64,000 nt of DNA from Desulfitobacterium dichloroeliminans LMG P-21439. GTDB lineage: Bacteria > Bacillota > Desulfitobacteriia > Desulfitobacteriales > Desulfitobacteriaceae. The position numbers were made by a program, and so were the translations under genes. Shown in pieces: positions 1-64,000 of the stretch. The DNA is taken from contig NC_019903.1 of assembly GCF_000243135.2 (NCBI RefSeq), positions 3,324,001-3,388,000 on the forward strand. Direction: 5' to 3'. Position 1 is the first letter of the stretch. Each line of letters starts with the position of its first letter. A model generated the notes under the pieces. The model saw nothing but the letters and a program-made list of their open reading frames with translations, was not told the origin of the DNA and made no database searches.

Positions 1-499
1 ATTTTAGAAAATCCATTATGCGCCTTCTTATTGTTTTAAGGGCAATCATATCGATTTTATCGACTAATATAGAAGTCGTATCTGAAATCGTTTTAATTAA
101 ATAGGTTAGAAAGCGGATATCATTTTGGCAAATATCAATGATACGTTCCTTACGCAAATGCAAGATTGTTGCTTTTGTTGAAGCAAATATGGTCATGGGA
201 TAGTAATTTCTGCTAGAAAATAATAGATTTGCTCCGATGATATCCCCTTTTAAGAACGTGTTGATTATTAGTATATTCCCGTTTTCTTCTATTTTTTGAA
301 CAGATACCTGCCCATCTAGAACAATGTCAACGGATTGGCATAGTTCATTATGAAGATGAATAATTTGCCCCTTATCGTATTCACTTACCGCATAATTTGA
401 GGACACAATGAGCTCGTTCAAATCATCAAGAGAAAAAAAAGAAAAAAAATTGATTCCGGAAATCGCAGTGCTGTATTGATGGATAATTATTTCATTCAC
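1..499 (-). CDS. Crp/Fnr-family transcriptional regulator, N-terminal part (runs off the window)
   Basis: Translation of the minus strand from GTG at 499 gives an open frame to the window edge (about 166 residues). It reads as a cyclic-nucleotide-binding-type sensor domain: a beta-roll stretch with the KGQIIHLH and LDGQVSVQK segments, a KGDIIGANLLF motif, then a long dimerisation helix and the beginning of a DNA-binding domain (IRRRIMDFLK). The C-terminal helix-turn-helix lies outside the window. An in-frame TAA lies four codons upstream of the GTG, so the start cannot be far away; AAGG about 12 bases upstream is a weak ribosome site. It is transcribed divergently from the RND efflux operon, so it is a candidate regulator of that operon (inference). 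No cysteine cluster is visible in the part present, so an Fnr-type iron-sulfur sensor is not indicated. Confidence 0.8.
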   Translation of the reverse strand, partial: MNEIIIHQYSTAISGINFFSFFSLDDLNELIVSSNYAVSEYDKGQIIHLHNELCQSVDIVLDGQVSVQKIEENGNILIINTFLKGDIIGANLLFSSRNYYPMTIFASTKATILHLRKERIIDICQNDIRFLTYLIKTISDTTSILVDKIDMIALKTIRRRIMDFLK

Positions 500-506
500 C
501 CCTATT

Positions 507-522
507 AGTTACCTTGGTAACT
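507..522. promoter_or_regulatory. Perfect inverted repeat between divergent Crp/Fnr regulator and RND operon
   Basis: The arms AGTTACC and GGTAACT are separated by TT. The site lies 8 bases upstream of the regulator's GTG and about 66 bases upstream of the efflux operon start. A TATACT (544-549) is a possible -10 for the efflux operon, and the palindrome lies just upstream of where its -35 would be. This position suits an operator; which protein binds is unknown. Confidence 0.45.
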
Positions 523-587
523 TTTTTAACCTGCGTCTTTAGTTATACTTAGAAAGAAATTTTAATGGCGGAGGGTTAAACATAGCT

Positions 588-1676
588 ATGAGAAAAAAGC
601 GTCTTAGATTAATTACAGTTCTTTTGGTGTTGCTAATAGTACTAAGTGGGTGTGCTAAGGAAGAGCTACCACTTCAGGAAAGCTTCAAGAATGTTGAAGT
701 ACAAGTCATACAGGAAGAAGACAGCCCGGTTACTATCCATTATTCCGGAGTTGTTAAGCCTGATGATTCTAAAGGTTTAAGCTTTAATAAATCCGGTAAA
801 GTCGTCGAGATTTATGTGGATGAAAATGATTATGTAGAGAGGGGTTCAGTGATTGCTTTATTAGATCAAGAAGTACCTAACTATGAAGTCAAGGCTTCTC
901 AAGCCAATCTAAATGCAGCAAAGCTAGATTATGACAAAGCAAAAGAATCCTATCTTTATGCAGAAGATCAGCTTGATAAAATGAAAAAACTCTATGAGGC
1001 AGGTGCTGTGTCCCAAGCTGATTATAATAAAGCAAACTTATCCGCGCAAACTGCCAAAATCTCCATAGATCAGGCAGAAGTAAAACATAAACAACTCAAT
1101 GAAGATTATAACTTAAAACTAAGCAACCTGGGCGATACCAAACTAGTTGCTGACATGAGCGGTTACATTCTAGCGGTAAATTACAAAAATGGTGATATGG
1201 TTCAAGCGGGTATGCCCATTGTTACTCTGTCTAATGGCAAAACAAAAATCCTTGTAGGGATAAGTGATAAGGATTTGAAAACGGTTAAAAAGGATATGAA
1301 TGTGACTATCCGATATCAAGAGAATGACCTTCCGGGTAAGGTATCGATGATCTCTCTCACTCCAGATTCTACGACCCGAACTTATCCGGTTGAACTATCC
1401 TTTGATGCAAAAGATGTTCCACTTGGTGCCATTGTAGAGACAAGCTTCACTATTGGTCAACAAACAGCTACCTGGATACCTTTGAATGCAATTTTGGCTT
1501 CAACCATTGATTATGTTTATGTAGCGTTAGATGACAAAGCTGTCAAGAAGTCTGTAGAGATGCTAGATGTTCAAGGAAGCAACGCACGTGTTAAGGGTTT
1601 GGAGGTAGGAGATCAGCTTATTGTCAAAGGAATGAAATCTATTAAGGAAGGCACCGTCTTACAAATAGTCAATTAA
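588..1676 (+). CDS. RND efflux periplasmic-adaptor-type (membrane fusion) lipoprotein
   Basis: This 362-residue protein starts at ATG 588 behind GGAGGG. It has a lipoprotein signal with lipobox LSGC (Cys22), so it is anchored on the outer face of the cytoplasmic membrane. The central part has the membrane-fusion-protein layout: a first half of a biotinyl-lipoyl-like domain (GKVVEIYVDENDYVERGSVIALLD), a coiled-coil hairpin of about 80 residues rich in Ala, Lys and Tyr, then the second lipoyl half (ADMSGYILAVNYKNGDMVQAG) and beta-barrel segments. The next gene, 11 bases downstream, is the RND pump, so the two form one operon. In Gram-positive bacteria such pairs work without an outer-membrane channel. 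The substrate cannot be read from the sequence. Confidence 0.9.
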   Translation: MRKKRLRLITVLLVLLIVLSGCAKEELPLQESFKNVEVQVIQEEDSPVTIHYSGVVKPDDSKGLSFNKSGKVVEIYVDENDYVERGSVIALLDQEVPNYEVKASQANLNAAKLDYDKAKESYLYAEDQLDKMKKLYEAGAVSQADYNKANLSAQTAKISIDQAEVKHKQLNEDYNLKLSNLGDTKLVADMSGYILAVNYKNGDMVQAGMPIVTLSNGKTKILVGISDKDLKTVKKDMNVTIRYQENDLPGKVSMISLTPDSTTRTYPVELSFDAKDVPLGAIVETSFTIGQQTATWIPLNAILASTIDYVYVALDDKAVKKSVEMLDVQGSNARVKGLEVGDQLIVKGMKSIKEGTVLQIVN

Positions 1677-1687
1677 AGGAGACACCC

Positions 1688-4600
1688 ATGAAGAAGAACA
1701 TTTCATATTACGCTATTAAAAATAGTAGATTTACAATTTTTTTAATTATATTAAGCGTCATTGCCGCGGGATATTCTTATTACTTTCTTCCTAGACAGGA
1801 ATCTCCGGATATTAGTGCCCCCAAAGCAATCGTTACGACAGTGTATCCCGGGGCATCACCAGAGGATGTAGAGGAACTCATAACAAAGAAAATTGAAGAT
1901 GTCGTGGTGGAAGTTGAAGGGTATGACTTTCTCAGTTCCACCTCAAAAAACGGCATCTCTATGGTTGCTGTTTTTCTTGAAAATGGAGTTGATGCGGATG
2001 CTGCCTGGGATGACATGGAAGAAAAGTTAGCCAATCTGCAAGCCGAACTTCCTGAACAGAGCCTGCCCATGAATGTAAATACAGATTTTGCCGAAACAGC
2101 TGGAATGCTTATTAGCATATCCAGTGATAACAAATCATATAAGGAACTTTCCGACTATGCCGACCAGTTAAAAGATGAACTGAGTAAGATTGATGGAGTG
2201 CAAAAGTTTGAAATCGACGGTGCCCTTAGTGAAAACATCGAAATTAAAGTGGATATAGAAAAGTTAAATCAGTATAAAATTTCTCTAGAAGATATTTCAA
2301 ATATGATAAAAGCAGAAAATATCCAGATGCCTTCAGGAAAGGTCGATAACAACGAGCTGGCGATTGTTGTTCAGACAAATGCTGCCTATACAACCCTTGA
2401 TGAAATAAAAAATACTGTCCTGATTACTTCGCCTCAAAACCTCTCTCAAGTAAAAATTGCAGATATTGCCGAGGTAAGTTATCAAGTGGACGATTCCTTA
2501 CCAAGATTCAAACTGAACGGGCAAAAAACCGTTCTCTTATCAGGGTATTTTGAGGGTTCTGTAAACGCTGTTTTAACTGGGAAAAACGTAGAACAAAAAG
2601 TTAATGAATTCAGTAAAGCTCTACCCAGTGAAATTGCTTTTAACCAAGTAACCTTTCAGCCCCATGATATTGAGAGATCTATCAATGATTTTATCATTAA
2701 TCTGATAGAAGCTGTAATTTTAGTAATTGCTGTTGTATTTATAGGGATGGGATCTAGAAAAGCAATTATCGTTTCAACAACGATTCCTCTTTCCCTTGCT
2801 TTAACCTTCTCGGCAATGTATGTCCTTGGCATAAAATTAGAGCAGATGTCGATATCCGCTTTGATCATCTCCTTAGGAATGCTGGTGGATAATGCAATCG
2901 TAGCCAGTGACTCCATACAATACTATATTGATCAAGGCAAGGGACAGCTCGAAGCGGTGATCGAAGGTGTACGTGCGGTCTCCTATGCTATGCTGACATC
3001 CACCTTAACGATAGTTTTTGCCTTTACACCTTTACTCCTAATGGACTCTGCTGTGGGTCAATATGTTTTTGGAATTCCATCTGTAGTGATCATCGCCTTA
3101 CTCAGTTCCTATGTCTGTGCCTTGGTCACAACACCTTTTATGGCCTATTTCTTCTTTAAAAAGACTGATAGCAAAAAAATTGCCAATACATCAAAGACCC
3201 GACATTTTTTCTCCATGCTTTTAGAAAAAGCCCTACAAAGAAAAATCGCAACCGTTTTGATCATCTTTTTAGCCTTTGGATTTTCACTGTTATTAGTTAG
3301 ACAGTTAGAAGTAAGTTTGTTTCCGAAGGCCGATAAAAATATTCTCAACCTCTATGTAACCTCTGAGAATGCTTCAGACATCAATGAACTTGATCGGCTA
3401 TCAAGCAGTGTACGTGAACTTTTAATGGAACAGCCTGAAGTTGTAAGTATTGTGGAAGCCATCGGTGATGGATTGCCAAAGTTTTATATGACTGTAAGTC
3501 CAGCCTCCAAATCGGATGACAGTGGGCAAACACTCGTAACCTTTGATCTAGAAAAAGGTAAGCGATTTACAACCAAGGGAGAATTTTTAGACTTTATCCA
3601 GGCTGAGTTAAATAACAATGTAGTCGGTGGAACTGTAACAGCTCATTTGCTTGATGCGGGAAGCAGCAGTGCCCATCCTATTTCTGTTCGTGTATCGGCA
3701 AGGGATATGGAACGCCTTGAGCAAGTTATCGGCCTGATTGAGGCTGAGATGGAGGAAATCGAGGGTACGATAAATATCGGAGATACCTTTGTCGCCCAAG
3801 AATATCAGTTTTATGTCAATGTAAATGAAAACCTCGCCGGGAGTTATGGCCTCACCAAATATGATGTGCAAAAAGAAATTACCAATGCGTTAAAAGGAAA
3901 TGCTACCTCGATTCTTAGGCGAAACAGCAATGAATATCCTATAAGAGTCATGAGCAATATTGAAACTAAGGAACAACTAGAATCACTCATGATAAAATCT
4001 ACTAAGACCGGCGCAAAGGTACCCCTAAAAACAATTGCCGCGATTGAGACCCGTGCTGAATATCCGACCCTAACTCGATATAATCGGGAACGTAGTGTAG
4101 AGGTTTACTCTGATTTGCTTACAGGGTATGAAGCCAAAGATATCGAAACGCAATTAATGACAAGAATCACTGCACTTAACCTGGAAGATATCACGGTAGA
4201 TTTTGATAGCGGACAAATGGCATTGATCAAAGATAGTTTCTCCCAGTTAGGTGTGTTAGGGATATTTTCGCTATTTCTCATTCTGACCGTGCTGGTGCTG
4301 CAGTTTAACTCCTTTAAACAAGCTGCGATTATCCTGAGCACTATCCCCGTATCCTTCACAGGCGGTATCCTAGGATTATTTTTAACTGGTCAAAATTTAT
4401 CCTTTACAGCTTTTTTGGGTATTGTTAGTTTGATGGGGATTGTTGTCGGGAATGGTATCATCCTAATGGATTATATTAATGTGGAACTAGAAGCGGGAAG
4501 AGAACTTCAGGAGGCCTGTAAGGCCGCAGCCGCTAGGAGATTCTCACCGATTATGAATAGTTCTGTTACTACTGTTATCGGCTTAATTCCTTTGGCTATT

Positions 4601-4753
4601 TCTGGCGGGGAAACCTTTCGGCCGATGGCGATTGCCATAATATCCGGGCTTTCACTTTCAACGTTACTTTCCTTGGTTGTGGTGCCAATGTTGGCATCCA
4701 TCGGCAATAAGAAGAGTAACTCTGTTGACCCTTCTGCTAATTTGACTGTCTAG
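1688..4753 (+). CDS. RND-family efflux transporter (AcrB/CusA-type)
   Basis: At 1021 residues this is the usual length for an RND pump. An N-terminal membrane segment (TIFLIILSVIAAGYSYYFL) is followed by a large extracytoplasmic porter loop, a block of membrane helices from about residue 335 to 500, a second porter loop and a final helix block from about 860. The fourth helix carries LGMLVDNAIVASD, with a single Asp in the proton-relay position where HAE1 pumps have two, and the matching second-half helix has GIVVGNGIILMDY. It follows the adaptor lipoprotein by 11 bases with AAAGGAG as ribosome site. Proton-driven export of an unknown hydrophobic or toxic compound is inferred from family. Its last 17 bases overlap the convergent MBL-fold gene. 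Confidence 0.93.
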   Translation: MKKNISYYAIKNSRFTIFLIILSVIAAGYSYYFLPRQESPDISAPKAIVTTVYPGASPEDVEELITKKIEDVVVEVEGYDFLSSTSKNGISMVAVFLENGVDADAAWDDMEEKLANLQAELPEQSLPMNVNTDFAETAGMLISISSDNKSYKELSDYADQLKDELSKIDGVQKFEIDGALSENIEIKVDIEKLNQYKISLEDISNMIKAENIQMPSGKVDNNELAIVVQTNAAYTTLDEIKNTVLITSPQNLSQVKIADIAEVSYQVDDSLPRFKLNGQKTVLLSGYFEGSVNAVLTGKNVEQKVNEFSKALPSEIAFNQVTFQPHDIERSINDFIINLIEAVILVIAVVFIGMGSRKAIIVSTTIPLSLALTFSAMYVLGIKLEQMSISALIISLGMLVDNAIVASDSIQYYIDQGKGQLEAVIEGVRAVSYAMLTSTLTIVFAFTPLLLMDSAVGQYVFGIPSVVIIALLSSYVCALVTTPFMAYFFFKKTDSKKIANTSKTRHFFSMLLEKALQRKIATVLIIFLAFGFSLLLVRQLEVSLFPKADKNILNLYVTSENASDINELDRLSSSVRELLMEQPEVVSIVEAIGDGLPKFYMTVSPASKSDDSGQTLVTFDLEKGKRFTTKGEFLDFIQAELNNNVVGGTVTAHLLDAGSSSAHPISVRVSARDMERLEQVIGLIEAEMEEIEGTINIGDTFVAQEYQFYVNVNENLAGSYGLTKYDVQKEITNALKGNATSILRRNSNEYPIRVMSNIETKEQLESLMIKSTKTGAKVPLKTIAAIETRAEYPTLTRYNRERSVEVYSDLLTGYEAKDIETQLMTRITALNLEDITVDFDSGQMALIKDSFSQLGVLGIFSLFLILTVLVLQFNSFKQAAIILSTIPVSFTGGILGLFLTGQNLSFTAFLGIVSLMGIVVGNGIILMDYINVELEAGRELQEACKAAAARRFSPIMNSSVTTVIGLIPLAISGGETFRPMAIAIISGLSLSTLLSLVVVPMLASIGNKKSNSVDPSANLTV

Positions 4754-5648
4754 GAAGATTAAGTTTTAAGGATTCCCAACCATACACATAATGCATATGG
4801 ATAAAAGCCGTCATGGGGTCGAATTTGCCTTTGCTTAAGCTCAGAGCTTTGGTAAAAATGGATTCACCGGGAACATAACTTTCGACCTGCCTGAGTATTT
4901 GATTGCGAATCTCTTGGCAACGGGATTCCGGAGATTTCCGAGCCAGGCCATGGGCCGGCAAGTAGGCTCTTGCCCCGAGAGCTTCTATCCGTTCCAAAGC
5001 ATGAAGATAACTAGGTAAGCCACTGACTAATTCACCATTCTCCAGCCATGCTCCCGGATAAGGGACCACATCAGGTAGAAGAGAATCTCCTGTAAAGAGC
5101 AATCCCAAGTCTTCTTCGTAGTAGGAAAGGTGCCCTGCGGTATGGCCCGGTGTAGATATAGTTTTAAGGGTGTAATTACCGGCCTGGATAACAGCACCAA
5201 CGTCGATCTTTTCGACTCCCTCCGGCAGGGTTGAAAAAAAGGTTAGTCTTTTATTGTATTCTAAGATTATCGCCAACTGCTCTGGAGGTACTCCCCAGAC
5301 CTTATCTGCATAAGCTTCATAGATTTTAAAGCTCTTGCCACTACTAAAGTTAACCCATTCTTCATAATCCCGCGTACCGCTGAGAATACGTGCCCCATCT
5401 CTTCTTAGGCTTTCCGCTCCCCCCGCATGGTCCACATGCCAATGGGTCAGGAGTACTTGTTCGAGACGTGGGATGCCTAATTCCTTGAGCGCTTCTTGAA
5501 TCGCTTGGTATACTTCAGGATCATTCGTTCCTGTATCAATCATGGTCGGAACCTTACCGCGGAAAATATAGAGATTTACCTTGTTGATGCTTAACTTCAC
5601 TGAAACCTCGAGGCAAAAGATTTCAGGTGCAATCTCTCTTAATACCAT
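4737..5648 (-). CDS. MBL-fold metallo-hydrolase
   Basis: This 303-residue protein has the metallo-beta-lactamase-fold metal sites: THWHVDHAGG (HxHxDH) near residue 90, the PGHTAGH segment, the Asp in LFTGDSLLPD, and a C-terminal LPAHGL histidine. Together these predict a two-metal hydrolase of the glyoxalase II/RNase Z-like superfamily. The C-terminal 60 residues form a helical extension, seen in the subgroup acting on thioesters or lactones, but the substrate cannot be named. It is monocistronic and convergent with the RND pump, overlapping its 3' end by 17 bases, so the two cannot be terminated separately within the overlap. Confidence 0.85.
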   Translation of the reverse strand: MVLREIAPEIFCLEVSVKLSINKVNLYIFRGKVPTMIDTGTNDPEVYQAIQEALKELGIPRLEQVLLTHWHVDHAGGAESLRRDGARILSGTRDYEEWVNFSSGKSFKIYEAYADKVWGVPPEQLAIILEYNKRLTFFSTLPEGVEKIDVGAVIQAGNYTLKTISTPGHTAGHLSYYEEDLGLLFTGDSLLPDVVPYPGAWLENGELVSGLPSYLHALERIEALGARAYLPAHGLARKSPESRCQEIRNQILRQVESYVPGESIFTKALSLSKGKFDPMTAFIHMHYVYGWESLKLNLPRQSN

Positions 5649-5896
5649 TTTCTGTCCCCTCTAATCTCACTACTTAATATCTCTTAATAATTAAGACAGA
5701 CCAGCTTCCCAGCTATCTCTAACTCTTACTTACAATATCACTAGCTGTCTACTAACTATCTTACTTACAATTCCTCAAACTCTCTATATCATAATCTTTC
5801 TTCAGCTATCTGTCTATTTGTGCCCGTTGTCAACCTGTAGTAAGATTAGCCTATAAACCTATATTTATTCAAATTATCTAAGGAGGCCCTTCGTCA

Positions 5897-6073
5897 ATGA
5901 CTATAGAAGCTATACACGAATCAGATCAGCTTAAAGAAAATCAGCTTAAGGATCAACAAAGAGTGGACAACTCTTATCAGGTGGTCTGCTCTGAATGCCA
6001 CAGGACCGTCATCTATTCAGGCGAGGGTGGCGAAGTTTACCTAATAGTATGTGATCAGTGTGAAGGACTTTAA
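5897..6073 (+). CDS. Small CxxC...CxxC protein (58 residues), unknown function
   Basis: A short gene starts at ATG 5897 with an AGGAGG ribosome site at 5881-5886 and ends at TAA 6071-6073. The first half is polar and charged (Gln, Lys, Asp, Glu); the second half carries CSEC and CDQC separated by about 21 residues, a plausible zinc-ribbon or rubredoxin-like knuckle. A strong terminator follows 3 bases after the stop, and a TTGTCA/TATAAA pair lies upstream with a long 19-base spacer. These signals argue for a real gene. I do not recognise the family. Confidence 0.7.
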   Translation: MTIEAIHESDQLKENQLKDQQRVDNSYQVVCSECHRTVIYSGEGGEVYLIVCDQCEGL

Positions 6074-6076
6074 GAG

Positions 6077-6111
6077 GAGACGGTCATGAATTCATGACCG
6101 TCTCTTTTTTT
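6077..6111 (+). terminator. Rho-independent terminator of the small CxxC gene
   Basis: A perfect 28-base palindrome (6077-6104, arms GAGACGGTCATGAA/TTCATGACCGTCTC) is followed by seven T. It ends exactly at the 3' end of the convergent minus-strand gene. Confidence 0.9.
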
Positions 6112-8172
6112 CTAGATCCTTTGGGCTAGAATTTCCGCTATATCGAAGGCTTTGGTCTTGGCAGCGGCTTCTTCCTTGGCATTGAGGCCGTCATTAATCA
6201 TGGTTAGACAGAAGGGGCAGGCCGTACCGACGATCTCAGCTCCCGTAGCCAGAGCTTCCTCCGTGCGCAGCTCATTAATGCGCTCTCCCCCATGCTCTTC
6301 CAACCACATACGACCGCCACCGGCACCGCAACAAAAGCTTTTCTCCTTAGTCCTTTTCATTTCGATAACCTTCATGCCAGCTCTCTTGAGGATTTCCCGC
6401 GGTTCGCTGTAGATCTTATTATAGCGTCCTAAGTAGCAAGAATCATGATAGGTCATCCGGAGCTGGAGTTCTTCTCCCCTACTTTCCCCATCATTAAGAT
6501 TCTCCCCGTCACTAAGCCTAAGTCTACCGCTATCCATAAGCTCTTTGAGATAGGTTGTATGATGGACAACCTCAAACTTTCCACCTAATTGTGGGTAATC
6601 CTTGCTGAGAGTTTGAAAGCAGTGAGGACATTGGGTAATGATCCTTTTTACCCCATATCCATTCATGACTTCAATATTCTCAGCAGCCAAGGTTTGATAG
6701 AGAAATTCATTACCTAGCTTGCGGGCTGAGTCGCCGCAGCATTTTTCCTCATTGCCAAGAATGGCAAAATTTACATTGGCGGCCCGAAGCAATTTGACCA
6801 AAGCAGCCGAAATCTTTTGGTTGCGGGCATCAAAGGCCCCGGAGCAACCTGGCCAGTAGAGAATTTCCGCATCAGGATTCTCTGTAAGTGTCGGGACCTC
6901 CAATCCCTTCAGGAATTCTTCCCGTTTGTTCCAACCGATACCCCAAGGGTTGCCATTGTTCTCCATGTTGCGGAAGGCAAGTTGGGCTTCACTGGGGAAA
7001 CGGGATTCCATGAGCACAAGATTTCTTCTCATCTCCACGGTTTTATCCACATGCTCCACAAAAACAGGACATTGCTGTTCGCAAGATCGGCAGGTGGTAC
7101 AGTCCCAAAGATCTTGCTCCTGGATTACTTCTCCTATCAATGCGCGTCCAGGTGCTATTTCCAGTGCTGCGGTCCCATCAACAGTAGTCGCAGCTTCACC
7201 TGAAGCCATTGCCACTTCATACTCCTCTTCGGCTCTCACCTTAATATCTTGGATGATTTGCTTGGGATTGAGATGTTTCCCACTGACATAAGCAGGGCAA
7301 TTCTCTTGGCAGCGTCCGCAGCGAATACAGACATCCGAGTTGAAGATGGCTTTCCAAGAGAGTTGCTTGAATTCACTTAAGCCGAAGGTCTCTTGGGATT
7401 CGTCTTCAAAATCGATAAGCTCCGGAACACCGACTGGCCCACCCTTACGAAGGAATTGATTAACAGGTCCCAAAACAATGTGGAAAAGCTTAGAATAGGG
7501 CAGATAGGCGATGAAGGAAAAGGCTATAAGCATGTGAAACCACCAGGTGTACTTGTGCATAGCCAGCAGCTGATCTTGGCTAAACATGACTTGGAGGGGT
7601 TCAATCATCCAGTAGCCTGCGAATCCATAAATGGCCCAAGGGTCGTGCTCGCTGGCCATTCGGAATCCTTGAACAAAGAAGCCAGTCACTAAGATGATGA
7701 AAATTAGGCTGAGTGCTATGAGATCATCTTGTGTGTTATCCAGTTTATCAGGGCGTTTGATATAACGTCGGTAATAAAGATAGACAACCCCGATTATTGC
7801 TAGCAGACCAAAGAGGTTCGTCGTTATCTTAATAAAGACATACAAAGCCCCTTGGAAAATATTAATCCCAAAGTCTGCTTGCAAGGTAATAATGGCTGTG
7901 GCAAAGAAGAGAAAAATGAACCCTACAAGGACCGCTAGGTGCATCACTCCCGGAGCAATGTCTTTCAGAATCCGTTTGTGGCCAAAGCCATAAACAAAAA
8001 CATTCTTTATCCCTTGCCAGCCATCTTTCCAGCGGTTCTCCGGCTGCCCCATCTTCCAAAGACGGTATCGTCGAATAATCCCATAAGCAAAGATTACTAG
8101 CATGATTACTGCAAAAAAATACATAATGAGATGGCCTTCAATATTCCAATAAATCTCCCGAGTAGGGGACAT
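6112..8172 (-). CDS. Membrane cytochrome b / HdrD-like Fe-S oxidoreductase, EMO-like (ETF:menaquinone oxidoreductase)
   Basis: The 686 residues fuse three parts. Residues 1-235 form a NarI/HdrE-like membrane domain of about five to six helices with histidines suited to heme b (H14, H78, H206, H213). Residues 282-292 and 358-368 are two ferredoxin motifs (CIRCGRCQENCP, CTTCRSCEQQCP). Residues 443-517 and 579-655 are two CCG domains (PGCSGAF...KCCGDSARK...CPHC and DSCYLGR...FCCGAGGG...CPFC) like those of HdrD. A protein of this architecture in Syntrophomonas was reported as the ETF:(methyl)menaquinone oxidoreductase EMO (recalled). Here the gene ends a beta-oxidation run and etfBA are nearby, so transfer of acyl-CoA dehydrogenase electrons through ETF to menaquinone is the best reading. 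Function inferred, architecture seen directly. Confidence 0.85.
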   Translation of the reverse strand: MSPTREIYWNIEGHLIMYFFAVIMLVIFAYGIIRRYRLWKMGQPENRWKDGWQGIKNVFVYGFGHKRILKDIAPGVMHLAVLVGFIFLFFATAIITLQADFGINIFQGALYVFIKITTNLFGLLAIIGVVYLYYRRYIKRPDKLDNTQDDLIALSLIFIILVTGFFVQGFRMASEHDPWAIYGFAGYWMIEPLQVMFSQDQLLAMHKYTWWFHMLIAFSFIAYLPYSKLFHIVLGPVNQFLRKGGPVGVPELIDFEDESQETFGLSEFKQLSWKAIFNSDVCIRCGRCQENCPAYVSGKHLNPKQIIQDIKVRAEEEYEVAMASGEAATTVDGTAALEIAPGRALIGEVIQEQDLWDCTTCRSCEQQCPVFVEHVDKTVEMRRNLVLMESRFPSEAQLAFRNMENNGNPWGIGWNKREEFLKGLEVPTLTENPDAEILYWPGCSGAFDARNQKISAALVKLLRAANVNFAILGNEEKCCGDSARKLGNEFLYQTLAAENIEVMNGYGVKRIITQCPHCFQTLSKDYPQLGGKFEVVHHTTYLKELMDSGRLRLSDGENLNDGESRGEELQLRMTYHDSCYLGRYNKIYSEPREILKRAGMKVIEMKRTKEKSFCCGAGGGRMWLEEHGGERINELRTEEALATGAEIVGTACPFCLTMINDGLNAKEEAAAKTKAFDIAEILAQRI

Positions 8173-8223
8173 TCTTCCCTACCTCCTTTGCCAGCTTAAC
8201 TTCATCCTATCTTGTCATACCAA

Positions 8224-9564
8224 TTATTTATTGGACCTTCTCCAAATCCGTAGCTTTTCGGCTTCTTTGATAAGCTCTTCTCGGAAATCGGGGTGAGCCA
8301 AATTGATGAGTCGCTCGGCTCGTTGCCAGGTGGTGGCCCCTTTTAAGTTAACTTTACCGTATTCGGTAGCCACGTATTGCACCATGGGGCGGGTATCTGT
8401 GACCACTGCACCTTCCGTCAAGAGAGGACGGATTCGCGAGTGCTGTTTTCCTTCTGCACAAGTAAAAGTGGATTCCATACAAATAAAGCTGCGCCCACCT
8501 TTGGAGTTATAGGCCGCATCGACAAAGTCCAATTGTCCCCCAGCGCCGCTGATCATGCGCGGTCCGATGGTTTCTGAGCACACTTGCCCGGAGAGGTCGA
8601 TTTCTAAAGCATTATTAATCGAGACTAAATTATCGTTACGGCTGGCAATATAGCGGTCGTTGGTATAGTCCACAGGATAACCTGCCACTTGTGGATTGTT
8701 ATCGATAAAATCGTAGAGCTTTTGAGTCCCGCCGGCGAAGGTATAGACCATTCGTCCCCGGTCAATTTGTTTTTTACGGCAGGAAATGCGACCGGCATTC
8801 CACATATCTACATAGCTGTCCACTAACATCTCGGTGTGCACCCCGAGGTCTTTTAAGTCGGACTCAGCAATCATTTGACCCAGCGCATTGGGCATAGCCC
8901 CTATTCCTAATTGGATGCAATCCCCGTCGCGGAGATCTTCGAGAACATATTGGGCTATTTGACGATCGACACTGGTAATTGGAGTTGTGGGGATTTGTGG
9001 CATTCCAGTGTGGCCACCTTCGACGATGTAGTCGACTTCGGAAACATGAAGGTAGTTGCCATATCCACCATGGGCAATGGGCATATCTTCGTTTACTTCG
9101 ACAATCACTGTCTTGGCTCTATCAGCGGAGGCTCGATAGTGGGAAATCGTGGGTCCCAGGTTAAAGTTCCCATGCTGATCCATGGGACTTACTTGAACCA
9201 TAAGAACGTCAACGTGGCTGAGGTTTTCCAGGATATAGCGCGGTACTTCCGAATACCTTAAGGGAACATAGAAGGCCCGACCCATTTCATAATATTTGCG
9301 GTCAATGGCGCTAAAGTGCACACAGTCCCAGGTAAAATGCTCACCGCGAGGATCTGCCTTGACTATGGCATGAGGTCGCATGCTCACTCCGGCTAAGAGC
9401 TGGATATCTTTGAGTTCGGGAGTCCGCTTGGCTAATGCCATATCGAGTACGGGCAAGGTATTAGCAGCATAGGAGTAAATGATCCAATCTCCACTCTTGA
9501 CTACTCCGACTGCTTGATCCGGAGTGCATAATTTCTTACCGTATTCTTTGACCCATGTGGACAT
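8224..9564 (-). CDS. Acetyl-CoA hydrolase/transferase family CoA-transferase
   Basis: This 446-residue protein belongs to the family of 4-hydroxybutyrate and butyryl-CoA:acetate CoA-transferases. Family landmarks are GDWIIYSYAANTLP near the N terminus, QVSPMDQHGNFNLGPT near 125-140, the glycine-rich QLGIGAMPNALGQ near 220, and GVHTEML, whose Glu245 is the likely covalent catalytic glutamate. It lies between fadE and the EMO-like gene on the same strand, 51 bases from the latter. A role in activating fatty acids by CoA exchange instead of ATP, or in releasing acetate at the end of beta-oxidation, is inferred. The exact acyl group is not readable. Confidence 0.88.
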   Translation of the reverse strand: MSTWVKEYGKKLCTPDQAVGVVKSGDWIIYSYAANTLPVLDMALAKRTPELKDIQLLAGVSMRPHAIVKADPRGEHFTWDCVHFSAIDRKYYEMGRAFYVPLRYSEVPRYILENLSHVDVLMVQVSPMDQHGNFNLGPTISHYRASADRAKTVIVEVNEDMPIAHGGYGNYLHVSEVDYIVEGGHTGMPQIPTTPITSVDRQIAQYVLEDLRDGDCIQLGIGAMPNALGQMIAESDLKDLGVHTEMLVDSYVDMWNAGRISCRKKQIDRGRMVYTFAGGTQKLYDFIDNNPQVAGYPVDYTNDRYIASRNDNLVSINNALEIDLSGQVCSETIGPRMISGAGGQLDFVDAAYNSKGGRSFICMESTFTCAEGKQHSRIRPLLTEGAVVTDTRPMVQYVATEYGKVNLKGATTWQRAERLINLAHPDFREELIKEAEKLRIWRRSNK

Positions 9565-9746
9565 AATAAGTCCTCCCCCTATTTTTTATCCTCCCCACTA
9601 TGAATCCTTATTCCACCCGAACTCTTTATTTATCTAAAATCTTATTATTAGTTAGTTAAGATTTAAGTTGAATTCGATATCTATCTAATTCATTTGATAC
9701 TTTAACTAAAAAACTCTTTTAGTACTTAACACTCTTACTTATATCC

Positions 9747-11522
9747 TTAACGTATCGGGTACTTACCCTTTTCGACCACAAGCTTAGCGATCTCTTGACG
9801 AAGCCCAATCATATCCACATTAGGACGACGAACAAGCTTGCGTATCCCCGCCAAAACGGTGCTTAAAGAATCTCCTTGTTCAGCGGCGCCAATGACTTCT
9901 TTAGCATGTTGTTCGATAATGTTCATGGCACTATAGGCCCCTAGGGTCGCCGCCTTTTCGACAAAGAGCTTGTGGTCATCGGTCACATCCATCCCTTGGA
10001 CCTTCAGAGCTCGGAGGACCCCGCTTTCCATAGCATAAACTTGGAGAACCATCTCTGCTAAACCTAGAAGAACATATTGATTGTCTTTGAGTTCCATCCC
10101 TAGATTCTGAGCGGCAATTCCAGAGGCCATTAAGCAAAGCTTCTTGGCCTTTTGGGTCATATCCAGAAGGGCGTCTAATCCCTCTCCCTCTGATCCTAAA
10201 CTGGCGGACATCAGGTCTTTGCTGACATTTTTAGCTGCGGCCAGGAGAGGAAGTTCACCACTTATAGCCCGTTTGAGCAAGGTTCCCGGAACCAGTAAGC
10301 GGTTGATTTCGTTGGTTCCTTCAAAAAGACGGTTGATGCGTGAATCTCGATACATGCGCTCAATGGGATATTCCGCGATAAAGCCATATCCTCCATGGAC
10401 TTGCACCCCTTCATCCACAGCCAGGTCCAAAACTTCTGAAGCAATGACTTTATTTAAGGAGCACTCAACAGCATGCTCTTCAAGGGCTTTACCGGCTTCT
10501 TTACGGCAATCTCCGGTCACATCCAGATCTTTACATGCTTCTTCCATCAGGCCGGCAGTACGATAGACCACACTCTCGGCGAGGTAGGTTCGGGTGGCAA
10601 TTTCAGCGAATTTCGTTTGAATGGCCCCGAAGGAGCTTAAGGGAACACCAAACTGCTTACGCTCCTCGGCGTATTTAAGGGTAATTTCTAAAGCCAACTG
10701 AGCACTGCCGATGGCCGCGGCAGCCAGTTTGAAGCGTCCAACGTTCAGGATATTAAAAGCAACCACGTGCCCGCGACCTAATTCCCCCACGACATTCTCT
10801 ACCGGCACTGGAACATCTTCAAGGATGACTTGACGGGTGGAGGAACCTTTAATGCCCATCTTTTTTTCTTCCGGACCGAAGGAAACCCCGTGCATGGTCC
10901 GCTCCACAATAAAGTTGGTGAGCTTGCCATCAACTTTCGCATAGACAAGGAAAATATCTGCGAAGCCCGCGTTGGTAATAAATTGCTTGGTTCCGTTGAG
11001 GATATAATGAGTACCTTCAGCATTAAGAACTGCTGTGGCCTTGGCACCGAGAGCGTCCGAACCGGAACCGGGCTCAGTAAGACAGTACGCTGCGATGGTC
11101 TCTCCGGAGGCGAGGCCGGGAAGATATTTAGCCTTTTGCTCCGGGCTGCCAAAGTAAACGATAGGAAGGGTACCAATTCCGGTATGAGCTGCGAAGGCTA
11201 CGGCGAAGGAAGCTCCGCGAGGAACTTCTTCACCGACCACCACAGCAGAGCATTTATCCATGCTCATGCCGCCGAATTCCTCAGGCACCTCTAAGCCGAG
11301 AAGTCCTAGCTCACCCGCTTGGGCCATAAAACTGCGCATGAGTCCGTCTTCTTGCTCCTCAAGAGCTTCGATCTTGGGAGCAATTTCATTTTCTACGAAG
11401 CTGCGGGTCATTTTCTTGAGCTGGAGATGATCCTCGTTTAATTCCTCGGGAGTAACTACTTGGTCGGGAGTTATTTCGGCGAGTAGGAAGCCGCCGCCTT
11501 TGAGGGCTAGTTCTAATTCCAT
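9747..11522 (-). CDS. fadE: Acyl-CoA dehydrogenase, long form
   Basis: At 591 residues this matches the long bacterial acyl-CoA dehydrogenases with an extra C-terminal helical domain (about residue 420 onward), as in B. subtilis FadE. The FAD/substrate motif CLTEPGSGSDA is near residue 148 and the catalytic-base motif LFEGTNEINR near 390, where the Glu of FEGT abstracts the alpha proton. It oxidises acyl-CoA to enoyl-CoA and passes electrons to ETF. It follows fadN and fadA in the order known for the B. subtilis fadNAE operon, but here 728 bases of structured intergenic DNA separate it from fadA, so it may have its own promoter. Confidence 0.92.
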   Translation of the reverse strand: MELELALKGGGFLLAEITPDQVVTPEELNEDHLQLKKMTRSFVENEIAPKIEALEEQEDGLMRSFMAQAGELGLLGLEVPEEFGGMSMDKCSAVVVGEEVPRGASFAVAFAAHTGIGTLPIVYFGSPEQKAKYLPGLASGETIAAYCLTEPGSGSDALGAKATAVLNAEGTHYILNGTKQFITNAGFADIFLVYAKVDGKLTNFIVERTMHGVSFGPEEKKMGIKGSSTRQVILEDVPVPVENVVGELGRGHVVAFNILNVGRFKLAAAAIGSAQLALEITLKYAEERKQFGVPLSSFGAIQTKFAEIATRTYLAESVVYRTAGLMEEACKDLDVTGDCRKEAGKALEEHAVECSLNKVIASEVLDLAVDEGVQVHGGYGFIAEYPIERMYRDSRINRLFEGTNEINRLLVPGTLLKRAISGELPLLAAAKNVSKDLMSASLGSEGEGLDALLDMTQKAKKLCLMASGIAAQNLGMELKDNQYVLLGLAEMVLQVYAMESGVLRALKVQGMDVTDDHKLFVEKAATLGAYSAMNIIEQHAKEVIGAAEQGDSLSTVLAGIRKLVRRPNVDMIGLRQEIAKLVVEKGKYPIR

Positions 11523-11593
11523 CGTTATTTCTCCTCTCTCAATCTGGATTTGGGGTCTTTGGGGTCTGGGTCATTGCTTATTACTGGAGTCAG

Positions 11594-11836
11594 GTAGCTT
11601 TTCGCACACCGTTCACTTACTAGCTCCAGGGCTATCGCATTCGCTTCTATGGGAGCTACGCCAAACCCCGCTGCTTTCTGCATGTGAACCAGTGGCTCCG
11701 CTATCCCAAAGAAGCCTTATGCGATGTACCGCCCTTCCGCTTAAAGAAAGCTTGGCTTGTGGTGAGGGAAGCGAAGCAGAAGCCTTAGCTGCCTTATACA
11801 CAGTGAAAATCGTTCCACTATTGTGCGAAAAGCTAC
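11594..11836. repeat. Inverted-repeat element between fadA and fadE (element C)
   Basis: Exact 15-base inverted ends (GTAGCTTTTCGCACA at 11594-11608 and its complement at 11822-11836) bound 243 bases. A nested stem TAGCTCC/GGAGCTA lies near the left end. The right arm shares TGCGAAAAGCT with the element at 44254-44500, so they may be related. Open frames across it have no coding character. A GACAGGTCCC REP-like word follows at 11861. Confidence 0.6.
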
Positions 11837-11993
11837 GCTTATTCTGCACTTAGTGACGAAGACAGGTCCCGTGTCCCGGGGAGAAACATGCAATTCTCTG
11901 AGGCCTGTGCTTTGATTCTTTGAAGCCTGTGCCTTGCTTATGGTTGGGACAGAAACCTATCCCCTGTGCCCTACGCGTAGCTTAATAGAAAGC

Positions 11994-12207
11994 CCAAGGA
12001 TTTTGCTTGACAGCAGAGAACGGCTTCTAAGCGAGCAGTTACCCGTTCTTCGCGAAAAGCTTACAGCGGAGTCGGGTTGGAAACAGGACGTTTCCAACTG
12101 CCCACTGAGCAGGAGCGATTTGGGCAGCGTCCCGACGGAGCGGTAAGCTTGAGCGTTAGAACGGGTACGCGCAGCTTACAGAGTGAACGCGGCAAGCAAA
12201 ATCCTGG
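11994..12207 (+). repeat. Multi-stem palindromic intergenic element, copy A
   Basis: Ends CCAAGGATTTTGCTTG (11994-12009) and CAAGCAAAATCCTGG (12193-12207) are near-perfect inverted repeats. Inside are stems CCCGTTCT (12042-12049)/AGAACGGG (12158-12165), a hairpin GTTGGAAAC-AGGAC-GTTTCCAAC (12076-12098) and CTGCCCA (12098-12104)/TGGGCAG (12121-12127). The same plan occurs in inverse orientation at 44254-44500 with compensating changes. It may be a MITE-like mobile element or a structured RNA; no transposase is inside. It lies between fadA and fadE. Confidence 0.8.
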
Positions 12208-12250
12208 AGAGTCCCCTAAAAAATGACCGAGTGGATAAAGCTACCTAATA

Positions 12251-13405
12251 TCACAGTAGCTCGAGGACCCCAGCGGCGCCCATTCCGCCACCGATACACA
12301 TAGTAACCATGCCGTATTTGAGTCCGCGACGCTTCATTTCATGGAGCAGGGCGGCAGTGAGTTTGGCGCCGGTGCAGCCGAGGGGGTGCCCGAAGGCGAT
12401 GGCACCGCCGTTGGGGTTGACTTTGGTGGGGTCGATGCCAAGAGTCTTGATGATGGCGAGGGATTGGGAGGCGAAGGCTTCGTTAAGCTCGAAGAGATCG
12501 ATTTGGTCAAGAGTTAAGCCCACTTGCTTGAGAACTTTGGGGATCGCTTTGATCGGCCCGATGCCCATGAGTTCCGGCTCGACACCGGCGACGGCGAAGC
12601 CTCGCCAGAGCGCAAGGGGCTTGAGTTCGAGTTCTTGCACTTTGCTTTCAGACATAAGGAGGGTTATGGCGGCCCCGTCACTGGTTTGAGAGGAGTTCCC
12701 TGCCGTGACACTGCCACCGTTTTTAAAAACGGGTTTGAGCTTGCTGAGGGATTCCACTGTGCCCTCGGGGCGGATTCCTTCATCTTTACTAAACCATACT
12801 TCTCCTTTTTTACCGCTGGAAATAAGGACAGGCACGATTTCCTCAGCAAAACGTCCACTGGTTTGGGCTGCGTGGGCTTTTTGATGACTAGCTACTGCAA
12901 ACTCATCTTGTTGCTCCCGGGTGATCTCATATTTTTTAGCTACGTTTTCAGCGGTAAGTCCCATTGAAAGGTAGACTTCAGGGTGATACTGCATCATGTA
13001 GGGATTGGGGGCTGGTTTGCCACCACCCAAGGGCACTGCAGACATACTTTCTGCTCCTCCGGCCAACATTGCCTCGGCTTCACCCAAACGGATTCTGTCT
13101 GCTGCTAAAGAGATGGCCTGGAGTCCTGATGAGCAAAAGCGGTTGATAGTGAGTCCTGAGACTTCGATGGGGAGGCCTGCGCGCAGGGCCATGACTCGAG
13201 CCATGTTCATCCCTTGTTCTCCTTCGGGGAAGGAACAGCCGATGACACAATCATCAATATCAGCAGGATTTAAGCTGGGAGCACTTTTTAAAACATCTTG
13301 GATGACAAACGCCCCAAGATCGTCGGGTCGCATATGGGCTAAGGAACCCTTGCCGGATTTGCCGATGGCTGTACGTTTTGCTTCAATAATTAAGGCTTCT
13401 TTCAT
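12251..13405 (-). CDS. fadA: Acetyl-CoA C-acyltransferase (thiolase)
   Basis: This 384-residue thiolase shows the full catalytic set: Cys91 in NRFCSSGLQAI (acyl-enzyme nucleophile), His340 in IAFGHPLGCTG and Cys370 in CIGGGMGAAG (proton transfer). GGAESMS near 120 is also typical. It cleaves 3-ketoacyl-CoA to acetyl-CoA and a shortened acyl-CoA in beta-oxidation. The start is 13 bases downstream of the fadN stop, so the two are co-transcribed and probably form the FadN-FadA complex pair. The gene is followed by the structured elements at 11594-12207. Confidence 0.95.
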   Translation of the reverse strand: MKEALIIEAKRTAIGKSGKGSLAHMRPDDLGAFVIQDVLKSAPSLNPADIDDCVIGCSFPEGEQGMNMARVMALRAGLPIEVSGLTINRFCSSGLQAISLAADRIRLGEAEAMLAGGAESMSAVPLGGGKPAPNPYMMQYHPEVYLSMGLTAENVAKKYEITREQQDEFAVASHQKAHAAQTSGRFAEEIVPVLISSGKKGEVWFSKDEGIRPEGTVESLSKLKPVFKNGGSVTAGNSSQTSDGAAITLLMSESKVQELELKPLALWRGFAVAGVEPELMGIGPIKAIPKVLKQVGLTLDQIDLFELNEAFASQSLAIIKTLGIDPTKVNPNGGAIAFGHPLGCTGAKLTAALLHEMKRRGLKYGMVTMCIGGGMGAAGVLELL

Positions 13406-13418
13406 TATTCTTCACCTC

Positions 13419-15812
13419 CTAATTCCTTAATGGCTTGTTCTTGGTGAGCATATATCGAATGCGATCCAGTGTCTTGGGTTCTCCGGCTAGGCTCAAAAAT
13501 GTTTCTCTTTCTAGATCGAGGAGGTATTGCTCATCCACTAAGGTTCCGGCAAGGGCATCGCCACCGGTCATGGCATAAGCGAGTTTTTTCCCTAAGTGAG
13601 CATCATATTCGGAGATGAAACGCCCTTCCTTCATACCGTACAGCGCCATCTCCAGGAAAGCGCGGACTCCGGGCCCTGCTGCCTTGACCTTCTGGGGGAT
13701 GTTGGGACGAAAGTTTCTTGCTAAATCGATGACACGAGCTTTGGCATCAAGGAGGACATGATCTGCATTCATGCTATAGCGATCGCTATCTCTTAGGAAG
13801 CCCAGCTTCCTTGCCATTTCTGCACTGGTGGACACTTGAGCCATAGCTACCACTTCAAAACGTTTGGCAAAGAAATAGTCGGGGGCAACAACGACACCGG
13901 GGAGAACTCCTTCCATAGCGCGCAGGGCCATTTCTTTAGTCCCCCCACCTCCGGGGATCAGCCCTACACCCAGCTCGACGAGGCCCATATAGGTTTCAGC
14001 AGCTGGTTGGATGGCATGGGAGTGAAGGCAAACCTCAGCGCCACCGCCGAGGGCCATGCCATAGGGGGCTGCGACCACAGGCTTCTTGGCGTACTTAAGG
14101 GCCATTGTTCCTCTTTGGAATTCCGCAACCATACTATTCAAATCATCCCAGTTGCCTTCTTCTGCTTCCATCATAATCAGCATGAGATTTGCGCCCACGG
14201 CGAAATTCTTGCCTTGGCTACCGATTACCATACCCAAATAGTTTTCTTCCACTTCCTTTAGAGACTTGTGGATCATGTTCATGATATCTCCGCCGATGGA
14301 GTTATTGGGGGAATGGAATTCCAGACAAGCCACTCCGTCACCCATATCAACTAAGCTGGCACCGGAGTTGCCGAAGACTTTTTTGCCTTGCTTATGAGCC
14401 TGTTTGAGGGAGAAGGAATAGGGGCTAGCCACTTTTTCTTTATACTCTCCATCAGCATAGTAGAGGGTATCTACGCTCTCGGTCTTCTGATAAAAACTAT
14501 CTTTACCTTCATCCAGGAGTTTTTCTATGCTTTCAGGTAAGGTGCCCCCTTCAGCACGGATACGCTCAGCCGTTGCTTTTACCCCTAAGGCATCCCAAGT
14601 CTCAAAGGGACCCATTTCCCAGTTGAAGCCCAGCTTCATGCCGTCATCGACGGCTGTTATATCCTCGGCAATTTGGGGGGCTAAACGAGCCGCATAGAGG
14701 AGAACTTCCTTTAAGGCTTGCCATGCAAAAACTGCTCCAGGATCCTTGCCGTTGACTATGGTCCTCAGCTTTTCTTTAAGGCTGCCTGCATTCTTGGCTT
14801 TATCCAAGCAAGCAAATTGAACCTTCTTCTTAGGAACATACTCCATGGTATGGGGGTCTAAAACTAGGATCTCTTTGCCTTCAGTTGTTTTTACCTTCTT
14901 ATAGAAGCCTTGCTTACTCTTGTCGCCGAGCCAGCCATTCTTAAGCATGGTCTGAATGAATTCCGGCATGATGAAAAATTCTTTTTCATCGGGAACATTA
15001 TCGCCGACGTTGTTGGCTACATGGACAAAGGTGTCCAAACCCACCATATCCACTGTGCGGAAGGAGGCGGACTTCGGTCGCCCCATGACCGGGCCGGTTA
15101 AGGCATCGACTTCATCGATGGTTAAGCCGGAGCGCAACATTTCTTTCATGGTTGCGGATAACCCGAAGACGCCGATGCGGTTGGCAATGAAGTTGGGGGT
15201 ATCCTTGGCGTAGACGACCCCTTTGCCCAGTACTCGCTCGGCAAATTCAGCCATTTCCTTAATGACTGCAGGATCGGTGGTGGGTCCCGGAATCAATTCA
15301 AAGAGCTTCATATAGCGCGGGGGGTTAAAGAAGTGCGTTCCAAAAAAGTTCTTCGCAAATTCCTCAGGAAGTCCCTCCGCCATTGCTTTTAGGGAAATGC
15401 CGGAGGTGTTAGAGGTTACAATAGTTCCGGGACGGACAGCTTGTGCGACCTTCTTAAAAAGGTCAATTTTAATGTCTAAGCGTTCCACAACTACTTCTAT
15501 TACCCAGTCCACTTCCTTCAAGCGGGGTAAATCATCGTCAAAGTTCCCGACCTCAATGCGATCAGCAAATTCCGGAACAAACAGGGGAGCCGGACTCATT
15601 TTAAGCAGCTTGGTTTTATTGGCCGCGGAAATACGGTTTCTCACCTTGGGGGACTCTAACGTCAGTCCTGCCACCTCTTCTTCGGGCAGTAAGCTGGAGG
15701 GCACGATGTCTAGTAACAGACTGGGAATCCCGGCATTGGCGAGATGGGCTGCGATGGTGCTTCCCATTACTCCTGAGCCTAAAACCGCCACCTTGTATAT
15801 GGGCATATTCAT
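13419..15812 (-). CDS. fadN: 3-hydroxyacyl-CoA dehydrogenase / enoyl-CoA hydratase fusion
   Basis: At 797 residues this is close to B. subtilis FadN in size and domain order. The NAD-binding dehydrogenase comes first (AVLGSGVMGSTIAAHLANAG at about 9-28; catalytic histidine region GTHFFNPPRYMKLFE near 160). A helical dehydrogenase C-terminal domain follows. The crotonase domain comes last, from about 500 to 700 (GGGAEVCLHSHAI and GLIPGGGGTKEMALR). The E. coli FadB order is the reverse. It catalyses hydration of enoyl-CoA and oxidation of 3-hydroxyacyl-CoA. It heads the fadNA run; a partial FadR-like palindrome lies about 100 bases upstream. GGAGG precedes the ATG at 15812. Confidence 0.93.
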   Translation of the reverse strand: MNMPIYKVAVLGSGVMGSTIAAHLANAGIPSLLLDIVPSSLLPEEEVAGLTLESPKVRNRISAANKTKLLKMSPAPLFVPEFADRIEVGNFDDDLPRLKEVDWVIEVVVERLDIKIDLFKKVAQAVRPGTIVTSNTSGISLKAMAEGLPEEFAKNFFGTHFFNPPRYMKLFELIPGPTTDPAVIKEMAEFAERVLGKGVVYAKDTPNFIANRIGVFGLSATMKEMLRSGLTIDEVDALTGPVMGRPKSASFRTVDMVGLDTFVHVANNVGDNVPDEKEFFIMPEFIQTMLKNGWLGDKSKQGFYKKVKTTEGKEILVLDPHTMEYVPKKKVQFACLDKAKNAGSLKEKLRTIVNGKDPGAVFAWQALKEVLLYAARLAPQIAEDITAVDDGMKLGFNWEMGPFETWDALGVKATAERIRAEGGTLPESIEKLLDEGKDSFYQKTESVDTLYYADGEYKEKVASPYSFSLKQAHKQGKKVFGNSGASLVDMGDGVACLEFHSPNNSIGGDIMNMIHKSLKEVEENYLGMVIGSQGKNFAVGANLMLIMMEAEEGNWDDLNSMVAEFQRGTMALKYAKKPVVAAPYGMALGGGAEVCLHSHAIQPAAETYMGLVELGVGLIPGGGGTKEMALRAMEGVLPGVVVAPDYFFAKRFEVVAMAQVSTSAEMARKLGFLRDSDRYSMNADHVLLDAKARVIDLARNFRPNIPQKVKAAGPGVRAFLEMALYGMKEGRFISEYDAHLGKKLAYAMTGGDALAGTLVDEQYLLDLERETFLSLAGEPKTLDRIRYMLTKNKPLRN

Positions 15813-15905
15813 CCTCCTTCTCTCACTAGGTACTTCTTTTCTCTGTAGTTCTTAAATTTAGTCTTGCTTGCCTCGAAATACAAACCCTTTCTGTTTATTA
15901 CCTAT

Positions 15906-15923
15906 ATTATGAATATTCAGTCA
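15906..15923 (-). promoter_or_regulatory. Possible degenerate FadR operator upstream of fadN
   Basis: Read on the minus strand, 12 of 16 defined positions agree with the B. subtilis-type FadR consensus TGAATGAnTAnTCATTCA; the core TGAATATTCA is a 10-base palindrome. The right half is degraded. The rest of 15813-16108 is AT-rich, with no further recognisable signal. Confidence 0.4.
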
Positions 15924-16108
15924 TTTGTGGGCGGAGAAAACCCTGTGTCTTGGGTTTTCGATGGACATTCAGCAAATCTATCCTCCTTCTTATCTAGGCA
16001 CTTTTATATCTACGTACTTTTATATCTACATACTTTTTTGTGTGCTCTTTCTACATGCTCTTTTTATCCTTACTTTACTTCTGTCTTACTTCTTTGCACC
16101 TCTTACGA

Positions 16109-16729
16109 TCATATTTCGTTTTTCTTCTTTATATTTTCTTCCTTAGGCAAGCCCAATGCCGCTGAGAACAGCTCCAGCATGCAATCTGTGTCCTTGCTTA
16201 AGGATCGTTCTGAGCGGGCAAAGATCCAATCAGTAGTCGCTCGATCGATGGTGCCGAAAATCATCTGGCGTGCTACGTGAACATTGAATGAAGGAATGAT
16301 CTCATTTTGTTTTATTCCTTCTTCGATCACTTCTTCAATCAAGCGAAAATAGTTTCTCAGCGGGAACGCAATGGCTGTATATAAGCTCGTGTCGGGTTGT
16401 CTTAATTCGATTTGTGATACAGTCGCTAGTGCACGATTATTCTCCATGTAGGTCAAATGCGTATGGACAATGGCTCTAAGGCGGCTGCGTGTATCCTGGC
16501 AGGAATCCATTTCGCTCCGAATGAGCTCAATAAACCTCCCCATCCTTTCCTTAAACAGGCGTATCAGGATGTCTTCTTTATTCTTAAAGTAGAGGTAGAT
16601 CGTCCCGTCAGCTACTCCCGCCATCCGAGCTATCTTGGCAACCTGGCATGAATGATAGCCCACCTCAGCAAATGCTTCTATTGCTGCATCCAAAATTTTT
16701 TCATATTTATCTTCTTGGGAAATAGCCAT
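16109..16729 (-). CDS. fadR: TetR-family fatty-acid degradation regulator FadR
   Basis: This 206-residue TetR-family protein has the N-terminal helix-turn-helix (ILDAAIEAFAEVGYHSCQVAKIARMAGVADGTIYLYFKNKEDIL) at about 12-55 and an all-helical ligand domain after it. In Bacillus, FadR (YsiA) of this type represses beta-oxidation genes and is released by long-chain acyl-CoA. Its position between etfA and fadN, and FadR-like palindromes before etfB and the divergent flavoenzyme, support the same role here. It is transcribed in line with etfBA, 69 bases after the etfA stop, and so may be autoregulated through the etfB operator. Confidence 0.85.
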   Translation of the reverse strand: MAISQEDKYEKILDAAIEAFAEVGYHSCQVAKIARMAGVADGTIYLYFKNKEDILIRLFKERMGRFIELIRSEMDSCQDTRSRLRAIVHTHLTYMENNRALATVSQIELRQPDTSLYTAIAFPLRNYFRLIEEVIEEGIKQNEIIPSFNVHVARQMIFGTIDRATTDWIFARSERSLSKDTDCMLELFSAALGLPKEENIKKKNEI

Positions 16730-16798
16730 AATACGTCATCCTTTGCAAGTTTTTAATCCATTAGACCTCCTTTTCTCAAGGTTGTCAATGTACTTCCC

Positions 16799-17794
16799 TT
16801 AGGCTAGTTGCTTTTTGAACTCTTCCGTAAGCAAGGGGACGATCTCATAAAGGTCGCCGACAATGCCATAATCAGCGACGGTAAAGATATTAGCTTCTGG
16901 ATCCTTATTAATCGCTACGATAACCTTGGAGGAGCCCATCCCGGCTAAGTGCTGAATAGCGCCTGAAATACCGCAAGCAATATAAAGAGTTGGGGCTACA
17001 GTCTTTCCGGTTTGACCCACTTGATATTTATACTCACGATATCCGGAGTCCACAGCTGCTCGGGAAGCTCCTATAGCGGCTCCTATGGTATCAGCAAGTT
17101 CTTCAAGCAGCTGGAAATTCTCCGCATTCTTCATGGCACGTCCGCCAGAAACAATAATGTTGGCATCAGTCAATTCCGGGCGGCTAGAAGCTTGCCGGAC
17201 CACTTCCTTGACGATGGCTTGAAGATCATTAGCATCGATGGTTGCGGTCTCCTCAACCACTTCTGCTTGACGATCCGGACTTGATGCAGAAATGCTGAAG
17301 CTATTAGGACGAATGGTGGCTAGAATAGGGCGGGCCTCTGTTGCTACTTCTGCATAAGCTTTACCGGCATAGATAGGACGTCTAAAAATTAGCTTGTATG
17401 TAGAATCTACTGTGACTGCAACACAATCTGAGGCACTTCCAACTCCTAAACGTTGGGCAAGACGTGGGGCTAAATCCCTCCCCATTCCTGTATTGCCTAT
17501 GAAGACCACCTCGGGATCTTCTTGGCGGATGATTCGGTTGAGTACAGAGGTGTAAGCACCGGTGGTATAATCCTTGAGGGCTACATCTTCTACCACAATC
17601 ACTCGATCAGCTCCATGTGAAGCTGCGACAGATGCCAAATCCTTAACTCCTTGGCCCAGCAAGGCCCCCGTGAGGGTGAGTCCTGACGCGTCGGCCAAAC
17701 GTCTTCCTTCGCTTAAAAGCTCCAAGGAAACCTTGCGAAGCTCCCCGTTATACTGCTCAAGTACAACTAAAATTCCCTTAGGCATCCTTCCCAA
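16799..17794 (-). CDS. etfA: Electron transfer flavoprotein, alpha subunit
   Basis: This 331-residue protein has the EtfA layout: an N-terminal nucleotide-fold domain and a C-terminal FAD-binding domain with [15 protein letters not shown] near 205, [39 protein letters not shown] near 245-285 and [26 protein letters not shown] at the end. EtfAB accepts electrons from acyl-CoA dehydrogenase; the EMO-like protein at 6112-8172 is the likely next carrier. It starts 41 bases after etfB and is co-transcribed with it. No extra ferredoxin domain or bifurcation-specific partner is adjacent. Confidence 0.94.
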
Positions 17795-17835
17795 TCCTCT
17801 CTTTCCTTAGTTAGGTTTCCTTAGTTTCTCCATAA

Positions 17836-18618
17836 TCAAATCACTTTTGCTTCCTTCATTAAGACATTGACCAGCTCCGCGGCGGCCTGGGCAGGATCCT
17901 CTTGGATTAGGCGGCCCGCTTGACGGGCTGGAGGCAAACTAATCTGAAGTACCCTCATCTTAGCCCCTTGAGCTAACGATTCAGTAGCGGACAGTCCAAG
18001 ATCGGCGAGGGTTAGGGTTTTAAGTTCTTTTTTCTTAGCTTTCATGATCCCTGCTACCGATGGATAGCGTGGTTCATTTAAACCTTTTTGAGCGGTAATC
18101 ACTGCGGGAAGGGATACTTGGATGACCTCACTGCCTCCATCTATGTCGCGGGTAACCGTAGCATTTTTGTCTTCAATCTTCAGCTCTGTGACGGATGATA
18201 CGGATGGAATACCCAGTATCTCAGCAAGTCGAGTGGGCACTTGGCTTGATCCATCATCGATAGCAATCCGCCCCGACAGGATAATATCGAAGGGAATGGC
18301 TTGAACTGCTTTGGCGAGCACCCCGGCAGTAACCCATTCATCGCTGCCTTCTAAAGCAGCATCTTGAATAGCAACCGCTTTATCCGCCCCCATAGCTAGA
18401 GCTGTGCGCAAGACTTCATTGACTTTTGCTCCACCCATGCTCAATACTGTGACTTCGCCACCGAACTTTTCTTTAAGACGAATTCCCTCTTCCACTGCAA
18501 ATTCATCATAGGGATTCATGATGAGATTTACTCCTGTAGAGTCGATTTGGCCTTGCGAATTGATCATGATCTTCGCTTCAGTGTCGAATGTTTGTTTTAG
18601 ACAAACCAATATGTTCAA
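17836..18618 (-). CDS. etfB: Electron transfer flavoprotein, beta subunit
   Basis: EtfB family, 260 residues from the TTG at 18618 (protein begins NILVCLKQTFD, the usual EtfB beginning after Met). The open frame extends to an ATG at 18660, but that part is unlike any EtfB and its first codon lies inside the FadR-like palindrome 18644-18665; AGGGGA at 18625-18630 is well spaced for the TTG. Domain landmarks are MNPYDEFAVEEG near 35 and the C-terminal helix with GRLIQEDPAQAAAELVNVL that holds AMP and contacts EtfA. First gene of etfB-etfA-fadR. Confidence 0.93.
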   Translation of the reverse strand: MNILVCLKQTFDTEAKIMINSQGQIDSTGVNLIMNPYDEFAVEEGIRLKEKFGGEVTVLSMGGAKVNEVLRTALAMGADKAVAIQDAALEGSDEWVTAGVLAKAVQAIPFDIILSGRIAIDDGSSQVPTRLAEILGIPSVSSVTELKIEDKNATVTRDIDGGSEVIQVSLPAVITAQKGLNEPRYPSVAGIMKAKKKELKTLTLADLGLSATESLAQGAKMRVLQISLPPARQAGRLIQEDPAQAAAELVNVLMKEAKVI

Positions 18619-18643
18619 CTCGATTCCCCTTTCTTTATTTGCT

Positions 18644-18665
18644 ACTGAATGAATACTCATTCAGT
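18644..18665. promoter_or_regulatory. FadR operator at the etfB promoter
   Basis: Nine-base arms ACTGAATGA and TCATTCAGT flank ATAC. The inner 18 bases fit the FadR consensus TGAATGAnTAnTCATTCA completely. It lies just downstream of a TATGAT -10-like hexamer (18673-18678, minus strand), over the probable transcription start, where a repressor would block initiation. Confidence 0.85.
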
Positions 18666-18795
18666 TTCCCCTATCATATCAGATGGGAGGTTAAAACGGA
18701 ATACTCTTTTTTAAATATTTTGTAAATTGTAAATTATCAGTTTCCTTTGTTAAAACCTATTCCCCCTGTGCTGTTTTCATGATATGCTGTTCTGT

Positions 18796-18813
18796 AATGA
18801 ATGACCATTCATT
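18796..18813. promoter_or_regulatory. TGAATG-type inverted repeat before the dienoyl-CoA-reductase-like gene
   Basis: Arms AATGAATG and CATTCATT are separated by only AC, so the same half-sites as in the etfB operator occur with a spacing four bases shorter. It follows a TATGCT hexamer (18783-18788) and precedes the ribosome site. It is a candidate FadR or related TetR operator. Confidence 0.55.
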
Positions 18814-18830
18814 TTTCGGAGGTGCTAAGA

Positions 18831-20852
18831 ATGTTTAATGATGATCCGCTTTTCTCTCCGGTCACGATCGGAACAATGGAGCTAAAAAACCGCATAGTGA
18901 TGCCAGCCATGCATCTTAATTACTGTCCGACAGGAGAAGTTACTGATCAGCTCATCGAATTCTATCGCGCGCGGGCCCGAGGTGGGGTGGGCTTAATTAT
19001 CGTCGGTGGATGCGGAATTGATCGAGTCGGCAACAACATGGGAATGATTCAGTTGGATGACGATTGTTACCTTCCTAGGCTACAACAGCTTGTGGCAGCC
19101 ATCCATAGTGAAGGAGCAAAGACCATCACCCAGCTCTATCAGGCAGGAAGGTATGCCTCCTCACGATTTACCGGCAACCAGCCCGTCGCCCCCTCACCCC
19201 TACCTTCTAAACTAACGCAAGAGATTCCTCACGAATTGACCGGGGAAGAAATTAAAGAAATGATTCAAAGTTTCGCCCAAGCTGCTGCCCGTACCCAGCA
19301 GGCGGGCTTTGATGGAGTGGAGATTCTTGCTGGGACCGGTTATTTAATCTCTGAATTTCTCTCTCCTTTGACGAACAAGAGGACGGATGAATACGGTGGC
19401 GACCTACCCAACCGCATGCGCTTTGCTTTAGAAGTTGTGGCAGCGATTCGAAAAGCCGTAGGCCCTGACTTCCCTTTGCTCGCTCGAATCGCAGGTCATG
19501 ACTTTGTGCCAGGTGGACATACCAACACAGAGGCACGTCTTTTTGCTAAGGCCTTAGAGGAGGCTGGGGTGGACGCTATCAATGTGACGGGAGGCTGGCA
19601 TGAGACCTTGGTTCCTCAAATTACCATGAATGTCCCCCCAGCAGCCTTCCGCTATTTGGCTCGGGGCATTAAAGAGGCTGTTTCTGTGCCGGTTATAGCC
19701 TCTAATCGTATAACCTCACCTCAGTTAGCTCGAGATATTCTTACTTCTGGGGATGCAGATCTGGTTGGGATGGCAAGGCCACTATTGGCGGATCCCTTTT
19801 TACCATTAAAAGCGCAAGGGTTCGATCCCTCACCCATTCGCCCCTGTGTGGGATGCAATCAGGGTTGTTTGGATCATGTCTTTCGAGGAACACCGGTAGC
19901 CTGCTTAGTGAATGCAGAAGCCGGACGAGAGACAGAGCCTAATGAAAAACCTGCCTCTTCACCTAAGAAGGTCCTTGTAGTTGGGGCCGGCCCTGCAGGA
20001 TTAGAATTTGCTCGGGTGGCCAGTCTACGGGGTCATGATGTAACTGTTTGGGAAAAATCCAATCAGCTCGGAGGCCAGATCAATCTCGCCGGTGCGCCGC
20101 CCGATCGTCGGGACTTCCATCGCTTTACGGATTATCTGATTCAAGTCTGCGAGGCTCAAGGTGTCAAAATCTGTAGGGGCCAAGAAGCCACTGCGGAGAA
20201 CCTTTTGGCGGGCATTGAAAAGGAAGGCTGGACCGACATTGCTATTGCCACCGGTGCTCTGCCGATGGATCCTCCCTTCCCCGTGATGGAAGATGCAGTC
20301 ATTACCCAAGCTTGGGATGTACTAGCCGGAAAAGAGACGGGTCAGAACGTCGTTATCATCGGCGGTGGCTCGGTAGGGGTGGAAACCGCTCTTTACCTGG
20401 CTAACCAAGGGACCTTGGATGCGGAAACCCTCCGTTTTCTTATCATCAATCAAGCAGAAAGCATAGGGACTTTGACTAAGCTTCTTTGCCAAGGAAATAA
20501 GCGGGTCACTTTAGTGGAAATGACCAAGGGCGTCGGACGTGACCTGGGCTCGAGCACCCGCTGGGCGATGCTGGCCGATCTGAAGCGTTACCAGGTTAAG
20601 GTATTGACCCATACAATGGTCAAAGCCGTTGGTCCTGATGGCATCAGGGTCAAGAGCCCCGAGGGAGAAAGTCTGATCCCCGCTGATATGGTGGTCTCCG
20701 CTATTGGCTCGGTCGCTAATCAAAAGCTTTTGATGGATCTCCGAGATAAGCTCCCAGCTCAAGTGACCTTATATCCAATCGGCGATGTGATTAAGCCAGC
20801 TAAAGTGCTGGATGCCGTCCAATCTGCCTATGATGTGGCTCGGAAGCTGTAA
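18831..20852 (+). CDS. FMN/FAD/4Fe-4S enoate reductase (2,4-dienoyl-CoA reductase type)
   Basis: 673 residues from ATG 18831, chosen because GGAGG at 18818-18822 precedes it and the open frame above it runs through the operator palindrome. The N-terminal Old-Yellow-Enzyme barrel (about 1-330) begins PLFSPVTIGTMELKNRIVMPAM; a 4Fe-4S motif CVGCNQGC...C follows near 340; then come an FAD fold (VVGAGPAGLEFARVASLRGHDV, near 380) and an NAD(P) fold (VVIIGGGSVGVETALYLANQG, near 505). This is the domain plan of E. coli FadH and clostridial enoate reductases. A role in unsaturated fatty-acid oxidation is inferred from the FadR-type site and the enoyl-CoA hydratase downstream. Confidence 0.88.
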   Translation: MFNDDPLFSPVTIGTMELKNRIVMPAMHLNYCPTGEVTDQLIEFYRARARGGVGLIIVGGCGIDRVGNNMGMIQLDDDCYLPRLQQLVAAIHSEGAKTITQLYQAGRYASSRFTGNQPVAPSPLPSKLTQEIPHELTGEEIKEMIQSFAQAAARTQQAGFDGVEILAGTGYLISEFLSPLTNKRTDEYGGDLPNRMRFALEVVAAIRKAVGPDFPLLARIAGHDFVPGGHTNTEARLFAKALEEAGVDAINVTGGWHETLVPQITMNVPPAAFRYLARGIKEAVSVPVIASNRITSPQLARDILTSGDADLVGMARPLLADPFLPLKAQGFDPSPIRPCVGCNQGCLDHVFRGTPVACLVNAEAGRETEPNEKPASSPKKVLVVGAGPAGLEFARVASLRGHDVTVWEKSNQLGGQINLAGAPPDRRDFHRFTDYLIQVCEAQGVKICRGQEATAENLLAGIEKEGWTDIAIATGALPMDPPFPVMEDAVITQAWDVLAGKETGQNVVIIGGGSVGVETALYLANQGTLDAETLRFLIINQAESIGTLTKLLCQGNKRVTLVEMTKGVGRDLGSSTRWAMLADLKRYQVKVLTHTMVKAVGPDGIRVKSPEGESLIPADMVVSAIGSVANQKLLMDLRDKLPAQVTLYPIGDVIKPAKVLDAVQSAYDVARKL

Positions 20853-20880
20853 ATCATTAGAAGATGGGGGGTAGATCATT

Positions 20881-21665
20881 ATGGGTCCATATATTGATTT
20901 CATAGTCGAGAAACAAGGTGCCCTCGCCATAGTCACCTTAAACCGACCGGACAAGGGGAACTCCTGGACCTTGGCAACTTATCAGGAGATGGAGAAAATC
21001 CAAGAAGAGCTGCACTATGATGAGGATGTGCGGGTCGTCATCTTCACCGGAGCAGGGGATAAATTTTTCTGTGCAGGTGCTGACCTAGCTCTACTAGCCA
21101 TGCTTGACTCTCACTTTATTTCTCGAGATATCTATCGTTACCAAGGAATAAACACACGTTGGGATCGTTTTATTAAGCCTGTGATCATGGCGATCAATGG
21201 GATAACCGTGGAAGTGGCCTGGAGCTCGCCTTATGTGGTGATATTCGCATTGCCTCAAGTTCTTCGAGCTTTTCTATCAATGAAGTGAGAATCGGCCTTA
21301 ATCCGGATATGGGCGGAACTCAGCGCTTGACACGGACTGTTGGACCCAGTCAGGCTAAACGTCTCATTTTTACTGCCGAAAAGATTAATGCTCAAGAGGC
21401 AGCTCGCATTGGACTCGTGGATATCGTCACCCCTCCCGAGGACTTAATGGCTGAAGCCATGAAGATGGCTGTGAAAATTGCCCGCATGCCACCCTATGCT
21501 ATTCGTTTTGCTAAAAAAGCCATTAACTTAGCCGTTGATGCTCCTTTAGAAGTGGGTCTGATGTATGAAGAAGCCGGCTCTATCTTCTGCATGGGTACTG
21601 AAGATAAAAAAGAGGCCGTAGCCTCAATTCTTGAAAAGCGTGAACCAGAATTTCACGGGCGATAG
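20881..21665 (+). pseudogene. Enoyl-CoA hydratase interrupted by a one-base frameshift
   Basis: Frame 1 from ATG 20881 reads a normal crotonase start, including the oxyanion-hole motif FFCAGADL, up to AINGITV, then nonsense to TGA at 21286-21288. The frame entered at about 21209 continues with GSGLELALCGDIRIAS, INEVRIGLNPDMGGTQRL and the rest of the family, ending at 21665. Restoring one G in the short G run at about 21208-21212 rejoins them into about 261 residues with both catalytic glutamates (GLELAL, INEVRIG). The GTG at 21285 is not a credible independent start. It is either a genuine mutation or a sequencing error. It lies 28 bases after the dienoyl-reductase-like gene. Confidence 0.88.
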
Positions 21666-21679
21666 ATGGAATGAAAAAG

Positions 21680-21703
21680 AGCAGGAAGCCTTGGCTTCCT
21701 GCT
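21680..21703. terminator. Bidirectional terminator between the enoyl-CoA hydratase and hcp
   Basis: Arms AGCAGGAAGCC and GGCTTCCTGCT flank TT. On the minus strand the hairpin is followed by TTTTTC, on the plus strand by TTAAAAT, so it best serves hcp. Confidence 0.8.
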
Positions 21704-21752
21704 TAAAATGCGGGATTGTATATGAGATGAGGGAGAGTTGCGATAGGGAATA

Positions 21753-23402
21753 TTAGGCACCCATGAAGAGTTTGATGTCGTCTTCGACGGTATTGATACC
21801 GGCGATACCGAAGTTTTCAACGAGTACTTTTACTACATTAGGTGAGAGGAATCCAGGCAAGGTGGGTCCTAAGTGGATATCCTTCACACCTAGATAGAGC
21901 AGGGCTAGGAGTACAATAACTGCCTTTTGCTCATGCCAAGCAATATTGTAGGAGATAGGAAGCTTATTAACATCGTCAAGACCAAAGATCTCTTTGAGCT
22001 TGAGGGCTACTACAGCTAAGGAATAAGAGTCGTTACATTGTCCAGCGTCTAAGACTCTAGGAATACCACCGATATCTCCTAGGTCAAGCTTATTGTATTT
22101 GTATTTTGCACAACCGGCGGTAAGGATTACGGTATCTTTAGGAATAGCTTTAGCAAATTCTGTATAGTAATCACGGCTCTTCATCCGTCCATCACAGCCG
22201 GCCATAACGAAGAAACGCTTGAGGGCTCCGGATTTTACAGCTTCGACTACTTTATCAGCGACGGCAAAGATTTGATTATGAGCAAATCCACCGACGATTT
22301 CTCCTGTTTCAATTTCTGTAGGAGCAGGTAGTGTCTTAGCCAATTCAACGATTGCAGAGAAGTCTTTTGTTTTACCTTCTTCACGTGCAGGAATGTGTTT
22401 TACTCCTTCGTAACCCACAACACTGGTGGTGAAGAGACGGTTTTTATAAGAATCCTTAGGAGGTACTAAACAGTTGGTAGTGAGCAAGATTGCACCATTG
22501 AAGGAATCAAATTCTTTATCTTGTTTCCACCAAGCATTGCCGTAGTTACCTACGAAGTGATCATACTTCTTGAAAGCAGGATAATAGTGAGCAGGAAGCA
22601 TTTCGCCATGAGTGTAAACATCCACCCCGGTACCCTCTGTTTGAATCAAGAGCTCTTCTAAGTCTTTGAGGTCGTGACCACTGATGAGGATTGCTGGGTT
22701 GTTACGGACTCCGATATTGACTTTGGTAAGTTCAGGGTGACCGTAGGTTGTGGTGTTGGCTTTGTCGAGAAGAGCCATGACATCCACCCCATATTTGCCT
22801 GTCTCGAGGACCAGGGCCACCAATTGATCTGCTGAGAGTGTGTCGTCAGTGGTTGCAGCTAAGCCTTTCATCATGAAGGCAAAGATACTGTTATCATCAT
22901 ATCCGAGTGCAAAAGCATGTTCAGCATAGGCTGCCATTCCTTTGAGCCCGTAGATAATCAATTCACGGAGGGAACGAACATCTTCGTTTTCAGTGGCTAA
23001 AATACCGACTTGGGCAGCTTTTTGATCGAATTCTACTGCAGAATCAGAAGTCCAAGTAGCTGAATCATGAAGGTTTGCAGGCAACACGCCGCCTGCTTCG
23101 AGAATATCTTGCTTTAAGCTTTCTCTAAGGGCTAGCCCTTCACGAACCCGAGCTACGAAACTAGCGTTATCAAAGTTAGCGTTGGTAATAGTAGCGAATA
23201 AGCTTTCCATGACAAACTTGTCTACGTCCTGACGAACAATTCCCAATTCACGAGCTTGCAGACTGTGAATAGCAATTCCCCTTAAGACATAAATCAGAAG
23301 GTCTTGTAAATTGGAAACATCAGCAGTCTTGCCACATACCCCTTTGATTGTACAGCCTGTACCTTTAGCGGTCTCTTGACATTGAAAACAGAACATACTC
23401 AT
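21753..23402 (-). CDS. hcp: Hydroxylamine reductase / hybrid-cluster protein
   Basis: This 549-residue protein begins with the Cys spacing of anaerobe-type hybrid-cluster proteins (C5, C8, C17, C23), which bind the 4Fe-4S cluster. The ligands of the Fe-S-O hybrid cluster are also recognisable: histidine/glutamate in the [11 protein letters not shown] region, cysteines in [24 protein letters not shown] and [10 protein letters not shown], and the HEQKAV segment near the end. Hcp proteins detoxify nitric oxide or reduce hydroxylamine in the cytoplasm. The gene stands alone between two terminators, so it has its own promoter in 23403-23588; I did not see a clear HcpR or Fnr box there. Confidence 0.95.
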
Positions 23403-23588
23403 TCTTTAAAATCCTCCCTATCCTATTTTTTATTAATTATGTTGTCGGCGATCAATTTCTGGTGTCGGAGATTGTTGTCCGCGCACCATCTGAAATTATC
23501 TTATCGCAAAGACAACCCTAATGCTGTGACCTCAGCTAGTTCTTACTGTGATAAAACTCACACTCAAAGCTTTGTGCAAAGAAATAAA

Positions 23589-23631
23589 AGTACATCTCAA
23601 GTCTGGTTTCCCAAACTATTTGAGATGTACT
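23589..23631 (-). terminator. Terminator of the molybdenum hydroxylase operon
   Basis: Arms AGTACATCTCAA (23589-23600) and TTGAGATGTACT (23620-23631) enclose an 18-19 base loop; on the minus strand TTTTATTTC follows. It separates the hydroxylase operon from hcp. Confidence 0.75.
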
Positions 23632-23689
23632 TTTTATTAGTTAAATTACTTTGCTTTTATAACGCTACAGAGCTGCTACAAAGCTGTAA

Positions 23690-25966
23690 CTATCCCTGTC
23701 CGAGAAATACTTTTTCGGGTGTGATGGGTAGTTCTGCAACTCTGAAGCCGGTTGCATTAAATACAGCGTGGGCGATGGCTGGGGGTGGGGTGTTGGCGAC
23801 GACTTCACCGATGGATTTGGCTCCGAAGGGTCCGGTGGGTTCGTAGCTTTCGACAAAGTGAACGCGAATATTACCTACGTCTTTGCGGGTGGGGATTTTA
23901 TATTGCATAAAATCATTCGTGTGCATTTTTCCCTTGCTGTCATAGCGGACTTCTTCATAGAGTGCCATGCCAATACCTTGGACTAAGCCCCCTTCGGCTT
24001 GGATGCGAGCCAGCTTGGGGTTGATGACCGTACCGCAGTCGATGACGGCGACAAAATCTATGGGTTCCACTTTGCCCGTCAGAGGATCCACTTCTATCTC
24101 CGCAAACCCTACCATATAAGGGGGTGGCGAGACGGGGCTGCCATAAGTCGCGTGACCCACCAACTGATGGCGACCTGAGCCAAGTACATTGAGCTCAGCA
24201 ATTTTCTCAAGGGTGATGCTTGTCTTGCCGTCCAAAGTGACCACTTCTTGCCCGTTAAATTCCACTTCAGCGGAATTCCTATCCATATACCGGGCACCCT
24301 GGGTGAGGATTTTCTCCTTTAACTCTTCGGCAGCTTGCACCACTGCCATGCCGGTCACATAAGTGGTGCTGGAAGCATAGGAACCGGGATCATAAGGGGA
24401 TGTATCCGTATCTCCGGCATAGACAGCGATTTGATCCATGGTTGTCTCCAAAATTTCGGCTGCCATTTGACTGAGGATGGTATCGCTGCCTGTCCCCATG
24501 TCCGTAGAACCTATTAGGAGGTTATAGCTTCCCTCGTCATTTAAACGTATTTGGGCTGAAGCGGTATCGATCCCGGCGATTCCTGAGCCTTGTTGAGTCA
24601 CCGCCATGCCGACGGCGCGAATTTTCCCATTGCTGAGAACCTGGCGTGGGTATTTTTGATCCCAACCGATAAGTTCCTTCCCTTTACGTATGCAATCCTT
24701 GAGGGTTGTACTCTTGATGACCTTGCCATTATAGACGAGAGAGGTTTCTCCCTCTTGGATCACGTTCTTCAAACGAAGTTCTGCTGGATCCATCTGAAGC
24801 TCGGCGGCCAGCTTATTGACCGCTGTTTCCAAGGCCATGGTCCCTTGGGTTGCGCCATAACCACGAAAAGCTCCACCTGGCTGCTTATTCGTATAGACCG
24901 CGGTTCCGGTGAAGCGAACAGCCTTGGTCTTGTTGTAAAGGGACATGGTCTTTTCGCCCACACAACCTAGGGTAGTGGAGGAGTGCTCACCATACGCTCC
25001 GCCATCGGAAAGAACCTCCAGATCGTAAGCACGAATCATGCCGTCCTTGTCCGCACCCAGACGCAGCTTCATTTTCATGGCGTGACGACTGGTCGAGCTG
25101 TTAAAGACTTCTGTACGATCATAGACGATGATGGAGGGCTTGCCGGTTTTCAGGGTGACAAGCGCCGAAAACACTTCGCAGCAACCGGTTTGTTTCGCTC
25201 CGAAGCCTCCGCCAATCCGGGGCTTTATCACACGCACACGACTGGCCGGTATGCTAAACGCCCGAGCTATTTGCCGGCGAATATGAAAGGGTACCTGGGT
25301 GGAGGAGGTAATCACTAGGCGATTGGCATGATCTAGGTAACTGGAGGCACGAAAGGTTTCCATCATGGCTTGAGATTGGGCTTGAGTATAGACCGTTTCC
25401 TCAACTACCACGTCACACTGCCTTAAGGCTTCTTCCATCTCTTCTCCCGCTTCGACTTTTTGATAGGAGATGATGTTGCGTTCTTTGGTCATGCCGATAT
25501 CAAAATTCAAGTGTAAATTGTCTTCAGGATGAATGATGGAAGGATGATCGATCGCTTTTTCCGGATCTAACACTGGTTCCAAGACTTCATATTGGACCTT
25601 GATGCGCTTCAGGGCGTTGAGAGCCGTTCTCTCGTCGACGGCAGCCACAATCGCCACTTCATCCCCCACGTAACGAACGATTTCATCCAAAATCAAGCGA
25701 TCATAGGGGGAGGGTTCCGGATAGGATTGACCCGCTAAGGTAAAACGAATCCCAGGCACATCTTGATAGGTAAAGACACATTCTACCCCTTCGAGGGCCT
25801 CTGCACGGCTGGTATCGATGGATTTGATGCGGGCAAAGGCATAAGGACTGCGAAGAATCTTAATCACAAGGGCATCCTTAGGTGCTAAATCCTCTGTATA
25901 TACGGGACGTCCTGTGGCGATGGCCATGCCATCGATTTTGGGACTACCCTTTCCTACTATCTTCAT
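23690..25966 (-). CDS. Molybdenum hydroxylase (xanthine dehydrogenase family) molybdopterin-binding subunit
   Basis: The 758 residues match the large subunit of three-subunit molybdenum hydroxylases. The N-terminal a/b hammerhead domain (about 15-115) contains VYTEDLAPKDALVIKILRSP. Moco-binding segments follow: GGGFGAKQ near 255, GGAFRGYGATQ near 370, and the C-terminal GPFGAKSIGE whose Glu is the catalytic base (near 720). The YqeB and YqeC homologues in the same operon predict a selenium-dependent enzyme (established for this gene set). Purine or xanthine is the likely substrate given the nearby guanine-riboswitch permease, but this is inference. Confidence 0.9.
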   Translation of the reverse strand: MKIVGKGSPKIDGMAIATGRPVYTEDLAPKDALVIKILRSPYAFARIKSIDTSRAEALEGVECVFTYQDVPGIRFTLAGQSYPEPSPYDRLILDEIVRYVGDEVAIVAAVDERTALNALKRIKVQYEVLEPVLDPEKAIDHPSIIHPEDNLHLNFDIGMTKERNIISYQKVEAGEEMEEALRQCDVVVEETVYTQAQSQAMMETFRASSYLDHANRLVITSSTQVPFHIRRQIARAFSIPASRVRVIKPRIGGGFGAKQTGCCEVFSALVTLKTGKPSIIVYDRTEVFNSSTSRHAMKMKLRLGADKDGMIRAYDLEVLSDGGAYGEHSSTTLGCVGEKTMSLYNKTKAVRFTGTAVYTNKQPGGAFRGYGATQGTMALETAVNKLAAELQMDPAELRLKNVIQEGETSLVYNGKVIKSTTLKDCIRKGKELIGWDQKYPRQVLSNGKIRAVGMAVTQQGSGIAGIDTASAQIRLNDEGSYNLLIGSTDMGTGSDTILSQMAAEILETTMDQIAVYAGDTDTSPYDPGSYASSTTYVTGMAVVQAAEELKEKILTQGARYMDRNSAEVEFNGQEVVTLDGKTSITLEKIAELNVLGSGRHQLVGHATYGSPVSPPPYMVGFAEIEVDPLTGKVEPIDFVAVIDCGTVINPKLARIQAEGGLVQGIGMALYEEVRYDSKGKMHTNDFMQYKIPTRKDVGNIRVHFVESYEPTGPFGAKSIGEVVANTPPPAIAHAVFNATGFRVAELPITPEKVFLGQG

Positions 25967-26416
25967 TTAGGCCACCCCCAGGTATTTTTTGATGGCACGC
26001 AATTGGCCCATATAGCCGGTACATCGGCAGAGATTACCGGTTAAATAGTGGATAATCTCATCCTCGGTTGGGTTTGACAGCTCATTCTTCATAGCCAAGA
26101 CGGTCATAATAAAGCCAGGACTGCAGAAGCCGCATTGCTCCGCTCCTTCTTCCACTAAGACCTTGGCAAAGGCTTCTGCCTCTTCCTTTACTCCTTCAAT
26201 AGTGGTAATATTCTTCCCTTCGGCTCTCAAGGTGAGGTATGCACAGGATAGAGTAGGTTTCCCGTCAATCCAGACCGTGCACAATCCGCAACAGGTGGTA
26301 TTACACCCTTTGCGAATGCTTAGCTGGCCATGGGCACGGAGGGTATCGGCGAGAAACTCGTCTTTTTTCCCTTGTAGGATTATTTTCTTACCATTAAGGG
26401 TTACTTCAATGTCCAT
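25967..26416 (-). CDS. Molybdenum hydroxylase 2Fe-2S subunit
   Basis: This 149-residue protein carries the two 2Fe-2S clusters of the family: a plant-ferredoxin-type site (RKGCNTTCCGLC, then LSC) at about 38-62 and the helical-domain site (CGFCSPGF and CRCTGY) at about 98-136. It abuts the molybdopterin subunit gene with no gap and overlaps the FAD subunit gene by 16 bases, so translation is probably coupled. The first cluster loop differs from the common GEGxCGAC sequence but retains its cysteines. Confidence 0.93.
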   Translation of the reverse strand: MDIEVTLNGKKIILQGKKDEFLADTLRAHGQLSIRKGCNTTCCGLCTVWIDGKPTLSCAYLTLRAEGKNITTIEGVKEEAEAFAKVLVEEGAEQCGFCSPGFIMTVLAMKNELSNPTEDEIIHYLTGNLCRCTGYMGQLRAIKKYLGVA

Positions 26417-27255
26417 GCTAACACCTCCTGAATCCCCTGCTTAACTAAGACTTTAGCTATCCCTTGGCGGTAGGTCGCTGATCCGCGGGCATTGGAGCCA
26501 AAGCTTAATTCTTGACTCATTTGATCGAGGATACCCTCAAGAACTTCATTTTTCTCTCCTGCAACCGTAAGGAGATCGAGCTTTGCTTGGGCATAGGCTT
26601 GAGTAAGCTGCGCAGAGGCTTTGCTCGCTAGCTTTGCCACTTGGGGTCGTGCGCCGACGATGATACGCCAATCTTCTCCTTTTTTAGCTACAGACGCGGT
26701 GAGCACGGGATAATCACTGGCTGAAATACGCAGGTTCTGATAAGAGGCGATCTGCGCTTGCTTAGGAATGATCACATGGGTTAAAATGTCTTTTTCGCGG
26801 GGTCTTGCTAGGAATTCCTCTAGGGGCAAGCGTCCCACCTTGACTAAATCCACTTCAGCATTCAAGGCTAAAAGTGCAGTGATTGGATCAGAAAAACCGT
26901 ACTTAGAAAACACGGTGCCGCCGATAGTCACGCCATTGCGGAACTGAACGCCGATGATATTGCTCACGGCCTTGGGCAAAACTCCACAGAAAGATTCTTT
27001 CAATAAAGGATGGGTTTCGATCTGACGCAGGGTCGTCATCGCCCCTAGCCTAATGGTGTCATCTTCTTCCGTGATTTGGTCGAGATTTAATTTGGCTAAA
27101 TCAATGCCGATCCCGATTCGTTTGGAACCCAGACGTAAAAAAGCGCAACCACCTAGGACAGTGTTGGTCCTTTGCTTGGTAAGTATTTGATACGCTTCTG
27201 TCAAGGTCTCAGGTTGTGCGATATCTCGTATAGTTAACACTTTATTTGCCCCCAT
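26401..27255 (-). CDS. Molybdenum hydroxylase FAD-binding subunit
   Basis: This 284-residue protein matches the CoxM/XdhB type of FAD-binding subunit. The first FAD loop, TVLGGCAFLRLG, is near 32-44, and the second, TIGGTVFSKYGFSDPITALLALNAEVDL, near 110-138; the C-terminal region resembles the CO dehydrogenase flavoprotein C-terminal domain. Electrons flow from Moco through the iron-sulfur subunit to this FAD and onward to an unknown acceptor. The gene overlaps yqeB upstream by 14 bases and the 2Fe-2S gene downstream by 16 bases. Confidence 0.9.
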   Translation of the reverse strand: MGANKVLTIRDIAQPETLTEAYQILTKQRTNTVLGGCAFLRLGSKRIGIGIDLAKLNLDQITEEDDTIRLGAMTTLRQIETHPLLKESFCGVLPKAVSNIIGVQFRNGVTIGGTVFSKYGFSDPITALLALNAEVDLVKVGRLPLEEFLARPREKDILTHVIIPKQAQIASYQNLRISASDYPVLTASVAKKGEDWRIIVGARPQVAKLASKASAQLTQAYAQAKLDLLTVAGEKNEVLEGILDQMSQELSFGSNARGSATYRQGIAKVLVKQGIQEVLAWTLK

Positions 27256-28093
27256 TCATCCACTCTATAATGCCCAATAAAACAGAAGTTCCTAGGGTTC
27301 GAGCTTTATCGGAAACTGTCCAACAGTATTCTTCTATAAAACGGGGATCTATATCCCCGACTTTGATGCGAACATCACTACTTTCATCCATTACGATGGT
27401 GGTTCCCGAGCGTAGTAATCCTCGTACGACACCACTCAGATTCCCTTGAACCGGGGTCGCTTGCTCTCCTTGATGAATCAGTCCCAAGATATCTCCCGCT
27501 CGGACCTCTTCCCCAATTCTGCGCTTGGCTTCGAAGATGCCCGCCACCGGTGCATAAAGAACTCTTTCCTTGGTATAACCCATGACCGCTTCGGGAATAC
27601 CTGTATTTGGTTCGCCGTAACCGGAATTGAGCAGGCGCCCTAAGTTATGACCGCGCATGGTTTCCAGCACCTTGTGTACATCTTTGCCGGCACAGAAACC
27701 CGGTCCCATGCCGATGGTTAGCGGTGCCCAGTCAATCGTTGTTCCTAGATTGCGTTTGGCCATAATAGCATCCACTAAAACATCGGGGCGAATCTGCGGA
27801 AGGTGCTTTAAGTCCGGATCAACAAGGATCGGAATTTTCCCTTGTTGCCAGACCCTCGGACATTCTAGAGGAGAATCGAGGTGAATTCCTTGGATTCCTT
27901 CGACCTCCCAAGATCCTTCGAGGATAGCCGTGCCAAAGCACACGGGCCAGCGTACCATTAAGGGTTGCGCTATCTCGGTCATGACCACTCGGAAGCCTGC
28001 TTTATGCAAAGCCCATCCCACTCCACTGGCTTGCTCCCCCGCTCCGCGAATGAGGACAATGGGTGAATCGGCTACATTTCTAGGAGTCATCAT
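27242..28093 (-). CDS. yqeB: Selenium-dependent molybdenum hydroxylase accessory protein YqeB (EF2563 family)
   Basis: This 283-residue protein has an N-terminal Rossmann-like stretch (SPIVLIRGAGEQASGVGWALHKAGFRVVMTE) and the family segments MTIGMGPGFCAGKDVHKVLETMRG near 140 and YAPVAGIFEAKRRIGEEVRAGDILG near 195. This family is known from comparative genomics to travel with selenium-dependent molybdenum hydroxylases and is thought to help mature their labile-selenium cofactor; its biochemical step is unproven. It overlaps the FAD subunit gene by 14 bases. Confidence 0.85.
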   Translation of the reverse strand: MMTPRNVADSPIVLIRGAGEQASGVGWALHKAGFRVVMTEIAQPLMVRWPVCFGTAILEGSWEVEGIQGIHLDSPLECPRVWQQGKIPILVDPDLKHLPQIRPDVLVDAIMAKRNLGTTIDWAPLTIGMGPGFCAGKDVHKVLETMRGHNLGRLLNSGYGEPNTGIPEAVMGYTKERVLYAPVAGIFEAKRRIGEEVRAGDILGLIHQGEQATPVQGNLSGVVRGLLRSGTTIVMDESSDVRIKVGDIDPRFIEEYCWTVSDKARTLGTSVLLGIIEWMNGGK

Positions 28094-28141
28094 ATCATTT
28101 ACTCAACTCCTTTATTGCTTAACACGCTTATTCTGCTTCAT

Positions 28142-28199
28142 GCTTCATGCTTCATCTAATTCATCCACTTCATCTGCTTCATCTAATGCATCAACACGA
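28142..28199. repeat. Short degenerate tandem repeats between yqeB and the small XdhC gene
   Basis: On the minus strand the stretch reads as repeats of GATGAAG(C/T) with variants. In one frame it would encode an acidic tail (DEADEVDELDEA) for the upstream XdhC-like gene if that gene shifted frame by +1 just before its stop at 28200. As written it is non-coding. Confidence 0.6.
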
Positions 28200-28514
28200 T
28201 CAGGAACCTATGAGTGGTTCAAGAAAGATATCCATCTTTCCTCCGCAAACCATGCCCTCCTGTTCAGCAATTTCATGAGTTAAGTCCACTTGGATCAGAA
28301 GCGGTTCTTTCCTTTGTAGAGCGTTTAAGGCGTGACCACGGGCCTCAGCTTCCCCGCAACCCCCACCAATAGTACCGATAGTCCTTCCATCTTGGAAAAA
28401 GAGGACTTGAGCTCCTGCTTTCCTCGGGGTGGAACCTTTCGTGCTCACTATCGTGGCTAATACAGCTTTCTCTCCCTTTAATTGACTGATTGCGACAATG
28501 ACTTTATGGTCCAA
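28200..28514 (-). CDS. XdhC/CoxI-type protein, N-terminal domain only
   Basis: This 104-residue protein consists of the XdhC/CoxI N-terminal domain: LATIVSTKGSTPRKAGAQVLF near 20-40 and GTIGGGCGEAEARGHAL near 46-62, with the conserved cysteine in GGGCGE. The Rossmann domain is absent, so it works either alone or with the neighbouring full-length protein. XdhC proteins bind and sulfurate Moco before insertion into the hydroxylase. The start overlaps the end of the upstream xdhC-type gene by 37 bases. Confidence 0.82.
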   Translation of the reverse strand: MDHKVIVAISQLKGEKAVLATIVSTKGSTPRKAGAQVLFFQDGRTIGTIGGGCGEAEARGHALNALQRKEPLLIQVDLTHEIAEQEGMVCGGKMDIFLEPLIGS

Positions 28515-29293
28515 GTGGCATCCATCCTTCCATAGCGGTCGACCATAATCATCTCGGCCATGATGCTAATTGCTATTTCTTCTGGAGTTTGTGCACCTAT
28601 ATCTAAGCCAATCGGGGTATAGACCCGATCGAGGACCACTTGACTATAGCCATTTTCTCTTAGATTGCTCACAATCGTTGCTACTTTGCGGCGGCTGCCG
28701 ATCATCCCCAAATAGGCTGCTTGAGGCTGCTTGAGCGCTTCTTCTAGGCAGGTTTGATCGTAGCGATGTCCGCGGGTCACGACGATGACATAGGTACTTT
28801 TATCGAAGGTTAATTCCTGAAGAGCACTGCGGAAATCTTGACAAATCACCTGATCCGCCTCAGGAAAACGTCCCTTATTGGCGAAGGAGGGACGATCATC
28901 GATGACGGTCACTTCATAATGCAGAAGCTTTCCCATCTGGACTAAGGGTAGGGCGATATGGCCTCCCCCCAGAATGATCAGCCGATGGGTAGGGGTAATC
29001 GGATCTAAAAATAGTTCAAGAGGAGAATCGCCTCGTTCCAAGGAAGGGTCACTCCCGATGAGCAGTCGCTCTGCTTCTCTCTGGCGAAGGACCTTCTGGA
29101 TCGGTTCATGTAGCAAGGAAAGCAAGCCCTCCGGCAGCTCTCCGGCAAGAAGCTCTCCCTTGCTATTGACTAGAAATTTACTCCCACAGGGTAAATCCTT
29201 TGTCCCGCGTGTGATAACGGTCCCCAGAACACCACTTTCCTTCGTTTGGGTGAGAGTATTCATTTTTTGTATTAGGTCTGGATTCATTATCAC
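28478..29293 (-). CDS. XdhC-family Moco insertion/maturation protein with Rossmann domain
   Basis: This 271-residue protein has a weak XdhC N-terminal half (VLGTVITRGTKDLPCGSKFLVN) and a clear C-terminal Rossmann domain: RLIILGGGHIALPLVQMGKLLHYEVTVIDDRP near 130-160, TYVIVVTRGHRYDQTCLEEAL near 195 and YLGMIGSRRKV near 220. It probably delivers the sulfurated or selenated cofactor to the hydroxylase. The N-terminal GGGC cysteine motif of the small gene next door is missing here, so the two genes look complementary, as if a single XdhC function were divided (inference). Confidence 0.85.
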   Translation of the reverse strand: MIMNPDLIQKMNTLTQTKESGVLGTVITRGTKDLPCGSKFLVNSKGELLAGELPEGLLSLLHEPIQKVLRQREAERLLIGSDPSLERGDSPLELFLDPITPTHRLIILGGGHIALPLVQMGKLLHYEVTVIDDRPSFANKGRFPEADQVICQDFRSALQELTFDKSTYVIVVTRGHRYDQTCLEEALKQPQAAYLGMIGSRRKVATIVSNLRENGYSQVVLDRVYTPIGLDIGAQTPEEIAISIMAEMIMVDRYGRMDATWTIKSLSQSVN

Positions 29294-29359
29294 ACCACCT
29301 TCAGGCTCTCATCAAAGATAAGTTTAGCCCCCTCTTCGGGCCTTGGTAAAACATTTTTC

Positions 29360-30004
29360 CTAGCCATCCTCTTTAACAAATAAGTTGCTTTCCTGACTTA
29401 GCTTAGGGCGATGCTCTAGGTATTCGTTCATGGTATCGATGTCGAGAAGAAAGTCTTTTAGCACAGGAAAGGTTGTCCAGCGTTCCCGATAGCGATTCAG
29501 GACCTGCTTTCCGCCCTGTTCGCCTTGGAGATTCATTAATTCAGAGATATAACGCGAGTGAAAAAATACGGGAGAGCCAGTGACTTCTAATGCTTTAGGG
29601 ACCAAGAAATCCGGTTCTTCTTCAATAAAAAAGCGAATCATCCGAGCTAGGGTCTGTTCATCCATTCCCACTTGGTCTCCGGGAATAAAGCAAACACCGG
29701 GCTCGACCTCGGAGTTATCTTTTAAACCGCAACGGATTGTCTCAGACAAGGGTTGCCCTGCGTACGATTGAATCCAGAAGTTGCTCTCTTCCCCAAGGCG
29801 ATAGGCTGAGCAAGTTTGGGGAGCAATCACAAGAATCTCACAACACTCTTCCTGATGGGTGGCTCCTACAGAATGTTCTCGAATTGCCAATTGAAGGGTC
29901 CAGAGCACATGGCCAAGAAGGGTTGTATTTCCCCAGGGCAAAGACAGCTTATCCTGTCCCATACGCGAGGCCTTTCCGGCAGCCATTACCACAAATCGCA
30001 ACAT
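29360..30004 (-). CDS. mocA: Molybdenum cofactor cytidylyltransferase-like NTP transferase
   Basis: The 214 residues have the nucleotidyltransferase fold with the signature VVMAAGKASRMGQDKLSLPWGNTTLLGH at the N terminus, where the AAGxxxRMG loop binds CTP, and FIPGDQVGMDEQTL near 105 for the metal site. MocA attaches CMP to molybdopterin to form the MCD cofactor used by many hydroxylases. The start overlaps the end of yqeC by 19 bases. Confidence 0.85.
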   Translation of the reverse strand: MLRFVVMAAGKASRMGQDKLSLPWGNTTLLGHVLWTLQLAIREHSVGATHQEECCEILVIAPQTCSAYRLGEESNFWIQSYAGQPLSETIRCGLKDNSEVEPGVCFIPGDQVGMDEQTLARMIRFFIEEEPDFLVPKALEVTGSPVFFHSRYISELMNLQGEQGGKQVLNRYRERWTTFPVLKDFLLDIDTMNEYLEHRPKLSQESNLFVKEDG

Positions 30005-30771
30005 GTTAGGCTCCCTTTCTTGACATCTCCCTCCGCTAGGCGAAGGTGCCGAGGCCGGGTCCGACTAGGACGAGGGTTTAGCATTTCCCCTTCTAGCTTC
30101 TTAAGTAAGGCCTGGCCGGTTCCTTCGATAGAAGAGTGGGCAGATTTTTGGTCTTCGAAGATATTAAACAACACAATCCAAGACAGTTCTTGGTACTCAG
30201 AATAAAATGCTGGGGAATTTAAGATATAATCTGCAGCATTTTCAATAGTCCATAGTCCGCCGAGAAGTTCGGGACATAGCTCCGATCGGTGGATTTCCTC
30301 TTCGGTGAGTGTTCCCCCCCAAAGTCCTCCGGAGATTAGAAGGATGGCTACTTGACTTCTTAAGGGTATCTGAGGCTCATGCTGATTCCAGCATTTTAGT
30401 TTTCTCCCCCGCGCTCCATCTCCTTCAATGAGCCAAACCCCACTGTCCTTCGTTTGCCCATTCAGAGCTTGATCCACGACCTGCACCCTAGGTCCCAGCC
30501 ATTTATTCTCTTCACCGTTCCTTTTGTACCAAAAGCAAGGTGTCTCGGTGTCTTGCGGAGGTGGAGCATCAGGATGCTCCCAGCTCTGCCAAAAGGAGCT
30601 GGACATAGGATAAACCTTGGTCGTCGTTGTGCCAATGACTCGTCGCCCTTGGGAGTAAATTTCTTGAGCTAAGGCTTGCAAGGCGGTGGTTTTTCCCCCT
30701 GCGCCGATAAAGACAATCACCTCAGCATAACCTGTCATCTCCCATAGGGTGACTGTTTTTTGTCTGAGCAT
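29986..30771 (-). CDS. yqeC: Selenium-dependent hydroxylase accessory protein YqeC
   Basis: The 261-residue protein has a P-loop-like start, VIVFIGAGGKTTALQALAQE (about 18-37), then GTTTTKVYP near 47 and WLIEGDGARGRKLKCW near 112, which are the marks of the YqeC family found beside selenium-dependent molybdenum hydroxylases. The precise step is unknown. It is the first gene of the eight-gene operon, with a 336-base leader that contains three hairpins. Confidence 0.83.
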   Translation of the reverse strand: MLRQKTVTLWEMTGYAEVIVFIGAGGKTTALQALAQEIYSQGRRVIGTTTTKVYPMSSSFWQSWEHPDAPPPQDTETPCFWYKRNGEENKWLGPRVQVVDQALNGQTKDSGVWLIEGDGARGRKLKCWNQHEPQIPLRSQVAILLISGGLWGGTLTEEEIHRSELCPELLGGLWTIENAADYILNSPAFYSEYQELSWIVLFNIFEDQKSAHSSIEGTGQALLKKLEGEMLNPRPSRTRPRHLRLAEGDVKKGSLTCCDLW

Positions 30772-31107
30772 TTTATCTTCACCTCGACCCGCCTAATTTA
30801 TTAACCGTATCTATCTTTCATTAACCACTAGGGATAAGTTTCTCAGCGATAGATAATGGGGTTCTTTTCAATCGAAGCAAACCCCAGTATTCATTTTTAT
30901 CATGGCAGAATCGCCCTATCGATGCAACCCATATTTCCATAATTCTCACGAAATGGGTGGAGATTTCTCCCCACCCACGCTTTCCTGCTATTCATAGCAG
31001 GAATATCCATAATAAATAAACGCATCAATGCACGTTTTAAGGCATTTTTTCAGTGTCCGGTGTCCCACATAGTGATTTCAATTTAGTAATTTTAATTCAG
31101 TGGTTTT
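30772..31107 (-). promoter_or_regulatory. Structured leader upstream of the yqeC operon
   Basis: Read towards yqeC, three hairpins occur in order: TTCCTGCTA/TAGCAGGAA (30982-31003), TGGGTGG-AGA/TCT-CCACCCA with a two-base bulge (30954-30977), and GGGGTT/AACCCC around a 16-base loop (30858-30885). I cannot match it to a known riboswitch, including the Moco motif. The far part may also hold the terminator of the permease gene. Confidence 0.4.
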
Positions 31108-32454
31108 CTATTTTGCTGTACTCGCCGCAACTTCGGGGGACTGTTCTTCCTTCTTTGCTCCGGAAGTAGGTCCATTGAAGAATGCATTAAGCAAAATTGC
31201 TGTAATGGAGCCTAAGGTAATTCCGCTGTGGAGGATAGTTTGGGTCCAAGCTGGGAAGAGGGAGAAAAAGTTTGGCGAAACCAAAGGAATGAGCCCAATG
31301 CCAATGCTAATAGCAACGATAAACAAATTATGATTATTGCTAAAATCCACTTTACTTAAAGTCTTGATCCCATTGGCTGCTACGATACCAAACATAGCAA
31401 TACCAGCGCCACCAAGGACTGCACTGGGGACAGAGGCGACGACCGTAGCCACTTTAGGGAACAGTCCGAGCACAACTAATATCACACCGGAGCCAGCGAC
31501 CACGAAACGGCTTTTGATCCCGGTGAGTCCTACCAGACCCACGTTTTGTGCAAAAGCGGTATAAGGGAAGGCGTTGAAGATTCCACCGAGCATAGTGGAT
31601 AAGCCGTCCGCTCTTAAGCCGCGGGTTAAGTCATCTTCACTTATATCTTTACCGACAATTTCACCGATGGCGAGAAAATCCCCGGTCGATTCGACCATTA
31701 CGACGAGCATCACGAGAATCATGGCAATGATTGCTCCCAACTCAAAGGTGGGTAGTCCAAAGTAAAAAGGTGTATCGATGCCGATCCAAGCGGCGTTGCC
31801 TACCCCAGTGAAGTTTACAAGCCCTAAGGGAACAGCCACAATCATTCCAACAACCAAACCAATGAGTACACTCACATTGGCAAGAAAACCTGTACAATAT
31901 TTATTGACGAGCAGAATGGTCAAGAGTACGATACCTGCTACTCCTAAAAAGGTCAGAGAACCATAATTCGGGTTGCCTACCCCTCCGGCAGCCCAGTTGA
32001 CACCCACTTGTAGGAGTGAAATGCCGATAATGGTAATGACACTTCCCGTGACGACCGGTGGAAAGAAGCGAATCAGTTTACTAAAAAAGGGTGCAATTAA
32101 GAGGGTAAATAATCCAGCAATAATGACTGCGCCAAAGATTCCTGTCATACCTTGATTCTGAGCAATCATGACCATAGGTGTTACGGCAGCAAAAGTAACC
32201 CCTTGAATAACGGGAATACGGATGCCGAATTTCCAGAAACCGATAGTTTGGATTAAAGTTGCAATACCACAAGTGAATAAGTCCGCATTAATAAGAAAAG
32301 CTGTTTGTTCTTTGGTTAATCCTGCTGCCCCCGCGATGATCAAAGGAACAGCTACTGCTCCGGCGTACATGGCGAGTACGTGCTGTAGTCCGTAAAGGAA
32401 AAGTTGCCCAAAAGGTAATACTTCGTCGACTGGATGCTTTGCTTGATTGGCCAC
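31108..32454 (-). CDS. NCS2-family purine (xanthine/guanine/uracil-type) permease
   Basis: This 448-residue protein, with about 12-14 membrane helices, begins HPVDEVLPFGQLFLYGLQHVLAMYAGAVAVPLII, the start of UraA/PbuX-type nucleobase:cation symporters. Family motifs are QGVTFAAVTPM near 85 and the acidic substrate site segment VVMVESTGDFLAIGEIVGKDI near 250. The guanine-class riboswitch in its leader indicates that it imports guanine, hypoxanthine or xanthine. It sits upstream of the molybdenum hydroxylase operon, so it probably supplies purines to that enzyme (inference). The C-terminal tail is charged and cytoplasmic. Confidence 0.9.
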   Translation of the reverse strand: MANQAKHPVDEVLPFGQLFLYGLQHVLAMYAGAVAVPLIIAGAAGLTKEQTAFLINADLFTCGIATLIQTIGFWKFGIRIPVIQGVTFAAVTPMVMIAQNQGMTGIFGAVIIAGLFTLLIAPFFSKLIRFFPPVVTGSVITIIGISLLQVGVNWAAGGVGNPNYGSLTFLGVAGIVLLTILLVNKYCTGFLANVSVLIGLVVGMIVAVPLGLVNFTGVGNAAWIGIDTPFYFGLPTFELGAIIAMILVMLVVMVESTGDFLAIGEIVGKDISEDDLTRGLRADGLSTMLGGIFNAFPYTAFAQNVGLVGLTGIKSRFVVAGSGVILVVLGLFPKVATVVASVPSAVLGGAGIAMFGIVAANGIKTLSKVDFSNNHNLFIVAISIGIGLIPLVSPNFFSLFPAWTQTILHSGITLGSITAILLNAFFNGPTSGAKKEEQSPEVAASTAK

Positions 32455-32529
32455 AGGAATTTCCTCCTCTTTCTGATGCAGTTCTTTCTTTACATTTTGA
32501 GCTTAATAAAACTTAGCTTACCCTGAAAG

Positions 32530-32586
32530 CAAACAAAAACCAGGAAGAGTGTTTAACTCAAAAAATGAGTAAAACACTCCGCCTGG
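32530..32586 (-). terminator. Intrinsic terminator controlled by the guanine riboswitch
   Basis: A long hairpin (arms spanning 32540-32586: CCAGG-nGAGTG...CACTC-nCCTGG around ACTCA/TGAGT) is followed on the minus strand by TTTTTGTTTG. It lies 31 bases downstream of the aptamer, between it and the permease gene. Confidence 0.85.
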
Positions 32587-32617
32587 CTATAATGATGCGC
32601 AGTACGGCACAGTTTTT

Positions 32618-32686
32618 GCTCATAGTCAGGCCATTTACGGCAGCCTGGTAGAAACTTGCAGACCCTATCTCTGCGGATATATGAAC
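32618..32686 (-). ncRNA. Purine riboswitch aptamer, guanine class
   Basis: Minus-strand P1 GTTCATA pairs with TATGAGC; P2 is GCAGA/TCTGC; J2/3 contains the conserved AGTTTCTACC; P3 is AGGC/GCCT with loop residues CCGTAAATG; J3/1 reads GACTATG. The C at 32625 corresponds to position 74 of the B. subtilis xpt aptamer, which selects guanine/hypoxanthine; adenine sensors have U. Confidence 0.95.
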
Positions 32687-32709
32687 AGTATGAAATTAGT
32701 ACAGTCCTT

Positions 32710-32738
32710 ATTGTAACTAAGACTTCTGCGAAGGTCAA
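32710..32738 (-). promoter_or_regulatory. Promoter of the riboswitch-permease transcript
   Basis: TTGACC (-35, 32733-32738) and TACAAT (-10, 32710-32715) on the minus strand are 17 bases apart, about 24 bases ahead of the aptamer. Confidence 0.85.
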
Positions 32739-32815
32739 TAGCTTTTTTCGAACATTATCGGCAAAATATCATAAAAAGTTCGATATCTACCTTCACCCCT
32801 CGGGTAACTTCAAAT

Positions 32816-33211
32816 TCATTGGATGACCCCCAATTGGAGCAATAGTTTATTTATTGCTTGGGTGTCGATGGGCTTGCCAAGGCAGCCCTCACAGCCGATG
32901 TCAAACGCTCTTTTGGTGTAGTCTGTTTCATCTAGGGCCGTAGTTAAAATGACTTTAACACGTTGATTACCTTTGACTTTCTTCTTAGCTTCATAATCCC
33001 GAATCGCTTTTAAAGCCTTAACCCCGTCCAGTTTAGGCATCATGATATCAAGAAAAATAATGTCGTAAGGTTTATTCTCTTGCATGGCCAGAGAATATGC
33101 TTCTAACGTTTCTAAACCATCGACCACCCGATCGACTTCACCGTATTGAGATAGAAATTGGGCCAAAAATAGATTGCTTGCTGTATCATCTTCTGCCACG
33201 AGTAGTTTCAT
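32816..33211 (-). CDS. CheY-like single-domain response regulator
   Basis: 131 residues from ATG 33211, preferred over the GTG at 33226 because GGGGGG precedes it. It is a lone receiver domain: the acidic pocket in LLVAEDDTASN, phosphoacceptor Asp in IIFLDIMMPKLDG near 54, Thr in ILTTALDE and Lys in CLGKPIDT near 108. No output domain is present, so it acts by protein contact, perhaps as a further phosphate sink for the hybrid kinase whose 3' end it overlaps by 26 bases. Confidence 0.88.
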   Translation of the reverse strand: MKLLVAEDDTASNLFLAQFLSQYGEVDRVVDGLETLEAYSLAMQENKPYDIIFLDIMMPKLDGVKALKAIRDYEAKKKVKGNQRVKVILTTALDETDYTKRAFDIGCEGCLGKPIDTQAINKLLLQLGVIQ

Positions 33212-35531
33212 TCCGCTTCCCCCCACTCAAATACTTGTATTCCAGCTCTAAACTGCATACATAATCCTTTGCTTCGTCAGGATTCCCCCGTCGAGCTGCT
33301 AGTTCCATTTTGAAGGCCAAAGTTTTCATTCGATCAGCATCTAGCACTGAACAGCGCTCCTTGATACGATGGGCAATATGTTCTAGCGCCACCACATCAC
33401 CACTAGTCATGGCAATCTGCAATTTATTTAGATCAAAGGCCATTTCCATAAGCTCTCGGTCTCGGTTCAACCGCGACCAAGATGGAGTGCTTTTTTGGGT
33501 GCTTACCCCCTCATCGGTGATGCAAATATCCACCTCAAGATTTTGGCTTTCTGGCCCTGTGTTCTGGGCAACTACCTTATTCAGGGTCATGACCAATTCC
33601 TCCATCATGACGGGCTTGGGAATATACTCATCCATGCCCGAACTAAGGAATCTCTCTCGGTCTGCTTTTAAGGCATAGGCCGTCAAGGCAATGATAGGGG
33701 TATGATTTTTAGCACCCTCCATGTGCCTGATTCTTTTTGTAACCTCCATCCCGTCTAGCTTAGGCAACTGAATATCCAAAAGAATAACATCATAGGGATT
33801 CCTTTGATAAAGAGCTAGGGCTGCTTCCCCATCCATGGCAACATCCACATCATGCCCATGTTTTTTGAGCATTTCTGTAATCACTAGAGAGTTTACAAGA
33901 TGATCTTCCGCAAGCAAAATCCGATAGGGTCCTAAGTCCCGTTCCTTTAAATTTTCGTTCGTTTGCTCCAAAGTCGGAATGAGAGAGGGCTTTCCAAAAT
34001 GTTTAAACCTTAAGATAAAGCAAAAGGAGCTTCCTTTTCCTTTTTGACTCTCTAGCCAAATCCTCCCCCCCATCATTTCAACAAGTTTCTTAGATATTGC
34101 TAAACCTAAGCCGGTTCCTCCGTACTTGCGTGTAATGGAGCCATCTACTTGATTAAATTGCTTAAAGAGTTTGGCTTGGTCCGCTTTAGATATTCCAATT
34201 CCAGTATCCATGATAGTGAATTTGAATTCCCAGAAGTCCTTATCCGATTGTATGCATTTAAGGGAAAGAGAAACTTCACCTTGCTCAGTAAATTTGATAG
34301 CATTATTCAGCAGGTTATTGAGCACTTGCTTGATCCGACCGGGATCCCCTATCAGATTGTTTGGAATATTGGCTGGTAAAATAGTATTGAGGTCCAGTCC
34401 CCTCCGTTCAGCTTCCGGAGCATGGGTCTTGATCGTGTCTTCGATAACTTTCTTTAGGTTAAAGCACATCTCATCTATTGCTAATTTTCCCGCCTCAATT
34501 TTAGAAAAATCAAGAATGTCATTAATGATCTTAAAAAGAGAATAGGCCGAGCTCTTAACGACCCTTAGATTCTCTCTCTGGCTCTCATCTAAGGCGGTCA
34601 AAAGGGTTAAATCAATCATGCCAATGATGCCGTTAATGGGTGTGCGAATCTCGTGACTCATATTCGCTAGAAATTCACTTTTGGCTCGGTTGGCTGCTTC
34701 CGCCTTTTCTTTAGCCGAATGCAGCTCTTGCTCAACCTGCTTCCTCTTCACTTCGATCTCTCTGCGCTCGGTAATATCTCTAGCAATAGAAAGTAACATC
34801 TTTTGCCCGCTTCGTAACATGTATTGTGCTTTAACTTCCACGGGGATTTCTAAGCCCTTCTCCGTCAAAATTGCTCCTTCGAAGGGAAGATAGCTTTCTT
34901 CTAATTGGGTTTGAGAATGTTCATCGGCAAAATTGACCGGACTCTTGACTACAATAACTTCTCTGCCCTGATGAATGATCTCTTCCTTTGTTAGTCCGAT
35001 AAGTTGAATGGCCATGGCATTGATTTCTTTGACACGGCCAATCTCGCCATTCTTCTTAACTTCATGGATAAAGATACAATCCGAGATTTTATCAAAAATC
35101 CCTCGGAACTTCTCTTCACTCTCTAGGAGAGCTACCGCTGTATTCTTCCTGTCCGAGATATCACGAATTATGCTGATGAGAACCCGTTTATCCCCTATAA
35201 TTACACTTTTTGAATTTACTTCTGCGGGAAAACGGGTTCCGTCTTTGCGCATATGTACTGTCTTAAAAAAAATTCCCTCTGTGCGGGCCTTAAACATCTG
35301 TTCCCAGGCTAAAACCGGCTCCACCCGCAGCTGAAAAACAGTTAGAGCCAATAGTTCTTCTCGGGTATACCCATAGGCTTGGATTGCCGAGGTATTAGCA
35401 TCCAAAATCAAGCCGCTTTCGTCGAAAAAGAAAATGATATCCTGAGCATTTTCAAAAAACACTTGATACCTCATACAGTTTTCTTCCACCCACAATTGCC
35501 GAGAAATCCGTTCTTCAGCCTCACTAAGCAC
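33186..35531 (-). CDS. PAS-PAS hybrid sensor histidine kinase with receiver and HPt domains
   Basis: About 781 residues from GTG 35531 (GAGGTG is well placed for it; another GTG lies at 35540). Order: PAS (about 20-130), second PAS (about 140-260), coiled linker, HisKA with phosphoacceptor NMSHEIRTP (about 290), ATPase domain with NNLLNNAIKFT, DTGIGI and GTGLGLAIS, receiver with ILLDIQLPKLDG (about 590), and a C-terminal HPt-like domain with His in IAHRIKERC. No membrane helix is predicted, so the sensor is cytoplasmic. It lies between a TetR gene (one base upstream of the alternative start) and a lone receiver. The signal is unknown. Confidence 0.9.
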   Translation of the reverse strand: MLSEAEERISRQLWVEENCMRYQVFFENAQDIIFFFDESGLILDANTSAIQAYGYTREELLALTVFQLRVEPVLAWEQMFKARTEGIFFKTVHMRKDGTRFPAEVNSKSVIIGDKRVLISIIRDISDRKNTAVALLESEEKFRGIFDKISDCIFIHEVKKNGEIGRVKEINAMAIQLIGLTKEEIIHQGREVIVVKSPVNFADEHSQTQLEESYLPFEGAILTEKGLEIPVEVKAQYMLRSGQKMLLSIARDITERREIEVKRKQVEQELHSAKEKAEAANRAKSEFLANMSHEIRTPINGIIGMIDLTLLTALDESQRENLRVVKSSAYSLFKIINDILDFSKIEAGKLAIDEMCFNLKKVIEDTIKTHAPEAERRGLDLNTILPANIPNNLIGDPGRIKQVLNNLLNNAIKFTEQGEVSLSLKCIQSDKDFWEFKFTIMDTGIGISKADQAKLFKQFNQVDGSITRKYGGTGLGLAISKKLVEMMGGRIWLESQKGKGSSFCFILRFKHFGKPSLIPTLEQTNENLKERDLGPYRILLAEDHLVNSLVITEMLKKHGHDVDVAMDGEAALALYQRNPYDVILLDIQLPKLDGMEVTKRIRHMEGAKNHTPIIALTAYALKADRERFLSSGMDEYIPKPVMMEELVMTLNKVVAQNTGPESQNLEVDICITDEGVSTQKSTPSWSRLNRDRELMEMAFDLNKLQIAMTSGDVVALEHIAHRIKERCSVLDADRMKTLAFKMELAARRGNPDEAKDYVCSLELEYKYLSGGKRNETTRGRR

Positions 35532-35541
35532 CCTTTTCACC

Positions 35542-36186
35542 TCAATCTATACTACTTTTTTCACAAGATGGTCTAGACGATTCGACGAGCTTTTGACCAA
35601 CAGGGGCCACCGAAGCTAGGATGTAGTTAATTGCTGCTAGAGTATTTTCTTTAAGGGAAAATCGATAGTTTTCGGTTCGCCACTTCAAAATCATTCGATC
35701 AAATGTACCTAAGATGATATCGACAAGCATCTCACTGTCTATGCTAGGGGCGACCTCGCCCACTTTCTTTGCTTGATCAATTATGTTCTTCATAACCATT
35801 GTTCGATCGGAAAAAACTGCCAATACCTTTTCCCTAAGCTCTGTTTCATGGATTAATGCACCATAGGATTCCAGCACCGAAGTGATGGCCGGGTAGTTTT
35901 CATAATAACTTAGAATCCCTTGAATAATATGCAGCATCTTGTCTCTGGGAGTAATTTCTTTGCGACAAGCCGCCACCGCCAGGACCTCATCAAACTGCGA
36001 AAAATGTTCAAGCACAGCTATAATTAAAGCATTTTTAGTATGATAGTGTTTGAAAATCGCGGCCTCCGAAACTCCCTCACGCTGGGCAACCTCCCGTGTA
36101 GAAAGACCCTGTAAGCCCTTCTCATGGATTATGGTTACCGCGGTTATAACTAAGGTCTCTTTGCGGTTGATCATTTTTGTATTCAT
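35542..36186 (-). CDS. TetR-family transcriptional regulator
   Basis: The 214-residue protein has the N-terminal helix-turn-helix (ITAVTIIHEKGLQGLSTREVAQREGVSEAAIFKHYHTKNALI) and a helical ligand domain. It is first in a three-gene run with the hybrid kinase and the lone receiver, an uncommon partnership that suggests it controls expression of that signalling unit. An extended -10 promoter (TGG then TATAAT, minus strand, 36300-36305) lies about 115 bases upstream. The ligand is unknown. Confidence 0.85.
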   Translation of the reverse strand: MNTKMINRKETLVITAVTIIHEKGLQGLSTREVAQREGVSEAAIFKHYHTKNALIIAVLEHFSQFDEVLAVAACRKEITPRDKMLHIIQGILSYYENYPAITSVLESYGALIHETELREKVLAVFSDRTMVMKNIIDQAKKVGEVAPSIDSEMLVDIILGTFDRMILKWRTENYRFSLKENTLAAINYILASVAPVGQKLVESSRPSCEKSSID

Positions 36187-36489
36187 ATATTCACCTTAAG
36201 CAAGCAAGTAATGATTTCTTACTCATCCTTCCATACTTCTATTAGGACTTACACGGTTACCCAACAGCTTAAAGTCCATTATTTAGTTTCGCTACCACGA
36301 TTATACCATATTTTCCTATAATGCGTGAAAAACGTCTAAAATCTCGCGGTTTTAGACGTTTCCCTCTTGCAGTGCTTTCATACACCCTTTGGTGTCATGA
36401 TTCCAGTAATTTTACTAGAATATCTACCCTACCCGGATCAAACTGAGGGCAAGGTTACATTACCCGTACCTTGCCCTCACTTCTTGTAT
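36187..36489 (-). promoter_or_regulatory. Intergenic region: TetR promoter and chemoreceptor terminators
   Basis: On the minus strand, a GC-rich hairpin (GAGGGCAAGGT/ACCTTGCCCTC, 36445-36478) follows the chemoreceptor stop by 11 bases. A second hairpin (AAACGTCTAAAA/TTTTAGACGTTT, 36330-36361) followed by TTTTTC is the better terminator. TATAAT for the TetR gene lies at 36300-36305. Confidence 0.7.
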
Positions 36490-38493
36490 TTATACTTTAA
36501 ATCTCGTAATAATCGTATTTAGGTTTTTAGCTAAATCGGACATACCTTCAGCCGAAGCAGCGATTTCTTCAATGGATGCTGTCTGTTCTTCCATGGAGGC
36601 CGTAACTTCCTCTGTGGCAGCGGAATTTTCCTCAGCGATTGCCGAGAGATTCTGCAAGGAAAGAAGAATCTCATTTTTCATTTTTTCCATTTCAGCGCCA
36701 GATACATTCAACTCTTCCACAGCCTTGATAGCTCCATCCATGGCTTCCGCAATCAAGCGATACTTATCTTTACTACTAATAACCTTCTCTGCTTGTTGCT
36801 TCGAAATAGTGGATACTCTCTCCATAGTCTTGACAGCATCTTGGGTGTTATGCTGCAATTCCTTGACTACACTATCGATGGACTTGGTCGAGGTTGAGGA
36901 TTGCTCGGCAAGCTTTCTAATCTCTTCAGCAACTACCGAAAATCCTCTTCCAGCTTCTCCTGCTCTGGCTGCTTCGATAGCTGCATTGAGAGCGAGTAGA
37001 TTGGTCTGATCTGCTATAGAAGCGATGACGTTACTAGCTTGCTCAATCTTCTGAGAACTCTCATTCGTTTTGATGATGACAGTGTAGATTTCTTGAGTAG
37101 CCCCATCACTTTCTTCAGAAATTCGAGACAACTCTTCAATTTCCTTGAGGCCTTCATCGACAACAACAGTCACTTTTTGAGCGGCGCCGTTTAAGGCTTT
37201 AGTATGTGACATGTCATTCTCAATAGCTTGACCAAGGTGTGCCGCTTTCGTCGAGCCTTCTTCCGTATTGCTGGCTTGTTCCGTGGCCCCTCTGGCGATT
37301 TCAACAACAGCCTTGGCTACTTCTTCAGCGACGATAGAGCTTTGTTGGGTCGCGGAAGTCAACTGCACTGAGACAGCGGCTACTTGCTCAGAGGATGCTT
37401 TCACATCGCTGATAAACTCTCTAAGGCTTGTTGTAACCACTTGAAATCCTTTGGCTAAGTCGCCAATTTCATCTTTCCGTTTAAGCAAATCTTCAGGCAC
37501 ATTTTGGGAAACATCCAGATCAGCGATGTACTCGGAATGGTTTGCAACCTTAACAATTGGCTTGGCGATAGAATTTCCTATGATAAGAACTAGGCCGATG
37601 CTCACGAGCAAAATAATCGTTCCCACGATTAAAATACTCGTGCGCAGTGCGGGAATGGCTGCTAAAACTTCGTCTTCATTTGCGGTTATGACAAAGATCC
37701 ACTCGCTACCTGGGATAGGTGCATAACCCGCATACAAATCTTCCCCGTCCATGGAATAATCACTGACCCCTTGCTTATCTGCCAGCAATTTTTCAAATAA
37801 TGCGGCCACAGATGCCATAGACTGATCTTCCTTAACTGCTTCGATGGGGTTGAATTGACTAAACACTTTATCTCTGTCGGGATGGGCAACAATAGTCCCT
37901 TGACTGTTAATCATATAGCCATAGCCATTTTCCCCATACCCCGTGTCATCGGTGATCAGACTTAAGGCGTCGCCATCTCGGCGCCCCACCAGAGCTCCTA
38001 CCACTTGACCATCTTTCTCGATTGGGGCAGCATACATGAGGACCAGGGAATTTGTCACTTTACTGATGATTACGTCCGATACATTCGATTCTCCATTTAA
38101 AGCTTTCTTAACATACTCCCGATCACCTAAATTACTGGTTGAACCATCTGAATAGTTGACTGAGCCATCCAACTGCACCACACCGATATCCAAAAAGCTT
38201 GTTCTATCCACTTGCCTTTGCAATATGGGCTGCTGGACTTGCCAGTCCATGCTTACGATATCATTTCTTAAGGCAATCATTTCTAAAGCAATCTTTTGGG
38301 TTTCCAACCGGCTTTCCGTTAGTTTAGCCGCTTCGCTGGCAAGTGAGCCGAGAGTTTTTTCAGCTTCTTTCGTAAGTGCATCACTGGCTGTTAGCACGGA
38401 GACGGCGCCCAAGGCCATTGATGATATCAATACTAAAATGGTGAAATAGACCACCAATCGTGTGCGAATACTTTTCAACTTAATACTCCTCAT
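36490..38493 (-). CDS. Methyl-accepting chemotaxis protein with Cache-type sensor
   Basis: 667 residues: membrane helix 1 ([22 protein letters not shown], about 12-33), an extracytoplasmic dCache-like sensor to about 285 with [22 protein letters not shown] and [17 protein letters not shown] motifs, membrane helix 2 ([20 protein letters not shown]), HAMP, and a cytoplasmic signalling domain. The tip is recognisable in [41 protein letters not shown]. Cache sensors of this type bind small molecules such as amino acids or carboxylates; the ligand is not deducible. It is a stand-alone gene. Confidence 0.95.
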
Positions 38494-38822
38494 TTCTTTT
38501 TAGTTCTTTTCCTCTTTTCCCTTTTGAGTACTAACATATATAGTAAGCTCGGCGAAAATGTTCTTTGAACAAAATTTTTGCAAGCTCCTGCTGAGTAATT
38601 AATTTATTTTGCTGATAAAACAAAGGTAGGTAATTACTCACTTTCCTTATTCTTCTTGATTTATTATCAAATACAACAAGAAATATGTCAATACAATATT
38701 TAAGTTGCTTAAAACTCTTTTTACGATAATATTCGACATGTATCTTTGACATCTGTAGAAAAAAAAGTCGAAGGCTCTTCACCTCCGACTTGTGTTCGAT
38801 AATGATTTATGATGATTATGGG
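38494..38822 (-). other. AT-rich intergenic region with the diguanylate cyclase terminator
   Basis: Hairpin AAGTCG.../...CGACTT at 38765-38791, followed on the minus strand by a run of eight T, ends the diguanylate cyclase transcript. The rest is AT-rich. A minus-strand open frame (38531-38782) starts within the terminator stem and has no ribosome site or recognisable domain, so I do not call it. Confidence 0.7.
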
Positions 38823-39578
38823 TTAAGTTATAATCCCTTGGTTAAAACAACAGACCGTATTACGTGTTTGCTTGGCCTGGTACAAGGCCCTGTCCGAAAA
38901 ATTGACAATGAGATCTGTTGGATTCGTAAGATGTTTCTCTCTTCGTCTGACTTCTTGAAGGTTTTTAAAAGAAACCACTCCCGCACTAATCGTCACTTGG
39001 TGAGATTCCACGGCAGGGCCAAAATCATGAGCTTCGATCACTGTGCGGATTCGATCGACTAGACTGGCAGCCCCTTCTTCACTAGTCTCCGGTATTAATA
39101 CTGCAAACTCCTCACCACCCCAGCGAATCACTGAGTCGCTGGCTCTCACGCTGTGACTTATTATGTTGGCTACTTCTTTGATGACTTTATCACCGGCGAG
39201 ATGTCCATAGGTGTCATTAATTATCTTAAAACGATCAATATCAATCATGGCTAATGAATATTCTTTTTGTCTGCGAGCGTACTTTTCAATATCAATATTA
39301 AGGCGTAGATACATGAAGCCTTTATTGGGCAGACCTGTTAGAGCATCTGTATAGCCTTTAATCGCAAGGGTCTCTACGAATCTTCCTAATATGATTCCAT
39401 TATAGATGAGGACCGCTACAGCGAAAAACCAAACCCAACGCGCTTGTTCCAGAGGCAAAACCCAATAAATTAAATAGACAAAAATCCAGAGGCCTACGCC
39501 TGCAAGTGCGAGGATTAAACTTGGATACGCTAAAAACAGCTTCTTAAGGCCATTTTTAATTATATCCATTCCATCCAC
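38823..39578 (-). CDS. Membrane diguanylate cyclase (GGDEF)
   Basis: 251 residues: two membrane helices at about 14-32 and 45-66, then a GGDEF domain with the opening DALTGLPNKGFMYLRLN, metal-site DIDRFKIINDTYGHLAGD and active-site RWGGEEFAVLIPE near 160. All catalytic residues for cyclic-di-GMP synthesis are present. No RxxD inhibitory site is seen four residues before GGEEF. There is no periplasmic sensor domain of note. Stand-alone gene. Confidence 0.92.
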   Translation of the reverse strand: MDGMDIIKNGLKKLFLAYPSLILALAGVGLWIFVYLIYWVLPLEQARWVWFFAVAVLIYNGIILGRFVETLAIKGYTDALTGLPNKGFMYLRLNIDIEKYARRQKEYSLAMIDIDRFKIINDTYGHLAGDKVIKEVANIISHSVRASDSVIRWGGEEFAVLIPETSEEGAASLVDRIRTVIEAHDFGPAVESHQVTISAGVVSFKNLQEVRRREKHLTNPTDLIVNFSDRALYQAKQTRNTVCCFNQGIIT

Positions 39579-39966
39579 ACCTTTCGACGATTATCATTCA
39601 ATAGATTGTAATTTCCTGCACAAGTGCCCGTGCCTATTTTACTAGTCCATGAGGTATGTTAGTGATAAATATCACTGACAATTACTATAATTATCAGTGA
39701 TATTTCTACGATTACAGTCAAAATATAGTCATAACAACATAATAAATGATAAACGGCATGTAATAAAAACAAAAATAAAAATGTTATAAATATAAAATAG
39801 TATAAATTATTTAATAATCATTAGTAAATATTTACATTTCCAATTGAATTTTATTATTCGCTATACAGTACCATAATCCTCTATTAAATAGAAAATAATA
39901 ATTTTAATGGTCAACAATAAAAAAGTAGCAATGTCAAGTCATTGCTACTTTCTCTGGTTTGTAAGC
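39579..39966. promoter_or_regulatory. AT-rich region with an array of AGTGATA half-sites and a terminator
   Basis: Three half-sites lie close together: AGTGATA (39661-39667), TATCACT (39670-39676) and AGTGATA within 39696-39702. The first two form a palindrome with an AA spacer; the larger pair AAATATCACTGA (39667-39678)/TCAGTGATATTT (39694-39705) forms a 12-base-arm hairpin. The amino-acid ABC operon terminator is at 39917-39950 (AAGTAGCAAT/ATTGCTACTT then T run, minus strand). Otherwise very AT-rich, with no gene seen. Confidence 0.55.
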
Positions 39967-40731
39967 TCACTTTGAACTCATATGATTCAAAAAGGCTTGG
40001 GTACGCATGTGTTGAGGATTGCCAAACACCTCTTCCGGATCACCTTGCTCGATAATCTCACCATTGTCCATAAATATAACGCGATTTGCCACTTCACGAG
40101 CAAAGCCCATTTCATGGGTCACTACAATCATGGTCATATGCTCTTCTGCAAGCTGTCGCATAGCTTTCAGCACTTCGCCGGTTAATTCAGGATCCAGAGC
40201 AGAGGTGGGTTCGTCAAAGAGCATGATATCAGGCTTCATGGCTAAGGCACGGGCAATAGCTACACGTTGCTTTTGGCCCCCGGACAGTCGTGACGGATAG
40301 CTGTTCAGCTTATCTTGCAAGCCTACCTTATACAGCAGTTCCTCAGCTTCCGGGACAATCTCTTCCTTCTTGACCCCTTTCACGGTTATGGGTGCTTCGA
40401 TGACATTATCGAGAACGGTCAGATGCGGGAACAGATTAAACTGTTGAAAGACCATCCCCATCTTACGACAGATCATGCGTGCCTGTGTTTCTTCGGCGTA
40501 CATTACTTTCCCATCAGAAGTTGTGGTCACTAATTCATCGCCTTCAATGACAATGCTTCCGCCATCAATGTTTTCTAGCCGATTGAGACAGCGAAGGAAG
40601 GTGCTTTTCCCCGAACCAGAGGGACCGATAATAGCGACCACTTCGCCTTTATGCACTTCCAGAGTGACACCCTTCAGAACTTCCAACTTATCGAACTTCT
40701 TTTCGATATTTAAGGCACTAATCATTTTCAT
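39967..40731 (-). CDS. Polar amino-acid ABC transporter ATP-binding protein
   Basis: This 254-residue GlnQ-type ATPase shows Walker [11 protein letters not shown] (about 36), Q-loop [15 protein letters not shown], signature [15 protein letters not shown] and Walker [15 protein letters not shown]. It has the family-specific insertion between Walker A and the Q-loop (about 60-85). It forms one operon with the permease (20 bases upstream) and the binding lipoprotein. Amino-acid specificity cannot be fixed from sequence. Confidence 0.93.
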
Positions 40732-40750
40732 CCCATATCACCCCAAATCC

Positions 40751-41410
40751 CTAATCATCGTAGATCGCATAACGCTTCTCCAGCTTTTGAAAGCCATAAG
40801 TCAAAACCAAAGTCATAATTAAGTAGAATATCCCGGCAACGATGAAGGGGGTCATAGTAAAATCCCGCTGCACTAAAGCCTTCGTGGTGCGTAGCAAATC
40901 ATTCATGGCTAAGACATAAATCAATGAGGTATCTTTGACAAGGGTAATAGTCTCATTGCTTAGAGGTGGCAAGACCCGTTTAATCACTTGAGGAAGAACA
41001 ATACGGCGCATGAGCTGACTATAGGTCATGCCTAAAGCTTTAGCCCCTTCATATTGACCCCGGTCGATGGACTGAATGCCCGCCCGGAAGATCTCCGCAA
41101 AGTAGGCTGCATAATTCAAGACAAAAGCCAAGATAGCCGCTTGAAAATCGGTGAGAACGAGTACTTCCCCGACCACAGGAATAAAAGGCAAACCAAAATA
41201 GACAAATAAGAGCTGAAGCATCAAAGGGGTGCCGCGGAAAATCCATATATATATACTGATTCCTGAGTTCAGTAGCTTAAAACGAGAAATACGTCCTAAA
41301 GCCAGCATCAATCCTAAGGGCAAGGACATTATAATGGTCACAAAAAATATTTGCAAGGTGACCACCGTGCCGTCAAGCATGGGGCCGAGAATCTGTAGAA
41401 TATAGTCCAT
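40751..41410 (-). CDS. Polar amino-acid ABC transporter permease
   Basis: 219 residues from ATG 41410, chosen because GAGGAG lies 7 bases ahead; a TTG five codons upstream lies inside that ribosome site. About five membrane helices, with the EAA-type loop near FRAGIQSIDRGQYEGAKALGMTYSQLMRRIVLPQ, place it in the HisM/GlnP family. It is 97 bases from the binding-protein gene and 19 bases before the ATPase. Confidence 0.92.
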   Translation of the reverse strand: MDYILQILGPMLDGTVVTLQIFFVTIIMSLPLGLMLALGRISRFKLLNSGISIYIWIFRGTPLMLQLLFVYFGLPFIPVVGEVLVLTDFQAAILAFVLNYAAYFAEIFRAGIQSIDRGQYEGAKALGMTYSQLMRRIVLPQVIKRVLPPLSNETITLVKDTSLIYVLAMNDLLRTTKALVQRDFTMTPFIVAGIFYLIMTLVLTYGFQKLEKRYAIYDD

Positions 41411-41522
41411 CTTGTCTCTCCTCAAATCATTCTCTGGGTAACTTGGACAAACCTATAGTACCACAGAAAAGGCCAATGGATAACCCATCAGCCTAATCTT
41501 ATAAGAACGGATTGTTTCTTAA

Positions 41523-42320
41523 TTACTTAATGATATCTTCACCAAACCACTTCTTAGCGATTTCAGCAGATACTCCTTCGGCCTTCATAGCATCTAAGGC
41601 GCCTTGTAGCTTGCCTAAGAGTTCGGTATCGTCTTTGCGGAGTCCAACACCATATTCTTCTTCGCCGAAGTTATCTTCAATAACCGCATATTCGCCCGGT
41701 TTTTTGCTCATGTAATAGCGAGATACGACTTCATCAGCCACCACGGCATCGACCCGGCCAATTTTTAATTCATTAAGAGCCGCCACATAATCGGCATAGG
41801 TTCTGATTTCCTTAAAGGTCTTAGCCACTTCAGGCTCTGAATTGATAGCATCGAGACTGGAGCTACCTTCTTGGGTCCCGATCACTTTACCGCTGAGGTC
41901 TGCTTTGGTTTTAATATCCGAATCGGGGAGAACGACGATGATTTGATGATTGGCCATGTAAGGTTGTGTAAAGAGGATGTTTTTCTTTCTATCCTCGGTG
42001 ATGGTTAAACCGTTCCAGATCATATCGATCTTTTTGCTGTTGAGTTCAACTTCTTTACTATTCCAATCAATGGGCTTGAATTCTACTTCCATATCCAAGC
42101 GGGAAGCAGCTTCTTTTGCCATCTCGACATCAAAGCCGACTAATTCGCCCTTATCATCGCGAAAGCCCATGGGGGCAAAGGTATCATCCAAACCGACCAC
42201 GATCTTTTGTGGGGTTGCTGCCTTTTCTCCATTTGGGGTTCCGGTGCTAGCGCTACCACAACCGACTAATACTAATCCTGACATAACGACAGTCATTGCC
42301 AAGGCAATTAACTTCTTCAT
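41523..42320 (-). CDS. Amino-acid ABC transporter substrate-binding lipoprotein
   Basis: This 265-residue protein has a lipobox LVGC with Cys21 and a family-3 solute-binding domain: VGLDDTFAPMGFRDDKGELVGFDVEMAKEAASRL near 43-75, and the hinge region with GTQEGSSSLDAI. The Arg and Asp residues that hold an alpha-amino acid in this family appear in the expected segments. First gene of a three-gene importer with the permease and ATPase. Confidence 0.93.
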   Translation of the reverse strand: MKKLIALAMTVVMSGLVLVGCGSASTGTPNGEKAATPQKIVVGLDDTFAPMGFRDDKGELVGFDVEMAKEAASRLDMEVEFKPIDWNSKEVELNSKKIDMIWNGLTITEDRKKNILFTQPYMANHQIIVVLPDSDIKTKADLSGKVIGTQEGSSSLDAINSEPEVAKTFKEIRTYADYVAALNELKIGRVDAVVADEVVSRYYMSKKPGEYAVIEDNFGEEEYGVGLRKDDTELLGKLQGALDAMKAEGVSAEIAKKWFGEDIIK

Positions 42321-42486
42321 ATGAACAACTCCTTCTCTCTCTAGGGATAATCATGATGCTATTTTACTTTAATACGCTAAAGAGGTAAAAGAGTGAACTG
42401 GCACATTATTGCAGGATATACTCATCTATCTTCGTCAAGCTTGCCCAGGCTCTTTTTTTTATAGTATTTAACTTTTTTCGCAATTT

Positions 42487-43281
42487 CTACCCGAGCAGCA
42501 TACGATCGTTGTCTAGGGCGGTGCCGCTGCGGGATTCGAACTGCTCGATGAGGCGATCCACTGTCATTTGTTTTCGTTCCTGACCTTGAATATCCATGAT
42601 AATTCTTCCTTCATGCATCATGATGGTTCGTGTACCGAACTCTAAAGATGCCTTCATGTTGTGGGTGATCATCAGGGTACATAGCTTTTCTTCATCAACT
42701 ATTTGCCGGGTTATACTCATGACCTTCTTGGCGATGGCCGGGTCAAGTGCTGCCGTATGCTCGTCGAGGAGAAGAATTTTGGGCTTTACTAAGGTGGCCA
42801 TAAGCAGTGTCAAGGCTTGGCGCTGTCCTCCGGACAAGAGCCCTACCTTGTGTTTCATGCGGTTCTCTAGACCTAGATCTAAGAGTGCAATCCGTTCTCT
42901 GAGGAAATCCAGCTCTTTTTTCGTGATGCCGGGGCGGAGGCTGATGGGTTGACCTTTGGCTAAGGCAATCGCCAGATTTTGTTCAATGGTCATATCAAAG
43001 GCCGTCCCTTTGAGGGGGTCTTGAAATACCCTGCCTATAGATTGGGAACGCTTGTATTCAGGGAAGTAGGTGATATCTAGGTCGTCAAGGAGAATCCGCC
43101 CTTCTTCTATTTCATACATGCCTGAGATGCAGTTAAAGAGGGTGGATTTCCCTGCTCCATTCCCACCAATGACCGTCACAAATTCACCCGGCTGCAGGAC
43201 AAGATTCACCTGATCCAGTGCCCGCTTTTCGTTGCTACTGCCGATACCGAAGGTTTTGCTGACTTCTTTTAGCTTGAGCAT
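42487..43281 (-). CDS. trpZ: Tryptophan-type ABC transporter ATP-binding protein
   Basis: This 264-residue ABC ATPase shows Walker A GGNGAGKSTLF (about 38), Q-loop VFQDPLKGTAFDMTIEQNLAIAL, signature LLSGGQRQALTLLMATL and Walker B KILLLDEHTAALDP. The HTAALDP form and long Q-loop segment are typical of the TrpX/TrpY partner ATPases. It follows the permease by 18 bases. Identification as tryptophan transport rests on the operon's T-box with a UGG specifier. Confidence 0.88.
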   Translation of the reverse strand: MLKLKEVSKTFGIGSSNEKRALDQVNLVLQPGEFVTVIGGNGAGKSTLFNCISGMYEIEEGRILLDDLDITYFPEYKRSQSIGRVFQDPLKGTAFDMTIEQNLAIALAKGQPISLRPGITKKELDFLRERIALLDLGLENRMKHKVGLLSGGQRQALTLLMATLVKPKILLLDEHTAALDPAIAKKVMSITRQIVDEEKLCTLMITHNMKASLEFGTRTIMMHEGRIIMDIQGQERKQMTVDRLIEQFESRSGTALDNDRMLLG

Positions 43282-43299
43282 TTGAATCGTTCACCCCTT

Positions 43300-44211
43300 T
43301 CACTGCAACCTCTTTTTGGTACCTTGCTGGGGAAAGTGTCTTCTTTTCATGGTGGCAAATTGCTTTTTAAGGATGGGAGTGGACATAGCTAAGGCAACAA
43401 TTACAGCAGAGACGAGCTTTAGATCGGTGGCCGGCATGCCCAACTCGAAGGCAATGGCAATAATTAAACGATAGAGTATCGACCCTAATATCACAGCGAT
43501 CAACCGCCGCATTAAGGATTTTGCCCCAAAAACAACTTCCCCGATGATAACCGAAGCCAGCCCGATGACCACCATACCAACGCCCATAGCTACATCGACA
43601 AAGGATTGATACTGAGCAATCATGGCTCCCGAAACAGCCACAAAACCATTGGCTATCGCAAGGCCAACAAAAATGGTCAGGTCGGTGTTTACCCCGAGTG
43701 CTCTCACCATCTGGTCATTATCTCCTGTTGCCCGCACCAGAAACCCCAAGCGGGTATTCAAGAATAGGAAGAGGACGACAAGACAAAAGGCCACAGTAAT
43801 AGTAGCAAAAATGAGTCGACTATAGTCTCCACCCACCAGCTTTTCGAATTCGCTGAACACGGTGGCTTTATTCATAAGAGCAATATTGGCCCGTCCGCTC
43901 ATTATTTTCAGGTTAAGGGAATACAGCGCAAGCATGGCGAGAATCCCCGCCAAAAGAGCCTGTATCTTCAATTTCGTATGGAGAAAGGCGGCGATACAGC
44001 CGGTTCCGCAGCCGACAACGAAGGATAGAAGCACTCCTAAAAAAGGATGGCCACTCATACTCATGACGACAGAAATCGCAGCGCCGGTAACAAAGCTTCC
44101 GTCAACCGACATATCCGGCATATTCAGGGTGCGGAAGGATATGAATACGCCTAGGGCCATGATTGCATATATAATTCCGAGTTCGATAGAGCCTTGAAAG
44201 GCGAAATTCAT
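43300..44211 (-). CDS. trpY: Tryptophan-type ABC transporter permease
   Basis: The 303-residue protein, with about eight to nine membrane helices, is of the branched-chain/ribose permease superfamily. Family-specific segments include SFRTLNMPDMSVDGSFVTGAA near 25-45 and RATGDNDQMVRALGVNTDLTIFVGLAIANGFVAVSGAM near 160-200. It works with the ABC_sub_bind-type binding protein. A 408-base gap holding palindromic copy B separates it from trpX, unusual inside an importer operon. Confidence 0.88.
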   Translation of the reverse strand: MNFAFQGSIELGIIYAIMALGVFISFRTLNMPDMSVDGSFVTGAAISVVMSMSGHPFLGVLLSFVVGCGTGCIAAFLHTKLKIQALLAGILAMLALYSLNLKIMSGRANIALMNKATVFSEFEKLVGGDYSRLIFATITVAFCLVVLFLFLNTRLGFLVRATGDNDQMVRALGVNTDLTIFVGLAIANGFVAVSGAMIAQYQSFVDVAMGVGMVVIGLASVIIGEVVFGAKSLMRRLIAVILGSILYRLIIAIAFELGMPATDLKLVSAVIVALAMSTPILKKQFATMKRRHFPQQGTKKRLQ

Positions 44212-44253
44212 AGGTGGTGGTCGCTCCTTTACGTCTTAGCTTTTTAGGGGTCT

Positions 44254-44500
44254 CCAGGATTTTGCTATACACGTTCGCTCAGAAAGCTGCGCGCACCCGT
44301 TCTAACGCTCAAGCTCTGCGCTACGTCGGGTTACCTGACTAAATCGCCATCCCGAAAAGCGAGCGAGCTTTTCGCACTTGTTTGGCTCTCTAGTCAGTTG
44401 GAAACGTCCTGTTTCCAACCCGACTCCGCTGCGGCTTTTCGCGAAGAACGAGTAGCCGCTCGCTTTGAAGTCGCTCTCTTCCGTATAGCAAAATCCTTGG
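44254..44500 (-). repeat. Multi-stem palindromic intergenic element, copy B
   Basis: Ends CCAGGATTTTGCTATAC (44254-44270) and GTATAGCAAAATCCTTGG (44483-44500) pair with one bulge. Inside, in the same order as copy A on the opposite strand: AGAACG.../CGTTCT arms, hairpin GTTGGAAAC/GTTTCCAAC (44397-44419) with the same AGGAC loop, and CTGACTA (44335-44341)/TAGTCAG (44391-44397) in place of copy A's CTGCCCA/TGGGCAG. Lies between trpX and trpY. Confidence 0.8.
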
Positions 44501-44551
44501 GTTTTCTTTTAAGGTAACAATAATATATGAGCCACGGAAAGTGTGACAGGG

Positions 44552-44568
44552 GGACAGGTTCCCTGTCC
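44552..44568. repeat. REP-like GGACAGG palindrome
   Basis: GGACAGG-TTC-CCTGTCC hairpin between copy B and trpX. Related words occur at 11861 (GACAGGTCCC) and 47950 (ACCTGTCCCC), each beside a repeat or IS. Confidence 0.5.
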
Positions 44569-44619
44569 AAACCCTGCAAACTATGGGGTCCGTGCCTGAA
44601 ATCCTGCTAGTCCGCTTTC

Positions 44620-45618
44620 TTACTTAAATACTTCTGCGGCTTTATTGATGACATCAGTGGAGAAGGTGACGCCGATGGCGTCTGCTGTATTTTGGTTAAG
44701 ATAGATATCCATATCGGTCATGGATTTTACGGGGATATCGCCGGGGTTTTTGCCGTTGAGGATTTCGGAGGCCATTTTTGCCGTTTCTTGACCGAGGATG
44801 GTGTAGTTGATGCCATAGGTTGCTAGGCCGCCGTCTTTGACCATGGAATCGGCTCCCACGTAGACGGGAATTTTTGCTTTATTAGCAGCTTGGGCCACAG
44901 CAGCCATGGCACTGGCGACAGCATTATCGATGGGGATGAAGATAGCATCTACATCTCCGGTGAGGGCGTTAACTGCTTGTAGTACCTCAGAGCTATTGGT
45001 AACCGTAGCTACTTCAACTTTGATGTTCTTCTGAGCCGCATACTCCCTGAGGTTTTCGATAACGGACACGGAGTTGGTCTCACTGGTATTGTAGAGGGCG
45101 CCGACGGTTTTTATCCCTGGGGTAATTTGCGCAGCTAGTTCCATGATCTTTTCGGCGGATACTCGGTCAGAGGTGCCTGTGACGTTAGCACCGGGTTTTT
45201 CCATTGAGCTGACAAGTCCTGACCCGACGGGGTCTGTGGCCGCTGAGAAAACAATAGGAATATCTTTAGTTTCATTGACTACCGCTTGAGCCGATGGGGT
45301 GGCAATTGCAATAATCAGGTCGTATTTATTGGCAACAAACTTTTGGGCAATCGTTTTGAGATTGGTTTGATCACCTTGGGCATTTTGATAGTCGATGGTG
45401 ATATTTTCGCCATCTTTAAAGCCTTGGGCAGCTAATTCGGCAATCGTTGCTTCACGAATAGTATTCAGAGAGGGATGTTCGACGATTTGAACAATCCCGA
45501 TCTTTTTCTTGCCTTCATTGGCTGATTTCCCTTGATCCGTGTTACTTGAGCCACAACCCGTGACGAATAAGGATAGTGCTAATACTCCACTTAAGATTCC
45601 CGCAAATTTCTTTTTCAT
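44620..45618 (-). CDS. trpX: Tryptophan-type ABC transporter substrate-binding lipoprotein
   Basis: 332 residues from ATG 45618; GGAGG lies 8 bases before it, and the GTG at 45633 overlaps that site. Lipobox FVTGC with Cys22. The mature part is an ABC_sub_bind domain: IGIVQIVEHPSLNTIREATIAEL near 43, IPIVFSAATDPVGSGLV near 125 and ALYNTSETNSVSVIENLREYA near 185. This family is regulated by tryptophan or tyrosine T-boxes in many Firmicutes. The T-box directly upstream has a UGG specifier, which fixes tryptophan as the likely ligand. Confidence 0.9.
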   Translation of the reverse strand: MKKKFAGILSGVLALSLFVTGCGSSNTDQGKSANEGKKKIGIVQIVEHPSLNTIREATIAELAAQGFKDGENITIDYQNAQGDQTNLKTIAQKFVANKYDLIIAIATPSAQAVVNETKDIPIVFSAATDPVGSGLVSSMEKPGANVTGTSDRVSAEKIMELAAQITPGIKTVGALYNTSETNSVSVIENLREYAAQKNIKVEVATVTNSSEVLQAVNALTGDVDAIFIPIDNAVASAMAAVAQAANKAKIPVYVGADSMVKDGGLATYGINYTILGQETAKMASEILNGKNPGDIPVKSMTDMDIYLNQNTADAIGVTFSTDVINKAAEVFK

Positions 45619-45723
45619 TTGAAGATCCTCCACTCTTTTTCAATTTTTTTGATTAAGATTCGAGGGTTCTTCCCTGCAATTCCCATCCATCCGCCTCGAT
45701 GCATGGGACGGTTCGTACCAAAA

Positions 45724-45989
45724 CAAAAAACGCCTATCCTTAAGTCTAACCTTAAGGACAGGCGCTTAACCTGCGGTACCACCTTAATTGATGTATGAAA
45801 ACCGATGCCCATACATCCTCTCTTGCAGGGTGCCATCACACCCTTAGCCCAATAACGCTGGCTGTGCGTCGTAAGCTACTCATTGCTTTTCACTCCGCCC
45901 TCAGGGGTCCATTTACTCGCTCCGTTACCTACCAGGCTTCCACCTATCCCGGCTCTCTTTAAGGTTGGTCTTGCGGTTTTACTTCCCCG
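45724..45989 (-). ncRNA. T-box leader with tryptophan (UGG) specifier
   Basis: On the minus strand, stem I opens GACGGGGAAGTA and closes with GTAAATGGACCCC; the specifier TGG (complement of 45909-45911) is followed by the usual purine. The AGAGAGCCGG segment and GGTGGAAGCC loop of stem I are present. The T-box sequence AAGGTGGTACCGCAGG (45770-45785) pairs with the tRNA acceptor end; the terminator GCCTGTCCTTAA/TTAAGGATAGGC with a run of six T ends at 45724. Transcription continues into trpX when uncharged tRNA-Trp binds. Confidence 0.95.
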
Positions 45990-46004
45990 TCAACAGTTTA
46001 GAAT

Positions 46005-46033
46005 ATCTTAACACATAATTTTTCCCAAATCAA
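46005..46033 (-). promoter_or_regulatory. Promoter of the T-box-trpXYZ operon
   Basis: TTGATT (46028-46033) and TAAGAT (46005-46010) on the minus strand are 17 bases apart, with an extended TGT before the -10. It starts about 10 bases upstream of T-box stem I. Confidence 0.75.
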
Positions 46034-46149
46034 CAGGTAATTATCACTTGTTGGTGTCAAGTAGACGTGGGCAAAAATTCTATTCCTCGTAGTTGTGTAG
46101 ATACGTAATAAAATCCCTTTATTTTCAGAATGCAGTCCAACTCTGGGGT

Positions 46150-46278
46150 AGACTTGACATGGGACCCCACGGCGGATGCTTCCATGGGTCAAGGCATGGG
46201 GCTCACAAGATGTATTCCTTTGGGGTAGGCCCCATCCCCCTGATTTAGGGTAGCATCAACCGCCCCCATGTCAAGTCT
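46150..46278. repeat. 129-base inverted-repeat element beside the transposase gene
   Basis: Perfect 14-base ends AGACTTGACATGGG (46150-46163) and CCCATGTCAAGTCT (46265-46278). TCTGGGGT occurs just outside both ends (46142-46149, 46282-46289) as a direct repeat, like a target duplication or part of a longer end. Inside are GC-rich runs with GGGGTAGGCCCC. It may be the IS end region or a separate small element. Confidence 0.55.
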
Positions 46279-46303
46279 TGATCTGGGGTCTTTTGGTTAA
46301 ACC

Positions 46304-47779
46304 TTACCGGTAGATCATCTCGCTAAATGTTTTGAGATTGAACATATTGCGAATGACTTTTCTTCCGTTTGTTACTGAACAGTTTGTGTAGGGCAGTTCT
46401 CCTCTATGTAGCGTGTATATTGACTTCTTAACAGCCTTCTTCAGTCCGCTTTTGCTATTCGTTATTGTTTCTACAAAGCGCTCAGCGAACCGGTCCGGGA
46501 GCTTTCCTGACACTAGGGCTGCTATCTTTTCCTTGAAGCCTTCTCCCATTTTTAAAGCGATTATTTTGGAGAGATGGGTTGCTCCTTGTTCGCTCCAGCT
46601 TTTTGCTCCTTTCATGCGGGAAGCGAAGACCCTCACTTGCCTTTCCATCGTGCCTAAATTCCTGTATTCTAAGCCCTCAGGGGCTTTGGGTAACGTAATA
46701 TCTTCTCTGTCCTTATAGGGTACTATCCCGTCAATATTATTTCTTATGTAGCTTTCTAGTCTACTCAGTTTTTCTACCTCTTTAGTTACTCCGCCGCTTT
46801 CATATTTGAGCTCTTCAAGCTTCTCGAATACCTTTTCAAATTCTCCTTTCTTAAGCCATTTAAGGAGGGTTCTTCTGGCCTTTTTGTCCGATACATTTCG
46901 GGTGACTGCTTGGGCAAGATGAAAGGGGTCGAGTTGAAATTTATCCGTTTCTTGGTCATGATCTCGTCTTATCCAAGATGCTCCATCTCCATTTAGGACC
47001 CGATAAACAATTTCATCGACATTGTAATTCTGAGATAGTGTCGCATCTCTTAGTTCTTTCATCTCTTCAGCTTTCATGTAACCTGCAAAAGCCATTTTAC
47101 CCACGGTTTCATACTCTTTGGATGATGGATATCTTGGCTTCCAGCCTTCATATGTGACGCTGATCTTAAGCTCTTTTCTCCCTCTGGAACTTCCCTTTTC
47201 TCTGCTCTTTCCTTGCATGGATAACCACAAGCCATCTGCTTCCTCAAAGAGAATGGGAACTTCTTTGCTCCCGCTTAATTCGTTTTTCTTAAAGGAGTCC
47301 ACCCGTACCTTTTCTGCTTCAATTTGTTTTTCTCCCACGGCTTGAACGATGTTCCAAACTCCCTGGTGACTTATGGTTTGATTCGTTAAGGTTGAAACTG
47401 CTTGTGCTACCTCTCGGTAGGACATTTCACAACTGTATTCCAGGATTTTCTCTACGAGATTGGGAGACATAAATCCTATTGTTTCCATTCCCAAAGCTTC
47501 ATCCAAAAGATAAACATACTCCTGACTGCCATCGTCTTTGGCTTTCCTATATATTGCTCGATCGACTGGCACTTCTCCCATCAGGGTCTTTATTGAGGTT
47601 GACTTTTTACCTCTATGCCTTAGAACTGCTTTATCCCTGCTCTCTGCAAGCTCGGCATCCATTTCTTCCAGAAAATTTTGGAGGAGCAGTTTGGCAACCT
47701 CACAACCTATTTTATAAAAATCTTTCTCAATATCCTTGAATGTTATCTTTTCTTTGGTTAAACTATTCATGTCACGCAC
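46304..47779 (-). CDS. ISLre2-family (UPF0236-type) transposase
   Basis: 491 residues, full length for the family, with no internal stop. Recognised by RHRGKKSTSIKTLMGEVPVDRAIYRK near 55-80, SYREVAQAVSTLTNQTISHQGVWNIV near 140, the acidic EEADGLWLSMQGKSREKGSSRGRKELK near 195, LNGDGASWIRR near 285, FHLAQAV near 300 and an Arg/Lys-rich C terminus. It lies downstream of the truncated GGDEF gene. A plus-strand hairpin with T run (GGGAAGAG/CTCTTCCC, 47835-47857) sits beside its 5' end. I could not fix the element's terminal repeats or target duplication. Confidence 0.87.
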   Translation of the reverse strand: MRDMNSLTKEKITFKDIEKDFYKIGCEVAKLLLQNFLEEMDAELAESRDKAVLRHRGKKSTSIKTLMGEVPVDRAIYRKAKDDGSQEYVYLLDEALGMETIGFMSPNLVEKILEYSCEMSYREVAQAVSTLTNQTISHQGVWNIVQAVGEKQIEAEKVRVDSFKKNELSGSKEVPILFEEADGLWLSMQGKSREKGSSRGRKELKISVTYEGWKPRYPSSKEYETVGKMAFAGYMKAEEMKELRDATLSQNYNVDEIVYRVLNGDGASWIRRDHDQETDKFQLDPFHLAQAVTRNVSDKKARRTLLKWLKKGEFEKVFEKLEELKYESGGVTKEVEKLSRLESYIRNNIDGIVPYKDREDITLPKAPEGLEYRNLGTMERQVRVFASRMKGAKSWSEQGATHLSKIIALKMGEGFKEKIAALVSGKLPDRFAERFVETITNSKSGLKKAVKKSIYTLHRGELPYTNCSVTNGRKVIRNMFNLKTFSEMIYR

Positions 47780-47971
47780 CCCTGTATTTTGTTTGTGTGG
47801 TAACTACAAACTACAAGAAGTTCGTGATTTTGGGAAGAGTTTTTTTAGCTCTTCCCCTATTTTTTTGCTCTTTTGCCTACGATAATTTTACTCTAAGTTA
47901 TCACTTATTTTAGAATGTAAAATTTTGAAAGCAGAGATAAAAACTGAGACCTGTCCCCAATTTTTATCAGC

Positions 47972-48391
47972 CTAGGAAACACACTGATAGACGGTATTTT
48001 TATGACTCTTGGCTACATACATAGCAGAGTCTGCCCTCTCAATCAATATATCTACGTCTTCAGGGGATTCCTGATCGTAAACCGTTACCCCAAAGCTACC
48101 CGTGACTCGAATCCGATAATTCATATATTCTACCTCGAGGGCTGCGACATTCTCTCTCATCCGTTCTGCTACAACTGTAGCCTGTTCAATATCGGTACCA
48201 GGTAAGCAAATAGCGAATTCTTCTCCGCCATAGCGACCAATGAAATCATAGGGTCTGACCATAGTTCCTAAACACTCGGCAAATTTCTGTAGAACATAGT
48301 CTCCTGCGAGATGTCCATAGCAATCGTTCACTCTCTTAAAGAGATCAACATCTACGATAATCATGGCAATGCTGCTTCCCTTGACCTCCAT
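47972..48391 (-). pseudogene. Truncated diguanylate cyclase (GGDEF fragment)
   Basis: 139 residues of a GGDEF domain starting at EVKGSSIAMIIVDVDLFKRVNDCYGHLAGD, including active-site RYGGEEFAICLPG, and ending normally. The first 30 or so residues of the domain (the D-LTGLPNR segment) and any sensor are missing; upstream frames are closed and a terminator for the next operon lies within 60 bases. It is therefore the remnant of a longer gene, probably left by a deletion. An ATG exists, so a short protein could be made, but it should not be active. Confidence 0.8.
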
Positions 48392-48446
48392 ATTACACTA
48401 AAAAAACCCAAAGAAATTCTAATTATCGCAATAAGTTTGGTATAAG

Positions 48447-48495
48447 CATAAAAGATGAGAGAACTATTGGAATTCTTCCAAATAATTCTCTCATC
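48447..48495 (-). terminator. Terminator of the NMT1-type ABC operon
   Basis: Arms GATGAGAGAA (48454-48463) and TTCTCTCATC (48486-48495) with an internal TTGGAA/TTCCAA extension; TTTTATG follows on the minus strand. Confidence 0.85.
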
Positions 48496-48512
48496 GCTAT
48501 TTTTACGACAAA

Positions 48513-49526
48513 TTACTTTACACTTTTCAAGGCCGTCTCCCCAAATACTGGAGTAATTATTTTAGCATAAGGGGCCGTCTTGCTTAATTCACCAGAATCC
48601 TGTAAGGCTTGCTGTAAGACCTGGAGATCCTTTTCTAAGAGGACGGGATCCTTTTTCCAGCTGTTCTGTTCTTTATAGCGTTTGACAACTGTGGTGAGAA
48701 TCTCTGCATCCGCATCGGGAAAATGGGGTTTGATAGCCTGGGCAATTTCCTCAGGCGAATGGGATTCTACCCAACGCTGTCCTTTATAGACGGCATTCGT
48801 GAACTTCTGAATAATATTGGGGTTCTTCTCTATATAGCTTTTCTTGGCGAAATAGGCAGTGTAAGGTACTTCGCCACTTTCTTTGCCTAGAGAAGCGACA
48901 ATATATGCTTTGCCCTCTTTTTCCATGGCTGAACCTGTAGGTTCAAAGAGAATAACATAATCTCCTTGACCACCTAGAAAAGCTCCGGGCATGGCATTAA
49001 ACTGCATAGTGGTATCGATAAAAACATCTTTGCCTGGGGTTAAACCATTATTGCGCAAAACGTATTGGAGGATAACTTCCGGCATTCCACCTTTTCTGCC
49101 TCCGATGATGGTCTTGCCTTGCAAGTCACTCCACTGGAAATCGGGGTCCTGCTCACGGCCAATGAGGAAAGTGCCATCACCATTGGTTAATTGCGCAAAA
49201 ACAATGGCGTTATCTTCTTTGCCTTCATTATAGACATAAATAGATGCTTCCGGGCCGGCAAAACCAATCTCCACTTGACCGGTTAAGACAGCGGTCATGA
49301 CCTTATCCGCTCCCCCACCGTTGGTGAGTTCGATATCCAGTCCCTCTTCTTTGAAGAAGCCTTGGGTCAAGGCGACATACTGAGGTGCATAAAAGATAGA
49401 ATGGGTCACCTCGGATACTCTGATTTTGGTGAGCTGATTCTCTTTGCTACTATTATCCCCACAGCCGGTGAGAATTAGGGCTACCGTTAATGCTATCACC
49501 ATAAGTAAGCCTATTCGGCGTTTCAT
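48513..49526 (-). CDS. NMT1/SsuA-type ABC substrate-binding lipoprotein
   Basis: This 337-residue protein has lipobox LTGC (Cys22) and an NMT1/THI5-like binding domain: FYAPQYVALTQGFFKEEGLDIELTNGGGADKVMTAVLTGQVEIGFAGPEA near 45-100, LQGKTIIGGRKGGMPEVILQYVLRNNGL near 135. Such proteins bind sulfonates, nitrate or thiamine precursors. No biosynthetic neighbour reveals the substrate. With the permease and ATPase upstream on the same strand it forms a complete importer, with the binding protein encoded last. Confidence 0.88.
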   Translation of the reverse strand: MKRRIGLLMVIALTVALILTGCGDNSSKENQLTKIRVSEVTHSIFYAPQYVALTQGFFKEEGLDIELTNGGGADKVMTAVLTGQVEIGFAGPEASIYVYNEGKEDNAIVFAQLTNGDGTFLIGREQDPDFQWSDLQGKTIIGGRKGGMPEVILQYVLRNNGLTPGKDVFIDTTMQFNAMPGAFLGGQGDYVILFEPTGSAMEKEGKAYIVASLGKESGEVPYTAYFAKKSYIEKNPNIIQKFTNAVYKGQRWVESHSPEEIAQAIKPHFPDADAEILTTVVKRYKEQNSWKKDPVLLEKDLQVLQQALQDSGELSKTAPYAKIITPVFGETALKSVK

Positions 49527-49608
49527 AAAAACCCTCCCTTAATGATGCTCTCCAGATTTTAGTCACTACTTCTTACATGGATAGGTACCTAGAGATTCCT
49601 TCGGACTA

Positions 49609-50418
49609 TTATTCTTCAGGATGCTTAACCATGAGTTTTTCGAATAACACCACCCCCTGATACATTAGTGCTGCAGCAACTCCTAAGATGAAGACACTCG
49701 TCATGACCAGATCCAGCTTGAATATCTGACCGCCATAGACAATCAGGTAGCCCAACCCAGCCTTGGAGACGAGAAACTCCCCGACAATTACGCCGACCCA
49801 AGATAGTCCCACGTTAATTTTTAAGGCATTGATAATCGTTGGGTAAGAGGCTGGGAGAAGTACCTTGGTGAGTACCTGAGTTTTTGTTCCCCCGAAGGTC
49901 TGAACCAGTTTGATCTTCTCTTGGTCAATAGCTATAAAGCCATTGAGAACTTCGAGAATGGTAACGATAAGGGAAATAGCTAGGGTCATAACGATGATGG
50001 CCGCCGGACCTGCTCCAATCCAAACGATAAAAATCGGTCCGAGAGCAATCTTAGGTAAGCTATTGAGGATGACAAGATAGGGTTCAGAGACTTTAGAGAT
50101 AAATTCTGACCACCAGAGGATGATGGCAATTATCGTTCCTAGGATGGTCCCCAGTAAAAAGCCAACAATGGTTTCGATGCAGGTGACCGTAATATGGTGG
50201 ATGAGCACCCCTTCTTGATGGAGATTAATTATGGTCTTGAGCACTCTAGAAGGCTGGCTAGTAATAAAGGGATCCACAATTTTTAGCTGGGCACAGAGTT
50301 CCCATAACCCGAAGGCAAGCACCAGAATCAAGACCTGCGTTAGCCTGACCTTAATCCGCTCCTGTCGCACTTTGCGAAGATAGGCTTTATGCTCAGGCGA
50401 AATGTTAGACATGGACAT
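49609..50418 (-). CDS. SsuC/TauC-type ABC transporter permease
   Basis: 269 residues and about six membrane helices, with the importer loop region NSLPKIALGPIFIVWIGAGPAAIIVMTLAIS near 135-165 and FGGTKTQVLTKVLLPASYPTIINALKINVGLSWVGVIVGEFL near 185-225. The 5' end overlaps the ATPase gene by 14 bases, implying coupled translation. Confidence 0.92.
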   Translation of the reverse strand: MSMSNISPEHKAYLRKVRQERIKVRLTQVLILVLAFGLWELCAQLKIVDPFITSQPSRVLKTIINLHQEGVLIHHITVTCIETIVGFLLGTILGTIIAIILWWSEFISKVSEPYLVILNSLPKIALGPIFIVWIGAGPAAIIVMTLAISLIVTILEVLNGFIAIDQEKIKLVQTFGGTKTQVLTKVLLPASYPTIINALKINVGLSWVGVIVGEFLVSKAGLGYLIVYGGQIFKLDLVMTSVFILGVAAALMYQGVVLFEKLMVKHPEE

Positions 50419-51196
50419 CCAGCTCCTTCCATATCGCTTGAAAGTAGGTCTGGAACGCTGGTATATCTCGTGATTTTAAAGGGGAACGCTTTTCACAGTT
50501 CAGATTAATAGAATAGATTTTTTTGATGGTTCCGGGTCTACGGGTAAGTACTACTACACGATCTGCCATGCTAATCGCCTCAGAGATATCGTGAGTGACG
50601 ATGAGGGCAGTTTTGTTTTCCTGCTTGAGAATGGTGTAAATATCCTCATTGACGGCTAAACGCGTTTGATAATCTAAAGCGGAGAAGGCTTCATCCAGAA
50701 GGAGAATTTGGGGTTTGGTGACGAGGGTGCGAATGAGGGCTGCCCGCTGCCTCATCCCACCTGAAAGCTGGCTCGGGTATTTGTCGCGAAACTCGGAAAG
50801 ACCATAGGTCTTTAAGAGGTGCTCTGTGTGAGCTTTTGTTTCAGGCGTTAGACTTTTTTGAATTTCTAACCCAAGCCGGATATTTTGCATGATGGTTCGC
50901 CATTCAAAGAGATGGTCCTTCTGCAGCATGTACCCTATCTTGGGAGAAGTTCCCTTGACGACCTCCCCATCGACAAGCACTCTGCCCTCTGTGGGGGGAA
51001 TCAGTCCGCTAATAATAGATAAAAGAGTAGATTTGCCACATCCACTTGGGCCAACAATGCTGACAAATTCCCCTTCTTGAACATCAAGATTAATATCTTC
51101 CAGCGCAGGGATTTCGCCGTTGAGGGATTGATATGTCATGCCAAGGTTATGTAACTCCACAACCTTCCTCAATGTCCCTTCCCCCTTTCCTTTCAT
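50405..51196 (-). CDS. SsuB/TauB-type ABC transporter ATP-binding protein
   Basis: The 263-residue frame shows Walker A GPSGCGKSTLL (about 43), Q-loop LQKDHLFEWRTIMQNIRLGL, signature LSGGMRQRAALIRTL, Walker B ILLLDEAFSALD and the His switch IVTHDISEAI. The true start may be TTG at 51172, which follows a GGGGGAAGGG stretch, instead of ATG 51196, which lacks a ribosome site. First gene of its three-gene operon. Confidence 0.9.
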   Translation of the reverse strand: MKGKGEGTLRKVVELHNLGMTYQSLNGEIPALEDINLDVQEGEFVSIVGPSGCGKSTLLSIISGLIPPTEGRVLVDGEVVKGTSPKIGYMLQKDHLFEWRTIMQNIRLGLEIQKSLTPETKAHTEHLLKTYGLSEFRDKYPSQLSGGMRQRAALIRTLVTKPQILLLDEAFSALDYQTRLAVNEDIYTILKQENKTALIVTHDISEAISMADRVVVLTRRPGTIKKIYSINLNCEKRSPLKSRDIPAFQTYFQAIWKELDVHV

Positions 51197-51244
51197 ATCT
51201 GTAATAGTGTATTGAAGCCTTCGGGGATGGGTGAGTGTTTAACA

Positions 51245-51283
51245 ATAAAAAATGCCCCTTCTCCAAGATGGAGAAGAGGCATT
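51245..51283 (-). terminator. Terminator of the modABC operon
   Basis: AATGCCCCTTCTCCA/TGGAGAAGAGGCATT (51251-51283) with one G-T pair, followed by a T run on the minus strand, 7 bases after the modC stop. Confidence 0.9.
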
Positions 51284-51289
51284 GATGCA

Positions 51290-51955
51290 TTAAAAAGATA
51301 AGTAAAACGGTTTAAGAACCTCCTGGACTCCCTTGTCAATCCGCAAAATCTGGCTGCCGAGGATCTCCGCTTCACGGGGATCGTGGGTGACCATAATGAA
51401 GGGAATCTGCCACTGTTGCTGAACTTTAAGCAGTTCTTGCTGCAGCAAGGCTCGGGTATCGGGATCCAGGGCGGAGAGGGATTCATCGAGAAGCAAAAGC
51501 TCCGGTTCTGTCATCAACGCCCGGGCTAAGGCCACCCGTTGCTTTTCTCCCCCAGATATCTGGCGGGGGAACCGTTGTCGTAGATGAGCAATCTGAAGAA
51601 TCTCAAGTATTTCCGTGACGCCCATGGACTGGTGAGAAGCTAGAGTTTGCCTTGGTTTTCCGTAGAGAACGTTCTTTTCGATGGTCATATGGGGAAATAG
51701 AGCGTAATCCTGAAATACATAGCCAATTCGCCGTTTGCGCACAGGGAGATTAATGTTGCGCTCCGATGAAAAGATGGTCTTGTCATTAATTATGATTTCA
51801 CCCTGAGAAGGGGTTTGCAGTCCGGCTAAGCACTGAAGCACCGTGGTCTTCCCCGCTCCGGAAGGACCGACGATGGCAAGGATATGATTGTCTACTGTAA
51901 AATCAACTTCTAGGGTAAAGGAAGGAAGCTTTCTTTGCAATTGTACTTTGACCAT
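51290..51955 (-). CDS. modC: Molybdate ABC transporter ATP-binding protein, short form
   Basis: 221 residues from ATG 51955 with GGAGGG 7 bases ahead; the longer open frame to 52219 lies inside modB in another frame. Walker A GPSGAGKTTVL (about 34), Q-loop FQDYALFPHMTIEKNV, signature ISGGEKQRVALARAL and Walker B LLLLDESLSALDP are intact. The C-terminal TOBE/molybdate-binding domain of typical ModC (about 350 residues) is absent. The start codon shares its A with the modB stop (TAATG), so translation is coupled. Confidence 0.9.
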   Translation of the reverse strand: MVKVQLQRKLPSFTLEVDFTVDNHILAIVGPSGAGKTTVLQCLAGLQTPSQGEIIINDKTIFSSERNINLPVRKRRIGYVFQDYALFPHMTIEKNVLYGKPRQTLASHQSMGVTEILEILQIAHLRQRFPRQISGGEKQRVALARALMTEPELLLLDESLSALDPDTRALLQQELLKVQQQWQIPFIMVTHDPREAEILGSQILRIDKGVQEVLKPFYLSF

Positions 51956-52644
51956 TACCCCACCCTCCCATCGGACTTGGCGTTCTCTTTTCCTTTGCCC
52001 CAATGATTGAGCCCAAAGATAACCAGAAAACTGAACAGCACCATAATGGAAACCAGAATCCAAGCTTCCCGCGTGTTGCCACTTTCGCTGGCGAAGTAAA
52101 TGGCTAGGGGCATGGTCGAGGTCTTCCCAGGAATATTTCCGGCTAGCATGAGGGTGGCGCCAAATTCGCCGAGGGAGCGGGCAAAAGCCAGAACAAAGCC
52201 CGCCACTACACCGTTCCAAGCTAAGGGAATCGTAATCGTAAGGAAGACCCTCAACTCCCCGGCGCCAAGGGTCCGGGCAGCCCTTTCCAACTGTGGGTCC
52301 ACACTTTCAATGGCCGCTTTCACAGATTGATACATCATAGGAAAAGAGACAACCGCCGCTGCAATGACAGCTCCCCAGATGCTGAAAACGACTGTCACCT
52401 GAAAAAGCTCAGCTAATAGCTTGCCGATGGGGGCATTCTTACCAAACATGTAAAGTAGAACAAAGCCAACCACCGAAGGGGGCAACACTAAAGGTAGCGT
52501 CAGCAGTGATTCCACAATGGTCTTCCCCGTAAACTGGCGCTTAGCCATGAGCGTGGCAATGGGAATAGCAAAGCAGACTACGATTAAAACCGCAGCTGCT
52601 GCAACCTTCACAGATAAAATTATAGGCGAAAAATCAAAATCCAT
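51955..52644 (-). CDS. modB: Molybdate ABC transporter permease
   Basis: 229 residues with about five to six membrane helices, matching ModB: LLTLPLVLPPSVVGFVLLYMFGKNAPIG near 45-72, and the EAA loop AAIESVDPQLERAARTLGAGELRVFLTITIPLAWNGVVAGFVLAFARSLGEFGATLMLAGNIPGKTSTMPLAIY near 110-185. Middle gene of modABC. Confidence 0.95.
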   Translation of the reverse strand: MDFDFSPIILSVKVAAAAVLIVVCFAIPIATLMAKRQFTGKTIVESLLTLPLVLPPSVVGFVLLYMFGKNAPIGKLLAELFQVTVVFSIWGAVIAAAVVSFPMMYQSVKAAIESVDPQLERAARTLGAGELRVFLTITIPLAWNGVVAGFVLAFARSLGEFGATLMLAGNIPGKTSTMPLAIYFASESGNTREAWILVSIMVLFSFLVIFGLNHWGKGKENAKSDGRVG

Positions 52645-52722
52645 CTCTTATTCCTTCAATTGATTTGATAGTTGACACATGATCTCAAGAGTTATTTGTT
52701 ATAACTGATGCTCAATGCTCAT

Positions 52723-53544
52723 CTATTTTCCAGCGATCTTAAATCCATATTTAAAAAATATATCCTGGGCTTCGGTGCTTTGCAAATAGGTCAAGAATGC
52801 TTCGGCTTCTGCTTTATGCTTAGTAGCAGAAACGATTCCTGCAGGATAAATAATGGGCTTATGACTATCGGCAGGAAAGGACTCTACAACTTTGGCTTTT
52901 GTTGATCTTTGAGCATCGGATTTGTAGACCACACCAGCTTCCGCATTACCGGTCTCGACGTAGTTTAACACTTGGCTCACATCTTTGGCCATAACAAATT
53001 TGGGTTGCAAGCTACCCCAAAGCTCCAAAGAAGTGAAGGCCTCTTTGGCATATTTTCCGGCCGGAACAGATTCCGGTGTGCCAATTCCGATCTGGACAAC
53101 GCTGTCTTTACTTAAGCCTTGGATGGATTTAACCTCTGTATTATCTGCTCCTACCACAAGAACCAATTCATTGCCCAGCAAATTTACAACACTTTCTTTA
53201 ATCATCAAGTTCTTTTCTATCAGTGCATCCACTTGGGATTTGCCAGCTGAAATAAAGAGATCGGCCGGTGCGCCTTCCTCAATTTGTTTCTGGAGGGTAC
53301 CGGATCCGGCGTAATTAATAATAAGCTTAATCTGAGTATTTTTCCCTTCGTAGAGAGTTTGTAGGTCTCCCATGGAGTCCTTCAAACTAGCTGCTACGGA
53401 AATAGTAAGCTCTGTTGGTTTTTCTCGAGGGGCATTAGCCGCTCCATTAGAATCGCTGGTTCCACTACCACTGGCACCACAACCAACTAAGAGAAGTGGC
53501 AAAATCAAACTACCTATAACCATAGTTTTGAAGAATCGCTTCAT
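52723..53544 (-). CDS. modA: Molybdate-binding lipoprotein
   Basis: 273 residues, lipobox LVGC with Cys22, then a ModA domain: LTISVAASLKDSMGDLQTLYEGKN near 48, INYAGSGTLQKQIEEGAPADLFISAGKSQVDAL near 75-110, and TYLQSTEAQDIFFKYGFKIAGK at the C terminus. Ser residues of the N-terminal loop and the GSGTLQ segment are the usual oxyanion contacts. It starts the molybdate importer, which would supply the molybdenum hydroxylase encoded about 25 kb away. Confidence 0.95.
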   Translation of the reverse strand: MKRFFKTMVIGSLILPLLLVGCGASGSGTSDSNGAANAPREKPTELTISVAASLKDSMGDLQTLYEGKNTQIKLIINYAGSGTLQKQIEEGAPADLFISAGKSQVDALIEKNLMIKESVVNLLGNELVLVVGADNTEVKSIQGLSKDSVVQIGIGTPESVPAGKYAKEAFTSLELWGSLQPKFVMAKDVSQVLNYVETGNAEAGVVYKSDAQRSTKAKVVESFPADSHKPIIYPAGIVSATKHKAEAEAFLTYLQSTEAQDIFFKYGFKIAGK

Positions 53545-53881
53545 CTTTTTTACCTCCTACGGTTATCAAAAAAACACTGAGCCTAGCAACCGATTTAAAT
53601 CACATTCGAAATAAACAAAACACAACAAAACTCAATTGAATTAACCGATATTCTACTCGCTAAAGACAATTGCAGCAATTCCCAACTAACTAAACGGCAC
53701 ATAACTGAACTTCACCCACATTATATGGTATGTTATAATAAATATCAATAATAAACTGTTCGACAATAAACTGATCAAAGCAAATTCGCTTAACTGCACA
53801 CATCTAAATGCTACTTAGGCTTTTATCAATAATCTGTAAATACTACTGCATGTTAATGCAGTAATGAGAGGGGAGCTTCCC
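53545..53881. promoter_or_regulatory. Divergent modABC / HTH-PBP regulator promoter region
   Basis: modABC promoter on the minus strand: TTGATA (53743-53748) and TATAAT (53720-53725), 17 bases apart. A plus-strand TATAAT at 53734-53739 lies inside that spacer, so the two promoters overlap and one bound protein could affect both. A perfect palindrome TACTGCAT-GTTA-ATGCAGTA (53844-53863) sits just before the regulator's ribosome site, a candidate autoregulatory operator or leader hairpin. Confidence 0.7.
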
Positions 53882-54904
53882 TTGTCCAATGTCACATACA
53901 CTCCGGAGGAAGTCGCGAATATCCTTAAAATTTCGAAGTTCACTGTCTACGAAATGATTAAACGCGGGGACCTAAGTGCCTATCGGATTGGTCGCAAGTT
54001 TCGCATCCAAAATTCCGATTTGGACGATTACATTCGTAAATCTAAAGGAGGTTATTTAGCACAGCCAGCTACAATGACTTCAGCGCAATCTCCAAGTAAT
54101 CCTCAGGGTAGAACCGTTTCATCCACGGCATCTACTCCTAACGGACTCCCTATAACACCGACACACTCTAATAACGCCCGCCGCTCAGACCTTCAAGATG
54201 AAAGCCTAGTCATCTGTGGCCAGGATATCCTCTTGGATATTTTAACTCGCCATTTACAAAAACAATTTCCGCATATTAGTTTTCTCCGCGAATATAGCGG
54301 TAGCCTCGACGGACTGATAGCTCTTTACCATGGACAAGCTAATGTAGTGACGACTCACTTATGGGACAGCCATACAAACGAGTACAATCTCCCCTATGTT
54401 CGCTATCTTTTGCCCGGGTATCCTGCCAGCGTTGTGAATATTGTCTATCGTATGGAAGGATTCTATGTCGCCAAAGGCAATCCGAAGAAAATTCTCACCT
54501 GGAAGGATTTGGCCAGACCGGATATCCGCTTTGTCAACCGCGAACGGGGCTCCGGGGCACGGGTCCTTCTGGATGAACAGCTTCGCTTGGCCGATATCCT
54601 ACACCAAAGAGTTCAAGGTTATGCCGATGAGGAGATGTCCCACATGGCCGTGGCCAGCCGTGTGGCCCGCGGGGAAGCGGATGTAGGTCTGGGAATTGAG
54701 AAGGCCGCTATGCAAGTCAGCTCCCTTGATTTTGTTCCTTTACATAAAGAACGTTATGATATGGTCATCCTTAAGGAAGATCTTGTGAAGCCTCACTTTC
54801 AGGCTTTATTGAGCATTTTAAAGTCCGAGAGCTTCCGCAACGAGGTGGCGGGAATCGGCGGATATGATATTTCCGATATGGGGCGGGTCATGGGGGAGGT
54901 TTAG
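53882..54904 (+). CDS. Excisionase-type HTH / periplasmic-binding-like domain regulator
   Basis: 340 residues from TTG 53882, favoured by GAGGGGAG about 7 bases ahead; an in-frame ATG at 53864 has no ribosome site. Residues 1-55 are a MerR/excisionase-like helix-turn-helix (TYTPEEVANILKISKFTVYEMIKRGDLSAYRIGRKFRIQ). A low-complexity Ser/Thr/Pro linker follows, then a PBP-like domain from about 110 (GSLDGLIALYHGQANVVTTHLWD, FVNRERGSGARVLLDEQL, VASRVARGEADVGLGIEKAA). Regulators of this build lie beside molybdate or tungstate importers and are thought to sense the oxyanion or cofactor. Divergent from modABC. Confidence 0.87.
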   Translation: MSNVTYTPEEVANILKISKFTVYEMIKRGDLSAYRIGRKFRIQNSDLDDYIRKSKGGYLAQPATMTSAQSPSNPQGRTVSSTASTPNGLPITPTHSNNARRSDLQDESLVICGQDILLDILTRHLQKQFPHISFLREYSGSLDGLIALYHGQANVVTTHLWDSHTNEYNLPYVRYLLPGYPASVVNIVYRMEGFYVAKGNPKKILTWKDLARPDIRFVNRERGSGARVLLDEQLRLADILHQRVQGYADEEMSHMAVASRVARGEADVGLGIEKAAMQVSSLDFVPLHKERYDMVILKEDLVKPHFQALLSILKSESFRNEVAGIGGYDISDMGRVMGEV

Positions 54905-54918
54905 ACTCTGCTCGAAAC

Positions 54919-54955
54919 AAAGCCAGTCCTCTAAACACTTAAGAGGACTGGCTTT
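54919..54955. terminator. Bidirectional terminator between the HTH-PBP regulator and dapL
   Basis: AAAGCCAGTCCTCT and AGAGGACTGGCTTT arms around a nine-base loop serve two convergent genes. Confidence 0.8.
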
Positions 54956-54991
54956 AACATATTACCGGGCTATACAAAGGCTAACTCAATC

Positions 54992-56227
54992 TTACTTCAT
55001 CCGAGTCTTAATCCGCTCAATGGCTTTTTCGGTATTTTCGCGAGTGCCGAAGGCGGTAAGGCGGAAGTATCCTTCGCCATTGGCCCCAAAGCCTGCGCCT
55101 GGGGTACCTACCACGTGAGCTTCAGTCATAAGCTTATCGAAGAATTCCCATGAACCCATATTGCGGGGAGTTTTCATCCAAATATAGGGTGCATTGACGC
55201 CGCCAAAGACTTTAAATCCAGCTTCCTTCAGCCCTTCACGGATGATGCGGGCATTTTCCATGTAGTAATCTATGGTTGCTCGGATCTGCTTCTTCCCTTC
55301 TTCAGAATACACTGCGGCGGCGGCGGCTTGGACGGGATAGGATACCCCATTGAATTTAGTAGTCTGTCTTCTCAACCAGAGCTTGTTGAGGCTATGCCCT
55401 TGGCCTTGGGAATCATAGACGAGGATATCTTTGGGCACCACAGTATAGGCACAACGTGTTCCAGTAAAGCCTGCAGTCTTGGAAAAGCTACGAAATTCTA
55501 CGGCGACTTGGCGAGCGCCTTCGACTTCGTAAATACTGCGTGGAACATCTTCCTCACGAATAAAGGCTTCATAGGCTGAGTCGAAGAGAATGATTGCTTT
55601 ATTCTCTCGTGCATAATCTACCCAGACCTTCAATTCTTCTTTAGTCAAGGTCATCCCTGTTGGGTTGTTGGGAAAACAAAGATAGATCATATCCACGTGA
55701 GTGGTTGGCAGAGCGGGTTTCATATCTTTTTCCTCGATACAAGGAAGATAGACGATTTTACCATACTGCCCTTTCTCCGTATCGTACATACCGGTTCGTC
55801 CGGCCATGACATTGCTGTCCACATACACAGGATAGACAGGATCCGTTACCGCCATGATATTATCCATGCCAAATATCTCTTGAAAATTAGCTGTATCGCT
55901 TTTAGCACCATCGCTGACGAATACTTCATCCATACCGAGTTCGATTCCTCGTGGAGCATAGTCATTGGAGATGATTTTTTCTATAAGGAAATCGTAGCCT
56001 TGCTCAGGACCATATCCTCTGAAGGTCCCTGCATTACCCATCTCATCCACAGCCTTTTTCATCGCTTCCACGACGGCCGGAGCTAGTGGCTTGGTGACGT
56101 CGCCGATTCCTAAGCGAATGATATCTGCATCAGGGCTCTGACTCTTAAATTCATTGACCCTACGTGCAATTTCTGAAAAAAGATAACTTCCCGGTAGTTT
56201 TAAGTAGTTTTCATTAATATGTGCCAT
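54992..56227 (-). CDS. dapL: LL-diaminopimelate aminotransferase
   Basis: 411 residues from ATG 56227 ([23 protein letters not shown], the family start, preceded by AAGGGGG); the open frame above adds 16 unrelated residues. PLP-enzyme landmarks are [16 protein letters not shown] near 190, [11 protein letters not shown] near 215 and the Schiff-base lysine in [18 protein letters not shown] near 255. It converts tetrahydrodipicolinate and glutamate to LL-diaminopimelate in one step for lysine and peptidoglycan synthesis. TTGCAA (56406-56411) and TATAAT (56382-56387), 18 bases apart, form its promoter. No lysine riboswitch was recognised in the 155-base leader. Confidence 0.94.
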
Positions 56228-56496
56228 GATTCTAGTCCCCCTTCCAAAGTAAACCCCGAAGGTATGCCTCCGCACTTGTTGCTCCGCCGACCTTCACTTC
56301 ATTCTGCATCATAAGACTAAGACGTTGGTTGCCTATACAAAGTAAATTACCTATCTCTGCGTTAATTATGTATTGCTTTAAATTATAGTATTTCTCTCCA
56401 CCCTTTTGCAACTTTGATTAGCGTCTTTTTTAATGTTTCATAACCTGGCTCAAGCCAAATCCTTAGGCAAAGACAACTGGCCCTGTTGCCAAAGGG

Positions 56497-56542
56497 GAAA
56501 AATGCTTGATATCGAATGGGTTGCACTCTTCTCAAGCATTTT
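56497..56542 (-). terminator. Terminator of the GltD-like gene
   Basis: AAAATGCTTGA (56499-56509) and TCAAGCATTTT (56532-56542) arms; minus-strand TTTTTC follows. Confidence 0.75.
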
Positions 56543-56573
56543 ATTGAATTGGCTTTTACCTACGGGTCAACCT

Positions 56574-57890
56574 CTATTTCGCCGTCATGACCCTCTTCCT
56601 TAAAAGATAAGCATGCATTTCGATGGCAATACGCCTTCCCTCACCCATAGCCTTTACCACTGTGGCTGGGCCGTGGACCACATCACCGGCCGCAAAAACG
56701 CCTTCACGAGTTGTCATGCCGTGATCATTGCAAAGGAGCAAACCCTGCTTATCAATCTGAAAGCCTTCTGAAGTCGTTACAATCCGGGCATAGGGTCTTT
56801 GACCAATGGCAAAAATGACTTTATCCGCTGGTAAGACAAAGCCTTCTTCGGGTTTTATGGCCACCTTGCCCTCGTCAGTCACCATTGTTTGAGCACAGGC
56901 TATGCCTGTCACATTGCCCTCCCCAAGAATCTCTTGCGGGGCAGCATAGGTGCGAATCTTAACTCCATCAGCTATGGCCTCATCCCGTTCAATATCACGG
57001 GCCGCCATCTTATTGAGGCCTCTGCGGGCAAGAACAGTGACGTCAGCTCCCATGCGACTGGAAGAACGAGCAGCATCCATGGCCACATTACCTGCGCCGA
57101 TTACTACGACCCTTTCGCCTTTCTCGATAGGCAGTTCGCTTTCCGGTAATTGCCCTAGGTTAAACAAATTCGTGGTTTGAAGGACATAAAGTGCAGATAT
57201 AACACCTTCTAAGTCATCCCCTGGAATATCTAAGGTACGAGGCAATCCCGCTCCAGTGCCGATAAAAACAGCTTGATAACCACTCGCCAAAAGATCATCT
57301 AGGAGTAGATGTTCCCCAACTAAAGTATTGAGCTTGAATTCTACACCCAAATTTTTAATCTTTTCGATATCACGGCGAACGACATCTTTGGGCAAGCGAT
57401 ATTCCGGAATGCCATGAAGAAGAACTCCGCCAGGCTCAGCTTCACCCTCAAATACGGCCACCGAATATCCCAACTGGGCAAGTTGAACAGCAGCTGCCAA
57501 TCCTGCCGGCCCTGAGCCAATGACGGCAATAGCACCCATGGTCGCAGTAACTTTAGGAAATTCCACCTCTTTAGCGTTATCGGCTACAAACTGCTCCAGC
57601 TTCCCAATGCGAATGGCTTTTCCTTTACGAGCTAAGATACAGCTAGCCTCACACTGCTTCTCCTGCGGGCATACGCGACCACAAACAGCCGGCAAATAGC
57701 TATGACGATAAATTGCCTCAAGACCTTGGGCATAGTCTCCCTCTTTTAAGGCTTTTATAAATTGCGGTATAGCATTATACACAGGGCAGCCTTGACGGCA
57801 TAAAGGCTTTTTGCACTGAAGACAACGCGAAGCCTCAGCGAGAGCTTCTTCTTTACTAAACTCAGACTCAAATTTCATCATGTTACTCAC
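56574..57890 (-). CDS. GltD-like NAD(P)H-dependent FAD/Fe-S oxidoreductase
   Basis: 438 residues. The N-terminal Fe-S domain has CLQCKKPLCRQGCPVYNAIP (about 23-42) and VCGRVCPQEKQCEASC (about 68-85). An FAD fold (VIGSGPAGLAAAVQLAQLGYSVAVFEGE, near 125) and an NADPH fold (VVIGAGNVAMDAARSSSRMGADVTVLARR, near 265) follow. This matches the glutamate synthase small subunit and the NfnB/SudA-type proteins. Neither a GltB large subunit nor an NfnA-type partner is adjacent, so the partner and reaction are open. Confidence 0.88.
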   Translation of the reverse strand: MSNMMKFESEFSKEEALAEASRCLQCKKPLCRQGCPVYNAIPQFIKALKEGDYAQGLEAIYRHSYLPAVCGRVCPQEKQCEASCILARKGKAIRIGKLEQFVADNAKEVEFPKVTATMGAIAVIGSGPAGLAAAVQLAQLGYSVAVFEGEAEPGGVLLHGIPEYRLPKDVVRRDIEKIKNLGVEFKLNTLVGEHLLLDDLLASGYQAVFIGTGAGLPRTLDIPGDDLEGVISALYVLQTTNLFNLGQLPESELPIEKGERVVVIGAGNVAMDAARSSSRMGADVTVLARRGLNKMAARDIERDEAIADGVKIRTYAAPQEILGEGNVTGIACAQTMVTDEGKVAIKPEEGFVLPADKVIFAIGQRPYARIVTTSEGFQIDKQGLLLCNDHGMTTREGVFAAGDVVHGPATVVKAMGEGRRIAIEMHAYLLRKRVMTAK

Positions 57891-58058
57891 CTTTATTCCC
57901 CCTCACACTCTCGATAGAGTTTGTTCTTTTTGTGTTTTACTGATTGAAACATCAGTAAAATTTAACTCTGATTATAGCATAGAAATCTTGACTAGAGTGT
58001 GTATACATGCATAGCAGAGGTCAGTAAATTATTGGAAATTCACGTGAGGAGGAAAGAT

Positions 58059-58104
58059 AAAAAAAGGGAGACAAGGCAAATGCTCTAGTCATTACCTTGT
58101 CTCC
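58059..58104 (-). terminator. Terminator of the reverse rubrerythrin gene
   Basis: GGAGACAAGG (58067-58076)/CCTTGTCTCC (58095-58104), with TTTTTTT following on the minus strand. Confidence 0.88.
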
Positions 58105-58138
58105 TACGAAATCAGGGAGTACGTGATGGAAAAAGATC

Positions 58139-58684
58139 TTATTTAAAGTAACGGTTGAGAAGTCCTAAGAAAGCCTTGCCGTGGCGTGCTTCATCTTTGC
58201 ACATCTCATGAACGGTATCATGGATAGCGTCTAAGTTAAGCTTCTTAGCCAAGGTTGCGAGATCTTTCTTGCCTTGAGTTGCACCATATTCAGCTTCAAC
58301 TCTCATCTCGAGGTTTTTCTTGGTATCTGCTACCACGACTTCACCTAAGAGCTCAGCGAATTTCGCTGCATGCTCAGCTTCTTCGAAAGCAATGCGCTTG
58401 TAAGCTTCTGCAACTTCAGGGAAGCCTTCGCGGTCAGCTTGACGGCTCATAGCCAAGTACATACCTACTTCTGTACATTCACCCATGAAGTTTGCTCTTA
58501 GGCCTTCGATAACTTCAGGATCAACCCCTTCAGCGATACCGATTCTATGCTCATCAGCCCATTGAAGATTTCCTTCGGTTTTTTCAATGAACTTTTCTTT
58601 ACCTACTTTACATTGTGGACATTGATCAGGAGCTTCATTTCCCTCATAAATATAACCACAAACCGCACATACAAACTTTTTCAT
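58139..58684 (-). CDS. Reverse rubrerythrin
   Basis: 181 residues with the rubredoxin domain first (C6xxC9, C22xxC25 around [11 protein letters not shown]) and the diiron four-helix domain after it (ExxE/ExxH motifs in [45 protein letters not shown]). Classical rubrerythrin has the opposite order. This type reduces hydrogen peroxide and oxygen in anaerobes such as Clostridium acetobutylicum. Its promoter contains a PerR-like box in the -35/-10 spacer, so it is expected to be induced by peroxide. Single-gene transcript. Confidence 0.93.
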
Positions 58685-58756
58685 CTTTCGATTCTCTCCT
58701 TTTATATTACATTTTTTAAAATGGTGAGCTACGTTGCGTCGCTCTCTATGTTTATT

Positions 58757-58784
58757 ATTATATTAGAATTATTCTAAATGTCAA
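58757..58784 (-). promoter_or_regulatory. Reverse rubrerythrin promoter with embedded PerR-like box
   Basis: On the minus strand TTGACA (58779-58784) and TATAAT (58757-58762) are 16 bases apart. The spacer holds the 15-base perfect palindrome TTAGAAT-n-ATTCTAA (58763-58777), which resembles the Fur/PerR class operator TTATAATnATTATAA. A bound repressor would cover both hexamers. Confidence 0.88.
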
Positions 58785-58856
58785 TACCTTTTACTTTGCT
58801 TTTCTTATATTATTTTAAGGTATAGATTTATGCGCGGTGAAACTACGTTTCCCATC

Positions 58857-58883
58857 TGAAGCCTACCGTCTTGGTAGGCTTTT
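58857..58883. terminator. Hairpin downstream of the LysR gene
   Basis: AAGCCTACC/GGTAGGCTT around GTCTT; the T run is on the plus strand, so it is only a weak minus-strand terminator for the LysR gene. Confidence 0.5.
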
Positions 58884-58891
58884 CTACAAAT

Positions 58892-59833
58892 TCATATTGA
58901 TTGGTCAGTCTTTTTGTTGCCGAGTAAAACGGTTTCTTTATTCTGATAGAATTGGATAATATGCCTTTGAAACGCTGCCGCACAAGGTGACAAGGTTCTA
59001 TTTTTGTGCGTGGCCAAATAAAAATTTCTTTTCATTTTTAATCCCTCTACGGCGTATGCCTTTACCCATCCGAATTTTAAATAATCCTTTACACTCAGGG
59101 AAGACATGACAGACACACCCATTCCCTCTCGAACAGCCTGTTTAATGGACTCCATAGTGTTCATCTCAGCTACTTTTGGGAGGTGATCGGGGTTGATACC
59201 TTTTTCTTTCAGTGCCGTCTCAAATGTCGTCCTTGTCCCTGAACCTTGCTCCCGAACAATAAATTTCATACCCATCAGGCTTTCAAGTGATATTATTTGT
59301 TCTTTCGTAGTCTCTCCGTCAACATTTTGAGCTATTAAGACCAGTTTATCTCCGGTCAATTTTTGATAAACTAGATTATTCTCATCTAAGCGTGCTCCAA
59401 CAATGCCGATTTGATATTTCATTTCCAGAAGTGCATTGGTGACTTCCTGGGTATCACTTTTGTGGATAATAAAGCTAACACCTGGATATTTTTTTTGAAA
59501 ACTTTTCATAGGGCTAGGTAGTAGATATTGGCTTGGGATAGAAGAAGTAGCTATTTCCAGCCTTCCTCCGATTTCTTTATTTTTATTTATTGAAAAAATT
59601 GCACTTTCTCTGATCTCCAGCATTTTGAGCGCGTAGCTGTAGAAAATTTCTGCTGTTTCTGTAGGGATGATCTGACGACTGGAACGATCAAATAATTTGA
59701 TTCCCAGCTCATCTTCCAAGCAGCTGATATGGTTGCTGATTGTAGGTTGAGATAGATATAACGCCTCTCCCGCTCGGGAGAAATTCCGCAAGCGGTAAAC
59801 TTGAATGAAAACCTCGATTTGCCGAAAATCCAT
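58892..59833 (-). CDS. LysR-family regulator, selenium-metabolism-associated type
   Basis: 313 residues: N-terminal winged helix-turn-helix (FRQIEVFIQVYRLRNFSRAGEALYLSQPTISNHISCLEDELGIKLFDR, about 3-50) and a type-2 periplasmic-binding effector domain (about 90-300). The segments SSIPSQYLLPSPMKSFQKKYPGVSF and VREQGSGTRTTFETALKEKGI recall the LysR subfamily found with selenium-metabolism genes. Downstream of the aminotransferase/DUF3343 operon on the same strand, separated by a terminator. That it controls that operon is inferred only. Confidence 0.82.
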   Translation of the reverse strand: MDFRQIEVFIQVYRLRNFSRAGEALYLSQPTISNHISCLEDELGIKLFDRSSRQIIPTETAEIFYSYALKMLEIRESAIFSINKNKEIGGRLEIATSSIPSQYLLPSPMKSFQKKYPGVSFIIHKSDTQEVTNALLEMKYQIGIVGARLDENNLVYQKLTGDKLVLIAQNVDGETTKEQIISLESLMGMKFIVREQGSGTRTTFETALKEKGINPDHLPKVAEMNTMESIKQAVREGMGVSVMSSLSVKDYLKFGWVKAYAVEGLKMKRNFYLATHKNRTLSPCAAAFQRHIIQFYQNKETVLLGNKKTDQSI

Positions 59834-60210
59834 GATTTCCCCTCTTATTCTGATTATTTTCCACTTCTAATCGCAATGCCTTCAATTGACCCACGAGCAT
59901 CTAGCTTCATGACGAATCTCTAGCTTTCCATTCTCCACCTACCGCGCAAGTCCCTTTTTATTTTATCATATCCACTATCGACAAATTCCTTTTTAGTGTA
60001 CATCTATACATTTCATTTCAGCTGTTTACCAATACCCGACGATTCCAACGCCCATCTTGTACGCGCCCTAATAACTAAGCCGATGCGACAAACTAAAAAG
60101 CAGGAATCTAGCGATACCATCGTATCTCTAGGTTCCTGCTTATATAACGCTCTCTATTTTATGTGTTCATGTTCTCGAACTTTTCCCAAGTTCTCAAGGA
60201 GTTCGCGACT
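59834..60210 (-). other. Intergenic region between DUF3343 operon and LysR gene
   Basis: The operon terminator is at 60094-60140: AGCAGGAATCTAG.../...CTAGGTTCCTGCT with TTTTTAG after it on the minus strand. The remaining 250 bases are AT-rich and should hold the LysR promoter, but I see no convincing -35/-10 pair. A plus-strand open frame here has no coding features. Confidence 0.7.
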
Positions 60211-60471
60211 CTACCTGTCGAAGATTTCACTGTAAACATATCCTCTATCCTTCTCAGCTCTTGAATAAAGGTCAAATTCTTCAACTCTCTTATCCGATAG
60301 AATTTGCAGAGCCGCTCCGAGTTCCTCCGAGGGTATGCGAAGAGCGATACCGCAGCCGGCCCTAATCTGCGACGGAAGGGGCATGACTTTCACATGCAGC
60401 TTTTCACCAAGCAGATGGCGCTCCGATTGTATAGCCAGGTTTGTGCTCTTAAATGTAATGACATATTCCAT
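60211..60471 (-). CDS. DUF3343 family small protein
   Basis: 86 residues from ATG 60471, two bases after the aminotransferase stop. The sequence fits DUF3343: MEYVITFKSTNLAIQSERHLL start, then PLPSQIRAGCGIALRI with the single conserved cysteine near 40. These proteins lie in selenium/sulfur-metabolism neighbourhoods next to EF2568-type aminotransferases; function unknown. It has no ribosome site of its own, so translation is likely coupled. A putative persulfide or selenide acceptor role for the cysteine is speculation. Confidence 0.78.
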   Translation of the reverse strand: MEYVITFKSTNLAIQSERHLLGEKLHVKVMPLPSQIRAGCGIALRIPSEELGAALQILSDKRVEEFDLYSRAEKDRGYVYSEIFDR

Positions 60472-60473
60472 TT

Positions 60474-61604
60474 TTAATTGCCGCAAGCTCTCGCTATGTT
60501 TTGAAGCGCTGCTATCCCTTCTTCAATTTCCTCCTCGGTATTAAAATAAGAGAATGAGAACCTGACGATTCCTGTTTCGACCGTTCTGAACCTTTTGTGA
60601 AGAAGGGGAGCGCAATGGCTTCCGGCCCGTGTTGCAATACCGTATTTCTCCCAAAGAAGCCCTGACAGATCCGAAGCCGGCATCTCTCCAATATTTAAAG
60701 CTACGACCGGCAGCCTGTAAGAACTGGAAAATTCCCCATAAAGTCTTACGTCTTGTATTTGCTTTAGTCCATCCAGAAATAACTGAGTCAATTGCCTTTC
60801 TCTTCTGTGGATTTCTTCTATACCCGTATAATTTATAAACTGAACACCTTTCTGCAGCCCGTAAATTCCATGGCCATTGAGTGTACCGGCCTCAAAAATG
60901 TCGGGCATGACATTTTGTTGGAACATCTCGAAGCTGTGAACACCCGCTCCGCCTGTTTTGACAATATCAAAAGGCAGACTGTCGTTGACAATGACGCCTC
61001 CCGTACCCTGGGGCCCAAATAGCCCTTTGTGACCCGTAAAGCATAAAACATCGGCCATGTCCGCTGTGACCGGAATTAACCCCAAGGTCTGGGAAACATC
61101 CAAAATCATGATTATGTTATTCTCTTTACATAGGGTATACAGCCTTTTGACATCCGTAATATTGCCAGTGACATTTGACCCATGAGTACAAACTAAGTAC
61201 CGTGTTTCAGGTTTGATCAGACTCTCTAACTCATTAAGTAACAAAACGCCATGATCATCGCAGTCGATAAAGTCCAACTGGCACCCTTTGAGGTATAGAG
61301 GCCTTAACACCGAATTGTGCTCCGTCACGGTGGTCAGAACGACATCATCAGGTTTCACGAGGCCGCCAATCACTAAATTAAGACTCTCGGTGGAGGAAGA
61401 CGTAAAGGCTACATTCAGAGGATTATCCGAGCAGACTAACTCTGCTATTTCTGCTCTGGTATTATATATTTCCCGACTTGCCATCATAGCGGCTTCATAA
61501 AACGAACGGCTAGCATTGCCAAAATGATTGATGGCGTATGCTACTGCTTCACTAACCTCTGGCGGCTTTATAAGGGTAGTCGCGCTGTTGTCAAAATAAA
61601 TCAA
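60474..61604 (-). CDS. Class V aminotransferase / cysteine desulfurase-like protein (EF2568 type)
   Basis: 376 residues, fold-type-I PLP enzyme. The start IYFDNSATTLIKPPEV is typical of cysteine desulfurases. HGSNVTGNI near 140, ILDVSQTLGLIPV near 165, the PLP lysine in FTGHKGLFGPQGTGG near 192 and a catalytic-type cysteine in RAGSHCAPLLHK near 338 are all present. It could remove sulfur from cysteine or selenium from selenocysteine for the neighbours (family knowledge). It is fourth-to-last in the operon order, between the activator (6 bases upstream) and DUF3343. Confidence 0.87.
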   Translation of the reverse strand: MIYFDNSATTLIKPPEVSEAVAYAINHFGNASRSFYEAAMMASREIYNTRAEIAELVCSDNPLNVAFTSSSTESLNLVIGGLVKPDDVVLTTVTEHNSVLRPLYLKGCQLDFIDCDDHGVLLLNELESLIKPETRYLVCTHGSNVTGNITDVKRLYTLCKENNIIMILDVSQTLGLIPVTADMADVLCFTGHKGLFGPQGTGGVIVNDSLPFDIVKTGGAGVHSFEMFQQNVMPDIFEAGTLNGHGIYGLQKGVQFINYTGIEEIHRRERQLTQLFLDGLKQIQDVRLYGEFSSSYRLPVVALNIGEMPASDLSGLLWEKYGIATRAGSHCAPLLHKRFRTVETGIVRFSFSYFNTEEEIEEGIAALQNIARACGN

Positions 61605-61610
61605 AGCTCA

Positions 61611-62399
61611 TCACCCTCCGCATCCATTTTCTTTTTTAGCGGCAAAGACACAGGCTCCAATGGCACCAGCATATAAGGCATAGTCACAGGATTTAACCTC
61701 ATAGCCGATAAATTGGGCTATAGTCTCGATAATCAACCCTGATCTAGACAGTCCACCGGTCATCAAGATAGATTTGTCTGCTGCAAATTCGATTCTTCCT
61801 GCCTGTTGCTGTATTTTCCGCGCAATGGACTGCAGAACCCCGGCCATGATTTGAGCCCGGTCCTTTTGCATGGCTAATAGCCCAATGATCTCTGATTCAG
61901 CAAAAACCGTGCACATACTATTGATAGAAACTGCCTCGTTTCGATCTGTAAAATCATCGATTTTATCCATAGGGACCTCGAGGATATCGCAAGCCATTTT
62001 CAAAAAACGTCCTGTTCCAGCGGCGCATTTATCGTTCATCAGGAAGTTAATGGGCTTACCCTTATGAATCTGGATCACCTTACTATCCTGCCCGCCAATA
62101 TCAATAATTCCTTGAATATCGGGCATCAGATGCACTCCGCCTAAAGCATGACAGGTAATCTCCGTTATCGTATGATCCGCAAAATCAATGGCTTCCCGAC
62201 CGTATCCCGTGGCTGCAATACTGAGTTCTGCGCTGTCTAGGTCATTTCTTCCCTTCAAAATCCCCATGCTTTCCTCTGCAGAAGCCTGGGGATTCCACCC
62301 GGTTCTTATGACCAGAGCATCAATAATCCTGCCCTCGGACATCAGCACGGATTTACAGGTTGTTGAACCTGAATCTATACCGATAAAGAATCTTTTCAT
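61611..62399 (-). CDS. yjiL: ATP-dependent activator of a double-cubane / 2-hydroxyacyl-CoA dehydratase-type protein
   Basis: 262 residues of the ASKHA fold: FIGIDSGSTTCKSVLM at the start, GIIDIGGQDSKVIQIH near 95, and MTGGLSRSGLI near 213. Two cysteines, in NDKCAAGTGRFL near 123 and NSMCTVFAESEIIGL near 158, would hold one 4Fe-4S cluster between two subunits. HgdC/YjiL-type activators drive an electron into their partner with ATP hydrolysis. The gene overlaps the partner's stop by 4 bases, and no second dehydratase subunit is encoded, which favours the double-cubane system over a true dehydratase. Confidence 0.88.
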   Translation of the reverse strand: MKRFFIGIDSGSTTCKSVLMSEGRIIDALVIRTGWNPQASAEESMGILKGRNDLDSAELSIAATGYGREAIDFADHTITEITCHALGGVHLMPDIQGIIDIGGQDSKVIQIHKGKPINFLMNDKCAAGTGRFLKMACDILEVPMDKIDDFTDRNEAVSINSMCTVFAESEIIGLLAMQKDRAQIMAGVLQSIARKIQQQAGRIEFAADKSILMTGGLSRSGLIIETIAQFIGYEVKSCDYALYAGAIGACVFAAKKENGCGG

Positions 62400-63550
62400 G
62401 AAAGCATTTCGATAAACGCAGCTAGCCTGGTTTTGAGCTGAGCAACGTCTGAAGTAGAGTAATCGGTCTCCATGCTGATAAAGGGCATATCTTCCTTCTT
62501 CAGGTGCTTTCTAATTATGGTTGTCTCCAGATTGTAGGTATGGCAGGCTTGGAGAGTCATTTCCACAACCCCATCCACCTTGAATTCCTTGACAAGACGG
62601 GACAGCAGCTCCAGGCGGTTATTATTCGGGGTCATAACAGAGCAGCCGATCTGCAGATACCGGTCGGCAATAGCTCGGTATGGATCGATAGTTTCGTCCA
62701 CCAGACGCTCGATAGGCTTGATTCCGATACAGTTTTCATAAGCCACGACCACGCCACCAGATTCCTCGATAGCTTTGACGATCTTCTCGGTGACTCCAGC
62801 CAGAGGACAGCCAGTAATCAAGATTCTCTTGGCGGACCCAGAGACATTCTCGACTCCATTGGCCTGATCCGCCTTTATTTTATCAATGATGTCTCTGATC
62901 TCCTGGATCTTGGCCTCCTGGTCAAATTTAAACTGAGAGCCGTAGAGGACTTTAAGCTGCTCCGCACCCGTAATCGGAGGTGGGCAAGCTTTGCTGAGCT
63001 CATAGAATTCTTTTAAAACTTTACGTTCCTCATTTTTTATCTTAATTGCCTTTTTGATATTCTCATCGGTGATGGTCACTCCGAAATCCTGCTCGATTCT
63101 TTCCTTGAGGCGCAGAACTTCCTTATACCATAGTTCTTTGGAAGCTTCATCATTTTGAGTCTGAGGAAGCTGCATAACATGGAGGTTTTTGATTTCCTCT
63201 AAAAGCTCGTACATTTTCTTCTTGCCATCACAAGTGGTTTCACCAATCATCAGATCGGAAAAATACATGTAAGGACATTTATCGGTGATGGCAAAGCCAT
63301 AACTGGATTTGACTAAGGGACAAAGATTCCGAGGCAGTACTTTTTCTGCTTCAGGTATAGTTTCGTCACTAAAGGCACAAAGTCCGATGGGCACAGCTCC
63401 CGCAGCTAGAATGAGCTCCAACGGGGCATAGGTGCAGAATACTCCTGCCACTTTTTTGCCCTGCTCTTTTAAATTCTTGACCGCAATAAAGCCCTGCTTC
63501 CGCGCATCCCCAAAGCTATCAAATTGGCTTGGTAGCTGAATCTCACTCAT
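62396..63550 (-). CDS. yjiM: Double-cubane-cluster protein (YjiM / HgdB-like)
   Basis: 384 residues from ATG 63550 with AAAGG ahead; a GTG at 63592 has none. The HgdB/FldC-like fold carries cysteines in GVFCTYAPLE, GLCAFSD, RNLCPLVKSSYGF, DKCPYMY and GETTCDGKKKMYE in the N-terminal half, and ITGCPLAG, YENCIGI and LQACHTYN in the C-terminal half. Family members without a second subunit (Carboxydothermus DCCP) bind an 8Fe-9S double-cubane cluster and reduce small molecules such as acetylene or hydrazine; the natural substrate is unknown. Start of a four-gene operon. Confidence 0.85.
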   Translation of the reverse strand: MSEIQLPSQFDSFGDARKQGFIAVKNLKEQGKKVAGVFCTYAPLELILAAGAVPIGLCAFSDETIPEAEKVLPRNLCPLVKSSYGFAITDKCPYMYFSDLMIGETTCDGKKKMYELLEEIKNLHVMQLPQTQNDEASKELWYKEVLRLKERIEQDFGVTITDENIKKAIKIKNEERKVLKEFYELSKACPPPITGAEQLKVLYGSQFKFDQEAKIQEIRDIIDKIKADQANGVENVSGSAKRILITGCPLAGVTEKIVKAIEESGGVVVAYENCIGIKPIERLVDETIDPYRAIADRYLQIGCSVMTPNNNRLELLSRLVKEFKVDGVVEMTLQACHTYNLETTIIRKHLKKEDMPFISMETDYSTSDVAQLKTRLAAFIEMLS

Positions 63551-63713
63551 TTTCGGACCGCCTTTCAATAAATAATTTATTTTTTTCTTCACTACTTTAT
63601 AATAGGGCGGTAACTTTTTTTACACAAATAGGGATTATTGATAGACGTCGTGGTATCTATATCAAATGCTTATCAATACCCCGTATGGACTCTTATCAAC
63701 TCTATTTAAATCC

Positions 63714-63758
63714 CAAAAAAGATGGACTTCCGAGCCTCACAGCTCAAAAGTCCATCTT
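63714..63758 (-). terminator. Terminator after the DmsC-like gene
   Basis: AAGATGGACTT (63719-63729)/AAGTCCATCTT (63748-63758), followed on the minus strand by TTTTTTGGG. It separates the DmsC-like gene from the double-cubane operon. Confidence 0.88.
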
Positions 63759-63784
63759 AAGGGGGTAATAAAAGATTTAGTTTT

Positions 63785-64000
63785 TTAGGTTCCAATCATC
63801 GGAGATACACCCATAGCATAGAAGAGATAGCGTCCGAGGAGTTCTCCAGCGATCACTAAGGCTAACGCTAGATAAACAGTACCCGCAGCAAGAGGTTTAC
63901 CTTGAGATCCTTTATTGAGGGCTACTACCAATAACACTGCGCCCACTACAGAAAGGATTCCTCGACCTGCAAGCACACCCATGCTTCCGGTTAAGATTTG
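63785..64000 (-). CDS. DmsC-like membrane anchor subunit, C-terminal part (runs off the window)
   Basis: The open minus-strand frame enters from the right edge (QILTGSMGVLAGRGILSVVG...) and ends at 63785. About 71 residues remain: two membrane helices and the C-terminal GRYLFYAMGVSPMIG, a sequence typical of the end of DMSO-reductase anchor subunits, which oxidise menaquinol and pass electrons to a molybdoenzyme. Its catalytic partners should lie just outside the window. Confidence 0.7.
   Translation of the reverse strand, partial: QILTGSMGVLAGRGILSVVGAVLLVVALNKGSQGKPLAAGTVYLALALVIAGELLGRYLFYAMGVSPMIGT

Follow-up and report, generated by a model that had tools for sequence, protein, structure and literature searches.

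The window analysed here is a stretch of 64,000 nucleotides of the Desulfitobacterium dichloroeliminans LMG P-21439 genome (contig NC_019903.1, positions 3,324,001 to 3,388,000), and it holds two copies of a non-coding palindromic element, hereafter E1 (Table 1). Copy A consists of an irregular long stem topped by two apical hairpins and lies opposite the 3' end of a thiolase gene. Copy B lies between the substrate-binding and permease genes of an ABC transporter, on the strand common to both. An earlier note on this DNA had described two copies on opposite strands, as is the case, and their extents are now refined. The outer stem (GCTTG/CAAGC in A, GCTATAC/GTATAGC in B) and the inner stem (CTGCCCA/TGGGCAG in A, CTGACTA/TAGTCAG in B) read as that note had claimed, and hairpin 1 is indeed the same in both copies. 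In hairpin 2 of copy B, an additional hairpin (GTGCGAAAAGC...GCTTTTCG) is inserted next to the GGGAT loop. Small hairpin modules (AACAAGTGCGAAA..GC..TTTCG) are added near the hairpin-2 loop in the window and at loci L069, L098 and L099; further modules (CGAAACCCGG..GGGTTTCG and a hairpin after it) are inserted elsewhere in E1, the size of which ranges from 218 to 320 bp.

Table 1. Features of the window (positions counted from its first letter; strand given where it applies)
Feature	Position	Strand	Remarks
E2, second palindromic module	11594-11836	-	forms a head-to-head pair with copy A; its arms are GTAGCTTTTCGCACA / TGTGCGAAAAGCTAC
E1 copy A	11993-12210	+	CCCAAGGATTTTG...CAAAATCCTGGAGA
Copy A, hairpin 1	12076-12098	+	GTTGGAAAC-AGGAC-GTTTCCAAC
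Copy A, hairpin 1 GGA loop	12085-12089	+	AGGAC, closing pair C-G
Copy A, hairpin 2	12098-12127	+	CTGCCCA...TGGGCAG
Copy A, hairpin 2 GGA loop	12111-12114	+	AGGA
Thiolase gene	12251-13405	-	3' end faced by copy A
Site empty here	20821-20868		E2 + E1 composite of about 0.8 kb in sister species G002
Purine riboswitch	32603-32704	-	
Permease gene, start	44211	-	
E1 copy B	44251-44501	-	
Copy B, hairpin 2	44335-44397	-	CTGACTA...TAGTCAG; GGGAT loop at 44349-44353
Copy B, added hairpin module	44353-44380	-	AACAAGTGCGAAA..GC..TTTCG
Copy B, hairpin 1	44397-44419	-	same sequence as in copy A; loop AGGAC at 44406-44410
ABC substrate-binding gene	44620-45633	-	
T-box leader	45751-46002	-	upstream of the ABC transporter genes holding copy B
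Site empty here	54955-54994		occupied in G002 by a composite of about 0.8 kb that directly follows a terminator-like hairpin

Copy A makes up one half of an E2 + E1 composite, which the earlier note had overlooked; the E2 match beside it scores 125.5 bits over 11589-11777. That E1 might be the whole element was rejected once E2 and the outer stem had been found. The same head-to-head arrangement occurs at most loci of two sister Desulfitobacterium species (G001 and G002; the present genome is G000), and no GGA-loop hairpins were recognised in the E2 family copies that were read. Head-to-head pairs in Desulfosporosinus carry GGA loops in both members, and tandem arrays are found as well. Two loci of Desulfosporosinus-type genomes, L194:7851-9147 and L192:7588-8701, hold respectively a tandem array of 3.7 copies with a period of 356 bp, and three direct copies with one inverted. 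The 0.57 kb spacers between head-to-head copies at L187 and L171 contain tandem repeat units of their own (CCTGCGGCACCGATTCAGATGGTGC...), and no conserved divergent promoter was seen by eye in the head-to-head spacers. An integron attC-like site, raised by the arrays at L192 and L194, was dropped, as loop conservation and strand bias fit an RNA.

Used as the query against all 3.62 Mb of its own genome, copy A returned 28 matching pieces, corresponding to about 20 separate copies or fragments. The 17-base hairpin core GGAAACAGGACGTTTCC occurs exactly 15 times in G000, 44 times in G001 and 68 times in G002, and its reversed control is found in none of the three; the repeat is therefore no chance match, and the two sister species carry at least 44 and 68 copies. 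All 15 exact cores of G000 lie within 0.04-0.59 Mb and 2.7-3.56 Mb, with none between 0.59 and 2.7 Mb, and those of G002 are spread across the whole chromosome. Related genomes were searched with R1, an RNA model of E1 built for this analysis, and many further copies were found, as the idea of a repeat family required; matches occur in 34 of the 74 genomes of the order, every one in a single family. Phage and plasmid collections gave no E1 match, and matches in Spirochaetota and in Bacteroides metagenome-assembled genomes were rejected since they share only the hairpin and not the element.

These copies come and go between species. The site of copy B is empty in G002, and two sites that are empty in the window carry composites there (Table 1); these presence/absence differences are read without assigning gain or loss. 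Sixteen copy pairs in G002 are at least 97% identical. At two orthologous loci (L015 against L049, and L102 against L112) the element points one way in G000 and the other way in G002, which may reflect the loss of different partners from a head-to-head pair. E1 is thus short, non-coding, dispersed and variably present, as miniature inverted-repeat transposable elements (MITEs) are. Its ends are paired yet variable in sequence, and the flanks have diverged too far for a target duplication to be defined. Comparison of the flanks revealed no recurrent gene beside E1, and an autonomous transposon was rejected on that ground; an enzyme that moves the unit is presumed. Like REP/BIME, ERIC and MITE-like palindromes, E1 is non-coding, dispersed, palindromic and modular, and it seldom lies between divergent genes (5 of 94 copies, a simple ORF rule being used to call genes). 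Unlike them, it has a core of about 220 nt, loops and internal loops conserved on one strand, strong compensatory change, and paired ends without fixed sequence.

Both window copies fold far better than expected from their composition, with z-scores of -6.95 (A) and -8.12 (B) and no equally good fold among 200 shuffles of either. A core alignment of 75 copies was made and the structure was then written by hand. Counted on 24 diverse copies that MAFFT had aligned without fitting to it, this hand-written structure had 96.3% of its cells paired, changes on both sides in 23 of the 50 pairs, and a covariation score of 0.276 against 0.103 in shuffles. An alignment of 98 copies fitted to R1, which leans toward the structure, gave 97.5% paired cells, changes on both sides with pairing kept in 29 of 50 base pairs (shuffle mean 16.4) and a covariation score of 0.259 against 0.090 when shuffled; with partners slid by 1-3 columns the score was at most 0.047. 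Because many copies derive from one another, orthologous sites were also compared between species, and there 75 double changes keep pairing and 1 breaks it, about 11 double changes being expected under independence. Selection on the fold of E1 is strongly supported: what the earlier note had proposed from two copies holds across 98 copies and at orthologous sites, and the excess of compensatory change on which it had made the proposal depend is present.

Departures from Watson-Crick pairing in the + reading are G-U in 94 cells and A-C in 42 (98 copies; cells not independent), and the sense strand forms the more stable fold in 95 of the 98. The strand asymmetry and the folding energy favour the + reading of E1 as the functional RNA; of the two options left by the earlier note, RNA or single-stranded DNA, it is RNA in this orientation that they favour. 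The stem is interrupted by conserved asymmetric internal loops, GCGGAG/CGGAGC and CGCGAAAAGC/GCTTGAGCG, which appear to be of the tandem-GA type, their geometry being read from the sequence.

GGA lies in the apical loop of 25 of 29 distinct hairpin-1 arms and of all 36 distinct hairpin-2 arms, and in none of 128 hairpins on the antisense strand. In diverged relatives the apical stems have been almost wholly replaced and the loops still read C-A(N)GGA(N)-G (for example CAGGACG, CAAGGACG, CAAGGAUG, CAUGGACG, CACGGAUG, CAGGGACG). The exceptions include six distinct hairpin-1 sequences with ACGA instead of AGGA; this variant recurs (L184, L195, L196, L145, L261), and hairpin 2 usually retains GGA there. 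The two GGA motifs of one E1 are usually 26-28 nt apart. Sites bound by CsrA/RsmE are known from the SELEX consensus RUACARGGAUGU and from ANGGAN hexaloops (PMC7652899). The loop A and closing C-G pair of E1 are conserved and its N positions vary as in this consensus, although the window-copy loops AGGAC and AGGA are shorter than the ideal hexaloop. With A(N)GGA(N) hairpin loops, usually as paired sites, E1 resembles known CsrA-binding RNAs, and its apical hairpins fit the CsrA/RsmE consensus and are candidate CsrA sites. CsrB/CsrC and RsmX/Y/Z of Gammaproteobacteria likewise carry GGA in hairpin loops, and the hairpin-1 loop CAGGACG of E1 resembles the CsrB repeat. Unlike those decoys, which gather many GGA sites in one small RNA, E1 has two apical GGA hairpins, and it consists of dispersed copies, not a dedicated gene, in another host group.

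The closest named relative is TwoAYGGAY (RF01731, clan CL00106), discovered in 2010 (PMC2864571), for which CsrA binding in Clostridia was predicted in 2014; its description has a stem that contains internal loops of the tandem-GA type and bears two apical GGA hairpins (PMC4333381). E1 shares the long stem, the purine-rich and apparently tandem-GA internal loops and the two apical GGA hairpins. The earlier note knew of no named element that matched, and for the window copies themselves this stands: an Rfam scan of A and B gave no match to TwoAYGGAY or any other family at the gathering threshold or at E values up to 10, and a search of G000-G002 with RF01731 gave nothing at E<=0.01. It fails for the wider group, in which the same model recognises above threshold the diverged relatives L193, L194 and L130; Desulfosporosinus copies are found by both models. 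One diverged copy that both recognise, L193:4465-4632, receives 134.8 bits from R1 and 48.8 bits from RF01731. Repeats in Psychromonas that share this plan also match RF01731 above threshold. They are multi-copy TwoAYGGAY-type repeats (L132, L147, L154; two genomes yield 9 and 12 matches); their hairpin 1 has the same sequence as in the window element, and their hairpin 2 carries the loops ATGGAC, AGGGAT and ATGGAT. Copy A lacks AYGGAY loops (AGGAC, AGGA), and its relatives have ANGGAN in both. Since two strict TwoAYGGAY features, the model match and the AYGGAY loops, fail, E1 is a diverged, amplified variant of the TwoAYGGAY kind and not a strict member; it also differs in its 15-68 copies per Desulfitobacterium genome and in head-to-head composites that come and go. 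If the predicted CsrA binding of TwoAYGGAY is right, E1 would work as that RNA does. Bacillaceae-1 RNA (RF01690), the other predicted CsrA-binding RNA outside Gammaproteobacteria (PMC4333381), has different host groups, and Rfam scans of the window copies and their relatives gave no match to it. A literature search found no description of the E1 repeat in Desulfitobacterium.

The proposed partner is encoded in this genome, which has one csrA, adjoining fliW, and csrA was detected in 60 of the 74 genomes searched in the order. In several genomes csrA occurs as two or three neighbouring paralogues (G016:C77, G029:C6, G036:C1, G019:C21). Within the family, with either RNA model, the element is present in 31 of 35 genomes with csrA and in 5 of 11 without (p 0.0065, ignoring kinship); among genomes at least 90% complete the counts are 26 of 29 and 1 of 6 (p 0.00095, again ignoring kinship). 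Four incomplete or contaminated genomes without detected csrA retain elements with GGA loops.

We consider it likely that E1 is a structured, TwoAYGGAY-related RNA, dispersed in a small non-coding insertion, that acts as a CsrA decoy; transcription, CsrA binding and decoy action are the parts of this reading that we infer. The earlier note had offered a MITE or a structured RNA as alternatives, and each description applies, the first to the dispersed insertion and the second to its core, so that only the choice between them falls away. Read-through transcription from neighbouring genes in the sense direction would yield E1 RNA, which would fold into the irregular long stem with its two apical hairpins, each presenting an A(N)GGA(N) loop. 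Given the spacing of 26-28 nt, one CsrA dimer could hold both GGA motifs, and many copies together would then serve as decoys reducing free CsrA. Copies immediately upstream of start codons could in addition make those mRNAs CsrA-sensitive. Several observations weigh against this reading: RF01731 does not recognise the window copies, their loops are short, some hairpin-1 sequences have ACGA, genomes without detected csrA retain GGA loops, and antisense copies are about as numerous as sense ones. In its fullest form, a mobile multi-copy sponge in which dozens of putative two-site CsrA-binding RNAs have been spread by insertion through transcription units, the proposal is tentative.

The rival that survives best would confine CsrA on E1 to the translation or stability of the host mRNA, with no relevant decoy effect. 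Elements do end close to the next gene (median 63 bases; sense copies end a median of about 60 bases ahead of it), copy B ends 40 bases before the permease start, and in several Desulfosporosinus species copies occupy related places, next to rng and ahead of a PBP2-like gene. Such a cis-only role is nevertheless rather unlikely: by the simple ORF rule, both neighbours run antisense to the element at 38 of the 94 copies and 34 copies are sense, the neighbouring genes are of many kinds, and sister species differ at many sites.

A passive role for E1, as a palindromic DNA insertion of the MITE-like or structured single-stranded kind in which template switching within the palindrome and conversion among copies have produced the paired changes without any function, is less probable still. 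The dispersed, non-coding, palindromic copies with their presence/absence differences and head-to-head composites would suit it, and so would the changes at orthologous sites, which affect whole helix blocks and use variants present elsewhere in the family; conversion among copies therefore probably contributes. Conversion alone would not, however, account for the conserved unpaired loops: correction of a palindrome leaves unexplained the A(N)GGA(N) loops of one strand, the asymmetric internal loops, the excess of G-U over A-C and the stabler sense fold. That the GGA loops serve another partner, a Shine-Dalgarno-like ribosome decoy or a different RNA-binding protein, is very improbable, for although AGGA resembles the Shine-Dalgarno core and a few genomes without detected csrA retain the loops, the kept loop A, the closing C-G pair and the general presentation on paired hairpins fit CsrA/RsmE, and the element is associated with csrA.

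In PMC7652899 and PMC4333381, CsrA decoy RNAs are described only from Gammaproteobacteria, and Bacillus subtilis is among the bacteria that rely on the protein FliW. What is new here is a large branch missed by the Rfam model, which shows strong covariation, has a defined strand and numbers 15-68 copies in each Desulfitobacterium genome, and the tie between a predicted CsrA-binding RNA and insertions that come and go. If the sponge reading is true, E1 would antagonise CsrA as an RNA in a host that is not a gammaproteobacterium and that encodes FliW as well, and the amount of free CsrA would depend on the number of E1 copies and on which operons are on. Dispersed DNA could thus build a sponge for a regulator.
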